From Methanobrevibacter sp. YE315 (GTDB taxonomy: Archaea > Methanobacteriota > Methanobacteria > Methanobacteriales > Methanobacteriaceae): a stretch of DNA of 64,000 bases. The notes beneath the pieces are model-generated. The model was not told the DNA's origin, searched no databases, and saw nothing but the letters and a program-made list of their open reading frames with translations. A program made the translations under genes and the position numbers. The DNA is taken from NCBI RefSeq assembly GCF_001548675.1, contig NZ_CP010834.1, positions 372,001-436,000 of the forward strand. Direction: 5' to 3'. Position 1 is the first letter of the stretch, and each line of letters starts with the position of its first letter. Shown here one piece after another: positions 1 to 64,000 of this stretch.

Positions 1-654
1 CAGAAAGGATTGTAACTGTATTGAACTTGAATAATCTGATTTAATTGTTTGTCCAATATTTTTTTATTTTTTTAAATTTTTATCTGTTTAATTTATTTTT
101 ATTGTTCAATAGCATATTTTACAAAATTTTTCCTAGAGGGCTGCTTTTTTTGAAATTCTTTTTCAGTAAGATTATGCTGATTTAAAATTTTTTTAATTTT
201 TTTTAGAAATTTACAATTATTTTTAATAATAATTAATTATTCTAAATATTATTTAATTATACTTTAAATTCAAATTTTATAAATTTTAAATAAATTTATT
301 ATTTTTTATATATATTTGCTTATTTTTTAGACTATTTTTTATATAAAAATTCAAAATAAATCAATATATTTATATGTAATGCACATATAATTTGATATAT
401 GAATGTTTAATATATTCAAATTTCTTAATATGCTCTGATAAATGTAAAAGGAGCAGTGGGGGAGAATTATTGAGTGATTTTTCATCAAGAGTTTTCCATG
501 CCGGAAATCTTTTTTTTTAAATGCGGGGCATATTATTTAAGAAGGATGAAAATGAAAATTGGAAAAATCTTATTAATTGTTCTATTGGTTTTCATTTCAT
601 TTTTTCCTACTCTAAATGATGCAATGGTGTAACCAAAACTTTCAGGTGATTTGA
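1..654. other. AT-rich gene-free leader region
   Basis: No convincing long coding region is present. The stretch is very AT-rich up to about 430, with a short inverted repeat ATATGT/ACATAT near 376-390. A G-rich patch starts near 450 and leads into a weak stem (TTTCC/GGAAA) followed by nine T residues near 512-520, which could be the end of a short RNA. Short overlapping reading frames follow (see 546-632). The UbiB-like gene begins at 655 with a good ribosome binding site, so the region probably also contains its promoter. Confidence 0.4.
546..632 (+). CDS. possible 28-residue hydrophobic peptide
   Basis: A short frame encodes a peptide starting MKMKIGKILLIVLLVF, that is, a basic start followed by a hydrophobic stretch of membrane-helix or signal-peptide type. 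The start may instead be the second ATG at 552, which sits behind GAAGGATG. It ends about 20 bases before the UbiB-like gene. A second overlapping frame (521-619) is equally open, so coding is uncertain. This could be a small membrane peptide or a chance ORF. Confidence 0.2.
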   Translation: MKMKIGKILLIVLLVFISFFPTLNDAMV

Positions 655-2271
655 ATGGATAAGGAAACTAAAAAGCGTATACGTGAAATAACTGCTGCAA
701 TGCGAAAATATGGTTTTGGTAAATTATTGAGTAAAACCATTAAGGATAAGATTCTTCCTTCAAAAGAGGATGAATACGATATTTTATTGGACCCTGATCT
801 TCCGGTAAATCTAAGGATGATGTTTCAGGAATTGGGGACCAGTTTCATTAAATTAGGCCAGCTGTTAAGTACCAGGCCGGATATGGTTGGAGAAGCGATT
901 GCAACAGAATTTGAAAAACTGCAGGACGACAATCCTCCAATCTCCTATGAGGAAGTCAAAAGAATAGTCGAAAGTGAACTTAACGGAAATATCGAGGATT
1001 TGTTTGCCGAATTTTCAGAGGAAAGTCTTGCAACAGCATCAATAGCTCAGGTTCATGAGGCCAGATTATTATCCGGTGAGAGGGTGGCCGTTAAAGTTCA
1101 AAAGGAGGGCATTACCGATACGCTTGAACAGGATATAGCCATCATGAAACACCTCACATCCCAAATTCATAAGTATAATGAGGACTTTAGGAAATTCAAT
1201 CTGCCGGGAATGATTGATGAATTTGACTATTCCATGCATATAGAAATCGATTTTACTAATGAACTGATTAATATGAAGCATGTGGAGGCGAATTTCGCTG
1301 ATGATGATACAATCCATATCCCAATTGGCTATTCAGATTATTCCACACCAAAAGTTCTTACAATGGAGTTTATTGACGGCACTAAAATGCAGGATGTATA
1401 CGAAAGCGACAGCGAAGAGTTCGACAAGCCACTTCTTGCCAAACGGACTATCGATTCCTTCATGAAACAGGTCCTGATTGATGGGGTTTTCCATGCTGAT
1501 CCTCATGCTGGAAATATAATAGTTTTGGATGATAATGTCTTATGCTATATTGATTGGGGGTCAATCGGACTTCTGGATGACGATTTTAGAAAAAACCTTT
1601 GCGACATGCTGATGCTTCTCGCCGACCAAGATGTCAATGGCGTGATTAACCAGTTCATTTACATGGGCGTGCTGAGGTATGACATGGACACCACTCCTTT
1701 AAAGCGTGACCTCAGGGATCTGTTCTTCCGATATTTTGCAGAGGGTTCCACAGGGTTGAATGATGCATTAGGCAAATTGCTTGACCTTATGCAGGATTAT
1801 GGTGTTGTTCTTCCTAACGAATTCGTTTCAATGGCTAGGGGAATTTCAATGATTGAATCCGTTGCCACTACACTGGACCCGGATATTGATATTATGGCTT
1901 CCATCGAACCGATAGCCAGAGAGGCAATGGAAGAAAGGATGGACCTCAAGAAAACCGTCACAGACAATAAGGGCAGTCTGCTTTACTATAAGAACATGCT
2001 CAAATCTTTCCCACCGCTTCTGGCAAATGCCATTCATAAAATGAATGATGGGGAAATGAAACTCAGGTTTGAAATCGACAGGATGGATCGTATTGTCAGT
2101 AAGTTTTCATTAGTGGTGATAATTGCCGCACTCTTGTTGAGCTCTTCAATTGTAATGACAATTAATAGGGGGCCGATGTTGTTTGACATGCCTGCGATTG
2201 CTGTTTTAGGCTATGTGGCAACATTTATTTTAGGAGTTATAGGTATTTTGAATTATTTATATGAAAGGTGA
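655..2271 (+). CDS. ABC1/UbiB/AarF-family atypical kinase
   Basis: This 538-residue protein belongs to the ABC1/AarF/UbiB family of atypical protein-kinase-like ATPases. The family KxGQ motif is at residues 66-69 (KLGQ). The Ala-rich nucleotide loop region reads ASIAQVHEA, the ATP-binding lysine lies in VAVKVQ, the catalytic-loop analogue is HADPHAGNI, and the metal-binding Asp is in YIDWG. Two hydrophobic helices near the C-terminus should anchor it in the membrane. Bacterial and mitochondrial relatives support quinone synthesis. Methanobacteriales lack ubiquinone, so the substrate here is unknown and may be another isoprenoid lipid. The ATG at 655 follows AGGTGAT. It is convergent with the DUF3781 gene. 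Confidence 0.85.
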   Translation: MDKETKKRIREITAAMRKYGFGKLLSKTIKDKILPSKEDEYDILLDPDLPVNLRMMFQELGTSFIKLGQLLSTRPDMVGEAIATEFEKLQDDNPPISYEEVKRIVESELNGNIEDLFAEFSEESLATASIAQVHEARLLSGERVAVKVQKEGITDTLEQDIAIMKHLTSQIHKYNEDFRKFNLPGMIDEFDYSMHIEIDFTNELINMKHVEANFADDDTIHIPIGYSDYSTPKVLTMEFIDGTKMQDVYESDSEEFDKPLLAKRTIDSFMKQVLIDGVFHADPHAGNIIVLDDNVLCYIDWGSIGLLDDDFRKNLCDMLMLLADQDVNGVINQFIYMGVLRYDMDTTPLKRDLRDLFFRYFAEGSTGLNDALGKLLDLMQDYGVVLPNEFVSMARGISMIESVATTLDPDIDIMASIEPIAREAMEERMDLKKTVTDNKGSLLYYKNMLKSFPPLLANAIHKMNDGEMKLRFEIDRMDRIVSKFSLVVIIAALLLSSSIVMTINRGPMLFDMPAIAVLGYVATFILGVIGILNYLYER

Positions 2272-2290
2272 AGATTCTTCTCCTTTCTGA

Positions 2291-2527
2291 TTATTTATGA
2301 GCAGTAATAATTGTAAAACTGCTGGAATTGATGGTTATTATGCAGTCGTCGACTTCGACATAGTAATTTTTGCCTTCTTTTTTAACTGTTGAATTGTCCT
2401 GTTTAAGCTTTGAGATGCAATAGCCGACAGGTTCCTCATCAATTCCCAAGTTTTTCTTTATTCTTCCGACACCCATTTCAGTGGTATGGATCTTATCAAT
2501 ATTTTCCAAAAGTATTTCCTTATGCAT
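2291..2527 (-). CDS. DUF3781-family small protein
   Basis: This 78-residue protein matches my memory of the DUF3781 family. The N-terminal part (LLENIDKIHTTEMGVGRIKKNLGI) is helical, and the C-terminal part is a short beta region ending in SSSFTIITAHK. Its function is unknown. The start ATG is preceded by GAGGTG. It lies on the opposite strand between the UbiB-like gene and the ABC permease, as a single-gene unit. There is no signal peptide or membrane segment. Confidence 0.7.
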   Translation of the reverse strand: MHKEILLENIDKIHTTEMGVGRIKKNLGIDEEPVGYCISKLKQDNSTVKKEGKNYYVEVDDCIITINSSSFTIITAHK

Positions 2528-2601
2528 TTCAACACCTCATTTTCGCATCTTGGTTAACACTACAATTACTTATTTATATATTACAACTCCAATTAATAAC
2601 T

Positions 2602-3711
<1,110 letters not shown>

Positions 3712-3720
3712 GGTGATAAC

Positions 3721-4419
3721 ATGAATGCAGTAGAAATCAAAGAGTTATATAAAAGCTATGAAGATGGAAAAATCAAGGCATTGAACGGTATCAACCTCAC
3801 CATTGAAGACGGGGAGTTCGTTTCAATCATAGGGCCTTCAGGTTCCGGAAAATCAACATTGTTGAACATGCTCGGTGCATTGGACATTCCCGATTCCGGA
3901 AGCATCAGCGTTGCAGGCCATGACTTGAGGACATCCAAAAAGCTGAATGAGTTCAGGGCAGAGAGTATAGGGTTCATTTTCCAGCTGCATAACCTGATTC
4001 CGAACATTTCAGTTCGTGAGAATGTTGAGATTCCGATGTACACTCAGGGATTGTCTTCAGGCGAGATGAAGACTCGTGCATTGAAGCTATTGGATGATGT
4101 TGGCCTTAAGGACAAGGCAGATATCCTGCCGTCAAAATTATCTGGTGGTGAACGTCAGAGGGTAGCCATTGCCCGAGCGCTGGCAAACGAACCGTCAATA
4201 ATATTGGCAGATGAACCCACAGGATCACTGGATTCAAAGACAAGTAGCAAAATCCTTAAGCAGTTAATCGATTTGCATGAAGATAAAAATGTAACTCTGA
4301 TAATTGTAACTCATGATATGGATGTGGCCAAACTTGCAGACAGAGTTATCGAAGTTTTGGACGGTGAGATAATATCTGCCGGTGATGACTCATTGATAAA
4401 CAGTAAAATTGATGTTTAG
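3721..4419 (+). CDS. MacB/LolD-type ABC transporter ATPase
   Basis: This 232-residue nucleotide-binding subunit has Walker A GPSGSGKST at residues 38-46, the signature LSGGERQRVAIARAL, and Walker B followed by DEPTGSLDSKT, which is characteristic of the MacB/LolD export subfamily. It starts 9 bases after the permease with a GAGGTGATAAC ribosome binding site, so the two are co-expressed and form one transporter. A hairpin and T-run terminator follow the stop. Confidence 0.92.
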   Translation: MNAVEIKELYKSYEDGKIKALNGINLTIEDGEFVSIIGPSGSGKSTLLNMLGALDIPDSGSISVAGHDLRTSKKLNEFRAESIGFIFQLHNLIPNISVRENVEIPMYTQGLSSGEMKTRALKLLDDVGLKDKADILPSKLSGGERQRVAIARALANEPSIILADEPTGSLDSKTSSKILKQLIDLHEDKNVTLIIVTHDMDVAKLADRVIEVLDGEIISAGDDSLINSKIDV

Positions 4420-4459
4420 CTTATTTTGATAAAATAAGTTATTTTTTCTCTTTTTTTTA
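4420..4459 (+). terminator. terminator of the ABC transporter operon
   Basis: An 8-bp stem CTTATTTT/AAAATAAG with a 3-nt loop is followed directly by a T-rich tract of about 20 bases. It begins at the stop codon of the ATPase gene. Confidence 0.7.
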
Positions 4460-4608
4460 AATTATTTTTTTACTTCAAAATTGATTTCAATTTGTAATAT
4501 TGCAATTTCTTTGTAGAATTGCCTTAATTTATTACAAAAACCTTATTTATTCCTTTATTCAATTTAATAATTAATTATATATTTTTAAATTAAAAATGAG
4601 GGATAAAT

Positions 4609-5628
4609 ATGGAAAAAAAGAATCAAATACAAAAAACTTTGTTGTATGTTAGTGATGAAGGGGAAGTGTCAATGGATGTTATCGTCGATTATGAAAACGA
4701 GACATTCTGGGCAACTCAAAAGACTATGGCGGAATTGTTTGATGTTAATGTTCCGGCAATAAGTAAACATCTGAAAAATATTTTTGAGGAGGGGGAATTA
4801 ATAAAAAATTCAGTTATTTCCAATTTGGAAACAACTGCATCAGATGGAAAACAATATTAAACAAACTTCTACAATTTAGATGCTATCATATCTGTAGGAT
4901 ACAGAGTCAACTCTAAAAATGCAACATGCTTCAGAATATGGGCTACTCAGCAATTAAAAGAATTAATAATTAAAGGATTTGTTTTAGATGATGAATTATT
5001 GAAAAATGGTTCAAGATTCGGTAGGGATTATTTTGACCAGTTGCTTGAACGAATCCGTGATATTAGGTCATCTGAAAGAAGATTCAATCAAAAAATCACT
5101 GATATTTATGCAACAAGCTTTGATTATAGAAAGGATGCTGAAGTAACACAGGAATTTTTTGCAACAGTTCAAAACAAGTTAATATATGCCGTCAGTGGAA
5201 AAACGGCTGCAGAAATAATTTCCGATAGAAGTGATAGTGAAAAAATCAACATGGGATTGACAAATTGGAGCAATCCAAATGGAAAAATCATATTGAGTGA
5301 TGTAGTAATTTCAAAGAATTATCTGAATGAACGTGAATTGAAACGTTTGAATAATTTGGTAGATGGTTTTTTAACTCTTGCCGAGTCAAGAGCGTATAAT
5401 GAAATACCAATGGCAATGAAAGATTGGAAAGAAGTATTGGATGCATATATCAATCTTAATCAATTGCCGATTTTAGTCGGTAAAGGTAAGATTTCATCTG
5501 ATGAGGCTCATAATATCGCAAAACAAGAATACGATAAATATAAAATTATTCAGGATAGGAATTATCAGTCTGATTTTGATGAGTTGATAATCGAAATAAA
5601 AAGACTGGAAGGAATGGAAAACAATTAG
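4609..5628 (+). pseudogene. RhuM-family virulence-type protein, interrupted by one in-frame stop
   Basis: The frame encodes a full-length RhuM-like protein (339 codons) except for one TAA at 4858-4860. The first 83 residues carry the family start (YENETFWATQKTMAELFDVNVPAISKHLKNIF), ending GKQY. The same frame continues after the stop with TNFYNLDAIISVGYRVNS, which is the family sequence expected next. The rest (to 5628) is intact. In relatives this position is a sense codon, so a single substitution such as CAA to TAA would explain it. TAA is not the pyrrolysine codon. A TTG at 4999 could start a shorter C-terminal product, but without the N-terminal domain. RhuM proteins are common in mobile or pathogenicity islands; their function is unclear. 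Confidence 0.85.
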
Positions 5629-5867
5629 ATGATTCCATGAATCATCCTTAATGCATCTAAAAGTCCGTGACTGTATTCGATGCAGCCGAATGCAGTCCTC
5701 ATATCTCCTTTTTCCAGGTAATATTTTGAATCGTTCCAATAATCAATAGCCCTGTCATACACTTCCTTTTCCTTTCCTTCAAAAGTGATGTCGGCTACCT
5801 GATTCAGGTTTCTTTCTAATTTTGCAATATCTTTTGCTATCTTTTCAGGACTTTCAAGTTCAGTCAT
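5625..5867 (-). CDS. DUF357 family protein
   Basis: This 80-residue all-helical protein fits the archaeal DUF357 family (ending YYLEKGDMRTAFGCIEYSHGLLDALRM). Its function is unknown. Its start overlaps the end of the archaetidylinositol phosphate synthase gene by 8 bases, so the two are translationally coupled. Its stop overlaps the end of the convergent RhuM remnant. Confidence 0.8.
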   Translation of the reverse strand: MTELESPEKIAKDIAKLERNLNQVADITFEGKEKEVYDRAIDYWNDSKYYLEKGDMRTAFGCIEYSHGLLDALRMIHGII

Positions 5868-6429
5868 TCAATTGCCTCCATACGTGAAATATTCTTTGAC
5901 CTACAGTAAAGTATGATAGAATCACTAAAATGTAAATAATGTAAGTGAAGTAGATATCTCCTGCGAAATATCCGATAATTGCTCCAATCATTAAGATAAT
6001 CATACGAACGGCACGTTCTGCAATTCCAACATTACATTCAACGCCTTGTGATTCAGCTCTTGCCCTTACATAGCTAACACAAATTGCGGAATGGATTGCT
6101 AAAATTCCGGTAAACCAGTCACAATAGCCTCCGAATATGATTCCGATATAGATTATCGCATCTGCAAACCTGTCCATGGTGGAGTCAAGAAATGCTCCGA
6201 ATTTTGATGTCTTATCATGATATCTGGCAACAGCGCCATCAACGACATCCAGAAATCCAGAAGCCAAAATGGCGATTGTTCCTAAAATCAATAGATGATT
6301 TGCAAATCCATAGGCTGCAAGAACCGCAACAAATGGTGAAATTACTGTAACGATGTTCGGATTGATGTTTAATCTACTAGCAATAGGGTTTAGTATTCTT
6401 GTTAATAATGGTCTTAGACTTTGAAGCAT
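5860..6429 (-). CDS. archaetidylinositol phosphate synthase (CDP-alcohol phosphatidyltransferase)
   Basis: This 189-residue integral membrane enzyme has the CDP-alcohol phosphatidyltransferase signature DGx2ARx8Gx3Dx3D, visible as DGAVAR...GAFLDSTMD around residues 64-86, within about six hydrophobic helices. In Methanobacteriales the enzyme joins CDP-archaeol with inositol 1-phosphate to give archaetidylinositol phosphate. The gene order with DUF357, Sua5 and RadB matches what I recall from Methanothermobacter, which supports this substrate over serine or glycerol. It is divergent from sua5 across a short promoter region. Confidence 0.82.
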   Translation of the reverse strand: MLQSLRPLLTRILNPIASRLNINPNIVTVISPFVAVLAAYGFANHLLILGTIAILASGFLDVVDGAVARYHDKTSKFGAFLDSTMDRFADAIIYIGIIFGGYCDWFTGILAIHSAICVSYVRARAESQGVECNVGIAERAVRMIILMIGAIIGYFAGDIYFTYIIYILVILSYFTVGQRIFHVWRQLND

Positions 6430-6477
6430 AATTTATATATAAATATTTTATCTAATATAATTGTTAGGTAAGTAAAA
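6430..6477. promoter_or_regulatory. divergent promoter region, lipid synthase / Sua5
   Basis: The 48 bases between the two start codons contain TATA-like sequence (TTTATATATAAATATTTTAT), so two archaeal promoters must overlap here. The plus-strand gene has little room for a leader. Confidence 0.45.
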
Positions 6478-7059
6478 ATGAAGATAATTAAAACAAGTAT
6501 TGATTCTGTGGATGAAAACATAATTAATGAAGCTATAAATGTTTTGGCTGATGGGGGAATTGTCTTATACCCGACTGATACTGTTTATGGTTTAGGGGCT
6601 AATATTTTTGATAATAAGGCCGTCCGCAGAGTTTTTGAAATTAAAAAGAGAAGTTTGTTAAAACCTTTATCAATACTTGTTTCGGATATAGATTCAATTG
6701 ATCTGGTGGCAAAGGTTTCTCTTGGTCAAAAAGAAATTTTAAAAAGTTATCTTCCAGGCCCTTACACATTTATTTTAGAAAAGGATGTTATTGTTCCACG
6801 CGTTGTTACAAGCGGTTCAACTTTTGTTGGAGTTAGAGTTCCGGATAATGAGCTGGCCTGCAGGCTGGCTAGCATATTTCCGATTACAACTACCAGTGCG
6901 AATATTTCCGATGATGAAATTTTAAACACTCCTGATGAGATTTTAGATCAGTTGGGCAGTGGTGTTGATTTGGTAATTGATGTCGGTGAGTTAAATTACA
7001 ATCATCCGTCAAAAATCATTGATTTATCTAGAAAAAATCCAAAAATAATAAGAAAATAG
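6478..7059 (+). CDS. L-threonylcarbamoyladenylate synthase (Sua5/YrdC)
   Basis: This 193-residue protein has the YrdC fold with the family stretches GGIVLYPTDTVYGLGANIFD near the N-terminus and KPLSILVSD, PGPYTFIL and TTSANIS later. It makes threonylcarbamoyl-AMP from threonine, bicarbonate and ATP, for the t6A modification of tRNAs that read ANN codons. It lacks the extra C-terminal Sua5 domain, so it is of the short YrdC type. It is followed by a bidirectional hairpin shared with the convergent surface-protein gene. Confidence 0.9.
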   Translation: MKIIKTSIDSVDENIINEAINVLADGGIVLYPTDTVYGLGANIFDNKAVRRVFEIKKRSLLKPLSILVSDIDSIDLVAKVSLGQKEILKSYLPGPYTFILEKDVIVPRVVTSGSTFVGVRVPDNELACRLASIFPITTTSANISDDEILNTPDEILDQLGSGVDLVIDVGELNYNHPSKIIDLSRKNPKIIRK

Positions 7060-7084
7060 AAAAAGATTATGAATTATCTTTTTC
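7059..7084. terminator. bidirectional terminator between convergent genes
   Basis: A 9-bp perfect inverted repeat GAAAAAGAT/ATCTTTTTC with an 8-nt loop provides a T-run on both strands. It overlaps the last codons of the surface-protein gene. Confidence 0.5.
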
Positions 7085-8024
7085 CATGCATAATATAAAT
7101 TGCGCTTATCACAATCACTACAATAACAATTAGGATTAATATGGAATTTCCAGCTCTTTTAAACACAATATCTTGAAGATTTTCATTTTTAGGTGTTTCT
7201 TTTGTTTTGTAGATGATTGTGTTATTTTTATATGTTACAGTAGTGTTATTTCCATTAAGATTAAATGTGGCTGTTTTATTTAGTTTATTGAGAACTACTC
7301 CTGTCTTGTTAATATTTTCAGTTTTGTTTATTGTTGTGTTATTGGTGTCATTAACATCGGATGTATTTGTTGAAGTATTATTGGTTACATTTGTGTTATT
7401 GGTTCCATTAACATCGGATGCGTTTGTTGATGTGTTATTGGTTTCATTAACGTCAGAGGCATTTGTTTGTGTCTCATTGGTACCGTTAGTTATTTCCTTA
7501 AATGTCACGGAGTATGCTAAACAGTCAGATGTACTTCCTGTTTCTGATTCCAAGTGTTCAAATTTAAATGTGGCTTCTATTGAATCATCAAGCTCAACAA
7601 TAGCCTCATCACCGATAACCTCTTTTGAATCAAAAATAGTATTAATTACTTTATTATCACTTTTTTCATAAGATCTGTCAGCGAGATTTTCTATAATTTT
7701 TCCGAGTTCATTTTCACAGCCTTGTTTGTAAGCTTCGATGATGGCTAATTTGACATAATTTTCTGTTCCTGCTCCGTTGGTTTTTTCCCGGATGAATCCG
7801 TCATTAGTAGTTATAGTTCCTTTTGTCAAATCCAGTGGAAATCCAGTAAAACCGTCATTAAATTCAATTCCATTGCTTGTAATTGAAACTGGAACAACAT
7901 AATTGGACATGTTTATAGTTCCATTGTTTACAGTTTCATTTGTATTATTGTCGGCTGAAACAATAGTTAAACAACTAACACAAAATAATAGAACTATTAG
8001 AGTTACAATTATTCTTTTGTTCAT
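7074..8024 (-). CDS. secreted, membrane-anchored Asn/Thr-rich surface protein
   Basis: This 316-residue protein has a signal peptide (basic MNKR then a hydrophobic core, residues 1-24). A globular N-terminal domain of about 150 residues follows. Next is a low-complexity segment of NxT-rich repeats (units like SDVNGTNNT, roughly residues 180-240) with many N-glycosylation sequons. A single C-terminal membrane helix precedes the short basic tail HGKR. It is therefore probably tethered to the membrane with its repeats crossing the pseudomurein wall. The start is preceded by AAGGAG. The DNA repeats at 7320-7480 could change number by slippage. The specific role is unknown. Confidence 0.7.
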   Translation of the reverse strand: MNKRIIVTLIVLLFCVSCLTIVSADNNTNETVNNGTINMSNYVVPVSITSNGIEFNDGFTGFPLDLTKGTITTNDGFIREKTNGAGTENYVKLAIIEAYKQGCENELGKIIENLADRSYEKSDNKVINTIFDSKEVIGDEAIVELDDSIEATFKFEHLESETGSTSDCLAYSVTFKEITNGTNETQTNASDVNETNNTSTNASDVNGTNNTNVTNNTSTNTSDVNDTNNTTINKTENINKTGVVLNKLNKTATFNLNGNNTTVTYKNNTIIYKTKETPKNENLQDIVFKRAGNSILILIVIVVIVISAIYIMHGKR

Positions 8025-8100
8025 ATTTTAAAACTCCTTGATAAATTGATGTGACTTTCTATTGTTAAATTATATATTTTATAAAAATAAATATTTATCT

Positions 8101-8805
8101 ATGAAAGTATTGGCTAATTTTGAGGACAATCATAAGATTCCATCAAATTCTTCACTTGATGCTATTTTGGGTGGGGGCTTTGAGAAAGGCACTATAACCC
8201 AGATTTTCGGACCGCCTAGTTCCGGAAAAAGCAATATCGCATTAACATTAGGCGTAAATGTTGCTAAAAATAATAAAAAAGTAATTTATATGGATACCGA
8301 AGGCGGAATCTCTATAGATAGAATAAAACAAATTGCAGGTCCGGAATTTTCCAACGTGGCTAATAATATCATTGTTTTTGAACCAACAAGCTTTCAAGAA
8401 CAAAATGACATGCTAAAATCAATCGATATCTGGCTTAGAAAAAACCATAGGGATGTGGACTTGATTGTTGTTGACTCTGCTGTTGCATTGTATAGGGTGG
8501 ATGATATGAAATCATCAAGATTAAATAAGGAATTGGGTAAGCAGATGGGTCTTTTATCAAAAGTTGCAAGGCAATATGATATTGCGGTAATATTAACAAA
8601 TCAGATTTACAGCGCTATTGATGATGAAGGAAACAGTGACGTTAAAGCTGTAGGGGGAACTATCTTACAATACTGGAGTAAAATCATTATCCAACTTGAA
8701 AGGGGTGATGAAATCAATCAGAGGATTGCTACCTTAAAACGTCACAGAAGTATTGCTGAGGGAAAACAAGCCGTTTTTTCAATTACTTCAAGAGGAATTG
8801 TTTAG
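8101..8805 (+). CDS. radB: DNA repair and recombination protein RadB
   Basis: This 234-residue RecA-family ATPase has Walker A GPPSSGKS and Walker B LIVVDSAVALYR. It lacks the N-terminal DNA-binding domain of RadA, which is the hallmark of euryarchaeal RadB. I chose the ATG at 8101 rather than an upstream in-frame codon at 8062, because the product then has the normal RadB length. RadB modulates RadA-mediated strand exchange and interacts with Hjc and PolD in related archaea. Confidence 0.92.
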   Translation: MKVLANFEDNHKIPSNSSLDAILGGGFEKGTITQIFGPPSSGKSNIALTLGVNVAKNNKKVIYMDTEGGISIDRIKQIAGPEFSNVANNIIVFEPTSFQEQNDMLKSIDIWLRKNHRDVDLIVVDSAVALYRVDDMKSSRLNKELGKQMGLLSKVARQYDIAVILTNQIYSAIDDEGNSDVKAVGGTILQYWSKIIIQLERGDEINQRIATLKRHRSIAEGKQAVFSITSRGIV

Positions 8806-8863
8806 GTACTTTTATAAATAATTAAAAATATAATTAATTTTGGAATTGTTTTTGAGTGATATT

Positions 8864-10036
8864 ATGAGGGAAAAGGACTTTGATATAAAACACCCTAAAA
8901 AAAAGTTTAAAAAAACTGAACGGGTGCCGCCAATTGGTTATGATAATGCAAATGACTTTTTTGAAGATATGTATATGGATGAAGACATGATTTGGATGGG
9001 TCAAAATACCAACCATTTGCATGACGATACAATAGCTAATGCAATGATTGATGCTATTCATATGAATACATTCTGCAGATATCCTGCTCCTGAAGGATTT
9101 TCAGAGCTGAAACAATTAATTTTAGAAGATTTGGATTTGGAAGATTTTGAAGTTCTATTAACTTCCGGTGCAACCGAATCATTATATCTAGTCATGCAAG
9201 CTCTTTTAGAACCTGAAGATAATGTAATATTGTCCGATCCAGGATATTTCATCATTGGAGACTTTGCCAATAGATTTGCAGGCGAAGTCAGATATGTTCC
9301 TATTTATTACGAAGAAAACGATTATAAATTAACTCCTGATTTATTGCGTGAAAATATGGATGAAAATACCCGTATGGTCATTTTAATCGATCCATTAAAC
9401 CCATTAGGTTCCTCATACAATGAAGATGAATTAAAGGAATTTGCAGAAATTGCAATTGAAAATAATTTATACTTAATACATGATATAACTTACAAAGACT
9501 TTGCAAGAGAGCATTTCCTAGTGGAAAACTATGCTCCAGGCCAAACATTGACAATCTACAGCTTTTCAAAAATATACGGAATGGCAGGTCTAAGAATAGG
9601 TGGTGTAATATCCTCAAAACCAATTATCGATGCCATAAAAAATGCCGTTGTCAATGATTTGGGAGTAAACATCATCTCCCAATATGGTGCGATTGCAGGT
9701 CTCAAATCAAAAGACCAATGGTTTGAAAAGATGAGGGAAACCTGTTTTGAAAATCAAAGATTAATCAAGGAAATGGTTGATACAGTTGATGGAATCTTTT
9801 TACCGGTTTACCCATCTGATGCAAACATGATGGTAATTGATTTATACGAAACAGGCATCAATCCAAAAGAAATGTCAAATTATTTGATTAAAAAAGGACT
9901 TTTCACAAGAGAAGGGGAATATACTTCTGAAGAATTTGGAGACAGGTACTTGCGTATAAGTTTCTCAATTCCAACAGAGCAAATTAAGGTTTTCTGTGAA
10001 GAGTTCCCTAAAGCTGTGGAAGCTTTAAGAAAATGA
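8864..10036 (+). CDS. PLP-dependent class I/II aminotransferase
   Basis: This 390-residue fold-type I PLP enzyme has the cofactor lysine in SFSK, followed by IYGMAGLRIG. It also shows the family sequences LLTSGATESLYL, DPGY, DPLNPLGSSY and a C-terminal YLRISFS. The ATG at 8864 is preceded by GAGTGAT, so I prefer it to the TTG at 8840. The amino acid substrate cannot be assigned. It overlaps the next gene by 4 bases (ATGA), which couples it to an iron-sulfur protein and a DGC-domain protein, an unusual setting for an ordinary amino acid aminotransferase. Confidence 0.82.
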   Translation: MREKDFDIKHPKKKFKKTERVPPIGYDNANDFFEDMYMDEDMIWMGQNTNHLHDDTIANAMIDAIHMNTFCRYPAPEGFSELKQLILEDLDLEDFEVLLTSGATESLYLVMQALLEPEDNVILSDPGYFIIGDFANRFAGEVRYVPIYYEENDYKLTPDLLRENMDENTRMVILIDPLNPLGSSYNEDELKEFAEIAIENNLYLIHDITYKDFAREHFLVENYAPGQTLTIYSFSKIYGMAGLRIGGVISSKPIIDAIKNAVVNDLGVNIISQYGAIAGLKSKDQWFEKMRETCFENQRLIKEMVDTVDGIFLPVYPSDANMMVIDLYETGINPKEMSNYLIKKGLFTREGEYTSEEFGDRYLRISFSIPTEQIKVFCEEFPKAVEALRK

Positions 10037-10773
10037 TTGATGCTGCTTTTGAGAGGTTTAGATACCACAAACCTCTTCCTAATTTTTATAAAATCGAAAA
10101 TCCAAAAAACCCTAAAAGAGAAATTTCAGAGGAGCTGCTTTTCGAATTAAATGAACTGGCTTTGAAATATGACTTTACAGGAATCAGCTATTCAAAATTG
10201 TCCGATGAGCTTAAACAAGATTTCAACATTGATATTGACAATATACTTATTTTCAAATTTTTAATGGGTGATGAGTTAATAAGAATGGAACCCTCAAGGC
10301 AAAAGGGCAAATTGATGGATGATGAATTTCAGGAGTATGGAATCCATGTTTATGAATTTGCAGACTTCTTAAGAAAAAACGGTTTTCAGGCTGATTTGAT
10401 ACATCCATTAGATGACAGTATTAGTCTGAGAGCAATAGCCATGCAATCAAATGATTGTGTAATTACAAGAAGCAACATGTGCCTTTTTAAAGATGGCCTT
10501 CAAGTTGGATTTTTCATGATTCACACTTCAATTGATAATTTACCATTTAAAAAAGAAAATGATATGCTCTGGGTTCCGGACTTTTGTTCAACTTGCGGTA
10601 TATGCATTGAAAGATGTCCGAAAGAGGCATTCGACGAAAATGAAAAACTTTTAAGGAAAGTATGCACAGCACACAGGGAAGGTTGCAATGAGTGCATTTT
10701 AAAGTGTCCCTTTTATAAAAGAGGTTATGACAAGGTTAAACGAAGATACGAGAGAATGAAAAAGAGGCGATAA
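10033..10773 (+). CDS. ferredoxin-like 4Fe-4S protein of unknown function
   Basis: This 246-residue protein has a C-terminal double-cluster ferredoxin region: CSTCGICIERCPKEAF, then a second set in CTAHREGCNECILKCPFYK. The arrangement resembles the C-terminal part of epoxyqueuosine-reductase (QueG) and reductive-dehalogenase-like proteins. The N-terminal 170 residues are helical and I do not recognise a corrinoid-binding site. It is soluble and probably an electron carrier or reductase subunit. It starts inside the stop of the aminotransferase gene, and the DGC-domain gene follows after one base. Confidence 0.65.
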   Translation: MIDAAFERFRYHKPLPNFYKIENPKNPKREISEELLFELNELALKYDFTGISYSKLSDELKQDFNIDIDNILIFKFLMGDELIRMEPSRQKGKLMDDEFQEYGIHVYEFADFLRKNGFQADLIHPLDDSISLRAIAMQSNDCVITRSNMCLFKDGLQVGFFMIHTSIDNLPFKKENDMLWVPDFCSTCGICIERCPKEAFDENEKLLRKVCTAHREGCNECILKCPFYKRGYDKVKRRYERMKKRR

Positions 10774-10774
10774 T

Positions 10775-11152
10775 ATGTGTGATAAAATAGCTTTAGTTTC
10801 ATGTAGTGGATTAAGCCCTTTAGGTTTAGTTGTAAGAGCTGCCAGTGTTGAATTGGCATTGGAAAATGAAAATATTGTTGCGGCATGCATTACCGAATAT
10901 TCAGCACAACCAAATAACTGTTCACCGATATTGGATGATGCAAAAATCGTCACCATAACCGGTTGTACAGATGATTGCGCATCAGTTATTTTAAACGATA
11001 AAGATGTCAATGCAATTAAGAATATTTCCGCCGATGCCATTGTAAAGGCATATGATTTAAATCCTTTGGATGCTGTACGTTTGGATGATGACGGTGAAAA
11101 GGCTGTTGAAATATTGAAAAAATATATCTTAAAAGAATTGGAAAATATTTAG
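10775..11152 (+). CDS. DGC-domain putative zinc-binding protein
   Basis: This 125-residue protein resembles the DGC (putative zinc-binding) family. Conserved cysteines are Cys2, Cys10, one in VAACIT, one in NNCSP, and a GCTDDCAS motif. The biochemical role is unknown. It is the last gene of a tight three-gene operon and is followed by a strong terminator. Its link to an aminotransferase and a 4Fe-4S protein suggests sulfur, metal or cofactor chemistry, which is an inference from context only. Confidence 0.6.
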   Translation: MCDKIALVSCSGLSPLGLVVRAASVELALENENIVAACITEYSAQPNNCSPILDDAKIVTITGCTDDCASVILNDKDVNAIKNISADAIVKAYDLNPLDAVRLDDDGEKAVEILKKYILKELENI

Positions 11153-11178
11153 AATGAGAATTAATATTCTCATTTTTT
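11153..11178. terminator. bidirectional terminator between DGC operon and hcgF
   Basis: A 9-bp perfect stem AATGAGAAT/ATTCTCATT with a 4-nt loop is followed by six or more T residues on the plus strand. On the other strand it lies at the end of hcgF. Confidence 0.7.
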
Positions 11179-11730
11179 TATGATTTCAATATTTTCTAAG
11201 CTTTCAATTTTGTCAATTTTATTGTTTAAAATTAGCAGTATTAGCTCTAACGTTTTTTTTATCCCATCTTCTGATCTTTCAAATAAAGTTTCACTGTTAT
11301 TCTCACATAAGTTGGCATAAACTCTTGTGGTAGTTGTTATTTCATGTTCGTCTGTAATAATCGATATTCCCCCATGGCCAATGCCGGCTGTAGTTCCAAT
11401 AGCAATATCACAATCGCTTAAATCTTTAACGGCTTGTGCCATGATTTTGCTCATGAGCTTATCTCCTTTTTCATCATAGACTTTAATGCCTTTAATCAAT
11501 TTGTCGGGTTTTGGAGGATTTTCCACATTTAATATTTTAACTACCGCCTCGATTGTAGGGATAAATAAGCTACAGGTCACACTAAGTTCATTGTAATCAA
11601 AATCACCATATTCCTTTGGATTTTCAATATATTCTCTTCCAAAGTTTCCTTCATAATTTTGAGCTAATGCATGTAGCTCTCTTCCTATTTTTCCCTGTGT
11701 AAAACATTCGGCAGTAGCTATTTTAATCAT
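11170..11730 (-). CDS. hcgF: HcgF, [Fe]-hydrogenase cofactor biosynthesis (UPF0254)
   Basis: This 186-residue protein belongs to UPF0254, now known as HcgF. The N-terminus reads MIKIATAECFTQGKIGRE, which puts a cysteine at position 9. In characterised HcgF that residue forms a thioester with the carboxyl group of the guanylylpyridinol precursor of the [Fe]-hydrogenase cofactor. The glycine-rich GTTAGIGHGG segment is also conserved. It is the last gene of the hcgABCDEF operon and overlaps hcgE by 8 bases. Confidence 0.9.
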   Translation of the reverse strand: MIKIATAECFTQGKIGRELHALAQNYEGNFGREYIENPKEYGDFDYNELSVTCSLFIPTIEAVVKILNVENPPKPDKLIKGIKVYDEKGDKLMSKIMAQAVKDLSDCDIAIGTTAGIGHGGISIITDEHEITTTTRVYANLCENNSETLFERSEDGIKKTLELILLILNNKIDKIESLENIEIIKK

Positions 11731-12376
11731 ATTTATCTCTCAAAAGTTTCAATGCATTAATTGTAATGATTTTTGCAACTTCATCTAAAGTATATGGAGT
11801 TACAGGCTCGTTATCTCTAATCAATTTGTTTGTTGTTAAAACTAAATGATTTTCAGTTATTCCTTCTTTTCTTAACTCTTCAACGGCAGGATTGGAATCA
11901 TCATATTCTGAAATATCCTTGATTTCAATATTTTCATTTCCAAATCCGAATATTCCTGCAGTACCAATTGTTTTTGCTCCTCTTTCATGAGCATGCTTTA
12001 TAATTTTGGCCGCTGTTGGGATTGTATTTCCTCCGGCAATAACTATAATAACGACATCACCTTCAATTAAATCCAAATTATCCTCTGTAATGTAATCGGA
12101 ATAACTCACTACTTTTCTGAATTCTTCTTTATGGGTACAAAGCTGTTCTAGAAATTCGGGTTTTGATTTTCCACTTTCCGCTCCAAGAAGTGTAAAAATA
12201 ATGTCTCCTCCATCTATTTTCTGACCATCAAAAGCACCAATAATTTTTGGCCCGCCTCTGTGAACCTGTATTAAGTTTATTCCAATTCGCAAGCCTAGTC
12301 TTCCGCATCCTATTAAATCAATTCTTCCGTGGGGTACTTGTTTATCTTCCATTTTCTGGATTTCATCATTTGTCAT
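11723..12376 (-). CDS. hcgE: HcgE, E1/ThiF-like adenylyltransferase for FeGP cofactor
   Basis: This 217-residue protein has a ThiF/E1-like Rossmann fold with the glycine motif IGCGRLGLRIG. Known HcgE adenylylates the carboxylate of guanylylpyridinol before transfer to HcgF, and the two genes are adjacent and overlapping here, as that hand-off would favour. A second glycine-rich strand (VVIIVIAGGN) is present. The start follows the hcgD stop by 4 bases. Confidence 0.87.
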   Translation of the reverse strand: MTNDEIQKMEDKQVPHGRIDLIGCGRLGLRIGINLIQVHRGGPKIIGAFDGQKIDGGDIIFTLLGAESGKSKPEFLEQLCTHKEEFRKVVSYSDYITEDNLDLIEGDVVIIVIAGGNTIPTAAKIIKHAHERGAKTIGTAGIFGFGNENIEIKDISEYDDSNPAVEELRKEGITENHLVLTTNKLIRDNEPVTPYTLDEVAKIITINALKLLRDKYD

Positions 12377-12380
12377 TTTA

Positions 12381-13079
12381 TCACTTTAATCTTTCAATAG
12401 GTTTTTTGTCAATAACCTCAATGTTAATGTCAAGTTCTTTTAAGATATCTGCAAGGGCATATAATCCTGGAATTTCGCTTTCATGATGATTTAAATCAAT
12501 TAATGTTATTCCTAAATTTTTTGCAATAATCGCGGTCTGTTGAGTTAAATCTCCTGAAATTAAAATGTCCAAATCCTTACTTTTTGATAGATTGATATAT
12601 TCAGGATTCTTAAGTCCAAAACCGGATATGATTCCGACTTTGTTTATTGGTTTTTCGTCATCAAGATTATTTACAATTCTTGCATTACTAAAATTATCCA
12701 GAATATTCTTTTTTAATTCACTGAATTTCTGATTTGATTTGCAGATTCTCCCGATATTCGTATTTGAATCGAAATAATCAATTACTTCCAATTTTAAAGT
12801 TTCTGCCAGTGCTTCATTTGCACCACCATCAATGATGTCCCAATTGGAGTGTATTGTATAAGTTGGTGTTTTCGGATAAAATAAGGGGGGATGATGTGTT
12901 ATTATCAATGTATTTTCAATATATTCATCATCTTCAACAAGCAAATCCATGTAAATCTTAATTGAGGTAATCTCCTGTGTTAAATCATAATCTCTTTTAA
13001 ATCCCACTTTATCAGTATCTAATGCTAATAATTTCGGGATTTTTTCATCTATAAACTCAATTATCTCTTTAAGCTTCAT
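12381..13079 (-). CDS. hcgD: HcgD, NIF3-like iron-binding protein for FeGP cofactor
   Basis: This 232-residue protein belongs to the NIF3 family. Metal-ligand candidates are the ITHHPPLFYPK motif near the middle and DLNHHESEIPG near the C-terminus. HcgD from methanogens binds a di-iron site and is proposed to deliver iron to the cofactor. It directly abuts hcgC. Confidence 0.85.
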   Translation of the reverse strand: MKLKEIIEFIDEKIPKLLALDTDKVGFKRDYDLTQEITSIKIYMDLLVEDDEYIENTLIITHHPPLFYPKTPTYTIHSNWDIIDGGANEALAETLKLEVIDYFDSNTNIGRICKSNQKFSELKKNILDNFSNARIVNNLDDEKPINKVGIISGFGLKNPEYINLSKSKDLDILISGDLTQQTAIIAKNLGITLIDLNHHESEIPGLYALADILKELDINIEVIDKKPIERLK

Positions 13080-13868
13080 TTAAATCATTTTTGAATTTAT
13101 TTTATTTAGTTCTTCTTCAATCAGTTCATCTAAATTAAATGGATTGATTGTTGATACTTTAAAGGCGTTCACATTAGTCAATTCAATAAATTTTTCAATG
13201 TTTTTTTCTTTAAAGATTACCTCTTCAAAAAAGCCCATTTCGCAAGCGCTATAGAGAACACCTTCTTTTTGCCGGCATTTGTTTAATAAATTTGTTAAAA
13301 TGCCAATGGTTAATGTCATTGTTCCGGAAGTTTTAGTATCAATGCCTGTTGTTTTTATAATTGCTTTGTTTGGAGAGTTAACCACTTTTAATCTTTCATG
13401 AATGTTGTTTTTTTCTTTTAAAAGATTGTCATTATCTTCAGCCACGGGATCTTCTATAATAAACGCTTCAACATCGAATTTTGATGATTGCTCAACATTA
13501 ATTCCACCAAAGCCAGTTGTATCAATAACAATATCTCCACTATAGATTAAATCCAAATCGGATGAAAATTCGATTTCACCTTTTAAGATTCCGCCTAATT
13601 CAGTATACAATAACCCTTCCAAATGAGGATAAATATCAATTAGCGTAATGTTTTCATATTTCTCACTTAATCTTTTGACAATTCCAACGCCGGTAAAATA
13701 AGTTCCAATAACGATTATTCCAGTGTTTGTATCAATATCTAAACTTTCGATATAATTAAAAACGGCTTCTGATTTTTTTAAGATAATTTCATTAAAAATA
13801 TCGAATAATTTAGTTTCGGATTTTATTGTAAATATTTCGGAAGTTATTCCTGTATCAATGTTCATCAT
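13080..13868 (-). CDS. hcgC: HcgC, SAM-dependent pyridinol C-methyltransferase
   Basis: This 262-residue protein occupies the hcgC position and has the expected size. A Rossmann-type strand-loop (IIVIGTYFTGVGIVKRL) is visible at about residues 50-66. HcgC C-methylates the pyridinol ring of the FeGP precursor using S-adenosylmethionine. Assignment rests on operon position plus fold rather than a diagnostic motif. It overlaps the end of hcgB by 4 bases. Confidence 0.8.
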   Translation of the reverse strand: MMNIDTGITSEIFTIKSETKLFDIFNEIILKKSEAVFNYIESLDIDTNTGIIVIGTYFTGVGIVKRLSEKYENITLIDIYPHLEGLLYTELGGILKGEIEFSSDLDLIYSGDIVIDTTGFGGINVEQSSKFDVEAFIIEDPVAEDNDNLLKEKNNIHERLKVVNSPNKAIIKTTGIDTKTSGTMTLTIGILTNLLNKCRQKEGVLYSACEMGFFEEVIFKEKNIEKFIELTNVNAFKVSTINPFNLDELIEEELNKINSKMI

Positions 13869-14344
13869 TCAACCTTCTCAAAACCGATTTTTTCAAGTGC
13901 TTCACATGCTTCTTTATAAACTGCCTCTTCGATTGTTTTTTTATGAATCACGTGTGAAGGGGAAGTTCCGGCAGTTAATATTCTTCCCTTATTGTCAATA
14001 AAAATAAGCAATGATCCAGACCCGGGAATTCCAAGACGACCTCTAGCTATTATTAAGTCAGCATCACTTTGGTCAAGTGCCATGTATGCTTTTGCAAGAG
14101 CAGGTATTCTGCTGGTATCTGCGGTATTTGTATTTATTTGAAGTATTTCTGCTTTCGGCAGGCCGTAGGTTTTTAAAACTCTATTCAATACTTCTACTTT
14201 AATTCCATTTTTATTTGGAATGTATATTTTTTCAGCATTTTTAATATAATCCTGAATTTCTGTGATTTCTTCAATCGTATCTCCGAATCGGCAGTTGTTT
14301 CTGGATTCTTCAAATGCATTTTTTATCATCTTTTCAAATGCCAT
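13865..14344 (-). CDS. hcgB: HcgB, guanylylpyridinol-forming guanylyltransferase (DUF3236)
   Basis: This 159-residue protein belongs to DUF3236, now HcgB, which couples GTP with the pyridinol to give guanylylpyridinol. The conserved glycine-rich RGRLGIPGSGSLL and TAGTSPSHVIHKKTIEEA segments are present. It is 24 bases downstream of hcgA in the same operon. Confidence 0.88.
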   Translation of the reverse strand: MAFEKMIKNAFEESRNNCRFGDTIEEITEIQDYIKNAEKIYIPNKNGIKVEVLNRVLKTYGLPKAEILQINTNTADTSRIPALAKAYMALDQSDADLIIARGRLGIPGSGSLLIFIDNKGRILTAGTSPSHVIHKKTIEEAVYKEACEALEKIGFEKVE

Positions 14345-14368
14345 AATATCATATCTTAAAAAAAGAGA

Positions 14369-15367
14369 TTAAATAGTTTGAGGTATCAAATCTAATTTCT
14401 CAATTACATCAACAACCTCTGTATAATTGCCGTAATTTGGAGAACCTACTCCTTTCACTTCATGAGGATAGTTGTTGGCTATAACTGTTGCCAGATTGTT
14501 TGCACCAGCTTTAAGTGAAAATTCCACATTTTCAGGACCTACAGTTGGGGTTGGCATTGTAATTGTAATTTCAGGATACATTATTCTTGTAATGGCGACC
14601 ATCTTCAACTGTTCTTTTAGAGGAAATGCCGGCCAATCAGCCATTGGAGTGCCTTCGTAAGGATTAAAACCCATTATAGGAATCTCTTCTAATGTTTTAA
14701 AGTTAGATAAGTAACGTAAATGTTTTATCCTATCTTCTTTACTTTCACCAAGTCCTAAAAGCAGTCCTGAAGACAATCCAACTCCAGCATCACTTACTCT
14801 TTTACAGGTCAATATTCTTTGGTCTAGTGAATCTCCAGGTTTCCTTTGATAGAAAATATCTTCGTTTATGGTTTCTAGATTGCAGCAGATTGTATCTGCA
14901 CCTAGTTCAGCCAATTCTTTCACGGATCTTTCAGTCAAATCTCCGCCGACATTAACAAGAATTTCTAAATTTGAATTTTCTTTAACAATTTTACAAGCAT
15001 TCACGGCCTGTTTTCCTTTGTAGCCATATCCTCCGGAACAGCTTACACGGGGAATATGTGCTTCTTGGATAGATTTAACAGCTGTTAATATTTCTTCATT
15101 GGATTTATAAAATGCATTATAATAACCTTTTTCAGAGGTCTCTTCTGCAAATCCACAATATTCACATCTAGGTTGGATTTGGCATTTATTTGTAAGATGC
15201 ACTGTAGATGTTAATTTAATTACTTTTGATTGATTGTCTCTTATATCACACGCTATTTTGAATAATTTTTCTAAATCGTCATCATCTTCAATATCTAACA
15301 ATTCTAAAAATTCATCATCAGTCAATTCTTTTCCTTGTTCTGCTTTATATAAAATCTCATCAATCAT
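14369..15367 (-). CDS. hcgA: HcgA, radical SAM enzyme for FeGP cofactor
   Basis: This 332-residue radical SAM protein is related to biotin synthase. Its cluster motif is the atypical Cx5Cx2C (Cys62, Cys68, Cys71, in TNKCQIQPRCEYCGF), which is the known distinguishing feature of HcgA/HmdB. A GGDLTE-type SAM-binding segment follows. It is proposed to help build the pyridinol ring. It is the first gene of the hcgABCDEF operon, directly downstream of the hmd genes. Confidence 0.9.
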   Translation of the reverse strand: MIDEILYKAEQGKELTDDEFLELLDIEDDDDLEKLFKIACDIRDNQSKVIKLTSTVHLTNKCQIQPRCEYCGFAEETSEKGYYNAFYKSNEEILTAVKSIQEAHIPRVSCSGGYGYKGKQAVNACKIVKENSNLEILVNVGGDLTERSVKELAELGADTICCNLETINEDIFYQRKPGDSLDQRILTCKRVSDAGVGLSSGLLLGLGESKEDRIKHLRYLSNFKTLEEIPIMGFNPYEGTPMADWPAFPLKEQLKMVAITRIMYPEITITMPTPTVGPENVEFSLKAGANNLATVIANNYPHEVKGVGSPNYGNYTEVVDVIEKLDLIPQTI

Positions 15368-15401
15368 ATTGCATCTACTCTCAAATTTTATTATGGATTA
15401 G

Positions 15402-15471
15402 CTTATTTTTTAATGGCTATTTGCATAACAATTAAAAAATAAGTTAATTTAATTGTTGATAAAAATCAACA
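15402..15471 (-). terminator. double hairpin terminator after extended hmd (duplicated unit, copy 1)
   Basis: Two consecutive hairpins follow the extended hmd gene. The first has a 12-bp stem TTATTTTTTAAT/ATTAAAAAATAA around a 16-nt loop, and the second is TTGTTGAT/ATCAACAA with an AAAA loop. Nearly the same about 70 bases occur at 16706-16778 after the second hmd gene, so the terminator was duplicated with the gene. hcgA expression must either read through it or use its own promoter. Confidence 0.6.
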
Positions 15472-15488
15472 ATCATAACTTATCATCT

Positions 15489-16667
15489 TTATTCTTCTTT
15501 ACCTAAGTAATCTAATACGGTAGGAACGATTTCACCTAGTGATCCGAAGTTCATTGAGTCTGCGGTACCGGTTAATGCGGATGGGGCTAATGCATCATCC
15601 ATTTCTTCTATACCTTTGTCGTTCATTAATGCGGTTACTTGGGTTAAAGCTTCGTTTGCCATCATTTGTGCGAAATCATCAGGAGCGCCTAAGATTTGGG
15701 TAACTGTGTCTCTGTATGCTAAGATACCTGCGTAGGTAATAGCGGTTACTGCAGAACACATGTCACATACAGGACCTACCATGTTTGCAGGCAAGGTGTA
15801 TGCGGATCCTCTAGCTTTCTGACCTAAATCCATTAAAGTATCGATGGAAGCTTGGTCTGCGAATCCTTCTGCAATGTATACTTGTCCTTTCATTTCAGGT
15901 ACTGCACCTGGGTGGTAGGAAGCTACGTTTACGTTTGCACCTAATTCTTGGAAGATGTCGTTGAATTTGGTGGTTGGGATGGTACATGCATGTGTTAAGA
16001 TTGCGCCTTCTTTTAAGTTGTCTGAGAATTTTTCGATGATTTCTTTTTGCATTCCGCCTTTTGGTAACCAGGTCATTACCCAGTCAGCGTCTGCTACTGC
16101 TTCTGAGTCATCGTTGATACATTTCATGCCTAAGTCTTCAGGGTGTGTAAAGTGGATTGCTCCTTTAGCTGGTTTTGGTACGGTTTCAGCTAATTCGGTT
16201 ACTTTTGCTCTGATTGCAGGCATTACTTCTTCTGGAGTTCCTGCTTTGTGAGCTGCAATTACTTCTGCATAGTCAAAATCATCAATTACAGTGAAGTCTC
16301 CGTCGAATACTGGGTCGGATACTACTACTTCGTCTACTCCTGCTAATTCTAATAATTCTGCACCCATTTCGATGGTGGAGTGAGTCATAGATATGTTTTC
16401 TTTTCCGGTTGCTTCTGCAACTTCACAAGCTCTTGAGAAGTTGGTAATTCCACTTGCAGCATGTGTTCTGTAACATCCTGCACCTAAAATTGCCACTTTC
16501 ATCTTTTTAGTATTTTCAACAGTTTCTTTTATAGCTTCGACTTCTTCTTTCACTTCTTCTTTAGCGATTTTAGTATCAATGCTTTCCGGTTTGCTTTTAA
16601 CAACGGTTTCTTGAGGTTTTTTAACACCGAGTATTTCTAAAATTTTATCAATCAATTTTAACACCAA
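15489..16667 (-). CDS. hmd: [Fe]-hydrogenase Hmd paralogue with 55-residue N-terminal extension
   Basis: The last 337 residues are a complete 5,10-methenyltetrahydromethanopterin hydrogenase, which reduces methenyl- to methylene-H4MPT with H2. The Rossmann motif ILGAGC, the catalytic histidine of YRTH (residue 69 here) and the iron-ligand cysteine of THACTIPT (residue 228) are all present, so activity is expected. It is almost identical to the next hmd copy. The first 55 residues are extra: a short amphipathic helix (MVLKLIDKILEILGVKK) and a charged, coiled-coil-like stretch rich in K, E and V. The extension may anchor or dock the enzyme; that is an inference. An alternative start at the internal methionine at residue 56 would give a normal Hmd. 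Confidence 0.88.
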   Translation of the reverse strand: MVLKLIDKILEILGVKKPQETVVKSKPESIDTKIAKEEVKEEVEAIKETVENTKKMKVAILGAGCYRTHAASGITNFSRACEVAEATGKENISMTHSTIEMGAELLELAGVDEVVVSDPVFDGDFTVIDDFDYAEVIAAHKAGTPEEVMPAIRAKVTELAETVPKPAKGAIHFTHPEDLGMKCINDDSEAVADADWVMTWLPKGGMQKEIIEKFSDNLKEGAILTHACTIPTTKFNDIFQELGANVNVASYHPGAVPEMKGQVYIAEGFADQASIDTLMDLGQKARGSAYTLPANMVGPVCDMCSAVTAITYAGILAYRDTVTQILGAPDDFAQMMANEALTQVTALMNDKGIEEMDDALAPSALTGTADSMNFGSLGEIVPTVLDYLGKEE

Positions 16668-16705
16668 AATTCAATTTATTTTTTTATAAGTCTGATAGAT
16701 ATTAA

Positions 16706-16778
16706 CTTATTTTTTAATGGCTATTTGCATAACAATTAAAAAATAAGTTAATTTAATTGTTGATAAAAATCAACAATT
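16706..16778 (-). terminator. double hairpin terminator after standard hmd (duplicated unit, copy 2)
   Basis: This is the same two hairpins as at 15402-15471 with only a few base changes, just downstream of the standard-length hmd. It separates the two hmd genes, so the extended copy probably has its own promoter within 16668-16705 or depends on read-through. Confidence 0.6.
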
Positions 16779-16792
16779 AAAACTTATTGTGT

Positions 16793-17806
16793 TTATTCTT
16801 CTTTACCTAAGTAATCTAATACGGTAGGAACGATTTCAGCTAATGATCCGAAGTTCATTGAGTCTGCGGTACCGGTTAATGCGGATGGAGCTAATGCTTG
16901 GTCCATGTTTGCAATACCTTCGTCGTTCATTAATGCGGTTACTTGGGTTAAAGCTTCGTTTGCCATCATTTGTGCAAAGTCTGCAGGTGCACCTAAGATT
17001 TGGGTAACTGTGTCTCTGTATGCTAAGATACCTGCGTAGGTAATAGCGGTTACTGCAGAACACATGTCACATACAGGGCCTAATAAGTTTGCAGGTAAGG
17101 TGTATGCTGCGCCTCTTGCTTTGTTACCTAAGTCTAATAAGGTATCAATAGCTGCTTGGTCTGCGAATCCTTCTGCAATGTATACTTGTCCTTTCATTTC
17201 AGGTACTGCACCTGGGTGGTAGGAAGCTACGTTTACGTTTGCACCTAATTCTTGGAAGATGTCGTTGAATTTGGTGGTTGGGATGGTACATGCATGTGTT
17301 AAGATTGCGCCTTCTTTTAAGTTGTCTGAGAATTTTTCGATGATTTCTTTTTGCATTCCGCCTTTTGGTAACCAGGTCATTACCCAGTCAGCGTCTGCTA
17401 CTGCTTCTGCGTCATCGTTGATACATTTCATGCCTAAGTCTTCAGGGTGTGTAAAGTGGATTGCTCCTTTAGCTGGTTTTGGTACGGTTTCAGCTAATTC
17501 GGTTACTTTTGCTCTGATTGCAGGCATTACTTCTTCTGGAGTTCCTGCTTTGTGAGCTGCAATTACTTCTGCGTAGTCGAAGTCGTCTACTACGGTGAAG
17601 TCTCCGTCGAATACTGGGTCGGATACTACTACTTCGTCTACTCCTGCTAATTCTAATAATTCTGCACCCATTTCGATGGTGGAGTGAGTCATAGATATGT
17701 TTTCTTTTCCGGTTGCTTCTGCAACTTCACAAGCTCTTGAGAAGTTGGTAATTCCACTTGCAGCATGTGTTCTGTAACATCCTGCACCTAAAATTGCTAC
17801 TTTCAT
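16793..17806 (-). CDS. hmd: [Fe]-hydrogenase (H2-forming methylene-H4MPT dehydrogenase) Hmd
   Basis: This 337-residue, standard-length Hmd transfers hydride from H2 to methenyl-H4MPT using the FeGP cofactor. His14 (YRTH) is the proposed proton-shuttle residue and Cys173 (THACTIPT) the iron ligand. The N-terminal Rossmann domain binds the guanylyl part, and the C-terminal helical domain forms the dimer and substrate cleft. It differs from the upstream-numbered copy mainly in two short segments (near residues 226-245 and 283-312). Strong codon preference suggests high expression. A long inverted repeat lies 70-141 bases upstream of its start. Confidence 0.95.
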   Translation of the reverse strand: MKVAILGAGCYRTHAASGITNFSRACEVAEATGKENISMTHSTIEMGAELLELAGVDEVVVSDPVFDGDFTVVDDFDYAEVIAAHKAGTPEEVMPAIRAKVTELAETVPKPAKGAIHFTHPEDLGMKCINDDAEAVADADWVMTWLPKGGMQKEIIEKFSDNLKEGAILTHACTIPTTKFNDIFQELGANVNVASYHPGAVPEMKGQVYIAEGFADQAAIDTLLDLGNKARGAAYTLPANLLGPVCDMCSAVTAITYAGILAYRDTVTQILGAPADFAQMMANEALTQVTALMNDEGIANMDQALAPSALTGTADSMNFGSLAEIVPTVLDYLGKEE

Positions 17807-17876
17807 TTTTTTCGTCTCCTTAAAACATATATATTTTAATGAACTTTTCTATTAGTTTGAACTAAGTAAAAAAGTT

Positions 17877-17947
17877 TTACTACATGGAATTAAAACATCC
17901 TATTGCATTATTATTACTAAATTATGGTTTTTTATTCCATGTAGTAA
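17877..17947. promoter_or_regulatory. 14-bp inverted repeat upstream of hmd
   Basis: TTACTACATGGAAT (17877-17890) is repeated in inverse as ATTCCATGTAGTAA (17934-17947), with four more A/T pairs inside after one mismatch. A minus-strand TATA-like TTTAAATATAA sits near 17950-17962, so the repeat could lie in the hmd 5' leader as a hairpin, or be a pair of operator half sites. Regulation by nickel or H2 is known for hmd in relatives; the link to this repeat is inferred. Confidence 0.5.
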
Positions 17948-17959
17948 TAAGTTATATTT

Positions 17960-18200
17960 AAAAAGTAGTACTATTTAAATCTTTACATTGTGCTTTTTTT
18001 AGTATTATTTTATCTATTATTTTTTTATTTTTAGTAATACTAGTATTACTATTTATTTACTATAATATACATTTGTAATACTTTTTATTTTATATAATAC
18101 TTGATATAAATTGGTTTTAGTAAGCCCTAAATCGAAACTTATTTATTAAAGATTTCACTGAAAATATATATTAATTAGAATTTATCTGGAGCGAATTTTA
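17960..18200. promoter_or_regulatory. hcgG upstream region with 20-bp perfect palindrome
   Basis: The region holds the perfect palindrome TAGTAATACTAGTATTACTA (18032-18051) and further AGTATTAC/GTAATACT half sites (for example near 18076). The same words recur in the control regions at 19729-20075 and 23516-23860. It is therefore a candidate operator shared by hmd, hcgG and the downstream operon. The hcgG start is preceded by GGAG. Confidence 0.5.
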
Positions 18201-19697
18201 ATGTATGAATTAATAAAAGATGCTGTTCATGATGATGATGCTGCAATTGAAATATCAAAAATGGATAAGGATGTAACTTCTGTTGTTGATGCAATTTCTG
18301 AACTTTCATTAGAAGAAACAATGAAATTAGGGATGCAATTTAAAAGATTTCCTTTAGGATGTGATTTAACAGAAGTGGTTGTAGGAACATGTGCATCTGA
18401 TTTGGAACTAATGGATTTATTAGGAAATTGTAGATTGGCGGATATGATTGGTGCTCCAATTCACATTTGTGCATATGCCTTTTCAGACATCGCTGAGAAG
18501 TTTGGAATGAGGGGTGTTGAGGTCATGAAGAAAGTTCATGAAATTGTCGATGTTCCTCTTGATTTGGATCACTTCGGTGAAAATGGTGCGATGAGGCTTC
18601 CTAAAAACATCAGTGGATGTGGTGGTGAATGTTATAATAAGGGTCCGGCGTTTACTGAATGTCCTCGTGGAAGAATTCATGAAAGATTAATAGATAAGGA
18701 ACTTGCTGAAAAGGATGATAAGGAAGAGTGGGTTAAGTTATCCTCATCAGTTGCAGTTAATGTTACATGTGAACAGACTGGTGACGGTCATGCAGCACCA
18801 TTGAGGGAAGCTGAAGATATTGCGAATCTGGCCAAAAAATATGGCAGGGGTTTGGAATCCATCATGTTCGTTGGTGATGGTTATGATGAAGTAATTACCG
18901 GATTTGAAAAATCTATTGAAATAGGTGCTGATGTTATTGTAGTTGAAGGAGGTCCATTTAATAGATGTGAAAATACCACAGAAGCATATGCAAAAACAAT
19001 TGCCGCTGCAAGGATATTATCTCCCGGAAAGGTCGTTGCTACTAATGGAGCTTATGAACATGAAGTTAGGGCAGGTCTGAGGTCTGGCTTAAACATGGTA
19101 ATTACCGGTTTTCCAAAAAACCATCATGGTTATATGTGCGGTTTTGAGCCTGGAACTGCCAGAAGGGGAAAATTTGGTCTTCCAAGAGTTATTCAAATTA
19201 TTAATGAGGAATTCCCAAATAGGGGGCTTCCAGTTCAAAGACCTGATTTGTTGTCATTGGCAACTGCTGTCAAAATTGCGGGACCTGAGTATGTATATCC
19301 GAGAAAAATTGGCGCTTATCATGTTGGTGATGCGCACTGGGCAACTTTGGTCAATTCCAGAATGTATCAAAATATAGAATTAAAACACACTTTAAATGAG
19401 ATTGTTGCTTTGGCTGATGGAAATACAATTGCATTGCACGGTGGAAGGTTTATTTCATGGGTAATTGCCAATGAATTGGATAGGTATGTTGATGAGATTA
19501 TAATTTCAGATGTTGATGATTGGGTATTAAAAAATACTGTTGAAAACCTGCAAAATGCATTGGATGCAACTATTATTGCTGAAAAGGATGATAATGTTGC
19601 AGCTAATGGCGCTGATTTTTCAATTGCTTCATCAACAATGATTCCAGTCAAAGAAAGCATTTTAAAGAAAGTGCCTAATGCATTAACAATTGTATAA
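18201..19697 (+). CDS. hcgG: HcgG (HmdC), fibrillarin-like FeGP cofactor biosynthesis protein
   Basis: This 498-residue protein matches the HmdC/HcgG family, described as fibrillarin-like and found only beside hmd. Expected features are the length of about 500, a cysteine-rich patch SGCGGECYNKGPAFTECPRGR around residues 137-157 that may bind a metal or cluster, and a C-terminal Rossmann-like part (TIALHGGRFISWVIANELDRYVDEIIISDVDDW). With hcgA-F on the other side of hmd, the full known cofactor set is present. It is transcribed away from hmd. Confidence 0.85.
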   Translation: MYELIKDAVHDDDAAIEISKMDKDVTSVVDAISELSLEETMKLGMQFKRFPLGCDLTEVVVGTCASDLELMDLLGNCRLADMIGAPIHICAYAFSDIAEKFGMRGVEVMKKVHEIVDVPLDLDHFGENGAMRLPKNISGCGGECYNKGPAFTECPRGRIHERLIDKELAEKDDKEEWVKLSSSVAVNVTCEQTGDGHAAPLREAEDIANLAKKYGRGLESIMFVGDGYDEVITGFEKSIEIGADVIVVEGGPFNRCENTTEAYAKTIAAARILSPGKVVATNGAYEHEVRAGLRSGLNMVITGFPKNHHGYMCGFEPGTARRGKFGLPRVIQIINEEFPNRGLPVQRPDLLSLATAVKIAGPEYVYPRKIGAYHVGDAHWATLVNSRMYQNIELKHTLNEIVALADGNTIALHGGRFISWVIANELDRYVDEIIISDVDDWVLKNTVENLQNALDATIIAEKDDNVAANGADFSIASSTMIPVKESILKKVPNALTIV

Positions 19698-20158
19698 ATA
19701 TTAACTTTTTATAAAAAATTATGCTTTAAAGTAGTATTATTTTTATAAAAAGTATTACTTTTTTTATTTTTATATTTTTTATTATATTTTCATTACTCAA
19801 AGAATTTTCATTGCTTTTTTTTAGGAATAACTTCTAAAATTATCTTTATTTTTATAAACAATGATGTTTGACAGTTAGTTTATCTTTTAAATTGATTTAA
19901 GGAATTTTTTTAATTATTATTTTTTATCAAAATATGAATTTCCATGCTTTTTTTCGATAATTCTCTTATGTTTATTCTTTATTTATTTTTTAAGTGTTTA
20001 TTTTTTCTTGATTAACTTAAAACTCTTGAATTTTGGAAGTAATACTTTAATAACATTTATATGGTTATTACTAGTGAGTAGTTTATAGATTATTATAATT
20101 AATTTTGTTAATTTTAATAATTTGGAGATTATTTCAATAAATAATTGGAGAGAGTAGT
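19698..20158. promoter_or_regulatory. control region of the electron-transfer operon
   Basis: This 461-base gene-free stretch contains a block at 19729-19780 (AGTAGTATTA...AGTATTACTT then a T-rich run). A promoter block at 20052-20075 carries the TATA-like TTTATATGG, directly followed by TTATTACTAGT. Both blocks reappear with the same spacing of about 320 bases at 23516-23567 and 23837-23860. The TTACTAGT dyad overlaps the expected transcription start, fitting an operator. A ribosome binding site GGAGAG precedes the GTG at 20159. Confidence 0.6.
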
Positions 20159-20509
20159 GTGGAAATTACGGTAGAAGAAATTGCCATGATAAGAGAAAAT
20201 TACAACCCTAAAAATACGAATTTAAATTTAGATGTTGACTGGTCAGTTGAATATAGGAATACTGATCAAAGAGACATACAATATGATTTTGTTTTAAAGT
20301 CTTGTGAATATTTAAATTTAAATTTTAAAATTTCCGGATTGGTTAGATTAGACAATTTTGAAGAATTCATCCAGCAAGATTGTTCTCAAATCGTTTTCCA
20401 TCATGCGTGTAACATATTAATGAGCATGATTTCATTAACTAGGCAATCAAATTATGAGTTATTAAATGAGGATATTAATTCTGCTGTAAATTTGGATGCT
20501 ACTTTTTAA
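20159..20509 (+). CDS. conserved hypothetical protein, first gene of electron-transfer operon
   Basis: This 116-residue soluble protein starts with GTG behind GGAGAGAGTA. I do not recognise a domain. It is acidic, mixed alpha/beta, with two cysteines (SCEYLN and QDCSQ) and a C-terminal half rich in hydrophobic and Asn residues. It precedes FdhA-, FdhB- and MvhD-like genes by 17 bases, and may be a small accessory subunit as in the flp gene group of Methanothermobacter. Confidence 0.6.
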   Translation: MEITVEEIAMIRENYNPKNTNLNLDVDWSVEYRNTDQRDIQYDFVLKSCEYLNLNFKISGLVRLDNFEEFIQQDCSQIVFHHACNILMSMISLTRQSNYELLNEDINSAVNLDATF

Positions 20510-20526
20510 AATTTTGGTGATGTATT

Positions 20527-21540
20527 ATGTTTGAAATTAAACACACGTTATGCCCATCATGCAGTGTTGGTTGTGGTATAAATGTGATTTTAGATAATGA
20601 AGAAATTGTGGGAACTTTTCCCTATAAAAGACATCCAGTTAACGCTGGTAAAAACTGTTTAAATGGAAGAAATTCTATTGATTGTTACAAAAACAAATTT
20701 GAAGCAGTTGATTTAAATAAAGCAATTGCAGACGCTTCAAATGAAATTAAATCTAATAATGCATCAGACATATCTGTAATCTGTTCTGGTAATGTCTGTG
20801 TTGAAGAAGTTGAAGCAATTAAAGATTTTGCTGAATTTAATGGATTTAATCTTGGGTTTTATGCTGATGGGTTGAAAAATTTTGACGATGTCGCTTCTTA
20901 TGATGATGTTGCACATGCAGGCAAAGTATTTGTAATCGGTGATTTGTTGTATGAAAATCCTTTGGTTGGAAGAAGAATTGTTCATGCAAAACAGAATGAT
21001 GCGAAAATATATGCTTTGAGCAAAAATGAAAGTGCAGTTACATTCAATATTGCAGATGAAACATCCAATTCATCAGTTCAGGAATTTATAGATAACTTTA
21101 TGGGAGAAATTGACGATTCATCAGTTGTTGTATTTAATTACGTTGATGAAAAGGATGATTTGGATAAATTAGAATCTTTAAATTGTAAAATTTTACCTGT
21201 TTTCAGCAAACCTAATACCAAAGGCGCTTTAAACATTATTGATTCAAAATCCAATGATGAACTGATAGAAATGTTCGATAACACTAAATTGCTAGTGGTT
21301 TTTAATGATGATGTTGTTGATGAATTCGATTATGACTTCACTAAAATATCCAAAATAATCAGTTTAGCCTGTTGTGAAAATGATACTACAAAAATCTCAG
21401 ATATTGTTATTCCTATTAAATCATGGTTGGAACAAGATGGATCTTTTGTAAATGCAATGGGTGAAACACAAAGTTTCAGTTCTGTAGTCGAATCTGATAA
21501 TTTAAGTATTGCTGAAATTATCGAGGAGTTAAATAAATAG
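20527..21540 (+). CDS. truncated FdhA-like molybdopterin oxidoreductase homologue
   Basis: This 337-residue protein keeps the N-terminal [4Fe-4S] domain of the molybdopterin oxidoreductase family (Cys9, Cys12, Cys16 and a fourth Cys about 27 residues on, near KNCLNGRNSIDC) and part of the following alpha/beta domain. Formate dehydrogenase alpha is about 680 residues; the cofactor-binding and catalytic half, with its Cys/Sec, is absent. It is thus unlikely to oxidise formate and may act as an electron-transfer or scaffold subunit. This matches the flp (formate-dehydrogenase-like) genes recalled from Methanothermobacter. Confidence 0.75.
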   Translation: MFEIKHTLCPSCSVGCGINVILDNEEIVGTFPYKRHPVNAGKNCLNGRNSIDCYKNKFEAVDLNKAIADASNEIKSNNASDISVICSGNVCVEEVEAIKDFAEFNGFNLGFYADGLKNFDDVASYDDVAHAGKVFVIGDLLYENPLVGRRIVHAKQNDAKIYALSKNESAVTFNIADETSNSSVQEFIDNFMGEIDDSSVVVFNYVDEKDDLDKLESLNCKILPVFSKPNTKGALNIIDSKSNDELIEMFDNTKLLVVFNDDVVDEFDYDFTKISKIISLACCENDTTKISDIVIPIKSWLEQDGSFVNAMGETQSFSSVVESDNLSIAEIIEELNK

Positions 21541-21549
21541 AGGGATAAT

Positions 21550-22689
21550 ATGAGTTACGTTTTAGCAAAATCTCAAAATAATGAAATTCATGAAGCAGGT
21601 GAATGTGGAGGAGCTGTAACTAGTATTCTCAAATATTTACTTGATGAAGGATTAGTTGATGGTGTTTTAGCATTAAGTCCTCAAGATGATGTTTATGATG
21701 CTTTGCCGGTTTTCGTTACTGATTCAGAAGATTTATTGAAAACTGCAGGGTCATATCACTGCGCTCCAACTATGATAGGTGACCTTGTTCAAAAATACTT
21801 CATTGATAAAAAAGTTGCATTCACAGTCAAACCATGTGACATGAGGGCTGTAGAAGAGCTTATCACAAGGCATAAAATTAATAAAGATAACATTTATATG
21901 ATTGGTTTAAATTGCGGAGGAACCGTTTCACCGGTTAGCGGTAGAGAAATGATTGATTTATTCTATGAAGCTAATCCTGATGATGTTGTAAGTGAAGAAA
22001 TCGACAAAGGACAATTCATCATTGAACTTGCAGACGGTTCTGAAGAAGCAGTGAAAATCCATGATCTTGAAAAAGAAGGTTATGGACGTCGTAACAACTG
22101 TCAAAGATGTGATGTTAAAATCCCAAGAAAAGCCAATATTGCTTGTGGAAATTGGGGTGCCGAAGATGGTTGGACCTTCATTGAAATCAACGATGAAAAA
22201 GGTCAGGAATTAATAGACGGTGCTAAAAAGGCAGGAATTCTCGAAACCAAATCTCCTTCTGATGCGGCTGTTGAAGGCAGATCTAAAGTCGAAAACATCA
22301 TGATTAAAATGGCTAAAAAGAATCAGGATGCAACCTACCCATCAGTTAGTGGAATGACTGAATGGAATCGTTGTATTAGCTGTTATGCTTGTCGTGATAT
22401 TTGTCCAATCTGCTGGTGTTTCGAAAACTGTGAGTTAAACAAACCTTACTTTAAAGATGAGGCAAACATTCCGCCAACTCCAATTGCTTTCCAAGGGGTA
22501 AGATTATCTCACATGAGTTTCAGTTGTTGTGACTGCGGCCAATGTGATGATGTATGTCCAATGGACATTCCTGTCTCATTAATCTTCGATAAATTGCAGA
22601 AAAAATACTATAATAGAACTGGTTATGTAGCTGGAGTTTCAGATGATATCAAACCTCCATTATACAGTCCAGAAAAAACCGAATTATGA
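21550..22689 (+). CDS. FrhB/FdhB-family F420-reducing beta subunit homologue
   Basis: This 379-residue protein has the FrhB/FdhB fold with GECGGAVTSILKYLLDEGLVDGVL near the N-terminus, PCDMRAVEEL, GLNCGGTVS and a cysteine cluster NNCQRCDVKIPRKANIACGNWG. A C-terminal double ferredoxin domain follows (CISCYACRDICPICWC and CCDCGQCDDVCPM). Relatives bind FAD and exchange hydride with coenzyme F420. In context it should pass electrons between F420 and the MvhD-like subunit next door. RBS AGGGAT is 5 bases before the ATG. Confidence 0.85.
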   Translation: MSYVLAKSQNNEIHEAGECGGAVTSILKYLLDEGLVDGVLALSPQDDVYDALPVFVTDSEDLLKTAGSYHCAPTMIGDLVQKYFIDKKVAFTVKPCDMRAVEELITRHKINKDNIYMIGLNCGGTVSPVSGREMIDLFYEANPDDVVSEEIDKGQFIIELADGSEEAVKIHDLEKEGYGRRNNCQRCDVKIPRKANIACGNWGAEDGWTFIEINDEKGQELIDGAKKAGILETKSPSDAAVEGRSKVENIMIKMAKKNQDATYPSVSGMTEWNRCISCYACRDICPICWCFENCELNKPYFKDEANIPPTPIAFQGVRLSHMSFSCCDCGQCDDVCPMDIPVSLIFDKLQKKYYNRTGYVAGVSDDIKPPLYSPEKTEL

Positions 22690-22698
22690 GGTGATTTG

Positions 22699-23103
22699 AT
22701 GTCTGATGATTTAAAAATTGTAGGTTTATTATGTAATTGGTGTTGTTATGGTGGTGCTGATACTGCAGGAACTGCACGTATGCAATACTCTCCAAACATA
22801 AGAATTATTCGTGTAATGTGTTCTGGAAGAATTAACCCTTCAATGATTTTCAAAGCATTTCAAGAAGGTGCTGATGGAGTATTTGTAGGAGGATGCCATA
22901 TTGGGGACTGCCATTATGATGCAGGTAACTACAAATGGTCAAGAAGATCAAAAATCGTTGAAGATATCCTTGAGGAATTTGGTATTGAAAAAGAAAGATT
23001 CCGTCATGAATGGATTTCAGCATCCGAAGGTGAAAAATTCCAAAGGACAATGGAGGAATTCCATAAAACTCTCTCAAAACTTGGACCATTAGAATTAGAG
23101 TAA
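22699..23103 (+). CDS. MvhD/FlpD-like [2Fe-2S] electron-transfer subunit
   Basis: This 134-residue protein of the MvhD family shows [15 protein letters not shown] at the N-terminus, followed by CSGRI and [10 protein letters not shown]. MvhD carries electrons from hydrogenase or formate dehydrogenase into heterodisulfide reductase. I chose the ATG at 22699, preceded by GAGGTGAT, over the TTG one codon earlier. It ends the operon and is followed by the first structured RNA element. Confidence 0.88.
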
Positions 23104-23126
23104 AAATAGCTAGCCATATATGGATT

Positions 23127-23443
23127 GTAAATAGCTATTTTAGCTATTTACTTTCATCCATTTAATTGTTTTTCTAAGATTAGTGTATTAATCACTAATG
23201 TTAGAAAAATAGTTAAAATTCTGTATTTTGGTTATTTTTCGATTATTGTCTTTATATTGATAAATCATCATTAGCCTGTAATATTGGTTGTTGGCATAAC
23301 CAGCCGGTATTGCATATTTTCTCCAAATCAATATGGGATAATAATAAAAAAGAGATTTGTATAATTATATATGGGTTTCTTTCACTGTCTACAATAGCTA
23401 TTAAAGCATTCGACTCCTCACATCTTTAATAGCTATTTTTTTT
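23127..23443 (+). ncRNA. candidate structured RNA, copy A, 3' of the electron-transfer operon
   Basis: Three hairpins lie in a gene-free region. The first is 23127-23151 (10-bp stem GTAAATAGCT/AGCTATTTAC). The second is 23169-23209 (9-bp plus 7-bp stem with a GG mismatch and 7-nt loop). The third is a 14-bp terminator stem 23393-23437 (AATAGCTATTAAAG/CTTTAATAGCTATT) ending in T residues. The same three elements occur in order at 23941-24167 with compensatory base changes (see findings). It may be a long 3' UTR, a processed RNA or an independent transcript. Confidence 0.6.
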
Positions 23444-23515
23444 AAAATCTTAAATTTTTTCTGGTTGGTTAATTTCAATTCAAATAATATTTTTTTATAA
23501 AAAAATATTATTATT

Positions 23516-23860
23516 AGTAGTATTATTTTTATTAAAAGTATTACTTTTTTTATTTTTATATTTTTAAGATATTGGCTCGAAGTTATCTCATTAAAATATT
23601 TGTTTTAACTGTTTGCGCATCTTTTATCAATTTTTTGAGGAGTTGCTTATTTTAATTAGTTATTTTTTAATTTAAGGTAATTTTAACAATTTTCGTAGTT
23701 ATTATCTTTTTTCAGAAACGGAATAAAAATTCTTTTCTAACAATAAAAACTGTTTTACAATTATATTTTGATAATTTAAGATATGTAATTTGTTTATTTT
23801 TATTTTAACGATTAATTTGAAGAGTATTACTGTAAAAACATTTATATGGTTATTACTAGT
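23516..23860 (+). promoter_or_regulatory. second copy of the electron-transfer operon control region
   Basis: A block at 23516-23567 (GTAGTATTATTTTTATTAAA, AGTATTAC and a T-rich run) and a promoter block at 23837-23860 (24 bases identical to 20052-20075, including TTTATATGG and TTATTACTAGT) are separated by about 320 bases, as in the first copy. The sequence between is only loosely similar. No gene follows; the candidate RNA copy B does. The TTACTAGTTAGTAA dyad overlaps the expected start site. Confidence 0.6.
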
Positions 23861-23884
23861 TAGTAAAGTATAGATTATCAAATT

Positions 23885-24170
23885 GGTTTTTGATAATTTA
23901 TATGTCCATACCTCAATTAAGAAATTTGGTCATAAACTTTGTAAATAGCTATAACAGCTATTTACACTCTATCTTTAATTTCCTTTCCAAGATTAGTGTT
24001 TTAATCACTAATGCTGGAAAGATATTATCTTTCAAAACTTCTTTGTATTTTAAGAAATATTAATATATTTCTCAGTCAATTTGCAAAAGCTATGCAATTC
24101 TTATACTAAGAATTGAAATTTTGTATCACTAATAGTTATTAAAGGGCTCTCAACTTTAATAACTATTTTT
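23885..24170 (+). ncRNA. candidate structured RNA, copy B, with its own promoter
   Basis: It is expected to start near 23865-23885 from the duplicated promoter. Hairpin 1 at 23941-23965 has the same 10-bp stem as copy A with loop ATAAC. Hairpin 2 at 23983-24021 keeps ATTAGTG/CACTAAT and the loop TTTTAAT but has a changed lower stem, CTTTCCA/TGGAAAG. The terminator stem at 24131-24167 reads AATAGTTATTAAAG/CTTTAATAACTATT. No ORF longer than a few residues is evident. The end overlaps the region where the convergent ABCE1 gene stops. Confidence 0.6.
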
Positions 24171-24173
24171 AAT

Positions 24174-25952
24174 TTAATCGGATAAGTAATAGTACTCTCC
24201 TTTCTCTTTTTGTTCACGATCTTTGTAGCTGTCAAGTTTGTTAACTCTTGGTCTTTTGGTTTCCTTATCCCTTCTGAATGTAATGTTGAGATTTCCTAAA
24301 AACTCATTCATCGCATTTCTTAAGTCTGTCGGCTTTGAAGCATGACCATTCAAACCAGGAGTTCCATTGAATACCATTGCCCTGTCGGAGATATAATCGA
24401 TAAATACGATATCGTGGTCTACAATAAGTGATGCCGCATTTCTGCTTTCAATCATCTTGCGGATAACACGTGCGGTTATTAATCTCTGTTCGACATCTAG
24501 GAATGCTGTCGGTTCGTCGAAAAGATAGATTTCAGCATCTTTTGATAATGTTGCAGCTATTGCTAACCTTTGAAGCTCTCCTCCACTCAATCCTTTAACA
24601 GGTTTATCCAACATGTCGTCTAAGGTTAATGGTTTCATTATTTCGCTTTCAAAGATTTTGCTTCCGAAACTTGGTGCGTTCATGTATAGGAAATCGCTTA
24701 CTGTTCCTTCAAAGTTTGAAACGATATATTGTGGCTTATAGGCTATTGTAACCTCTTCATCGACTTCACCGTTTGTAGGTTCCTCTACTCCTGCAAGCAT
24801 TTTTGCAAATGTGGTTTTACCGATACCGTTTGAACCGAATGCAGTAACAATCTCGTCATAAAAGATTTCACCTGCATCAGCGCTTAATTTGAATCCGTCA
24901 TAATCTTTGTTCAAATCGGAATAGCTTGCAATTGCATCCCCTTCATCTTCGGGGGTTGGTGGTCTGATTGTGAATTCGATTGGATTTCTTCTGATTCTTA
25001 CATTTTCTTCTGCTAAAAATCCATTGATATAAGCATTGATTCCTAAACGAACTCCTTTTCTTCCGGATACGACACCGTATCCTCCAGGTTGCCCGTATAA
25101 AATATGGATATTATCTGACAATGCATCTAAAGTAGCAAGGTCGTGTTCAATAACAAGTACGCTTTTGCCTTCTTCAGCTAAAGAACGGATTACTTTTACG
25201 GCATTCAATCTTTGGGATACGTCAAGCCAGGATGTAGGTTCGTCAAAGTAATAGAAATCGCCTTCTCTTAAAACTGTTGCAGCTATTGCAACTCTTTGAA
25301 GTTCCCCTCCACTGAGGTTTTCCATTTTTCTGTCCAATACGTTTTCAAGCTGCAATTCATTTGTAACATAATCCAGTTTGTCCCTTTCATTCACGTTTGA
25401 AAGAAGGTCTTTTACTTTTCCTTTTACGACTTTCGGCAGTTTGTCAACCATTTGAGGTTTTAAGATAGTTTTTATATTGCCTTCGGACAGGTCTTTAAAG
25501 TATTTCTGAAGTGAGGATCCCTTGTAATATTCAATTACAGCATCCCAGTTTTCAGGCTTGTTTTCATAGTCTCCGAAGTTTGGAATCAAACTGCCTGATA
25601 GGATATTCATGATTGTTGATTTACCAATACCGTTTGGTCCGAGAAGCCCTAGGACTGTTCCCTCTTCCAGGCTTGGAAGTCCGAACAATTCAAATTGGTT
25701 TTGGCCAAATCTGTGTATAGGTTCACCTACTGCTTCAGGCAAATTAATAATAGTAACAGCGTCAAATGGGCAGCGATTTGTACAGATACCGCACCCTTCA
25801 CATAATTCTTCAGATATCAACGGTTTTTTACTATCTTCATCAATTACAATTGTGTCCTCATCCATTCTAACGCCCGGACAGTAATGTATGCAAAGATAAT
25901 CACATTTTTTAGGTTGACATCTATCCTTGTCTAAAATTGAAATACGAGTCAT
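24174..25952 (-). CDS. ribosome recycling ATPase ABCE1/RLI
   Basis: This 592-residue protein has all parts of ABCE1: two N-terminal 4Fe-4S sites ([16 protein letters not shown] and [13 protein letters not shown]), nucleotide-binding domain 1 ([25 protein letters not shown]), a hinge, and domain 2 ([24 protein letters not shown]). It splits post-termination ribosomes together with aPelota or aRF1. The length is normal for archaea. It is a single-gene unit. Confidence 0.97.
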
Positions 25953-26080
25953 TATAATCTCCTTAAAAATATAATCATAAATAATTTTATTTTTACTATT
26001 TAATTAAATTTTGCAAAATGCTTTTTATCATTTTTACAAAAAACTTTTTAATCCAAAATTTAATATTTAATATTGATAAT

Positions 26081-26419
26081 ATGAAACAGGTCATGATTGT
26101 AAGAACTGATTTGAAAATGCGCAAAGGAAAAATTGCAGCCCAATGCTGTCATGGGTCTATCGGCGCATATAAGAAATCTCCCGCTGATAAGATTAGAAAA
26201 TGGGAAAATGAGGCTTATGCCAAAGTAATCCTAAAGGTTCAAACCAAGGATGAGTTAATCGAGCTTAAAAAATTGGCTGATGAAAAGGGCATTTCCAATT
26301 ATTTGGTAGTTGATGCCGGAAGAACTCAAATACCTACATCAAGCGTAACAGTTTTGGCCCTTGGTCCGGATGAGGATGAAATAATTGACGAAGTGACTGG
26401 AGATTTAAAACTTTTATAG
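26081..26419 (+). CDS. pth2: peptidyl-tRNA hydrolase, Pth2 type
   Basis: This 112-residue Pth2 contains the family start MKQVMIVRTDLKMRKGKIAAQCCHG and the C-terminal DAGRTQIPTSSVTVLALGP. It releases peptides from prematurely dropped peptidyl-tRNAs. I placed the start at the ATG at 26081, because the in-frame extension to 26018 is not family-like and the normal archaeal length is about 115. AT-rich TATA-like sequence lies just upstream, so the transcript may have a very short leader. Confidence 0.93.
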   Translation: MKQVMIVRTDLKMRKGKIAAQCCHGSIGAYKKSPADKIRKWENEAYAKVILKVQTKDELIELKKLADEKGISNYLVVDAGRTQIPTSSVTVLALGPDEDEIIDEVTGDLKLL

Positions 26420-26463
26420 TAAAACCATCATTTAATGAATAGCATTTTTAATTAAACAAGGTC

Positions 26464-27132
26464 GTGATTGCCATCGTAAAACAGGTTGTAAAAATTGGGG
26501 GAAGCCTATTTCCAAATTATGCAATAGATTTAGCAAAAAAACTCAAAGGCACTGATTCATGCATTGTTTTGGGTGGCGGCGAATTTGCAAATCTTATTCG
26601 TAAATACAATGATGAAATTGCATTTTCCGAGGAGACAAATCACTGGACAGCTATTGATTGTATGGATATAATAGCAAAACTTGTAAATGATAAGGTGGAC
26701 ACAACAAAACTGGCTTATTCTATAGAAGAGGTTAATCAGATATCTGATGAGGGTTTTACACCAATTTTTGTTGTTTCAGAGTTTTTAAAAAAGGAAGATC
26801 CTTTTGAATGTTCATGGGATGTGACTTCCGATTCAATTGCAGCATATATTTCACATCTTCTAAATGCAAACCTTTTAATAGTAACAAATGTAAATGGTAT
26901 ATATACCCAAGAACCGGAAGAGCCAGGTTCTACATTCATAAGTAAAATTGATGCAAAAACTTTACTAACTTTTCAAGAGTCATCAATTGATGTAATGTTG
27001 CCTTCTCTTTTATTAAAGTTTGGGACTAATTGTTATGTTGTGAATGGGAAGTACCCTGAAAGGGTTTTATCTTTAATAGATGATAATATAATTGATTATA
27101 ACTTCGATTACACAAAAATAATAGGTGAATAA
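26464..27132 (+). CDS. mfnE: MfnE-type amino acid kinase (methanofuran biosynthesis)
   Basis: This 222-residue amino acid kinase family protein has VVKIGGSL at the N-terminus, VLGGGEFA, and TNVNGIYT. Size and neighbourhood (a zinc ribbon and aEF1-beta downstream, as I recall for the Methanocaldococcus enzyme) point to MfnE, which phosphorylates [5-(aminomethyl)furan-3-yl]methyl phosphate in methanofuran synthesis. The start appears to be GTG behind AAGGT. Another small-molecule kinase cannot be fully excluded. Confidence 0.75.
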   Translation: MIAIVKQVVKIGGSLFPNYAIDLAKKLKGTDSCIVLGGGEFANLIRKYNDEIAFSEETNHWTAIDCMDIIAKLVNDKVDTTKLAYSIEEVNQISDEGFTPIFVVSEFLKKEDPFECSWDVTSDSIAAYISHLLNANLLIVTNVNGIYTQEPEEPGSTFISKIDAKTLLTFQESSIDVMLPSLLLKFGTNCYVVNGKYPERVLSLIDDNIIDYNFDYTKIIGE

Positions 27133-27133
27133 A

Positions 27134-27295
27134 ATGAAAACTGTAGAATGCATTTCATGTAAACAAGAAATTCCATTAACTGGACCATTCGTAGAATTTG
27201 AATGTCCAATGTGTGGAGCAAAAATTGCAAGATGTGAGAAATGCCGTACTTTTGGTCACGGTTATAAATGTGAATGTGGTTTTGAAGGACCATAA
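27134..27295 (+). CDS. small zinc-ribbon protein (HVO_2753-like)
   Basis: This 53-residue protein carries four CxxC-type knuckles: CISC, CPMC, CEKC and CEC. It resembles the archaeal HVO_2753-type double zinc-ribbon, a tiny protein family usually beside aEF1-beta and of uncertain role. The ATG comes one base after the mfnE stop, and aEF1-beta follows 20 bases later, so the three form an operon. Confidence 0.85.
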   Translation: MKTVECISCKQEIPLTGPFVEFECPMCGAKIARCEKCRTFGHGYKCECGFEGP

Positions 27296-27315
27296 ATTTA
27301 TTTGGAGGAATTAGA

Positions 27316-27585
27316 ATGGGTGAAGTTTTAACTACTATGAAAATTATGCCAGATAGTCCTGATGTAGATTTAGAAGCTATTAAATCTACTATCGAAAGTT
27401 CCATGCCTGAAGGCGCAAGAATCCACGATATTGCAGAAGAACCAATCGCTTTTGGTTTAGTTGCTATTGTTTTACAATTCATCACTGAAGATGGTGAAGG
27501 TGGATCTGAACCTACTGAAGAAATGGTTAAAGCTATCGACGGCGTTGCTAGTATTGAAATTACTGGCGTTGGAAGATTAATGTAA
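27316..27585 (+). CDS. ef1b: translation elongation factor aEF1-beta
   Basis: This 89-residue aEF1B is the guanine nucleotide exchange factor for aEF1A. It has the expected MGEVLTTMKIMPDSPDVDLE start and AIKSTIESSMPEGARIHDIAEEPIAFGL core. It is preceded by a strong TTTGGAGGAATT ribosome binding site. A T-rich run just after the stop probably terminates the operon. It is the last certain host gene before the virus-derived region. Confidence 0.95.
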   Translation: MGEVLTTMKIMPDSPDVDLEAIKSTIESSMPEGARIHDIAEEPIAFGLVAIVLQFITEDGEGGSEPTEEMVKAIDGVASIEITGVGRLM

Positions 27586-27675
27586 AATCTTTCACTTTTT
27601 TTTATTTTTTTGGAATATATTTATATATGAGTTTACACTAATCATTATATAACTATTGTTATAAAAATAATCAAT

Positions 27676-27776
27676 AAAATTTAGGCATGCCTAAATTTTT
27701 AGAAACATTTATATACTATAACAACTAATTTTAATACAAGTGACATATAATTTAGGTTAACCTAAATTTTTCACTT
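27676..27776 (+). promoter_or_regulatory. promoter with two DtxR/IdeR/MntR-like palindromic operators
   Basis: Two palindromes flank a TATA box. The first is a 24-bp palindrome at 27676-27699 with core TTTAGGCATGCCTAAA. The second is a 20-bp palindrome at 27749-27768 with core TTTAGGTTAACCTAAA, itself bracketed by AAGTGA/TCACTT arms. Between them is TTTATATACT (about 27708-27717), so transcription should run rightwards from about 27740, inside the second site. The TTAGG-N-CCTAA pattern is that of iron- or manganese-dependent DtxR-family repressors. No iron or manganese transport gene follows. Confidence 0.65.
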
Positions 27777-28056
27777 ATACAAAACATATTATTAGTCAAA
27801 TAATGGTTGAATTATCTCACACTTTTACTCTCACAAGTAACTATTAGAATTTTTAACCACATAAAATTTTCTAATTGAAAAAAGTGACCAAGATAATCAA
27901 CAAATACAATCTCCAAAATACATACATTGTATTAAATTAGCTTTCCACAATTTTCTAATTTAATGCAAAGGAAAATCTATCTGCCAAATAATTTTCCGAA
28001 AAACACGAATTGGTGTTTAACTCTCCTCAAACTAAACACCAATTAACTCTCTCTTT
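27740..28056 (+). ncRNA. candidate metal-regulated small RNA
   Basis: Between the DtxR-like promoter and a strong terminator there is no ORF longer than about 14 codons (27803-27847, no ribosome binding site). There are three clear hairpins: 27931-27964 (ATTAAATTAG/CTAATTTAAT), 27970-27997 (GGAAAAT/ATTTTCC) and the terminator at 28008-28044. It is a plausible small regulatory RNA of about 310 nt. The alternative is an orphaned leader whose gene was displaced by the viral element starting at 28071. Confidence 0.5.
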
Positions 28057-28060
28057 TTTA
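28008..28060. terminator. 12-bp hairpin terminator at host/virus junction
   Basis: A perfect stem AATTGGTGTTTA/TAAACACCAATT with a 13-nt loop is followed by CTCTCTCTTTTTT on the plus strand. It may also stop the minus-strand terminase transcript, which ends at 28071. Confidence 0.75.
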
Positions 28061-28070
28061 AAAATATTTT

Positions 28071-29480
28071 TTATGTAGAATACCATTTATCAACATTAAC
28101 TCTTTTAGTTTGATTCTCACTAGTTATTTTTTCATAGCCACCCGTAAATGCAACTACACAGTCATCATGAATAGCTTCATTAGGATAAGCAGTTATTTTT
28201 TCAAGGAATTCCATCGCCCATTTTTTCGTGAACCCGGCCGAATCCTTTCCAACTAAGTAAATTCCCCTCTTTTGAATATCCGCTGAAACCCTTCTTGCAC
28301 GGTCAACCTTATTCTCTCTTGAGTTACCTGTTCCTGTAGCAAAGCCTCTTCTTGATAACTCATCGATAATTAATAATCCGAAGTTTTTGCCCGTGCTTCC
28401 GTCGAGTTCAATGTATTGAACATCAGACTTGTCACGAGCTGCAGTATTTAGTATCTCATTGATCAAGTTTCTTGACTCAAGCTGAAACTCATATGAGTCC
28501 AGGATGTAAATGTTACCGTTAAGATCTTTAGCCAGCATGACACCAGCAGTATAATCTGGGTCACTACCTTTCAGTCTGTCATCATTCAATACTTCAGTAG
28601 CTGCAAGATCCCAATACCTAATGACTTTAACGATTGGTATTTTCATGTATTCATCATATGAGATTATATGGAAGTCTGATTCATCGAATAGCTGACCTTT
28701 AACTGATGCATACCAGTTACCGTTCATTAACTGTTCCCTTGTTACTCTATCAAGGCCCATAAGATATTCTTCATAATCTTTTCTGTCTAAATAGATATTA
28801 TCCAAATAGCTGGAGCTAATGAATCTGATTTGAGATTTGTCTTGGATGTCTTCATCAATTTTCTCAATGAATCTTTCCCTTACCCATTTGTTTCCACGCT
28901 TACCAGGATTACTGGAGCACATTAACTGTGTAGGAAGTTTGTTATCTTTCGTTTTCCTTACTCTTGACCTCATGTAAATGTATTTGAATCTTTCCAGTTG
29001 CGTAAGTTCATCTATTCCTATGAACTGATATTCCGAACCCTGATAGGTATCGAGGTCATTGATGTTTCTCAAATATCCGAAAGTTAGTGAATTTCCATTG
29101 GGAAATGTCCATGAGTGTTCGGTTCCATCCCACTTTGGTTTGATGCTTGCATTATTTTGAACTTCCTTTCGATTTAACCATTGACTTGCCTTGTGGATTA
29201 AAGCTCCTTTACGCTTCAAGTCAGATAAGGTACGTCTCAGGATGAGGGCGTGGTATTCATTGGCATCATCCTGAACATAGAACAATGCCCTCATAAGTAA
29301 ACTTGTTGATTTGGAACCTCCTGCAGCACCACCAATCAGTACTTCCTTTTCAGTTGCCAATATCATTTCAGCCTGTTTTGGAAATGGAGAGAAAGGAATA
29401 TATGGATTCTCATATACACACTTCTGAAGAATAGCTTTATCTTTAGCACTGAGATAGAATTCATCGTTTTCATTGTACAT
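28071..29480 (-). CDS. phage/virus terminase large subunit
   Basis: This 469-residue packaging motor has the ATPase Walker A GGAAGGSKST (about residues 50-59), Walker B QFIGIDELTQ, and a coupling SSNPG motif. The C-terminal RNase H-like nuclease domain contains YWDLAATE and YIELDGSTGKN acidic motifs. It translocates DNA through the portal into the capsid. It overlaps terS by 11 bases. It is intact, with no sign of decay. Confidence 0.93.
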   Translation of the reverse strand: MYNENDEFYLSAKDKAILQKCVYENPYIPFSPFPKQAEMILATEKEVLIGGAAGGSKSTSLLMRALFYVQDDANEYHALILRRTLSDLKRKGALIHKASQWLNRKEVQNNASIKPKWDGTEHSWTFPNGNSLTFGYLRNINDLDTYQGSEYQFIGIDELTQLERFKYIYMRSRVRKTKDNKLPTQLMCSSNPGKRGNKWVRERFIEKIDEDIQDKSQIRFISSSYLDNIYLDRKDYEEYLMGLDRVTREQLMNGNWYASVKGQLFDESDFHIISYDEYMKIPIVKVIRYWDLAATEVLNDDRLKGSDPDYTAGVMLAKDLNGNIYILDSYEFQLESRNLINEILNTAARDKSDVQYIELDGSTGKNFGLLIIDELSRRGFATGTGNSRENKVDRARRVSADIQKRGIYLVGKDSAGFTKKWAMEFLEKITAYPNEAIHDDCVVAFTGGYEKITSENQTKRVNVDKWYST

Positions 29481-30282
29481 TGTTATCGTCTATTTGTTTT
29501 GCAAGGATTTCAATTTCATTCATAATGTCCTTTTGTGAGATTTCAATTTTTTTATCCTCTAACTCTAACACACGGTTTTTGAATAGTCTATCCATTTCAT
29601 CCTTGAATAATCTGTTTTTGGCTTCAAACGCTTTAACGGATAATTCCAGATATCTGATTTTAAGTTCTGTAATGTCGATTAAATATCTGGCCAGACTTTT
29701 TTCATTGGCATTGTATCTTACTTCCTGATCCAGTTTTTCAAAGTCGATTTCAAGGCCAACTGCATTTTTAGTTATTTTATCTAAGTTTTCCAAACCTGTT
29801 TTAATGTCTGTGACTTGCTGTTGTAGAATTGTATCAATAGCTAAATCTATATTGTCCTGATGAATGTTATTGTCTGTAATTTGTTTTTGTGTGATAGCTC
29901 TGTTTGTTAATGCGTCCTTTTGTCTGGCTCTTGAGTCTTTCTCATTATCAGTTAAATTGTATTTCTTTTTGAATCTGGAGAATGTTGCTCTGCTTACTTC
30001 AAATTTGTGTTCCTCATCCAGCCATCTTCTGACGCTTTCATCTGTTGCCCCTGAAGTTTTCATTACTTGGATTTCATCTAAGAGCGTTTCCAGGAAATCT
30101 CCTTTGGTTATTTTCAATCCTGCCTTGAATTCCTTGAATGTTGTAAGTGAAACTTCACGACCATATTTTGTCGTTAACAGTTCTATGATTTCTTTGTTGC
30201 TCATTGCCTTCTTGCAGCAGTTGATGATTTCCTGTTCGTGCTGCTCTAGAAAATAGTGTATGTCTGAATTTACTCGATTCAT
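29470..30282 (-). CDS. terminase small subunit-like DNA-binding protein
   Basis: This 270-residue protein lies directly upstream of, and overlaps, the large terminase. Its N-terminal half shows two helix-turn-helix-like repeats (MSNKEIIELLTTKYGREVSLTTF and TDESVRRWLDEEHKFEVSRATF), followed by long charged helices typical of oligomerising small terminases. It should select viral DNA for packaging. A GGAGGACACA ribosome binding site precedes the ATG. Confidence 0.75.
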   Translation of the reverse strand: MNRVNSDIHYFLEQHEQEIINCCKKAMSNKEIIELLTTKYGREVSLTTFKEFKAGLKITKGDFLETLLDEIQVMKTSGATDESVRRWLDEEHKFEVSRATFSRFKKKYNLTDNEKDSRARQKDALTNRAITQKQITDNNIHQDNIDLAIDTILQQQVTDIKTGLENLDKITKNAVGLEIDFEKLDQEVRYNANEKSLARYLIDITELKIRYLELSVKAFEAKNRLFKDEMDRLFKNRVLELEDKKIEISQKDIMNEIEILAKQIDDNNVQ

Positions 30283-30291
30283 TGTGTCCTC

Positions 30292-30540
30292 CTATAAATC
30301 TTTCAATTCTTTTTCAAGCTCTTGTTTTCTAGTTTCGATTAGTCTGTACTCGGTTTGTTTCATAACCTTTTGATAATTGGGATTGCTGTGTATTAGTGTT
30401 ATTGTATCTTCAGCATCACCAATAGCTATTAGCATAGCTCCAAGTTCATATGCATCCTTGTGAGTAAAACTAGATTCTTCTACTATTTTTTTGAGTGTTA
30501 TTTCAACTCTTGCGCTGATGTTGGTTTTTTCTGGTAACAT
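30292..30540 (-). CDS. small helical viral protein, paralogue of the 65-residue neighbour
   Basis: This 82-residue, highly charged, alpha-helical protein contains EESSFTHKDAYELGAMLIAIGDAEDT, which is mirrored by ESNYTFRDALEVSAYLIEVGKFE in the next gene. A TATA-like box about 30 bases before the ATG and the lack of a clear ribosome binding site suggest a nearly leaderless transcript. The function is unknown; it sits 10 bases upstream of terS. Confidence 0.65.
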   Translation of the reverse strand: MLPEKTNISARVEITLKKIVEESSFTHKDAYELGAMLIAIGDAEDTITLIHSNPNYQKVMKQTEYRLIETRKQELEKELKDL

Positions 30541-30675
30541 AATAATAATTATATTATGTATTATATATAAAATTTTATTATAAAAAAAATATAAAAGTAA
30601 TAATAAATATTACTTTCACAATTCAAAAATAGTTTTTCTTTTAAGAGTTATATACGTGGGATATATTTTTTGAAG

Positions 30676-30873
30676 CTATTCACCATCATCCATTTCGTCA
30701 AGTTCCTTTTGCAAGTCATGGATTTGCATTTCTTTGTAGAATCTTTCGAACTTGCCCACTTCGATGAGATAAGCTGAAACTTCAAGAGCATCCCTAAAGG
30801 TATAATTAGACTCTTTGATAATTTGTTTTTTATCTTCCTCCATATAGGAAGAAGTATTATTTATATTGGCCAT
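30676..30873 (-). CDS. small helical viral protein, paralogue of the 82-residue neighbour
   Basis: This 65-residue protein shares the ESxYTxxDAxExxAYLI helical motif with the adjacent 82-residue protein and then has a shorter acidic tail. The pair may have arisen by tandem duplication. There is no known domain. Position just upstream of the packaging genes suggests a packaging or regulatory helper, an inference only. Confidence 0.55.
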   Translation of the reverse strand: MANINNTSSYMEEDKKQIIKESNYTFRDALEVSAYLIEVGKFERFYKEMQIHDLQKELDEMDDGE

Positions 30874-31023
30874 AGCTATTACAACCTGTATATAATAATT
30901 AATATAATATATTATTATTACTTTTATATAAATTTATCATTATTGAATTTCAATATTATTATAAAAAAAGTTAAAAAAGTAAAATATTAGAAATTTGATG
31001 AGCATGATAATTCATGCTCAAAG

Positions 31024-31317
31024 TTAGTGGATTATATTTGAAGATAGAATTTTAACTTTATCCCCAATTTCTTCCATAATTCTTAAGTCAAATTCTTTTT
31101 CTAACTGTTTTAAATCTTCAAGAGAATCACTAGTTAATTGTACTTCCATTTCTTCAAGAGTTATAATTTCTAAATTTCGACCACCCAACTCTGAAAAGCT
31201 AGTATATAACTCAATTGTTCCAGTTTCGTATGTTTTCAATAATGCATTAATTTTAGTCTCATCTTCTTTGTTTAACGGTTTATCAATTACCACTATCTTC
31301 TTTAACATTTTTACCAT
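31024..31317 (-). CDS. hypothetical viral protein, 97 residues
   Basis: A small acidic alpha/beta protein without a recognised domain. The ATG at 31317 lies about 8 bases after GAGGTG and is preferred to the GTG that overlaps that site. It follows two zinc-ribbon microgenes with overlapping or abutting ends, so it belongs to the same small-gene operon. Confidence 0.6.
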   Translation of the reverse strand: MVKMLKKIVVIDKPLNKEDETKINALLKTYETGTIELYTSFSELGGRNLEIITLEEMEVQLTSDSLEDLKQLEKEFDLRIMEEIGDKVKILSSNIIH

Positions 31318-31322
31318 CTTAA

Positions 31323-31463
31323 TCACACCTCATAAGTCATTATATATTCACAGTTTTCACATTTGCAGTTTACAACAGTTCCATCAAATGTGAGGACTTC
31401 ATTTTTAATAATCATGTTTCCGCCACATTTCGGACATTTTTCACTTGAATATTCGCCAATCAT
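31323..31463 (-). CDS. zinc-ribbon microprotein, 46 residues
   Basis: It starts MIGEYSSEKCPKCGGNM and has a second knuckle CKCENC, giving a CxxC...CxxC zinc ribbon. The ATG at 31463 is preceded by GGAGTGATAAC. The longer in-frame version starts inside the previous gene. It resembles its 57-residue neighbour, which ends with CECENCK. Function unknown; such proteins often act as transcription or nucleic-acid adaptors. Confidence 0.7.
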   Translation of the reverse strand: MIGEYSSEKCPKCGGNMIIKNEVLTFDGTVVNCKCENCEYIMTYEV

Positions 31464-31467
31464 GTTA

Positions 31468-31641
31468 TCACTCCTTATTCTCATCAAGAATAGCTTTATT
31501 TGTTGTATCAACAACAATTATAGTTTTACAGTTTTCACATTCGCATTCATATTTACTAAGTCCTAATTCTTTAATCACATTTAATTTGGCATGTCCACAT
31601 TTAGGACATGGATCTCCAATAAACATTGATACTTCAATCAT
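31468..31641 (-). CDS. zinc-ribbon microprotein, 57 residues
   Basis: This short gene encodes MIEVSMFIGDPCPKCGH near the start and CECENCK in the C-terminal half, a two-knuckle zinc ribbon. The start is preceded by GGAGTTGATAAC. Its TGA lies inside the ribosome binding site of the next zinc-ribbon gene, a sign of translational coupling. The two are probably tandem duplicates. Confidence 0.7.
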   Translation of the reverse strand: MIEVSMFIGDPCPKCGHAKLNVIKELGLSKYECECENCKTIIVVDTTNKAILDENKE

Positions 31642-31738
31642 GTTATCAACTCCATTTATTAGTTACAATTTTTAAAATAAAAAGTTCTTGAATAAAATTT
31701 ATCCAAATAGAAAAATAATCAATGATAAAAATCATTAA

Positions 31739-31876
31739 TTAAATTATTAAACGTTTTGTTTGCATTTTAGATTTATCAGCGGATTTTGTGACAAATACTG
31801 TTTCCGGTTCAATGCCCAATGGTTGGGATGGTTGTTTCTTTGGTTTATTATTTTGTTTGGATTTATCTTCACCCAC
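31739..31876 (-). CDS. small basic viral protein, 45 residues, GTG start
   Basis: A short gene encoding a Lys/Gln/Pro-rich protein (GEDKSKQNNKPKKQPSQPL at the start). The GTG has an excellent GGAGGTGATAAC ribosome binding site, within which the preceding membrane-protein gene ends. Probably disordered; function unknown. Confidence 0.6.
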   Translation of the reverse strand: MGEDKSKQNNKPKKQPSQPLGIEPETVFVTKSADKSKMQTKRLII

Positions 31877-31880
31877 GTTA

Positions 31881-32399
31881 TCACCTCCAAAAAGTCAGTA
31901 GTAATAAAATAAAAAATGTTACAGTCGATATTAAACCGTATTTAAAAAATTCAAAACCTATTTTTGCTTTTTTAGTTTTATCTTCTACAATTTCATGATT
32001 GTCTTCAATACATTTTTGTAAACTAACAATGTTCTTATTGATAATTAAATCTGCATCATCTTTATTTTCAATTGATGAGATAATTCCGCTCATGACAGGA
32101 GCCTCCTGAAAAGTGCTAACAAAAGTTATTGCTGAAATGAAATAGAAGATGGAAATTGCATAACAACAAATTGACATAATCTCTAAACATATCAATGCTC
32201 TTGAAGCATTAATTAATAAAATTTCCGAGGATCTATTAAAGATTTGTGGTAAAATAGTAATTTCAATAGTCAGTATTATTCCAATGAATCCTATCATTGA
32301 TTTATTTTTGTTATCAACGCTACTATTTCGATTATTGACTTCATCATAGCGATGAAGAGCGAGATTTAATAATATTTCCTTTTCATCCATATTATTCAC
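31881..32399 (-). CDS. small membrane protein with three to four helices
   Basis: This 172-residue protein has a charged N-terminus (DEKEILLNLALHRYDEVNNRNSSVDNKNK) followed by hydrophobic helices at about 36-55, 68-95 and 150-170, and a soluble loop between. The layout resembles small membrane effectors of defence systems such as SLATT or PycTM proteins, but I see no nucleotide-sensing partner, so this is only a resemblance. Its stop is embedded in the ribosome binding site of the next small gene. Confidence 0.5.
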   Translation of the reverse strand: MNNMDEKEILLNLALHRYDEVNNRNSSVDNKNKSMIGFIGIILTIEITILPQIFNRSSEILLINASRALICLEIMSICCYAISIFYFISAITFVSTFQEAPVMSGIISSIENKDDADLIINKNIVSLQKCIEDNHEIVEDKTKKAKIGFEFFKYGLISTVTFFILLLLTFWR

Positions 32400-32778
32400 C
32401 AGTGTTTTCTTAATTTTAAATTATTTATAGTTCCTGTTAGATTTGAAATTTGGATTAAGTACTCATGTCAATCCCTCCCTTATTAGTAAGTTAGGCATTA
32501 CTGGCAAGATTATAAACATAAATAGTAATGGCAACATTCTTCTAAAATTTGTATTTCAAAATTAGTCTATTAAAAAAGGTCACAACCACTAAACGTGGCG
32601 TGACCTATTAGAATAATTACAATACAATTAGAACGAAAATAGTAATAAAAAATAAATTTAGTAAAAAATAGTCTTCTTCACTATATAGGGTCATAAAATT
32701 CAAACTAATTATAATCGATTAAAAATATAAAAAATAATTATTTAAAACATTATACTACTTAAAAATAAATTAATTTAA
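32400..32778. other. intergenic region with minus-strand terminator
   Basis: No gene is visible. A hairpin at 32577-32606 (AGGTCAC/GTGACCT with an inner CCAC/GTGG pair) is followed on the minus strand by six T residues, and probably terminates the zinc-finger gene at 32779. The rest is AT-rich and should contain the promoter for the membrane-protein operon. Confidence 0.5.
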
Positions 32779-33291
32779 TTAATACGGCTTATAATTTTTT
32801 AATGTTCTTCTACGTTCACTTTTAATGCTTTTCAATTCTTGTTCATAATCTGGATTTCGATGAGGGCTTAGTTTAACATTACCCAATCGTTTTTCATGAT
32901 AATCTGGATTCCTTCTTTGTTTCCATTTATTGTCTCTATCTTTTTCCTGTTTTCCGAACTTTTTACAATCTTTAGAACAGTATTTGTCAGCATTATTCTT
33001 TGGTTTGAAACTTTTACCACACCAAGCACATTTTTTATGCTGTAAATTATAGATAACTTTATCATAGAGATTTTTTGATTCTTTTGAATCAAAACGGATT
33101 TTATTATTTTCTTTAAGTTTATTTAAACCCCTTTTAATATCCGTGGGGCTTTTTGAATATATTCTTTGATTAAATGTTTCATTTAAATCAACCAAATATA
33201 ACTTATCTTCCTTTTCTATGATTTTTATAGAAAGTAGATACAGCCATTCTTCTCTTGACATATAGTCTCTACTTGATTTGTAATTTGACAT
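32779..33291 (-). CDS. zinc-finger hypothetical protein
   Basis: This 170-residue protein has a Cys4 finger of the FCS/MYM-like type, CAWCGKSFKPKNNADKYCSKDC (about residues 88-109), and a very basic C-terminal tail (KQRRNPDYHEKR, ERRRTLKNYKPY). The N-terminal half is charged and helical. DNA or RNA binding is likely from charge and finger. No neighbour overlaps it. Confidence 0.55.
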   Translation of the reverse strand: MSNYKSSRDYMSREEWLYLLSIKIIEKEDKLYLVDLNETFNQRIYSKSPTDIKRGLNKLKENNKIRFDSKESKNLYDKVIYNLQHKKCAWCGKSFKPKNNADKYCSKDCKKFGKQEKDRDNKWKQRRNPDYHEKRLGNVKLSPHRNPDYEQELKSIKSERRRTLKNYKPY

Positions 33292-33465
33292 TTCAATCCT
33301 TATTTAAAATAAGTGCATATTTTCATATGTTAGATGTTTAATACTCCAACACATCCCATTAGGAGATAATATAAATCATTCCTCCATATTATCGCCATTT
33401 TTTATTTCAATATAATTTAAAGGTACTAAAAAAATAAAATTAAAGAATAAGGATTATTATTTGAT

Positions 33466-34974
33466 TTAATCCTCGTTAGTTACTTCTTTGAATTTTTCCC
33501 ATATTTTTACCATAGCATAAGTGTCAAGTTCACAATATCTGAGTAAACCTTCCCTTATCTCTTTTTGCTTTTCTGGAGTTTGTTCATTTAAAGTTAAGAA
33601 TGCATTTGCAGCTTCATCACCTTTATGCACTCCAGGAAGCTTACTGTAATCCAGTTCATCATCATCTGGGAATAATGCAGGTAAGACCTTTTTGATTGAA
33701 TAGGAACCTTCCATCTCTTTTGTATAATACTTCCTGCTTCTAAACGGCACCATAAAATCAACAATATTTTCATTAATCCTTTCCATTTCGTCATTTAAAT
33801 CAGGATACATTTCTCCGATTTCCCTATTACGTGCAGGTTCAAAAGAGTTATTATAGATAATTACACTACCGTCTTCAGGAATGTCATTAATCATACTTTC
33901 TGCAAAATGTCTAATCATATTTTCATCATCCACTTCAGCTAGGAATTCTTTATGCTCTAAAGGAGCTCCTTCCTCTTGAATGATGTGTAATGAGTATTGG
34001 AAAGGTATTTGTTGATATGCTTTTGTTCCTTCAAATTCTGGAATCGCATATTGACAGGTTTCATAGTCAATGAAATATAATGGATAACTAAGTGAATCTA
34101 ATATCTCATTTATCGCTTCTTTTTCTATTTTAGGTTCCCTGTCATGTAATTCGAAATCAATTTGTTCTACAAATCTTGGAGTGGTAAGGTCATCATCATT
34201 TTCTAAATCTTCAAAGGATATTATGCCATCATAATACTTTTCAAATTTCTTATCCTTTTTCATGAGGAATATATCGAAAACATTTGGCTTTGGCAAATCT
34301 CTTGTACAGTAATCCCAGAAAACACAAGGACTATCTGGATCAAGACAATTAACACATATATCTGTTTCCGGTTCATTATCTTTGTCTTGTGTTTCCATAA
34401 GGTTATTAATCATGTCAATATTATTTTTTACCTCATCCTGTTTTTCTAAAGCCTCAAAAGTTACATCCACAATATTAAATAATTGATTAATATCTAGTTC
34501 TTTGCCTCTAATGTAAGTGTCATTGTTTAAATAAACAATGCATACTTTTTTGACAGTTAAACCTAGATTTGATAGGACAAAGTACTGAAATGCAACATCA
34601 TCTAAGTAATAAGGTTTGATTTCTGTAGCGCTTTTTACTTCATAGATTTCTACACCATCTGAATCATTTTTTAGAATATCTACACTACAAAAATTGTTAT
34701 CATATGAAAATGATGCTTCTGTGATGATATTAGGTTTATCTTGCATTAACTCCTCAGTTTTTTCTATCATGACACTGAGATCTTCATTATAAGGTATGTC
34801 TTCATAATCTCCAAACAATCCTTTAGCAAGTTCACCTACTTTCTTACCATTTCCAATAATAGCTTCATTTTTGTTAATTACTGCACATTCCGGTTTATAT
34901 TTCTCTAACCAAAGAATTTTTTCACATTGCACACATTTACAATACTTAGATTTTGACAACTTTATTTTATTCAT
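33466..34974 (-). CDS. DUF2779 protein: Cas4-like nuclease plus DEDD exonuclease domain
   Basis: This 502-residue protein fits the DUF2779 family. The N-terminal part looks like a Cas4/AddB-type PD-(D/E)XK nuclease with paired cysteines (CKCVQC at the start, CVNC...PCVFWDYC at about 220-240) that could hold an iron-sulfur cluster, and EVKSATE as the nuclease motif. The C-terminal part has RNase H-like exonuclease motifs: FIDYET, IYNNSFE, and LRYCELDTYAM. The ATG at 34974 follows GGAGTG. Probably a DNA processing nuclease of defence or replication type. Confidence 0.75.
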   Translation of the reverse strand: MNKIKLSKSKYCKCVQCEKILWLEKYKPECAVINKNEAIIGNGKKVGELAKGLFGDYEDIPYNEDLSVMIEKTEELMQDKPNIITEASFSYDNNFCSVDILKNDSDGVEIYEVKSATEIKPYYLDDVAFQYFVLSNLGLTVKKVCIVYLNNDTYIRGKELDINQLFNIVDVTFEALEKQDEVKNNIDMINNLMETQDKDNEPETDICVNCLDPDSPCVFWDYCTRDLPKPNVFDIFLMKKDKKFEKYYDGIISFEDLENDDDLTTPRFVEQIDFELHDREPKIEKEAINEILDSLSYPLYFIDYETCQYAIPEFEGTKAYQQIPFQYSLHIIQEEGAPLEHKEFLAEVDDENMIRHFAESMINDIPEDGSVIIYNNSFEPARNREIGEMYPDLNDEMERINENIVDFMVPFRSRKYYTKEMEGSYSIKKVLPALFPDDDELDYSKLPGVHKGDEAANAFLTLNEQTPEKQKEIREGLLRYCELDTYAMVKIWEKFKEVTNED

Positions 34975-34995
34975 GATATACACTCCTTACATATT

Positions 34996-35811
34996 CTATT
35001 GTTTAAACATTTCGGGATTTAATACTAATGATTCAGATGCAGGATTTATCACTAAATCTTCTTTTGCAACTTTTACTAAATCAGTGAACTGGTATGCTTG
35101 CGGATAAACATCTTCTTTGTGATTATCAAAAATCTTTTTAAACTCATCAATGTCTGTAAATAATGGAAGATGAGGTTTGTTTTCATTATTCCATATTAAA
35201 ACAAAGTTTGTACCATCATCAGTGTCAACACAACCAGTAATCATTATTGATTTTAATAATTTCTCACCAAATTCATTTGCATCCTCCTGAGACAATTCTT
35301 TTCTATGTAAAAACTCCCTTAATTCATCATTTTTTATATCAGTTATTTCAAGTTTATCTTCATCATTGAATTGACTTAAGAATGCTTCTATTGGCATGTT
35401 CAAATCAAATTGAGTGAATGGATTGATTGCAATTACAGAATATTTGTCTGTTTGTTTTAGCATGTCTGCCAAATCACTCATATACATTACCATTACTGAT
35501 GTACGAGCTCCTGCTTCTTTCATCATTTCCTCGCTGGTAAACAACGGTACTGCTTTTCTGCCTTCATGATCTGTTAGAAATTGAATGCTGAAACCCCTTG
35601 GACCTTCTATTTCATCACCAGGTTTTGTGTTTTCAATATCTTTAAATGCGTCAGGACCAAAATCAACCGGCAAGAATAATCTTGATTCTTTTAGTATTTC
35701 AAAAACTTCCTTTTGCATTTGGGGAGTAATGTCCTGTTTTATTAATTCTTCTAATCTGGAATTATCAACTACTGTTTCTTCTTTTAACTCTTCTAGTTTT
35801 TTATCATCCAT
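34996..35811 (-). CDS. SseB-like domain protein
   Basis: This 271-residue protein contains an SseB N-terminal-like domain: LFLPVDFGPDAF..., FLTDHEGRKAVPLFTSEEMMKEAG, and AINPFTQFDLNMP. A second, related part follows at about 190-270 (NKPHLPLFTDIDEFKKIF), so it may be two SseB-like units. SseB domains are of unknown biochemical role. GGAGGAATAAT precedes the ATG, and the gene abuts the upstream unknown gene. Confidence 0.65.
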   Translation of the reverse strand: MDDKKLEELKEETVVDNSRLEELIKQDITPQMQKEVFEILKESRLFLPVDFGPDAFKDIENTKPGDEIEGPRGFSIQFLTDHEGRKAVPLFTSEEMMKEAGARTSVMVMYMSDLADMLKQTDKYSVIAINPFTQFDLNMPIEAFLSQFNDEDKLEITDIKNDELREFLHRKELSQEDANEFGEKLLKSIMITGCVDTDDGTNFVLIWNNENKPHLPLFTDIDEFKKIFDNHKEDVYPQAYQFTDLVKVAKEDLVINPASESLVLNPEMFKQ

Positions 35812-35813
35812 TA

Positions 35814-36707
35814 TTATTCCTCCTTGATTATCAATTCATCCCATACATCTCTTAATTTCACATCTTCATTTACAAACCAAAATTCACTAATTTCATCATA
35901 TTCTAAATTTGTGTATATTGAAACTATCCCCCGAGTTGTTAAGTCATATTTAATAATATTATAGTTTCCATGAATATAAATAAAATTGTCTTGTTTAATT
36001 AAACTATTAACTTCAATTGAGGGGCATAGATTTGTATGTATGATTTCTAGCTGATTATTGTCAAGATTAAACCTGCATAAACCATTGTAATGTTCATTTG
36101 AATAGAAATACAAATAATTCTCATCTACATAATATCCAGAAAAATACATATCGTCACATTTAAATATAGTAGCTATTTGATATTTTCCATTTGATCTTTT
36201 AATTTCATGTAAAGCGCATTCACGACCAAATAAATGTGCTAAAGATGAAATTGCATATACTTTACAATCATATTCAAAAATATCTTCAAACGAATCTGAA
36301 AAACTATCAAAATGATACTCCTGCCCATCATCTGTAATTAATATTAAACTACCTCCCCATTCTCCTTTATCCTGACAGGTAATCAAACCTAAAGACGTAT
36401 TAACCATTCTATCATAGCTTTTATTTTTAATAGTTTTGATTTTTATTTCATCATTGTCTAAAAAAAGATAGCACCTATATCCAACAGGAGATATACAATT
36501 ATCTTTTCTTTGAACTACATTATCAAACATTTTCTTTAATTTTTTTAAATTGTGAACTGTTTGTACTTTACATATTGTTTCCTCTCCAGTATTTCTACCC
36601 CCTCCAAACAATCCCCCCATTGAAAATTTATCGTCATCAGCACCATAAAACTCTTCAACTTTATTAGTGAAGTTAAGTTTTGGTTCTTTAATCTCTTGTC
36701 CAAACAT
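35814..36707 (-). CDS. hypothetical protein with beta-propeller-like repeats
   Basis: This 297-residue protein has no domain I recognise. From about residue 90 on there are repeated strand patterns (YHFDSF, YFSGYYVDENYLYFYSNEHYNGLCRFNLDNNQLEIIH), similar to DUF5050-like propeller blades. The N-terminal 40 residues are glycine-rich (GGLFGGGRN). It is soluble and abuts the SseB-like gene, so it probably works with it. Confidence 0.45.
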   Translation of the reverse strand: MFGQEIKEPKLNFTNKVEEFYGADDDKFSMGGLFGGGRNTGEETICKVQTVHNLKKLKKMFDNVVQRKDNCISPVGYRCYLFLDNDEIKIKTIKNKSYDRMVNTSLGLITCQDKGEWGGSLILITDDGQEYHFDSFSDSFEDIFEYDCKVYAISSLAHLFGRECALHEIKRSNGKYQIATIFKCDDMYFSGYYVDENYLYFYSNEHYNGLCRFNLDNNQLEIIHTNLCPSIEVNSLIKQDNFIYIHGNYNIIKYDLTTRGIVSIYTNLEYDEISEFWFVNEDVKLRDVWDELIIKEE

Positions 36708-36738
36708 TATTACAGCTCCTTTAAAATTTTTTCATATA

Positions 36739-37857
36739 TTAATAATAATCGATTTTCGGACGCTCTTTTTGTTCAAGTGGGAATCCTTTTGGTTTTTGAA
36801 TCATTGGCCAGCCCACGCCACCTCTTTTGATTTCAAATTTTCCAGAGTATATTAACTCCCCATTTTCATCATAGGCATTGCCGTCGCATGGTGCATTTGG
36901 CCCATAACCTCGTGTTAAGCACCATTGTCCTTCAAAACGAAGCTGTCCTGAAGGATAATATTCTTTTCCTTGAACTATTCCTTTTATATCAAATATTCCC
37001 TCTCTAAATAAATCACCATTAGCAAAATAGGCTTTACCAAACCCGTATGGAGAATAATGAAGTGTATATCCTTCATAAACCAATTTACCATCTTCATCAT
37101 GCAGCTGCCTGTGTACAATCTGGTCTCTAGGATAATAATTGACTTTATCATAGAATTTAGATTCAGAAATAATATCGTTATCCCCTACTTTATCAACTGA
37201 AATAGAATTGTAAGTTTTATCAACAACATCAATCAAAAACAATAATCCAGATTCAAAACTGCTTTTAAATCCATTCTCTTTTAAGAATTCAATTAATTTT
37301 ACTTTTGATTCGTTTGAGGATATTCTCACATAATATTGTCGATATTTTACTCTTGAAGTGTATTCATTTACATACTTTTTAAATCTATCAATCCTCGCTG
37401 AGCGTTCTAAATTATCTGATTCAATTTCTAACATTCGATTGTAACATTGCCATGCATCCACATATTTTTCCAATTCTATTAGTTGATCTATTCTTAAGCT
37501 AAGACATGTCCCATATTCTCTTTTTATAAAATTGAAATCGTCTTCATCAGATATTCCTATTTTCAATATTTCCTCAAAGCATTCAACGGCTTTGCCATAT
37601 TCTTCTTTATACATCAATATGTCTGCTTTAATATCAAAAAAATAAGAATTATTAGGATATAAAATTATAGCATTATTTAAAAGTGTTAATGCCTCTTCAC
37701 ATTCCTCCAAAAGATATAAACATCTTGCTTTATATCCCAATGCCCTTTGATTATTAAAATCCCTTTTTAAAATTTCATTGCAGGTATTTATTACTTCCGG
37801 ATAGTTATTTTCACAGTATAAACTCCTACATTCATCAAGCAATTTTTCAATTTCCAT
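36739..37857 (-). CDS. TPR protein with C-terminal MORN-like repeats
   Basis: In this 372-residue protein, residues 1-110 form TPR repeats (YPEVINTCNEILKRDFNNQRALGYKARCLYLL...). Residues 250-350 contain MORN-variant repeats (EDGKLVYEGYTLHYSPYGFGKAYFANG, YYPSGQLRFEGQW, YDENGELIYSGKFE). TPR mediates protein contacts, and MORN_2 repeats often occur in toxin/immunity or membrane-associated proteins. Its TPR start closely resembles that of the 567-residue neighbour. Confidence 0.65.
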   Translation of the reverse strand: MEIEKLLDECRSLYCENNYPEVINTCNEILKRDFNNQRALGYKARCLYLLEECEEALTLLNNAIILYPNNSYFFDIKADILMYKEEYGKAVECFEEILKIGISDEDDFNFIKREYGTCLSLRIDQLIELEKYVDAWQCYNRMLEIESDNLERSARIDRFKKYVNEYTSRVKYRQYYVRISSNESKVKLIEFLKENGFKSSFESGLLFLIDVVDKTYNSISVDKVGDNDIISESKFYDKVNYYPRDQIVHRQLHDEDGKLVYEGYTLHYSPYGFGKAYFANGDLFREGIFDIKGIVQGKEYYPSGQLRFEGQWCLTRGYGPNAPCDGNAYDENGELIYSGKFEIKRGGVGWPMIQKPKGFPLEQKERPKIDYY

Positions 37858-37902
37858 TGAAACACCACCTATTCCAATCTGATTATATCAACGGCTATTA
37901 TT

Positions 37903-39606
37903 TTAATACCATGGTTTATATTTTAAATATTCAGTATATTCCCAATCGATTAAATCTTCATTTTTACAAAGTCTTCTTATTTCATCCCTAAGTTCCATCA
38001 ATGCTCTTCCAAAGAGATTTTCCTCATCGTCTGAAACATAAATCAATGGTTCATCACCAGTTTCCAGAAGCTTTTGTTTTAAGTCTCCATCCTCCATGAT
38101 TTTAAAATAGCTTGCATTAAGCAAGACGGAGTATTTATAAATGTCCCAGTTTTTTTCTTCTTCTAAAGTAAATTCAACTGCATCTAGCACATCAAAATCA
38201 TCTTTTTTATCACATTTTTTGAAATGTAAACATTTGGAAAGCAATAGTGCTTGTTCAATTGATTTGAAGCGGAATGTATCTGAGGTGAATTCCTTTTCAT
38301 CATTTAAATTGATGAAATCATTTATTTCAATTCCATCTGAAATATTTGGATATTCTGGCTTTCCATCTTCTCTCCAGAAATAACCAAGTAGTGGATGTGG
38401 CTTGTATGGACTTTCGGAAAATCTGAAATTCCAGTATTTTGGCATTGGAAATAGCTTTCTAAATTCCTCATCATGGTGCGGTAGGTTCATTACATAATGT
38501 TCACCAGCACCCATTCTCCAACCTATTGTCCATGCTGACAATTGTGGATAAACTAACCATTCTGGGGCAGCGAATTTGCCTTCATCCAAATACTCTTTTG
38601 CACATTTCAAATCCTTAAATCCCACTAGCTTAATATATCCTTCACGTGGCTGGTCAATGTAATCTAAATATTTTAAGTGATTTATGAATGCATCAAATTC
38701 TTTATCGTCAAAACCTCTTAATTCTTTTTTAAGAGCATCAAGAGATCTAACAAAGATTGTTGAATTGTTTTTTAGTATACGAGTCAATTCTCTAATCTTA
38801 TATTTGATATATTCATTTAACTTGTAATCCTCACATTCTATATGTAAACCTTCACATCCTAAGTAAAATTCATTATTACATTTTTTGCAGTGGTAATTTG
38901 TATAAAATAGAGGAATATCACAACCTCCTAAAAATACTTCTCCACGTTCAGCTTTTTCAAGTAATTTTGGATTTGGATATCCCCAAATAATTGGAAGTAG
39001 CGGCCCTCCGCAATCTGGACAGACTTCAGTATCATATTTAAATTTTATTTTGTCAATCCATAAAATGTAATATTCTCCAAGTCCCTGAGTATTTGCCTCT
39101 TTGATTTTATCAATGACCAACTCAAAATCATCAATATCTTCATTTAAACAATATTTTAAAGCTTCATCGTATTTTTCTGCTTCAATTAACAAATCGCAGA
39201 TTTCAATATCTGCAGGTGCATTTTCATAGCACTCAATTGCTTTATCAATTCTGCCCAGTTTAAGTAAAGCTTTTATTTTGTTTTCAAATAGCCAATCAAA
39301 GTCTTTAATCTTTAAACCCTGCTCACAATACTTTAAAGATTTTTCATAATCTCCCAAATCATAATATACCATTGCAAGATGGTTATTGATATAATAATTG
39401 TCAGGATAAAGTTTGATTCCTTTTTCTAAAATTTCTAATGCCTTTTCAGGTTGGTTTAAAAAGCAGTAAGCTATTGATTTATAACCGATTGCGTTTTGGC
39501 TATCTGGATCTATTTTAAAAACTTCATCGCAAAGCTCTATGAGTCTTTTATAATCATGAGCAAAATATGCATCTTCACATTTATCTAATAACTCTTGTAT
39601 ATTCAT
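37903..39606 (-). CDS. TPR protein with zinc-ribbon and long C-terminal domain
   Basis: In this 567-residue protein the ATG at 39606 follows GGTGATAAC. N-terminal TPR repeats (about 1-150) resemble those of the downstream paralogue. A zinc ribbon follows: CPDCGGP...CKKC around residues 205-250. The C-terminal 300 residues are unrecognised, rich in Trp/Tyr and charged residues. DUF1963-like or SMI1-like domains of immunity proteins are often attached to TPRs in this way, but I cannot confirm one. ACATTAAC repeats lie upstream at 39861-39880. Confidence 0.55.
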   Translation of the reverse strand: MNIQELLDKCEDAYFAHDYKRLIELCDEVFKIDPDSQNAIGYKSIAYCFLNQPEKALEILEKGIKLYPDNYYINNHLAMVYYDLGDYEKSLKYCEQGLKIKDFDWLFENKIKALLKLGRIDKAIECYENAPADIEICDLLIEAEKYDEALKYCLNEDIDDFELVIDKIKEANTQGLGEYYILWIDKIKFKYDTEVCPDCGGPLLPIIWGYPNPKLLEKAERGEVFLGGCDIPLFYTNYHCKKCNNEFYLGCEGLHIECEDYKLNEYIKYKIRELTRILKNNSTIFVRSLDALKKELRGFDDKEFDAFINHLKYLDYIDQPREGYIKLVGFKDLKCAKEYLDEGKFAAPEWLVYPQLSAWTIGWRMGAGEHYVMNLPHHDEEFRKLFPMPKYWNFRFSESPYKPHPLLGYFWREDGKPEYPNISDGIEINDFINLNDEKEFTSDTFRFKSIEQALLLSKCLHFKKCDKKDDFDVLDAVEFTLEEEKNWDIYKYSVLLNASYFKIMEDGDLKQKLLETGDEPLIYVSDDEENLFGRALMELRDEIRRLCKNEDLIDWEYTEYLKYKPWY

Positions 39607-39998
39607 GTTATCACCGAAATTGGAATTTTTTTCGATAATCATCTAAATCTACGTGTTTAGGTGATAGTTCTAATTAGTGTATAAAAAAATTGTATAAACT
39701 TTGTTAATAAATTGTTAGTATAATGGGGTTTATAAATTTTTCTATTAATACTAAATTTATCAGAATCATTATAAATATGTTGAGCAAATATTGTGAATAT
39801 AATTTTCAATGCAACTATTAATTAAATCAAAAGCAAACATCTAAACTTAACATAATCCACTGACATTAACATTAACACAGACCATTTAATAAATCAACCT
39901 AGTTTAACTATGGGAGGCATATAAAAACATTTAAAAAAGTTAATTTAATATATGAAGCTGATTTCAATATTAAAAAATAAAAAAAGCTAACATTAACG
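39607..39998. other. intergenic region with ACATTAAC repeat and terminator
   Basis: No gene is visible. TGACATTAACATTAACACAG at 39861-39880 is a member of the repeat family seen upstream of other viral genes. At 39985-40005 AGCTAAC/GTTAGCT forms a hairpin followed on the minus strand by a T-run, terminating the peptidase gene. Confidence 0.5.
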
Positions 39999-40805
39999 TT
40001 AGCTACTGTACAAATCTGTGAATATCCATGATGGGTCGTATGCTATGAGATATCCATCTTCACACCAAAGAGACCTTACATTACCTGAAGTAGTATCTGC
40101 TACCGCAGCAGGATCACGATTAATCCAATTACCTCCAGTATGTTTTTTATGCTTTAATCTTAGTCTTATATGGCCTGTTCCAGATACTCTGCATTTAACG
40201 TGGACAAATTGTACATCATAACCTAAAGATTTAGCTATTCTGTAATATACTTGTCCCCAGTCCACACAATTTGAACCTTTTCCAGATTTAGCATCATTGA
40301 TTGTTTTCTTGTCTGTTTTTTGCGAATTGAAGTATTTACTATATAATTCTTTCTTTGCTATAATAGCTAAAGCTTCATCAATTGTATTTCCTTTGAAGTT
40401 GAATACATTGATAAATAGCTTCATTGTGGAATCTTTGTAATCTGGAAGAGTTGACATCCTATATACAATAGCGGGAAGTCTTTTATTTGCTCTTATATAA
40501 GCTTCCGTCCTTATTGCCATATCCACATATTCAGCCTTATCGATTTTCTCTCCATTCTTTAATGTTACGTAGTTTGGAAGGAAATCCAAAGACGTATTAT
40601 CTTTGATTAAAGCCATTGTATACATTGCAACTAGCTTATCGCTTCCAAGTTTTTTAGCTTTCTTTTCTATATCACTACAACTACCGTTTAATGTTAATAT
40701 TTGGTAATGGTCACGTTTCTTATACTTCTTTTTGTTTTGGAGTAGCCAGTATGCTATGGAATTCATAGCTTGGCAAAAACTTGTCCAACTAATATTATCT
40801 TTCAT
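39999..40805 (-). CDS. pseudomurein endoisopeptidase-like lysin
   Basis: This 268-residue protein has a pseudomurein-binding-type repeat (EYVDMAIRTEAYIRANKRLPAIV) in the middle. Its C-terminal transglutaminase-like cysteine peptidase domain has the triad Cys in GSNCVDWGQVYYRIAKSLG, His in GTGHIRLRL, and Asp in NRDPAA. This is the arrangement of PeiW/PeiP, which cut the Ala-Lys isopeptide bond of pseudomurein. It is the expected lysis enzyme of a Methanobacteriales virus. There is no signal peptide, so release would need the holin-like proteins at 56-57 kb. Confidence 0.82.
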   Translation of the reverse strand: MKDNISWTSFCQAMNSIAYWLLQNKKKYKKRDHYQILTLNGSCSDIEKKAKKLGSDKLVAMYTMALIKDNTSLDFLPNYVTLKNGEKIDKAEYVDMAIRTEAYIRANKRLPAIVYRMSTLPDYKDSTMKLFINVFNFKGNTIDEALAIIAKKELYSKYFNSQKTDKKTINDAKSGKGSNCVDWGQVYYRIAKSLGYDVQFVHVKCRVSGTGHIRLRLKHKKHTGGNWINRDPAAVADTTSGNVRSLWCEDGYLIAYDPSWIFTDLYSS

Positions 40806-40948
40806 ATTATATTTTTTATATAAAATAAGTAATAAATCTATTTAATAAAGATAAAGGAATTATTGAAATTGAAGAAATAGAAATAGAAAAAAGGATGATG
40901 AAACTATTGAATATGTTAATCTAATATTATCAATAGTTTCTTAAAATC

Positions 40949-42688
40949 TTAGTTTTTGAGTAATTCATTGTCTTTTAGATATTCAATGAATTTCAAGATT
41001 ATTTTTGTTTCACGTTGCCCAATATCAGTTTCTGTAAAATCAGTCACTGAATTTGAAAGATTAACTAATTCTTTAATAGCAGTGCCTTCTTTCTTACCTT
41101 TCTTAGTTGTGAAACCTTGATAGTATTTGATTTTATCAGAGAATCTATAATCAGAAGCTCGGATATTAATTTTCTTTTCCAGTATAGATTTGTTTCCCAA
41201 ACTATCTATATTATTTGGATTTGTAAGTCCTTGTTCTATTTTCTGACGATTCCTAGCATAGATATGTTCAATCTCAATTGCTTTTTCTAAAGGCAAACAT
41301 TCTTGTTCTGGTTCTTGGAATGCCCACCAAGTTAACATTGATTTTGTGATTGGTCTTTGATTTTTGAAATCGAAGCTTCTGAATTTGTTTTGTACTTGTT
41401 CTGCACTGAATAAGAACTCATCAAATGTTACTGGTTCTTTGTTAACAATATTTATCATCTCTGGGTAAACAGGAGTTCTTAATGCATTAACACCGGGATT
41501 AATAACGGCATATGCCCAGATAAATGCTGTGATTTTACTTAAGAATTTATAAAATTCTTCATCATCAAGCAATCCATCATCATCCCTATATTCCATATAA
41601 TAAACGGATACAAAGTATGTCCACATTCCATTCGGCGCATAATTTAAAACATATAATCTTTTTAGAACTTCGTTAGAGAATCTTTCTATATTTTGATCAT
41701 ATACATCATTCCAGAAGTTAGCTAAGTCAATTAAGTTATCAAAGGTTTCATCATTTTTTAAAAGAGCATAACTGTCTTTTTCATAGAATCTACGCAATGC
41801 TTCTGTTGTGGATAATTTAATACCTTGCTTTGCTCTTTCATAGTACATATATCTTGTAAATATTTCATCCAATGCACTGCCTGATGATGGTTGGAAAATA
41901 GAATTACATAATACTTCCAAGTCTTTCCATTTTTCAATAAAGCTTTCTTTTTCACCTTTATCAGAATAATATTTGTAGAATTGTGCTTTAAAAATATCTG
42001 CATCAGACAATGGTTTTCCTCTATCATTTAAAGTGGAAAAAATTCTTAATGCAGTATCTCTAGACTCAGCTTCAATAGGTAAGAGAATACAATTCTGCAT
42101 AATTCTAAGAGGGAGCAATGGAGTATAACTTACATACTCTTCTGTAAATTCTTTAATCTTATCTTGGAAGAAGTTAAAGTTTTTAGCATAACTGCTCTTT
42201 CCTTTTGATACATTACCTGTTCTTAATATTTCTGAAAACTCCTCTTTGTCATTATCAGTTGCAACTTCCGAATCAATTTTTAGTTCATCTTTAATTGCAT
42301 CTCCAAATTCATCTGTTCTCCAAATGCATTGTTCAATTTGTTTTCTAGTCTTTGCAGATTTATCATCTTTCATGTTTTTGAACTTATCATAGAATGCACG
42401 AAGTAAGAGCATTAATGTAGTTAAACGTTGTTGCCCATCAATTATCTCCATATCTCCAGCATCGTTTTTAAAAGTAACAATAGGGCCCAAGAAATATTCA
42501 TCACTTTCACTATCGAAGTTATCACAATTTTCTTCAGGAAATGAAAAATTGAATAAATCTTCCCATAGTGTTTGGCATTCATCTTCTCCCCATGCATAGG
42601 GCCTTTGATAATCTGGAATTAAAAATTTTGTTTTTTTAGCACTAAAAAGATCTTTAACAGTTTTTTGGTCAATATTTAGCTTTGACAT
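40949..42688 (-). CDS. GmrSD-like DUF262/DUF1524 type IV restriction protein
   Basis: In this 579-residue protein the DUF262 part has the motifs IPDYQRPYAWGEDECQTLWEDL and EIIDGQQRLTTLMLLLRAF (ParB-like NTPase). The C-terminal DUF1524 HNH nuclease has IEHIYARN and an Asn-containing NIDSLGNKSILEKKIN. GmrSD enzymes cut glucosylated or otherwise modified phage DNA. Here it is a single fused chain, carried inside a viral element, so it probably excludes competing viruses. Upstream are ACATTAAC motifs at 42771 and 42888-42904. Confidence 0.85.
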   Translation of the reverse strand: MSKLNIDQKTVKDLFSAKKTKFLIPDYQRPYAWGEDECQTLWEDLFNFSFPEENCDNFDSESDEYFLGPIVTFKNDAGDMEIIDGQQRLTTLMLLLRAFYDKFKNMKDDKSAKTRKQIEQCIWRTDEFGDAIKDELKIDSEVATDNDKEEFSEILRTGNVSKGKSSYAKNFNFFQDKIKEFTEEYVSYTPLLPLRIMQNCILLPIEAESRDTALRIFSTLNDRGKPLSDADIFKAQFYKYYSDKGEKESFIEKWKDLEVLCNSIFQPSSGSALDEIFTRYMYYERAKQGIKLSTTEALRRFYEKDSYALLKNDETFDNLIDLANFWNDVYDQNIERFSNEVLKRLYVLNYAPNGMWTYFVSVYYMEYRDDDGLLDDEEFYKFLSKITAFIWAYAVINPGVNALRTPVYPEMINIVNKEPVTFDEFLFSAEQVQNKFRSFDFKNQRPITKSMLTWWAFQEPEQECLPLEKAIEIEHIYARNRQKIEQGLTNPNNIDSLGNKSILEKKINIRASDYRFSDKIKYYQGFTTKKGKKEGTAIKELVNLSNSVTDFTETDIGQRETKIILKFIEYLKDNELLKN

Positions 42689-42978
42689 ATATGACCTCCA
42701 ATTATTATTTATATGTTTGTTTAATGTGTTTATTTTTTCAAATTTAAAAATTTACTGTATAAACCACATTGACATTAACGATTGCAATTTCAATACCTGA
42801 AAATGTATTGCTTTCAAGAATTAAAAATTTAAAGTTTTGAATATGAATTAATTGGTATTGAATCAATACTTATTCATTTAATTAATCAACATTAACATTA
42901 ACAGAAGAATTATCTGATTTAAATTTGTATTTTACCCTACGATATATGCACAAGTTTTTAAAAGTAGATTTTCAATAG
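42689..42978. promoter_or_regulatory. upstream region of the GmrSD gene with ACATTAAC motifs
   Basis: The region contains GACATTAACG at 42771-42780 and CAACATTAACATTAACAG at 42888-42904, plus TTAATGTG at 42721. A long AT-rich run may include the promoter. No ORF of note. Confidence 0.4.
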
Positions 42979-43374
42979 CTAATGTTGGATGTCTCTGTTA
43001 TGAATCCACTCACGGTGCTTTCCAATAGCTACTCTCACAATAACATCAATCAAATCAGTTTCATCTTCCTTTTTGAAATAGTAATAAGCAGGTCCTTCCA
43101 GCATCTGCCTTAAGTCATAGAATGGTTTTGGTTTGACTGCATCTGGATGCATCAGTCCGTAATTTTTGAGTAGCTTGACGTTTTCTGTTTCGTATTTCTC
43201 CAGTTTGGATTTCTGGACTTTAGTAGCTACTGTCTTTTCTTTTTTATCAAACAGTTTAGCTATTTGAGAGCTATCAATTAATATACTGGATTCTATCAAT
43301 AGCAAGGTTAATTCTTTACCTTTAACTGTTAATGTGGTTGGATATGAATTTTCAGTATCAAGAATTAATTTCAT
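42979..43374 (-). CDS. hypothetical viral protein, 131 residues, possible regulator
   Basis: This protein has a short beta-rich start (TLTVKGKELTLLLIESSILI) and a segment DSSQIAKLFDKKEKTVATKVQ that looks like a helix-turn-helix of phage antirepressor or BRO-type proteins. The C-terminal half is charged and helical. Function unknown. It lies just downstream of the capsid genes. Confidence 0.5.
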   Translation of the reverse strand: MKLILDTENSYPTTLTVKGKELTLLLIESSILIDSSQIAKLFDKKEKTVATKVQKSKLEKYETENVKLLKNYGLMHPDAVKPKPFYDLRQMLEGPAYYYFKKEDETDLIDVIVRVAIGKHREWIHNRDIQH

Positions 43375-43485
43375 TTTTATAGCCTCACGTATATAATATA
43401 GCGATTATTGCATATAAAAAATATGAGCAGAAGAAATTAGTGAAGCTTGAAACTTCACTAATATTTTAGGAGATAAAATATGGTT

Positions 43486-44412
43486 TTATGCTCTGAAATT
43501 ACCTTTGATAATTCTGTTAGGTGCATTCATTAATACACCGACACTTGAAAGGACGAATAGCTTTGTATACATTGGCAATTCATCACGAATATCTTTTCTC
43601 ATGAATTCGATTAATGGATAGAAATCATACATCTCACCGTCAGGTCCTAACGGAGCAACGGTTGTTCCAGTTGTTCTGGAGTATAGGAGTTTCATTCCGG
43701 GGTTAATGTAGTCCATACCAATGTATGTTTTGTCACCCATTTCAGAACCTCCGTCGCATACTGCTGTTCCTAAGATATCGATGTTATCAACGCCGTAATA
43801 GCTTTGGATTAATTCCACAGGTTCGACTTGACGGTTACTTGAAAATATATCAGATTTCAGAGTTGTCAATGATTTGTAGCTTACTGCCATACTGTTTAAG
43901 TTGGCATAGCTTCCAGCTGCTTCCTTGAACTTTTCCTGAGCTTTAAGGATGGTCATTCCAGTATCATCACCACTTTCAAAGTTGTAGGTAGCAACTTTAC
44001 TGGAGTTCATAATCATGTCAATAGCTGCCTTTTCAATACTCCTACCAATTAGAATTCCTACGTCTTGTAACATGTCATTAACGGAGATTAAATTGGAATC
44101 TAACATTTGAGCGGAAACGTTTAAGACTCCACCGATAGTGTCGATTGAGATAGTTTCTGAGATTGGTTTTCTAACGTTTAATTCCTGAAGTGTTGCACCA
44201 GGAGCAATATCTTTGGCCTCACCAAGCACGCCGCTTTGAATGGCCTCTTCGATATTGACTCTTTGAGACATGTAAGTATAATATTGGCTGTTTTCTTGAA
44301 TCTCTTGCTTTGGTAAAAGTCTGGTGAATTTCATCCACTTTGCTGAAGTATCAGCAATAATTTGTGCCATTACTTCATTTTGTACTTTCGCATCATTTCC
44401 TTTAGTTAACAT
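43486..44412 (-). CDS. major capsid protein paralogue 2
   Basis: This 308-residue protein is clearly homologous to its 312-residue upstream neighbour along the whole length. Shared stretches include GEAKDIAPGATLQELNVRKPISETISIDTIGGVLNVSAQ, KAQEKFKEAAGSYA, QSYYGVDNIDILGT and FYPLIEFMRKDIRDELPMYTKLF. The helical scaffold and domain order fit the HK97 fold of viral coat proteins. The ATG at 44412 follows GGAGGATTGTTA and is preferred to the TTG two codons earlier. Two coat paralogues in tandem may build different capsomers. Confidence 0.75.
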   Translation of the reverse strand: MLTKGNDAKVQNEVMAQIIADTSAKWMKFTRLLPKQEIQENSQYYTYMSQRVNIEEAIQSGVLGEAKDIAPGATLQELNVRKPISETISIDTIGGVLNVSAQMLDSNLISVNDMLQDVGILIGRSIEKAAIDMIMNSSKVATYNFESGDDTGMTILKAQEKFKEAAGSYANLNSMAVSYKSLTTLKSDIFSSNRQVEPVELIQSYYGVDNIDILGTAVCDGGSEMGDKTYIGMDYINPGMKLLYSRTTGTTVAPLGPDGEMYDFYPLIEFMRKDIRDELPMYTKLFVLSSVGVLMNAPNRIIKGNFRA

Positions 44413-44425
44413 TAACAATCCTCCT

Positions 44426-45364
44426 TTATGGCCTGCAAGTACCTTTCAAAGCAAGTCCCGGTTTATTTAATAATATTCCTACTTTACTTTGTATAAATAA
44501 CTTTGTATATTGAGGTAACTCATCGTAAATATCTTTTCTCATGATTTCAATTATAGGATAGAAGTCTGCAATGTTTTCATCTGATGTAATAGGTGCAACA
44601 GTAGTTCCAGAACTTTTAGAGTATAGAACTGTTAATGGCGCATTTCTTAAATCGAAACCGATGTATTGTTTTTCACCTATTAATGATCCGCCGTCAGCTT
44701 GGGTTGTTCCTAAAAGATCAATATTGTCAATACCATAATATTCTTTAATGTCTTCAACAGGTTGCACTAACTTGTTAGAACTGTAAGCTAATTGTTTAAC
44801 GTATGATAATGTTTTGTAAGACTCAGCCATTATTGTTAAATCTGCTCCCGCTCCAGCATTACCTTTAAATGCTTCCTGCGCTTTAATTACAAAGTTACCG
44901 AACGCATCCATAGTATCATCGGTTTGAGTAGTATTATATTGTGGAACGTTTGGAGAGCTTATTATTGTATCGTAAATGTTGTATTCAATACGGTTTGCAA
45001 TAACGGTAGCTACATCACCTAATAAATCTTCAAATGAAACAATGTCACTATCAAAGACATCTTTGTTAACATTGAGGACACCTCCAACAGTATCAATGCT
45101 GATAGTATCGGTTACTGGTTTTCTGATGTTTAACTCTTGAAGGCTTGCACCAGGAGCAATGTCTTTTGCTTCTCCGAGCAATCCTTTTTTAATAGCTTCA
45201 TCAAGATTGATGTTTTGTCTGAAATATGTGTAGTAATCGGAATTCTCTTTGATTTCTTGTTTAGGAAACAATCTAGCTAACTTCAATCTTTTTGCGGTTT
45301 CATCAGTAATAGTTTGAGCTATTACCTCATTTTGAACTTTGGTATTATTTCCTTTTGTAATCAT
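44426..45364 (-). CDS. major capsid protein paralogue 1 (HK97-like)
   Basis: This 312-residue coat-protein candidate starts MITKGNNTKVQNEVIAQTIT and includes LLGEAKDIAPGASLQELNIRKP. It ends with the conserved RKDIYDELPQYTKLFIQSKVGILLNKPGLALKG segment shared with the paralogue. It lies 13 bases downstream of a decoration-protein gene, the common order in head modules. The HK97 assignment rests on size, position and pattern, not a direct search. Confidence 0.75.
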   Translation of the reverse strand: MITKGNNTKVQNEVIAQTITDETAKRLKLARLFPKQEIKENSDYYTYFRQNINLDEAIKKGLLGEAKDIAPGASLQELNIRKPVTDTISIDTVGGVLNVNKDVFDSDIVSFEDLLGDVATVIANRIEYNIYDTIISSPNVPQYNTTQTDDTMDAFGNFVIKAQEAFKGNAGAGADLTIMAESYKTLSYVKQLAYSSNKLVQPVEDIKEYYGIDNIDLLGTTQADGGSLIGEKQYIGFDLRNAPLTVLYSKSSGTTVAPITSDENIADFYPIIEIMRKDIYDELPQYTKLFIQSKVGILLNKPGLALKGTCRP

Positions 45365-45376
45365 TAATTATCACCT

Positions 45377-45880
45377 TTAAGTTTGGCCAGTTTCACCGGT
45401 TGCACCGATGTCATATGGTCTGAATACTTCGATGTATTTGTAATCGTCTGAACTTGTTACCGGATGCATTGCAATATATTCTCCCTCATCGGATTTGATG
45501 GCTCCTGTGCTGGTTAAAGCTATTCTGTTGTTGACTGCAATGTTTGAAATTCCACTGGCTAATTTCAATCTGAACAAATGACCTAATACAAGAATTGCTG
45601 TTTTTCTTTTTCCCCCAGTCATTGTAACCGGATCGTTGACTGCAATTCCTAAGATGATTTCACCTTCAGCAGCAGTATATTTCTTAACGGTTGGTTTTCC
45701 GATATCTGAATTAGCTGATAATGTTACAACATCGTCTGTCTTGATTTTGTTTCCTGCGTATTCGTAACCTGGAGTTTCTCCAGTAGGAGTTGTTACGGTG
45801 GTTGCAGTGATAGCACCTTCATCTAATAAGAATGTAGTGACTTCTTTTCTTTCTTCAAGTAAAACAATTGAATCTGGCAT
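45377..45880 (-). CDS. head decoration protein, short form
   Basis: This 167-residue beta-rich protein starts [22 protein letters not shown]. The pattern continues with [36 protein letters not shown], which recurs in the proteins at 54700 and 57313. Its place directly before the major capsid genes fits a capsid-stabilising (lambda gpD-like) protein. It ends with IGATGETGQT, a stub of the collagen-like repeat that is long in the 359-residue paralogue. Confidence 0.7.
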   Translation of the reverse strand: MPDSIVLLEERKEVTTFLLDEGAITATTVTTPTGETPGYEYAGNKIKTDDVVTLSANSDIGKPTVKKYTAAEGEIILGIAVNDPVTMTGGKRKTAILVLGHLFRLKLASGISNIAVNNRIALTSTGAIKSDEGEYIAMHPVTSSDDYKYIEVFRPYDIGATGETGQT

Positions 45881-46289
45881 AAATGTCCTCCACTTAATTT
45901 ATTATATAATTTATTATTTATAATATATAAAGATTTATATATAATAGCTACTTTTTTAAAAATATAGTGGAGATTAACCTTAACTTATAATATTCTGTTA
46001 ATAGCTTAAAAATAGAAAGAGGCATTAATATTTACTTATTGAAACAAAATAAAGGATAGAATAGAAATAAGTCGATAATAATCAATCAGAATTATATTAT
46101 GAATTAGATGACTTATTCCTATTTTGAAAACAAAGTAGGAATTAATATTGTCTTCAGATGATTATTTGTATTTAATAGTATATATATTAGAAATATAAAT
46201 TTAGTTCCTTGATAATTATGCTTATATAACAAAACATTTAATTTATGATGAACATAAATTATTAACACTTAATATATTAAGGGATTTTT
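45881..46289. promoter_or_regulatory. divergent promoter region, capsid operon / restriction-modification
   Basis: This gene-free AT-rich region lies between divergent units. TATA-like sequence TATATAAAGATTTATATATAA near 45920-45945 suits the minus-strand capsid operon. A plus-strand promoter for the methylase must lie nearer 46240. AGATTAACCTTAAC at 45969-45982 is a weak relative of the ACATTAAC motif. Confidence 0.4.
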
Positions 46290-48539
46290 ATGAAATTAAC
46301 AGATAATGAAAAAAGAGAAATTGTCCAAATGATTGAGGATGATGAATCTTTACCTGACGAATACAGATTTAAACTTTTTGATAATAATCAAAAGGTCGAA
46401 TTACTGTGGGATGGTAAAACAAATGAAAAATCTAATGTTGTCTTACCATTTCAAACAATTGAATGTATTGATGAACCTAGAAAAACTGGAAAAACATCTT
46501 TTAAGCAATCCGATTTGTTTAACTTTGATGTTGATCCAAGAGGTAGGCAACTTAAAGGTTGGTCAAATAAATTAATTTGGGGAGACAATAAATTAATTCT
46601 AAGTAGTCTAAAAAATGGGCCTTTAAGAGAAGAAATCGAAGCACAAGGAGGAATAAAACTCATATATATTGATCCTCCTTTTGATGTAGGTGCTGACTTC
46701 TCAATGGATATCGACATTGGTGATGAATCAATTACAAAAGAACAAAATGTTTTAGAAGAAATTGCTTACAGAGATACATGGGGTAATGGTTCAGATAGTT
46801 TCATTGCTATGATTTATGAAAGATTATCCTTAATGAAAGATTTACTAGCTAATGATGGTTCAATTTTAGTTCATTGCGATTATAGAGTTAATAGTTATAT
46901 TAGATTAATTTTAGATGAATTATTTGGAAAAGATAATTTTAAAAGTGAAATTATTTGGAAAAGAACTGGAGGTCACCATATCTCTAATACCAGATTGGAT
47001 GTGATGACGGATACTATTTTATATTATACTAAATCTGATAATTTTGTTTATAATCCACAATATGAAGTATTATCTGATGAAGAATTAGATGAGAAATTTC
47101 CTTATTTAGAACCTGAAACCAATAGACGATTTAATCATGAAAAATTAGAAAAAAGATCAAATGCATCCTCAGCTGGTGAGACTAGGATTATCCAAGGAAA
47201 AAAAGTAATAAGTGACATAGGTTGGGTTTGGTCTCAAAAAACATTTGATGAACGTCTAGAAAAAAATCCGTATTTAATTTATTGGACAAACAATGGTCGA
47301 CCTAGATATAAAAATTACGCAGATGAATATCAAGGTAGAGATGTTGGTAGTTTATGGACTGATGTAAATCCTTTAGCATCAGGGTCAAATGAACGTGTTG
47401 GTTACCCAACTCAAAAGCCAGAAATATTATTAACCCGTATAATAAAGATGGCTTCTAATGAAAATGATCTTGTTGCTGACTTTTTCTGTGGTTCTGGTAC
47501 AACATTGGCAGTGGCTGAAAAACTTGGTAGAAAATGGATTGGTTCCGATTTAGGTAAATTTGCTATTCATACAACTAGAAAACGAATGATTAATATTCAA
47601 AGAGAGTTAAAAGCTTCTGGAAAAGATTATAGATCATTTGAAATTTTGAATCTTGGAAAATATGAAAGACAATATTATATGAGTATTGATTCAGAAGTAC
47701 TTGATGAAAATCAAGAAATAATATTATCTCAAAAAGAAAAACAATTCACTTCATTAATTTTATCTGCATATAAAGCACAACCTGTAAATGGATTCAATAC
47801 TCTTAAAGGTAATAAATTAGGGCGATTTATTTCAATTGGTCCTATTGACATGCCTGTTTCAAGACTGTTTGTTGAAGAAGTTCTTAATGAATGTATTGAA
47901 AAACAATTAACTAAAGTAGATATTTTAGGTTTTGAATTTGAAATGGGTTTATTCCCAGATATACAGGATTATGCTAAAGATAAAGCTATTGATTTGAGTT
48001 TAAAATATATTCCTAAAGATGTTTTTGATAAAAGAGCTATTGAAAAAGATCAAGTGAAATTTTATGATGTTTCTTATATCGACGTTGACTATGAATTAAA
48101 AAACAACAATATTTCAATTGAATTAACTGACTTTGCTGTTTTCTATAATCAAGATGAAGAGAAAGTTCCAACTCGAAAAGGTCAATCCATACTTAAAATT
48201 TCAAATGGTAAATTAATTAAAGTTAAAAATGATAATGGAATTATTAAACAAGAAATGATTACTAAACATTGGACTGACTGGATAGATTATTGGTCTATTG
48301 ATTTTGATTACGAAAGTAAAAAAGAAATTATTCGAATTAATGATGATGAAGAATGGACGGGTAAATATATTTTTGAAAATGAATGGCAAAGTTTTAGAAC
48401 AAAAAGTGATAGGAAGTTATTATTAAAATCAACTCCGTATCCAATAAAAAAAGGAAAAACAAAAATAGCTATTAAAGTTGTTGATATATTTGGTAATGAT
48501 ACTATGAAAATAATAGAAGTAAATAATGGAGGGAAATAA
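46290..48539 (+). CDS. type III restriction-modification methyltransferase (Mod)
   Basis: This 749-residue N6-adenine methyltransferase of the beta class has motif IV DPPF first (LIYIDPPFDVGADFSMD) and the SAM-binding motif I later (VADFFCGSGTTLAVAEKLG). The region between contains the target recognition part. The last 250 residues are beta-rich and extra relative to minimal Mod proteins. It overlaps the res gene by one base (TAATG). The pair runs opposite to the viral genes and has fewer viral signature heptamers, so it is cargo. Confidence 0.92.
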   Translation: MKLTDNEKREIVQMIEDDESLPDEYRFKLFDNNQKVELLWDGKTNEKSNVVLPFQTIECIDEPRKTGKTSFKQSDLFNFDVDPRGRQLKGWSNKLIWGDNKLILSSLKNGPLREEIEAQGGIKLIYIDPPFDVGADFSMDIDIGDESITKEQNVLEEIAYRDTWGNGSDSFIAMIYERLSLMKDLLANDGSILVHCDYRVNSYIRLILDELFGKDNFKSEIIWKRTGGHHISNTRLDVMTDTILYYTKSDNFVYNPQYEVLSDEELDEKFPYLEPETNRRFNHEKLEKRSNASSAGETRIIQGKKVISDIGWVWSQKTFDERLEKNPYLIYWTNNGRPRYKNYADEYQGRDVGSLWTDVNPLASGSNERVGYPTQKPEILLTRIIKMASNENDLVADFFCGSGTTLAVAEKLGRKWIGSDLGKFAIHTTRKRMINIQRELKASGKDYRSFEILNLGKYERQYYMSIDSEVLDENQEIILSQKEKQFTSLILSAYKAQPVNGFNTLKGNKLGRFISIGPIDMPVSRLFVEEVLNECIEKQLTKVDILGFEFEMGLFPDIQDYAKDKAIDLSLKYIPKDVFDKRAIEKDQVKFYDVSYIDVDYELKNNNISIELTDFAVFYNQDEEKVPTRKGQSILKISNGKLIKVKNDNGIIKQEMITKHWTDWIDYWSIDFDYESKKEIIRINDDEEWTGKYIFENEWQSFRTKSDRKLLLKSTPYPIKKGKTKIAIKVVDIFGNDTMKIIEVNNGGK

Positions 48540-51226
48540 TGCCACTTCCAGATAATTTCCCAAGTTCTCCATATACTATCTTAGATCCAGATAGCAGATG
48601 GAAACCGGATGAAAAAACTCTAGAAAAAAATTTTAGTCTTATACCCCCATTGGTAAAGGAAATAAGGCTTAAAGTTAAAGAATGGAGAGATAAGGATTAT
48701 GAAGGTGCAAGTGAAACTACTAAAGCATTGCTTCATTTTTGGTTTGAAGAAGAACATTGGATAGAAAATTCTAATGGCGAATTTTTTGAGTTTAAATATT
48801 ATTTTGCTCAAAGAGAATCTGTTGAAACCATAATATATCTTCATGAAATCGCAAATGTTAAAGATAAAGATGATTTATTGAAATTTGATAGTACTGGACT
48901 TATTAAACCTAGAGACCTTACTGAATCATGGGCTCGTTTTGTAATTAAGATGGCAACAGGTAGTGGAAAAACAAAAGTTTTAAGTTTAATTTTAGTTTGG
49001 TCATTTTTCAATAAAACATATGAAGAAAATTCAGAATTATCTAGAAATTTTTTAGTCATAACTCCTAATATTATTGTATTAGATAGAATTCGCTCTGATT
49101 TTGAAGGTCTTAAAACTTTTTTTGCAGACCCTATGATTCCTGATGATGGTTATGAAGGTAGAAATTGGAAATCTGATTTTCAATTAGATGTGCATATTCA
49201 AGACAATGTACATCAAACTAACAAAACTGGAAATATCTTTTTAACAAATATTCATAGAGTTTACGACAGTAACTACAAGGAACCTTCATTTGATGATGAA
49301 AATACAATGGATCATTTTTTAGGCAAAAAAGCTAAAGATGTTAAAGAAGATCACGTGGATTTAGGAGATATTGTAAGAGATATTGATGAATTGATGGTTT
49401 TAAATGATGAAGCACATCACATCCATGATAGTAACTTGCAATGGTTCAAATCAATTGAAGATATCCATAATAATCTTAAACATAAAGGAAAAAAGTTATC
49501 TATGCAAGTTGATTTCACTGCAACACCTAAAGATACTAAAGGATATATTTTCCCACAAACCGTTTCTGATTATCCGCTAGTTGAGGCAATTCATCAAAAT
49601 ATTGTAAAACAACCATTCATTCCCGATGATGAAAGTCGGGAAAAAATGAAAGAAGTTGATTCAATCAAAGTTGAAGAAAGATATGCTGATTACCTTGATG
49701 TTGGGTATTATGAATGGAAAAAAGCTTATGATGAACATATTGGTGTTGGTAAAAAGGCAGTTCTATTTATAATGGTGGAAGATACGAAAAAATGTGATGA
49801 TGTAGCATCATATCTTGAAAGAACATATCCTGAATTTGAAAATTCTGTTTTAACAATTCACACTAATGCTAAAGGTGATTTAAAAGATGGAAAATCTAAA
49901 AAGGCTAAAGAAGAATTAGATATGCTTAGAAAAGCAGCTAATGAAATTGATAGTTTAGAAAGTCCATATAAAGTAATTGTTTCAGTATTAGTCTTAAAAG
50001 AAGGATGGGATGTTAAAAATGTTACTACAATAGTTGGTTTGAGATCATTTAGTGCAAAATCACAAATTCTCCCTGAACAAACTTTGGGAAGAGGATTAAG
50101 AAAGATGTATCGTGACAGTGAAGAAAAACTCATGATAATCGGAACTGAACCATTTATGGAATTTATTGAATCAATTAAAATTGAAGGTGTTAAAGTGGGT
50201 AAAGATCATGTTGGCCCTGATGTGCCAGCACAAGCAATGCGTATCGAAGTTGATTTAGATAATGATGAAAAAGATATCGATGATTTGGATATTTTAATCC
50301 CTGTTTTGGAGCCTTCATTTTATAAAGACTTTATGAAATTAAAACAGATGGATGTTAGTGAATTCAAGCTTGTAGAAAAATTTGATATTGTGCCTTATAC
50401 TGAAGATGAACTTATTGAAATTGATTTTGTTCATATTATTGATGAAGATAAAAAAGAAACATTAATACTAAAAGGCAATAACAATATAGATTATAGATCA
50501 ATGCTTAAATATTACTCTGAAGTTATTTTAAAAGAAACAGGATTAGTTTCAGGAAGTGCAACAGTTTATGGTAAATTAAAAGAATTTATTTCTGATTATT
50601 TATTTAAAGAACATGTTGATTTAGAGGATGCAAATGTAATTAAAAATGTTTCTAGAAGTGAAGTTTCAAATGCACTACTTGAGACTTTCATATATTATAT
50701 AAACAATATTACAACTTCTTGTATTTCTGAACCAAGAATAATGACATGGAAATCAGTAGCAGATACAAAACCATTTATTGTTAAAGAACAAGAGTGCATT
50801 GAACCTAAAAAATCAGTTTTTAATAAAATTATTGGAGACAGTGGCTTTGAAAGAGATGTAGCTAATGATTTGGAAGATTTCAAAGATATCATATCTTATG
50901 CAAAAAATTATCTTGCAATTCAATTTAATATAGAATATCAAGATAGAAATGGGAAACTTTCAAAATATTATCCTGATTTCTTGGTAAAAACATCAGAAGA
51001 TACTGTTTATGTTATTGAAACAAAAGGAAATGCTGATTTAGATGTTCCTCCAAAACTAAAAAGGTTGAAAGAATGGTGTAGTGATGTTAATTCTCAAGAA
51101 ACTCAAATTACATATATTCCATTATATGTTGAACAAACAAAATACAACGATAAACACATTAAGTCTTTCAATGAATTAATTAAATTGTTCGAACATGATT
51201 TAGATTTCATGATTAATAATGACTAA
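48539..51226 (+). CDS. type III restriction endonuclease subunit (Res)
   Basis: This 895-residue SF2 helicase-nuclease has Walker A MATGSGKTK, a DEAH box in LNDEAHHIHD, motif III-like VDFTATPK, and motif VI QTLGRGLRKMYR. The C-terminal PD-(D/E)XK nuclease reads YPDFLVKTSEDTVYVIETKGN. With Mod it cuts DNA carrying unmethylated, inversely oriented sites. Both halves look intact. Confidence 0.93.
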   Translation: MPLPDNFPSSPYTILDPDSRWKPDEKTLEKNFSLIPPLVKEIRLKVKEWRDKDYEGASETTKALLHFWFEEEHWIENSNGEFFEFKYYFAQRESVETIIYLHEIANVKDKDDLLKFDSTGLIKPRDLTESWARFVIKMATGSGKTKVLSLILVWSFFNKTYEENSELSRNFLVITPNIIVLDRIRSDFEGLKTFFADPMIPDDGYEGRNWKSDFQLDVHIQDNVHQTNKTGNIFLTNIHRVYDSNYKEPSFDDENTMDHFLGKKAKDVKEDHVDLGDIVRDIDELMVLNDEAHHIHDSNLQWFKSIEDIHNNLKHKGKKLSMQVDFTATPKDTKGYIFPQTVSDYPLVEAIHQNIVKQPFIPDDESREKMKEVDSIKVEERYADYLDVGYYEWKKAYDEHIGVGKKAVLFIMVEDTKKCDDVASYLERTYPEFENSVLTIHTNAKGDLKDGKSKKAKEELDMLRKAANEIDSLESPYKVIVSVLVLKEGWDVKNVTTIVGLRSFSAKSQILPEQTLGRGLRKMYRDSEEKLMIIGTEPFMEFIESIKIEGVKVGKDHVGPDVPAQAMRIEVDLDNDEKDIDDLDILIPVLEPSFYKDFMKLKQMDVSEFKLVEKFDIVPYTEDELIEIDFVHIIDEDKKETLILKGNNNIDYRSMLKYYSEVILKETGLVSGSATVYGKLKEFISDYLFKEHVDLEDANVIKNVSRSEVSNALLETFIYYINNITTSCISEPRIMTWKSVADTKPFIVKEQECIEPKKSVFNKIIGDSGFERDVANDLEDFKDIISYAKNYLAIQFNIEYQDRNGKLSKYYPDFLVKTSEDTVYVIETKGNADLDVPPKLKRLKEWCSDVNSQETQITYIPLYVEQTKYNDKHIKSFNELIKLFEHDLDFMINND

Positions 51227-51289
51227 AGTGTTATTTAAATCCGAGTCATTGTTTGATTAATAAAATTCAAAATATAAACCAGCCATCAC

Positions 51290-51556
51290 TTATTCTAAAT
51301 TTTTAACTAAGTCATCGCCTTTTTCAGTTAATCTGTACAATCTGCCTTTTCTAACTTCTGGATTAATACATTCAACTAGCTCATGCTCTTTCAATTCACC
51401 TAAAACCTTTGAAATATGATTTGTCCTAATACCCGAATTTTTAGCTATTTGAGAAGGTATCAATACCTCCCCATCTAAAGACTTCATTACTTTTGTCCTA
51501 TACTTTGAAATATTTACATAACTAATTTCAATCAACATGTCATCCGATAATTCCAT
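51290..51556 (-). CDS. winged-helix transcriptional regulator
   Basis: This 88-residue winged-helix protein of the archaeal MarR/ArsR type has the recognition region LIPSQIAKNSGIRTNHISKVLGELKEHELVECINPEVRKGRLYRLTEKG. It lies 9 bases downstream of the collagen-like fibre gene on the minus strand, so it is the last gene of the fibre operon and could regulate viral genes. It is convergent with res. Confidence 0.8.
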   Translation of the reverse strand: MELSDDMLIEISYVNISKYRTKVMKSLDGEVLIPSQIAKNSGIRTNHISKVLGELKEHELVECINPEVRKGRLYRLTEKGDDLVKNLE

Positions 51557-51564
51557 ACTATCAC

Positions 51565-53573
<2,009 letters not shown>

Positions 53574-53581
53574 CTCACCCC

Positions 53582-54694
53582 CTACGGAGTAACAGCCCTA
53601 ATATATTTTATTGGAATTCTTAATCTTTCATTAGCTGCCATATTGTTTGCATAGAAAACAATGCATGGTCCGTATGTGCTTCCAATCATTGAATCATACC
53701 ACCAACCGCCATAATTGTCTACACTACCGTCAGCGGTTCTGTAGTAGGTATAATTTCCTGAAATTCCACCTACAATATCTACATAGCATTCAGTAGCACT
53801 TCCCGCTTTTGTATATCCTTCATCTTCAGGATAACCTAAGAAATCAAATTCATAGGCACCTTCAAAATCAGCATCGGAATTATCATAAAATATTCCCAAT
53901 GAATCTCTTTCGCCATTTCCAACAAATCCTCCACCATAGCCTTTCAATTTAGTTGCAGATGGAACATTTCCTCTAGTTATGTCATATCCTATGTAGACAT
54001 GAGTATTGCTGTTAGCTCCGAGAATTGTTGGAGTGTTGTTAATCATGATGGCTCCTTTCATTTCTCCAGCGGCATTAGCAACGACTTCAATATAATTTTC
54101 ATCATAATCCAGACCGGTCTTGTCTACTGATTTTACATTTGTGGCTTTTAAAAGATTACTGGTATTCAATAAAGATGAAGGAATGCGGTCTTCATATTCA
54201 TCATCATTAAAGTAATTCATATAGTATTGTGGAAGTGAATGCTCGGCACTGACACTAGGTTTGTTGGTTACATAAGTCCTGTAAACATAACCTCCCCTAT
54301 TTGCATCGGCAACAGCAGTATATGATAAAGGAGACTTTCCAGAAGTTACTGTTGTCCAATTACCACCAGATATTGGTTTTCTTTGCAATGTAACATCAAT
54401 ACCACTCATGGAAATACCATCTTTATCTCTGACTACAATATACATCCTTGCACTTTTGGCATGGCTTTGAGGTCCATCTTTAGTTAACCAAGAGTCATAA
54501 CAATTAAACTCAATAGACCTTGGATCAGGAACTGGCAATAATCTTAACAACCCCAAAATTCCCAAATCACTAGCATAACTAATTTCTGCATCATCCAAAA
54601 TAGCTTTAACATCATTTCGGAATGTTGTTAATCTTGAATTCATTGTTTGTTCATTTGCCAATACTCCAGAAAGGTCAGGTGGTGTAAAACTCAT
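53582..54694 (-). CDS. virion surface protein, paralogous N-terminal segment
   Basis: In this 370-residue protein the N-terminal 50 residues (NSRLTTFRNDVKAILDDAEISYASDLGILGLLRLL) match the pattern in the 348-residue neighbour. An Ig-like domain then carries MYIVVRDKDGISMSGIDVTLQRK, and the rest is beta-rich with many Gly/Tyr/Asn residues, lectin-like. It probably provides a second receptor-binding fibre or tip. Confidence 0.55.
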   Translation of the reverse strand: MSFTPPDLSGVLANEQTMNSRLTTFRNDVKAILDDAEISYASDLGILGLLRLLPVPDPRSIEFNCYDSWLTKDGPQSHAKSARMYIVVRDKDGISMSGIDVTLQRKPISGGNWTTVTSGKSPLSYTAVADANRGGYVYRTYVTNKPSVSAEHSLPQYYMNYFNDDEYEDRIPSSLLNTSNLLKATNVKSVDKTGLDYDENYIEVVANAAGEMKGAIMINNTPTILGANSNTHVYIGYDITRGNVPSATKLKGYGGGFVGNGERDSLGIFYDNSDADFEGAYEFDFLGYPEDEGYTKAGSATECYVDIVGGISGNYTYYRTADGSVDNYGGWWYDSMIGSTYGPCIVFYANNMAANERLRIPIKYIRAVTP

Positions 54695-54699
54695 GATAA

Positions 54700-55779
<1,080 letters not shown>

Positions 55780-56376
55780 TTATACACTCACCTCATATAT
55801 GTGATTACCTTTAACATTTGGGTTGCATTTTATATTCATTCCGTATTTTCTGGCCTCACTGCAGAAATATAAATCTTCAGAAAGTATTGTGTCATTGTCA
55901 TAGATTACATACTTGAAATAAGGATAGGCCATTTTTCTAAAGACATTAACATTAACGAGACTGATTCCAAGACCTCCACCTTTAATGTCAAACGAATCAT
56001 TCAAATCACGTAATGTTTTTCCATAGATCATGTTTTTGTTATTGAAATCTTTTCCAAAATCAAAGATGACAGTCTCATCTGTTCTTGTTCTTTTCTTATA
56101 GTACCATCCTAAAGCAATGTCTGTTTTACAATCCAATAGCTTATTAAGTGTTTCTTTAGGTACACTAACATCAGAATCTATCATTAACACATAATCAAAG
56201 TTATAATTGATTGCCAGTTTTGCTATTTCGTTTCTTGCACGTGCACAATCATAACCTTTCACATAATCAAAATAAAGATTAAAATCTTTAGGATTTGCGA
56301 GGCCATAAATGCTTTTGAAGCATTGCGGTTTGATGTTTTCAAATGTCGGAACTGCAATTAGAATCTTACCTTTCAT
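55780..56376 (-). CDS. glycosyltransferase family 2-like protein
   Basis: This 198-residue protein starts MKGKILIAVPTFENIKPQ and contains the DxD-type motif YVLMIDSDVSVPKETL (about residues 77-92). It has the GT-A fold but lacks a membrane anchor. The ATG at 56376 is supported by an AAGGT site and by overlap with the upstream gene end. It may glycosylate virion fibres or the host surface to change attachment. Confidence 0.72.
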   Translation of the reverse strand: MKGKILIAVPTFENIKPQCFKSIYGLANPKDFNLYFDYVKGYDCARARNEIAKLAINYNFDYVLMIDSDVSVPKETLNKLLDCKTDIALGWYYKKRTRTDETVIFDFGKDFNNKNMIYGKTLRDLNDSFDIKGGGLGISLVNVNVFRKMAYPYFKYVIYDNDTILSEDLYFCSEARKYGMNIKCNPNVKGNHIYEVSV

Positions 56377-56632
56377 CAAGATTACCTTCCAGCTTTTCGA
56401 TTCTATCTTCCAGTTCATCTAAACTAATCTTATCTTCACGCTCACATCTATACTCATACAAATCGATTAATGCAACAATAATGATGGCTAATGTAAATGG
56501 CAATAGTCCTTCGATTAAAGCATACTTTGTTGCATTGGTCATGATAATGTTGATAGCTATTGCTGTTAAAACAGCACTTGAAATTGTTTTGGTAAAGTTG
56601 CAAATGAGTATCTTCTTTTTTATTTTGTTCAT
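56366..56632 (-). CDS. small membrane protein with coiled-coil tail, holin-like
   Basis: This 88-residue protein starts MNKIKKKILICN behind GGAGG (spacing about 11). The longer TTG start would overlap that site. Two membrane helices (about 17-35 and 44-63) are followed by a charged coiled coil (EDKISLDELEDRIEKLEGNL). The pattern suits a holin or holin-like spanin partner. It overlaps the glycosyltransferase start. Confidence 0.55.
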   Translation of the reverse strand: MNKIKKKILICNFTKTISSAVLTAIAINIIMTNATKYALIEGLLPFTLAIIIVALIDLYEYRCEREDKISLDELEDRIEKLEGNLDER

Positions 56633-56656
56633 GATAACAATATCCTCCAAAGAATC

Positions 56657-56908
56657 TTATTTTTCTTCAGGGAATCCCAATACTCTTTTAACATTTTGTT
56701 TTGCGTCTTTAACATCAGCTTCGCCTCTTATCCTGCTTGCGTAATGACTAGCTATACCTAAAATTATCATGAGAATACAATAAGGAATAGTGTTTTCACT
56801 AATACCTAATGCTTCTGAATAGAGCATGACAATTGGGATAGCTGTAACAAGGAATGAAGTTAAAATGTCAATGTCTGTTCTGTTTGCTTCTAACCATTCG
56901 TAAATCAT
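56657..56908 (-). CDS. holin-like membrane protein, 83 residues
   Basis: Two hydrophobic helices (TDIDILTSFLVTAIPIVMLYSE and TIPYCILMIILGIASHYASRI) flank a short loop, with a charged C-terminal tail ending PEEK. Size and topology are those of class II phage holins. With the peptidase at 40 kb it could effect lysis. Confidence 0.6.
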   Translation of the reverse strand: MIYEWLEANRTDIDILTSFLVTAIPIVMLYSEALGISENTIPYCILMIILGIASHYASRIRGEADVKDAKQNVKRVLGFPEEK

Positions 56909-57058
56909 TTAGATTTCCTCCTCTTTGTATGTGTGGCTGATGATTACTCCATCAACAAGAATCTTTTCTTCACTTTGATATACCTCTTCAGCATTTTCTT
57001 CTACTTTCATCCAGGATTCGTATTCTTCGATTGTTTCAAAGTATTTGATGTATTTCAT
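56909..57058 (-). CDS. small acidic viral protein, 49 residues
   Basis: This short gene encodes MKYIKYFETIEEYESWMKVEE at the start, and is highly acidic. Its ATG overlaps the stop of the upstream 63-residue gene (ATGA), and it abuts the holin-like gene. The tight coupling on both sides supports it as real. Function unknown. Confidence 0.65.
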   Translation of the reverse strand: MKYIKYFETIEEYESWMKVEENAEEVYQSEEKILVDGVIISHTYKEEEI

Positions 57059-57246
57059 TGTGCCTCCCAAGTTATTGAATAATATAAGATGCCGTTTTCT
57101 ATTTTGAATTCAATGATGGGTTTAACAGCGTAAGGATATCCGCTATCGACGTATCTTGTGCCGTTCCAGTAGAACCAGTGGCCTGTTGACTGGTCGATGT
57201 ATGGCCCTTTGTTTTCTAAAGTTCCTACAAGTTTCCTTATTGTCAT
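57055..57246 (-). CDS. small virion-type protein with GHWxxWNGTxYVD motif
   Basis: This 63-residue beta protein contains GPYIDQSTGHWFYWNGTRYVDSGYPY, a pattern common in phage fibre inserts such as the one in the collagen protein at 51565 (YVWNGTAW). Probably a small structural or carbohydrate-binding part. Its start is preceded by AGTGAGGG, and it is coupled to the next gene. Confidence 0.55.
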   Translation of the reverse strand: MTIRKLVGTLENKGPYIDQSTGHWFYWNGTRYVDSGYPYAVKPIIEFKIENGILYYSITWEAQ

Positions 57247-57312
57247 GTTATTCCCTCACTAATAATATTATATTTTTTATTATATATTTTATTATATAAA
57301 TTATTATTTATT

Positions 57313-58089
57313 TTATATAAAATGTACACTTTGGCCATCATCACAACCTTCCCATTCCATGTATAACTTGTTATCTTCCCATACAAACCTTACATTATTG
57401 ACAATAGCTACATCCGGAAGCTCACAATAGGTAACGCCGTCTGCATCCTTAACATAATTGGCCTGCGCCATAATGTTAGATTCTGAAGGTACAATCATAT
57501 TAACGACATGAGTTATCTCATCCTGTTCAAAACTGCAATCTCCAAGATCAATACAGTTCTGAGATTCAGGATACATTTCAACTTCAGACATTTGTCTATA
57601 AACTCTAATGTAATCCGTATGTTCATTTTCCTGAAGATTAACGATTGACAACATCCTTAAGTCATGACCTTCGACTGGATTGCACTCGCCGTCACTGTCA
57701 ATGTAGATTCTGGTATTCGGCAATATATCTTCAGCCACTGGCCTTTTGAGTTTCAATCTGAAAACATCTCCCAATACCGCCACAGCAACTAATGTTAATC
57801 CAGATGTTTTAACCTGAACTTTACCTAAAAGATACCCGAAGGCCAGTTCGCCTGCCTGGGCTTTCCTAACTATTGTATGTTCCATAGTTGAGGACATGTC
57901 TAAAGTCACCATGTCCCCTACTGCACATTGATTGGAACAAATCCAAGCCGTATGCTCATCATTAACATATGTCCTTTCGCCCTCATCTAAAAGGCAAGCT
58001 ATTACATCCATTTTCTCTGTATGTTCAAGGCCAGTTGGATATCCACGGCCATGCCCGATTGTTGAATTTACATCATAATCAATAATCAT
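57313..58089 (-). CDS. capsid decoration protein, long paralogue
   Basis: In this 258-residue protein, residues 20-175 repeat the decoration pattern (MDVIACLLDEGERT, ELAFGYLLGKVQVKTSGLTLVAVAVLGDVFRLKLKRPVAEDI). The C-terminal 80 residues are a new beta domain (YCELPDVAIVNNVRFVWEDNKLYMEWEG). It has no collagen part. It is the third member of the decoration family in the element and directly follows the DUF2341-like gene. Confidence 0.65.
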   Translation of the reverse strand: MIIDYDVNSTIGHGRGYPTGLEHTEKMDVIACLLDEGERTYVNDEHTAWICSNQCAVGDMVTLDMSSTMEHTIVRKAQAGELAFGYLLGKVQVKTSGLTLVAVAVLGDVFRLKLKRPVAEDILPNTRIYIDSDGECNPVEGHDLRMLSIVNLQENEHTDYIRVYRQMSEVEMYPESQNCIDLGDCSFEQDEITHVVNMIVPSESNIMAQANYVKDADGVTYCELPDVAIVNNVRFVWEDNKLYMEWEGCDDGQSVHFI

Positions 58090-58090
58090 T

Positions 58091-59281
58091 TTAAAACACC
58101 CAATCCCAATTATGGTTAATTATTTTATCTGGAATATGAAGTCCAGTATCATCCATGTCATCATCATTAGCATCCCACATTAACGTTGAGCCTTTGTAAG
58201 CTTTGGTATATTCATGACTTCCTTTATATAAGCGAATACCAGTCTTATCTCTTTTGGTTACAGTTATTGTTGGAATGCCATTAGCTGCAAATAATGGGGA
58301 TGGAAATACTAACAACCATTTTAGATCAACATAATTGAAATCTTCGAAATCAGTTGTAGCATAAAATGTTGGAGAGATTTGAATTTCAGCATAATTGGTT
58401 TCATAAATCTTGCCCGTATTGTTTCTGCTGAATCCTTCCAGATAATCTGAGCTGTTTGAGGTTCCGGTACCTACACTGCCGTGACGGTGATATTGTTTAT
58501 AATTTCCTTCCTCATCACTGCCTGAAGCGTAAGCATCGAAGGAACTTGCCATTACTAAAGTTTTAGCACCATTAAACATACAATAGTCCTTTTCCTCATC
58601 GGCCCAGTAGCATATTGTGCCTTTCGTATCTACTCCATAAGTTGTGAGACTGCCATCAACTTGCATCATGACATTTCCAAAAGTTGAACCATGATATGTT
58701 GCATTATCATTAACATCAACATTACCGCCAATACGTTTAAATCTGGCTACAGTAACACGATTGTTACTTAGAGATTGACCTGAAGCAAATGTTGTGATTA
58801 AATCAGTTGGGGAGGTTCCGTCAAGGTTTGGAACAAATCTAGCTCTTAAAAAATGACCTCCATCTGTTGAGTCATTGTTTGATGATAAACCTGAGTAGTT
58901 CATGAAAAATTGTGAGTATGTATCAGAGTTTGCATCAAACATTAACACTTCATTACCTGTTGATAACGTGCTGCTGAATGTTGTTCCGGTATCATGGACG
59001 TCCAATAATAGCTTTGTGGTTTGTGAGATCTGACCAACAGGAACCCTTGCAAGAATTGCTGCGCCTTGTGATCCATAAGCAGGAATATATAAAACTGGAC
59101 ATTCGGTACCATTAGTAGTTTTGATCTTCAGGTTTTTCAAATCACTTCTGAAATAATTAGAGAAAGAACTGCTGGCTAAATTGTCCAAGAAGATATAATC
59201 GTAACTGGATGAAAAGCTACCGCTTCTTGTGTTGTAATTACTCATGACAATATTGATTTGTAATTTTTTCTGCAATGTCAT
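58091..59281 (-). CDS. DUF2341/concanavalin-like virion protein
   Basis: This 396-residue beta-rich protein has DUF2341-like stretches (IKTTNGTECPVLYIPAYGSQGAAILARVPVGQ, TKLLLDVHDTG) and a second lectin-like half. The ATG at 59281 was chosen because a TATA-like TTTATATAAAAAG lies about 30 bases upstream, so the transcript would be nearly leaderless. The ORF upstream of that is only open by chance over the repeat region. Confidence 0.6.
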   Translation of the reverse strand: MTLQKKLQINIVMSNYNTRSGSFSSSYDYIFLDNLASSSFSNYFRSDLKNLKIKTTNGTECPVLYIPAYGSQGAAILARVPVGQISQTTKLLLDVHDTGTTFSSTLSTGNEVLMFDANSDTYSQFFMNYSGLSSNNDSTDGGHFLRARFVPNLDGTSPTDLITTFASGQSLSNNRVTVARFKRIGGNVDVNDNATYHGSTFGNVMMQVDGSLTTYGVDTKGTICYWADEEKDYCMFNGAKTLVMASSFDAYASGSDEEGNYKQYHRHGSVGTGTSNSSDYLEGFSRNNTGKIYETNYAEIQISPTFYATTDFEDFNYVDLKWLLVFPSPLFAANGIPTITVTKRDKTGIRLYKGSHEYTKAYKGSTLMWDANDDDMDDTGLHIPDKIINHNWDWVF

Positions 59282-59646
59282 AATTAATATTTTATTATCC
59301 TTTTTATATAAATTATATAATAAAAAAAGTAATATTAACATTAACATTAACGATTCAATATTCGGATTTTGTTTTCCCCATGCACTTTGATATATATGCA
59401 AGCTTTGAGAAAAAACCAACATTAACATTACCCTCTGTTAATGTGAAATATGATTCAAATAATTAAAAATAGAAATCTACTTTTGATTTTATCGGTATTA
59501 ACGTTAACATTAACGATAGTAAAACTGGATTCGACATTAACATTACCTGTTGTTAATGTGAAAAAAATTGAAGAAAATAATTCTAAAAAGGTTTGTGGTG
59601 AATGTTTCCCTAAAAAACATTACAATTCATACAAGATTAGCAATAA
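59282..59646. repeat. cluster of ACATTAAC repeats upstream of viral late gene
   Basis: The repeats are at 59334-59352 (three ATTAAC units), 59418-59447 (AACATTAACATTACC, then CTCT, then GTTAATGTGAAA), 59497-59514 and 59533-59563 (same dyad as the second). All lie 20-260 bases upstream of the TATA box at about 59301-59316 that faces the DUF2341-like gene. They could be activator or repressor sites, or origin iterons. A plus-strand ORF (59450-59650) runs through them and has no ribosome binding site. Confidence 0.6.
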
Positions 59647-59898
59647 CTAATTACTCCACTTTCTGGACAAATCTTTATCATTGAACACTGTTTTTTCTTG
59701 GCATTCAGTTACTTCACTTATATTTTCCTTGAAAAATTTCAAGCAATAATCTTTTTTCGGACTGAAGTTGTCACAGTTCAAGTGAATGTTTTCTTTGCAG
59801 TTATCGCAGTTTGTGTCGGTACCTGTTTTGTTTTTACAGTATAATTCATTGTTTTCAGTGAAACGATATTCACAATCTTTAAACACTATGTTATCCAT
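59647..59898 (-). CDS. small cysteine-rich viral protein
   Basis: This 83-residue protein has eight cysteines (CEYRF, YCKNK, NCDNCKE, NCDNF, YCLKF, ECQEK), suggesting a zinc-binding fold. It starts at an ATG facing a GAGGTAAAAT ribosome binding site. There is no signal peptide. Function unknown. It lies between the hairpin array and the repeat cluster. Confidence 0.6.
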   Translation of the reverse strand: MDNIVFKDCEYRFTENNELYCKNKTGTDTNCDNCKENIHLNCDNFSPKKDYCLKFFKENISEVTECQEKTVFNDKDLSRKWSN

Positions 59899-60789
59899 TA
59901 TTTTACCTCTTAAAATGGTTTTGAATAATTCTCAGGGAAAATATTCATTTCAAACACATATTATATTTTTCTTCTTTTACTTAATTAACTTATGTTTAAG
60001 ATGAATTTATTGTGAGGGCATTTACGATGATAGCCCAACCAGATTCAAAATTAACATTTGCAAATTTAAAACTTGTTTCCCATTACACTACGATATAAAG
60101 TTTCAGTGAGCATTTGGTAACTTTTGAATCAAGCCACCTTGCCATACCCACGTTTTAAGCGAGCCAATTCGCCCAGGCCGACCCCACGCCGACCGAAGGG
60201 AGGCGTGTGTGGGAGGCCTGGGTGAATAGAATTGGCGAGCATATACTGTAGAGAGGAACCGACCCTCGCCGGTCGGTTCCGTAAGTAATAATTAAATAAA
60301 CATCTTCATTTTAGTTTCTTTACCATTATGTTCCGTCCGAGCGTAAGCGAGGACTGGACGCCTTGAGCGAAGCGAAAGGCCAATACTATAGACCTAACAA
60401 TAATAGCCACGTCATGTCCCGAGGAACAGGGGCTTGTCCCCTGTTCCGAGTTTATGGATTTGAAAACATTAGTTTGTCGAATCCGAGGAATGAGGGCTTG
60501 TCCCCCATTCCGAGTTCATGGATTTGGCATAGATGAATTTGTCAAATTTAAGAACCGACCCTTTAGCGGTCGGTTCGAGGTTAAGTTTTGATAAACTTCA
60601 ATTCCTTGCATTGGCATTCGTGGGTAATTAAAGGGGGGCTTGTCCCCCCTTAATTAGGCATTAAGGGTTTCAATGCAAGATTTTTAAGGAGAAACGCCAC
60701 ATTAAAACACTTCTCCAATTATGAATAACGAGTTTTCCTACATATCAAAAATTTTAGCTCCGGCGAAAAGCAATAAAACACCATCATAG
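59899..60789. other. gene-free region with GC-rich hairpin array
   Basis: This 890-base stretch has no convincing gene. From about 60159 to 60679 it is far more GC-rich than its surroundings and is a chain of at least six hairpins (listed separately as a repeat feature). Before 60159 it is AT-rich and unremarkable. After 60679 it runs to the end of the protease/scaffold gene at 60790. Confidence 0.7.
60159..60679. repeat. array of GC-rich stem-loops in two alternating families
   Basis: Family 1 has stem GAACCGACC/GGTCGGTTC at 60255-60280 and 60552-60576. Family 2 has G-run/C-run stems closed by the loop CTTGT: 60423-60447 (GGAACAGGGG), 60487-60511 (GGAATGAGGG) and 60625-60656 (GGGGGG core). 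A larger branched hairpin lies at 60159-60240 (GCCAATTC, GCCCAGGCC, CCACGCC and their partners). The last family-2 hairpin is closed by an outer 9-bp stem, 60605-60613 with 60671-60679. The 60420 and 60484 units differ by paired changes that keep the stem. Confidence 0.8.
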
Positions 60790-61749
60790 CTAAATCCTTG
60801 TACGATTAAATCCCATATCTTTTAATATCTTATTATATTCTTCACGGGTTGTGAAAGAAGGAGCGTTCTCATCTCCAGCATTTCCAGTATCACCAGTTTC
60901 ACCTACATCACCGGAGTTTGCAGGATTTCTTCCTCCAGGTGTGGAACCGTCACTTGCAGCTTCAATTTTAATTCTTCTCTCAGCAAGTTTTTCCATTAGC
61001 TCCATATCAACATCACCAGATAATAGCTTATCAATTATCTCTTTATCCTGAGCATTTTCATTATAGTTAAAGTTGTATTTAGCTTCGTAGTCTTTTATTT
61101 TCCTTTCATTTTCAGCTTTTCTAAGCTCAGACAATTCTTTTAAAATATCATCTTTAGAATCTATAAATTCCTTATTTTCTTCAATAGCTTTTTTTATCTC
61201 ATCATATTTTTTAGATTCTTCTTTTAGATTATTTATTTCATCCTGAAGCTTTCCAATCTCCGCATCTTTACCTTGCAGCTTCTCTAACAGTAAACTTGTA
61301 GCTACATTAGTGTCTTTTGCAGGTGGCTGAGGTTGTGGTTGCGGTGCTGGTTCTGGATTTGGATTTCCAGTTTCACCAGTTATTTCAGAATTCAGAAGTC
61401 TTATTTTTCTTGGGTGTTTAGTAACGCCTACGTCTATTAAGCTCATAGTATCAATTCCAAATGAATCTCCATTATCTTTCAATAAGACATCAACTTTAGG
61501 AGACAGTCCTTTACCTTCCATATCCAGCTCATCAGGAATCTCTATGAATAGCTTTCCTTCCTCAAATTCAATATTATTTCCAATACCTACATAGATATTG
61601 TCGTGCTCGGAAGTTAGTGGAATTCCTCCACGGTAGTTTTCAGCTATTAGCTTTAGATCATCTTCCGTCCATTCAACTGGTTTGTCAAGTCTATCGTCCA
61701 GGTCGGAGTAGTCATAGGATCCGACTTCAAAAAGTTCATGCCTCATCAT
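60790..61749 (-). CDS. capsid maturation protease fused to scaffold
   Basis: This protein is 319 residues from the ATG at 61749 (AAGTGAT upstream). The N-terminal 115 residues resemble Mu-I-type viral proteases: RGGIPLTSEHDNIYVGIGNNIEFEEGKLF, GKGLSPKVDVL and SLIDVGVTKHPRKIRLLN. The middle (about 145-230) is a long coiled coil of scaffold type, preceded by a Pro-rich linker. The tail is Gly-rich and then helical. Its position after the portal is normal for head modules. Confidence 0.72.
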   Translation of the reverse strand: MMRHELFEVGSYDYSDLDDRLDKPVEWTEDDLKLIAENYRGGIPLTSEHDNIYVGIGNNIEFEEGKLFIEIPDELDMEGKGLSPKVDVLLKDNGDSFGIDTMSLIDVGVTKHPRKIRLLNSEITGETGNPNPEPAPQPQPQPPAKDTNVATSLLLEKLQGKDAEIGKLQDEINNLKEESKKYDEIKKAIEENKEFIDSKDDILKELSELRKAENERKIKDYEAKYNFNYNENAQDKEIIDKLLSGDVDMELMEKLAERRIKIEAASDGSTPGGRNPANSGDVGETGDTGNAGDENAPSFTTREEYNKILKDMGFNRTRI

Positions 61750-61809
61750 TATCACTTTTTATTATATTAATTATTATATTATTTATTATTTATTTTATAT
61801 AAATATTTA

Positions 61810-63120
61810 TTATATTTCAACACCACTTTCAGATAGAATCCTTTCACCTACCGGCTGTTCCTCTTCAAAGTTACTTAGATAGTTTTTATAGATTTCATCA
61901 CCTTCAGCAGAAAGTTCCATAATGTATTTTATAACATCATCTCTTGAATAGCTGAAGTAAATATCTAAACTTTCACTAATACCCATCAGCTCCAATTGCA
62001 TGTTCAATAGCTGATTGCAATACTTTAACACCCATTTCTGGTCATTGGCAACATTAACAATAAACCCAGTAATAGCTGAATCGTTAATGTACTCGGCCAC
62101 ATTCTGATTTGACTTTTCATTACCCGCTTGAGATTGCGGTGTCACGAAAGTTCTTAAAATATTATTCCTAAAGATTTCAGTCTGCCTTGTATAGTCTGAC
62201 TGATAGTTGTTACCCCCTAAGATTTTAGATTCAATACCTGGAGGCACAATAGCTACATTGCTTCCGGCAGTAGTTCCATAATCAGCATATAAGTTTTCCT
62301 TAGCAGTGCTTGAAAGCTCAGTAATGTAAGGCTGGCCGTTTGCATCCATTGCAGGCTTTACTTCAATAATATTATCCTTATTAATTCTCTCTACCTGATT
62401 TCTTTCAAGGTTGCATTTGTGATAAATATCATCAAGACAGTTCAGGATAATGCTTTGAGCTTCGCAGTATATTTCATTATACATGAAGTTAATAACCTCA
62501 TCAGCTTCATATTTGACCGTTAATGTTCCTTCCTCAACACTAACATAGTTTGCAAACTCTTCAGGCGATCCGGCAACAACATCCTTAGGCATTTCATGAA
62601 GGTATAGCTGCACTTCATTATCATCATTGAACTCTTTCTTTAATCCGTAACCGTGCGCACCGATTTCCAAAAAGATAGGTTTAATGTATTTGCCTATAGA
62701 TTTATCCCATCTCTCTACAGGTTTAATCAATCCTTCTCCATCAACCATTCCTCCTTGCAGAATATTTTTAGCTACTTGGCTGATGTCAATTTTTCTCGCC
62801 CACAAAATTAAAGTCAATTTCTGCTCCTGAGATAACTTATTTTCCTTATCAACAAGCACCATATTTACATTAGCTTTATCAATTCTGTTTTTCAAAATTC
62901 CTGAAGTATAACCATCAAGCTTAACAGCATAACGAGCATTAGCTATTGTCTTATTAATAACCGGAGGGAGTGCATCAATAAGATCAAGACCCGTATTGAT
63001 TCCATCAGTTCTAGGCTGCCTTTCATCCTCACCCCAATAGCTGCGCTTGGTGTTGTACTGCTCCACACGATTATTTAATAATCTGGTTTTAATGTAATCA
63101 GTAATTCCCATATCAATCAT
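61810..63120 (-). CDS. viral portal protein
   Basis: This 436-residue protein is of SPP1 gp6-like portal type. It has an N-terminal helical region with YWGEDERQPRTDG, a wing part (VDGEGLIKPVERWDKSIGKY), the stem region and a C-terminal clip (TFVTPQSQAGNEKSNQNVAEYINDSAITGFIVNVANDQKWVLKYCNQLLN). The ATG at 63120 is taken because a TATA-like TTTATATAAAA lies about 40 bases upstream. It forms the DNA entry ring on which the terminase docks. It is the rightmost certain viral gene. Confidence 0.75.
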   Translation of the reverse strand: MIDMGITDYIKTRLLNNRVEQYNTKRSYWGEDERQPRTDGINTGLDLIDALPPVINKTIANARYAVKLDGYTSGILKNRIDKANVNMVLVDKENKLSQEQKLTLILWARKIDISQVAKNILQGGMVDGEGLIKPVERWDKSIGKYIKPIFLEIGAHGYGLKKEFNDDNEVQLYLHEMPKDVVAGSPEEFANYVSVEEGTLTVKYEADEVINFMYNEIYCEAQSIILNCLDDIYHKCNLERNQVERINKDNIIEVKPAMDANGQPYITELSSTAKENLYADYGTTAGSNVAIVPPGIESKILGGNNYQSDYTRQTEIFRNNILRTFVTPQSQAGNEKSNQNVAEYINDSAITGFIVNVANDQKWVLKYCNQLLNMQLELMGISESLDIYFSYSRDDVIKYIMELSAEGDEIYKNYLSNFEEEQPVGERILSESGVEI

Positions 63121-63308
63121 TTCCAAATATATTTTTATTATATTATTTATTATATTTTTTATATAAAATAAGTAATATATTTTGGGTTGGGAGTTGAATA
63201 ACTATGAGAAATTATCAAAAAATAAAATTCACTAATGTTAAATAGGAATTTAAACACACATATATAATAATGATATTAAATTGATATTAAGTTTCATAGA
63301 GGGTTAAA

Positions 63309-64000
63309 ATGGAAAATATTAAAAATTTTGATTTTAAGGATATTGAATTATTACGAGATAACCTCTTAGATATGAGCTTAAGAAACAATTTATTAAACTT
63401 TAAACCACGTAAAAAATCCATTGAAATTGTTGATGAAGATATTGTTTCTTTATATAACCTAATTGTTTTAAAAGAAACAAAAATGAAATTTTACTCTAAA
63501 GAAAATTTAGAAAGTGAACCTGAACCAGAACCGGAATACGATAAAAATAATTTAGATGGATATTTAAAAATTAATCCTCTTAATCTAAATGACAATACTT
63601 GGGATCCAAATGCTGAGATAAAAGAAAGTCATTTAGATAAATTTCTTCAAACTGATTATACTAAAGATGAATTAAGAAAAAAATTAAATTATTTATATCG
63701 TGAAAACAAAACAAATCTTGAAGAACAAGGATATAACAATTTATTTTTAGCTTTAGGTTTTTTAGAGTGGAAAGAAGATGATACTTCAGAAGCTTTTCGT
63801 TCTGCACCCATTATTTTAGTTCCTATGACTATTGTTAAAGAAAAAGTTTCAAGTCCATATACCATATATTGGACCGGAGATGAAGTTCGTTCAAATTTAT
63901 CATTGATATACAAATTAAAAGATCAAAATATTGATATTGAAGAATTTGATGAATTAGAAAGCGAATATGACTTAATTAATTACTTGAAAAGTATTGAAAA
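63309..64000 (+). CDS. DUF4011 domain protein, N-terminal part (runs off the window)
   Basis: The open frame of 230 codons continues past the window end. The start MENIKNFDFKDIELLRDNLLDMSLRNNLLNFKPRK and the later EEQGYNNLFLALGFLEWKEDD...RSAPIILVP are typical of DUF4011, the N-terminal domain of very large helicase-nuclease proteins in defence islands (often with a C-terminal Vsr-like nuclease). GAGGG precedes the ATG. Whether it belongs to the viral element or to the host flank cannot be seen here. Confidence 0.8.
   Translation, partial: MENIKNFDFKDIELLRDNLLDMSLRNNLLNFKPRKKSIEIVDEDIVSLYNLIVLKETKMKFYSKENLESEPEPEPEYDKNNLDGYLKINPLNLNDNTWDPNAEIKESHLDKFLQTDYTKDELRKKLNYLYRENKTNLEEQGYNNLFLALGFLEWKEDDTSEAFRSAPIILVPMTIVKEKVSSPYTIYWTGDEVRSNLSLIYKLKDQNIDIEEFDELESEYDLINYLKSIE

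Follow-up and report, generated by a model that had tools for sequence, protein, structure and literature searches.

Candidate antisense RNAs of a proposed nickel-sparing hydrogenase switch at the elp locus of Methanobrevibacter

Organization of the elp locus

The window, i.e., the whole 64,000-nucleotide stretch of Methanobrevibacter sp. YE315 analysed here, belongs to a genome of 2.27 Mb (G000) and carries two hmd paralogues, hmdB and hmdC, upstream of an electron-transfer operon. By the protein matches and positions of its genes, this operon, which precedes the first of two RNA segments (RNA A), corresponds to elpXABC of Nomura et al. 2025 (PMC12350162). Its genes are the following:

20159-20509, + strand, probable elpX, assigned by position
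20527-21540, + strand, elpA, match to the Elp-Hdr chain of 8rvu (E=3.7e-27)
21550-22689, + strand, elpB, match to the Elp-Hdr chain of 8rvu (E=4.3e-153)
22696-23103, + strand, elpC, with an FlpD/MvhD domain

Elp is an F420-dependent electron donor that stands in for the [NiFe]-hydrogenase Mvh under nickel limitation, and Frh is replaced at low nickel by Hmd (with Mtd) (PMC12350162). In M. marburgensis at low nickel, Elp and Hmd increase and the Frh and Mvh proteins vanish, while mvh transcription is not downregulated, as cited by Nomura et al.; the mechanism that shuts off the nickel enzymes is not addressed in that paper (PMC12350162).

Downstream of elpC, two segments with the features of structured RNAs were delimited, here called RNA A and RNA B:

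23104-23445, + strand, RNA A, about 340 nt, predicted 3' UTR of the elp mRNA, adjoining elpC and supported by a consensus structure
23127-23151, + strand, RNA A hairpin 1
about 23161-23217, + strand, RNA A hairpin 2
23266-23276, + strand, RNA A predicted antisense strand 1, with CAUCAUUAGCC as the complement of AUGGCUGAUGAUG at the mvhD start
23277-23314, + strand, RNA A apical hairpin, between both antisense strands
23317-23324, + strand, RNA A predicted antisense strand 2, with UUUUCUCC as the complement of GGAGAAA, the Shine-Dalgarno region of mvhD
23393-23445, + strand, RNA A 14-bp terminal hairpin (23393-23437) followed by a T run
23868-24172, + strand, RNA B, a free-standing RNA behind a separate predicted promoter; its 5' end is an estimate, and it has relatives in at least 13 further genomes
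about 23900-23934, + strand, RNA B 5' stem-loop; its loop at 23910-23926, ACCUCAAUUAAGAAAUU, is the predicted antisense of the Shine-Dalgarno region of frhA
23940-23966, + strand, RNA B hairpin 1
23966-23976, + strand, RNA B linker ACUCUAUCUUU, predicted to pair with frhA codons 2-5 (AAAGAUAGAGU)
about 23983-24021, + strand, RNA B hairpin 2
24131-24172, + strand, RNA B 14-bp terminal hairpin (24131-24167) followed by a T run

A preliminary description of this DNA had reported two segments sharing three hairpins in the same order, and all of these elements are present where it had placed them. The hairpin 1 stem is identical between RNA A and RNA B and only the loop differs, the lower stem of hairpin 2 shows the two T-A to C-G changes that had been described, and the 14-bp terminal stem reads AGCTATT/AATAGCT in RNA A and AGTTATT/AATAACT in RNA B. 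Since a DNA search of the genome with RNA B as the query recovered RNA A with E=1.7e-16, the similarity is not due to chance. The idea of two related RNAs held for the hairpins common to both, but not for the working parts, which differ, RNA A being antisense to mvhD and RNA B to frhA. They are not two versions of one RNA: a large additional junction domain, conserved across 39 sequences, is found in RNA A alone, and RNA B instead has a promoter to itself and a 5' stem-loop, the latter outside the hairpins previously described. The common hairpins look like a scaffold. Regarding known RNA families, no match in the window reached the gathering score of Rfam 15, and at 22900-24300 only chance microRNA matches below gathering were obtained. 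As a separate observation, an element of the form AGTAGTATTATTTTTAT(A/T)AAAAGTATTACTTTTTTT was found on the + strand at 19733-19765 and 23516-23550, 3' of hmdC and of RNA A, respectively, and may be a terminator or an operator.

Conservation of the RNAs in Methanobacteriales

A covariance model built on hairpins 1 and 2 was searched in 151 Methanobacteriales genomes and matched 45 of them, all in the genus of the window (g1); in the Methanobacteriales genomes outside g1 it found nothing. A divergent RNA A was spotted by eye in G006. Over 68 distinct sequences of hairpins 1 and 2, 96.0% of the pair cells were paired, compared to 34-60% in controls in which the partner strand was slid, and 14 pairs were changed on both sides against 5.8 in shuffles, none of 500 shuffles reaching as high a number. 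The suggestion of a functional RNA family, made originally from the two segments alone, is borne out by these matches and their compensatory changes. Loss of the stems in close relatives had been named beforehand as evidence against such a family; the stems are kept there, and where parts of the RNA are lost or altered, elp genes are lost as well.

The RNA follows elpA, being present in 41 of the 46 genomes with elpA and in 4 of the 21 without it (p=3e-8). For instance, in the six genomes with two elp operons (G036, G037, G039, G042, G050 and G051) an RNA A lies behind each, and the RNA is shortened or altered in G030 and G041, which have lost elpA and most of elpB, as well as in one copy of G037 with a broken elpC. 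In nearly every RNA A locus that was read, RNA A lies directly 3' of elpC and starts at the elpC stop codon. Its consensus structure, derived from 39 sequences, comprises 61 pairs, of which 17 are compensated, and folds into hairpins 1 and 2, a long helix enclosing the junction, and the terminal hairpin. From its position, RNA A is predicted to be the 3' UTR of the elp mRNA, a location behind a coding sequence that it has in common with 3'UTR-derived sRNAs of the s-SodF kind. In G050 and G053, RNA B is located between hmdC and elpX.

Different arrangements were found in other genera. In Methanothermobacter-like genomes (g19), hmdC comes immediately behind elpC, and there is no room for such an RNA. 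The elp 3' UTR of genus g9, structured-looking and conserved, was considered as a homologue of RNA A and rejected, as there was no clear kinship. In that genus (L144, L146, L170-L174), elpC is followed by a different conserved, helix-rich 3' UTR with motifs such as AGACTGTTGAACAATA and TAGCTCATAATTAAAT, which may be an analogous regulatory RNA.

Promoters, operators and the putative regulon

The regulatory elements identified in the window are the following:

18033-18050, strand not applicable, perfect double operator AGTAATACTAGTATTACT between the divergent hmd and hmdC
20038-20072, + strand, predicted promoter of the elp operon with operator, sequence pattern AGTAATACT...TATA...GTTATTACT
23823-23857, + strand, predicted promoter/operator of RNA B, a near-copy of the elp promoter

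In the whole 2.27-Mb genome, the elp-type promoter pattern occurs only at 20038-20072 and 23823-23857. It was present upstream of elpA in 17 of 30 elpA loci, and it recurs at elp and at RNA B in many relatives. Both promoters contain AGTAWTACT, of which the window has six sites against 0.6 expected, distributed over the hmd/hmdC double site, the elp promoter, the RNA B promoter, and two copies lying between genes. Beyond the window, the motif was found upstream of the CbiMN nickel/cobalt transporter genes, upstream of frhA, and in the three tandem promoters of a heavy-metal P-type ATPase gene. RNA B has its operator in common with elp, hmd/hmdC, frh and the Ni/Co transporter; the regulator is putative, and NikR, of which the genome has one gene, would be the obvious candidate for binding these operators. 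At the ATPase locus (L047, G000:C1:934830-935064), AGTAATACTGAGTATTTAAATGAACTYAAAAAAAGTAATACT is repeated three times in tandem 5' of the gene.

These data bear on a purely cis-acting role, in which structured 3' ends would stop transcription and protect the elp mRNA and RNA B would be a duplicated terminator region. The position of RNA A in the 3' UTR and the strong hairpins with T runs that end both RNAs agree with such a role, but a regulated promoter of its own precedes RNA B, which in G050 and G053 is not next to elpC. Moreover, mRNA protection requires neither the species-specific complementarity between RNA B and frhA nor the unpaired conserved strands matching mvhD that are described below, and we consider an action in cis alone unlikely.

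Complementarity between RNA B and frhA

Eight RNA segments were tried before the target matches were seen, and interaction energies were ranked over 169 translation starts, a sample enriched in hydrogenase loci and not the whole genome. The frhA gene was identified by the match of its product to TIGR03295 (E=3.7e-166). The loop of the RNA B 5' stem-loop can form 17 consecutive pairs with the frhA leader, including the Shine-Dalgarno sequence, to which AUAUGUC/GACAUAU is added, and the energy of -27.9 kcal/mol was the best among the 169 sampled starts and was reached by none of 5000 shuffles. Likewise, the linker can pair with frhA codons 2-5 at -14.3 kcal/mol, which corresponds to rank 2 in the same sample, and it is kept in two copies that have no hairpin 2 (L108, L112).

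When compared across species, the frhA leader varies and the RNA B loop changes with it. For example, the loop reads ACCTCAATTTAAATTAG in G063, with the leader CTAATTTAAATTGAGGT; ACCTCAATTATAAAT in G021, with ATTTATAATTGAGGT; ACCTCGATTTTGAAAT in G053, with GTTTTAAAATTGAGGT; and CAATTAG in G012, with CTAATTG. In 14 genomes, the mean energy of a genome's own RNA B-frhA pair was -21.6, against -17.6 for swapped pairs, and none of 20000 permutations, uncorrected for kinship, was as good. The own pair came first in 10 of the 14 rows, ties included; it ranked lower in G058 (12 of 14), G033 (5) and G036 (2). In G015 and G027, the frhA leader has another Shine-Dalgarno sequence, and RNA B no longer matches it well. 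The two sites have the same 5'-3' order in RNA B as in frhA, which makes a single continuous duplex impossible, and alternative or kissing complexes would be needed; co-folding of RNA B with frhA used the Shine-Dalgarno site alone. The conservation of the frhA and mvhD starts gives no support in itself, as genomes without the RNAs conserve them to the same extent. Taken on the sequences of both partners, pairing between RNA B and frhA is strongly supported.

Another arrangement was noticed in G020 (L325, G020:C94) and G054 (L327, G054:C13), where the same or a similar elp-type promoter precedes a further RNA in which ACUACUCUAUCUUCAAAUA, complementary across the frhA start, is followed by a hairpin resembling hairpin 1.

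Complementarity between RNA A and mvhD

The mvhD gene is the first of mvhDGA. The two strands CAUCAUUAGCC and UUUUCUCC of RNA A match, in antiparallel order, the mvhD start AUGGCUGAUGAUG and its Shine-Dalgarno sequence GGAGAAA, and in the consensus structure both are unpaired parts of the conserved junction. For strand 1, the energy with mvhD was -17.7 kcal/mol, the first rank among the 169 sampled starts. Apart from RNA A itself, GGYTRRTGRTG has 29 matches in the genome, of which mvhD alone is located at a genuine start codon. The variants of strand 1, CATACATCAGCC, CATCATTGGCC, CATCATCAGCT and TTATTATTAGCC, would preserve the pairing through wobble or a bulge. Strand 2 tracks the mvhD leader, with UCUCC in 16 of 18 cases having GGAGAAA and UUUCC in all 7 having GGAAAAA, where the strand becomes UUUUUCC (Fisher 7e-5, uncorrected for kinship). 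A permutation of own against swapped energies for strand 2 and the mvhD leader was not significant (p=0.07).

The mvhD leader, AUAGAGGAGGA(G/A)AAACUCUAUGG (L185:10823-10860, - strand), is nearly invariant across the genus, including genomes without RNA A, and for this reason covariation on the mvhD side is mostly impossible. Co-folding of full-length RNA A with mvhD gained about 11 kcal/mol, which by itself is no proof of the proposed complex. Overall, the sequence matches make pairing between RNA A and mvhD well supported. The two RNAs are predicted to be antisense to ribosome binding sites of metalloenzymes encoded elsewhere, RNA B to frhA and RNA A to mvhD, the targets being approximately 1.6-1.7 Mb away.

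Two other parts of the RNAs were considered. For the invariant UUUCACUGUCUACA of RNA A, no convincing target was found among the 169 sampled starts. The C-rich terminal loops with CUCCUC were rejected as a general anti-Shine-Dalgarno device, since they vary, are absent from several copies, and lack the specificity to designate a target. The conservation of hairpins 1 and 2 and of UUUCACUGUCUACA, all without a target among the sampled starts, could be expected if the hairpins were binding sites for a protein, or for a ligand such as nickel, as a sponge or a riboswitch-like 3' element, with the complementarities as by-products. However, no Rfam family matches, the RNA B linker is kept in copies without hairpin 2, and RNA A has no downstream gene to switch, which leaves this as the least probable of the explanations weighed here.

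The direction of the effect on the targets was considered as well. The mvhD leader can fold a hairpin, AUAGAG/CUCUAU, around the Shine-Dalgarno sequence, also in genomes without RNA A, and the RNAs could pair with frhA and mvhD and yet activate or stabilise the mRNAs, for instance by opening this hairpin. The archaeal sRNA154 is a reported stabiliser of its targets and gives a precedent for such an effect. Against it, both RNAs would mask the Shine-Dalgarno sequence and the start codon, by which ribosomes are normally blocked, and they would be made together with Elp, which rises as Mvh falls in M. marburgensis (PMC12350162); activation is accordingly judged very unlikely.

A proposed nickel-sparing switch

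The preliminary description had suggested a role in H2 or formate metabolism. It was right in direction as to H2 metabolism. The operon is elpXABC, which is no formate system, and nickel limitation rather than formate is what the findings indicate. We consider it likely that the two RNAs regulate by antisense pairing as parts of a nickel-sparing switch. For Methanobrevibacter, we infer the following sequence of events. When nickel is scarce, the regulator binding AGTAWTACT, possibly NikR, would allow transcription of elp and RNA B from their twin promoters. RNA B would mask the Shine-Dalgarno region of frhA through its 5' loop, the first codons through its linker, or both, and would block synthesis of Frh, the F420-reducing [NiFe]-hydrogenase whose place Hmd takes. 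RNA A, carried in the elp 3' UTR and possibly released by processing, would mask the start codon of mvhD together with its Shine-Dalgarno region. As a result mvhD, which heads the operon of the Mvh [NiFe]-hydrogenase that Elp replaces, would be silenced. Hairpins 1 and 2 and the terminal hairpin would serve as a shared scaffold, providing stability or binding a common protein. The switch is supported by the disappearance of the Frh and Mvh proteins at low nickel in M. marburgensis without a fall in mvh transcription (PMC12350162). It is somewhat probable, in addition, that the isoenzyme switch is wired by RNA, each nickel hydrogenase (Frh and Mvh) having a dedicated antisense RNA, one of them inside the mRNA of the replacing enzyme.

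When compared to known systems, the nearest analogue of RNA A appears to be s-SodF of Streptomyces coelicolor, which derives from the 3'UTR of the Fe-SOD mRNA and, at low nickel, silences the mRNA of Ni-SOD (PMC9294342). In both, the 3' UTR of a nickel-free enzyme pairs with the mRNA of the nickel enzyme replaced, as predicted here for RNA A. Unlike s-SodF, RNA A is archaeal, a large structured RNA with two antisense strands, and without sequence kinship to it; the present system also involves other enzymes and a second, free-standing RNA, and its pairing is predicted. RyhB and its iron-sparing analogues PrrF, FsrA and IsrR are metal-limitation sRNAs that stand under the metal regulator of the pathway and block translation of dispensable metalloenzymes (PMC9294342). 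RNA B would resemble them in both respects; it differs in that the metal is nickel and not iron, the host is archaeal, and each RNA has apparently one main target. NikS of Helicobacter pylori, a NikR-regulated sRNA (PMC9294342), is comparable to RNA B, whose operator is apparently of the nickel type, but the targets of NikS are virulence and colonisation factors and not nickel enzymes for which isoenzymes stand in. The likeness to s-SodF and RyhB is one of mechanism, and neither could be recognised as a homologue. Among methanogens, sRNA154 of Methanosarcina mazei responds to nitrogen supply. Together with sRNA162, it is likewise a trans-acting sRNA, with a signal and targets unrelated to those predicted for RNA A and RNA B (PMC3177094, PMC3510493).

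Among the papers searched, no earlier report of such RNAs was found. If the proposed switch is true, it would to our knowledge be the first nickel-sparing sRNA system in Archaea and would extend metal-sparing RNA regulation to this domain. Making the nickel-free bypass would then automatically silence the nickel enzyme, which would explain how the Mvh protein vanishes without a fall in mvh transcription and would supply a mechanism for the shut-off of Frh and Mvh in Methanobrevibacter, a genus dominant in rumen and gut methane production. Antisense RNAs to the frhA and mvhD starts would represent a directly testable system with named base pairs.

An unrelated RNA candidate in the window

A second RNA candidate, unrelated to RNA A and RNA B, was noticed at 27640-28060 (+ strand), adjoining a prophage. 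It has palindromes TTTAGGNNNNCCTAAA in its promoter region that resemble sites of an iron regulator, conserved stems, and a terminal hairpin with the loop ACUCUCCUCA. By DNA search, 65 of 67 congeneric genomes carry it, frequently in several copies, and it is possibly an iron-responsive sRNA family.
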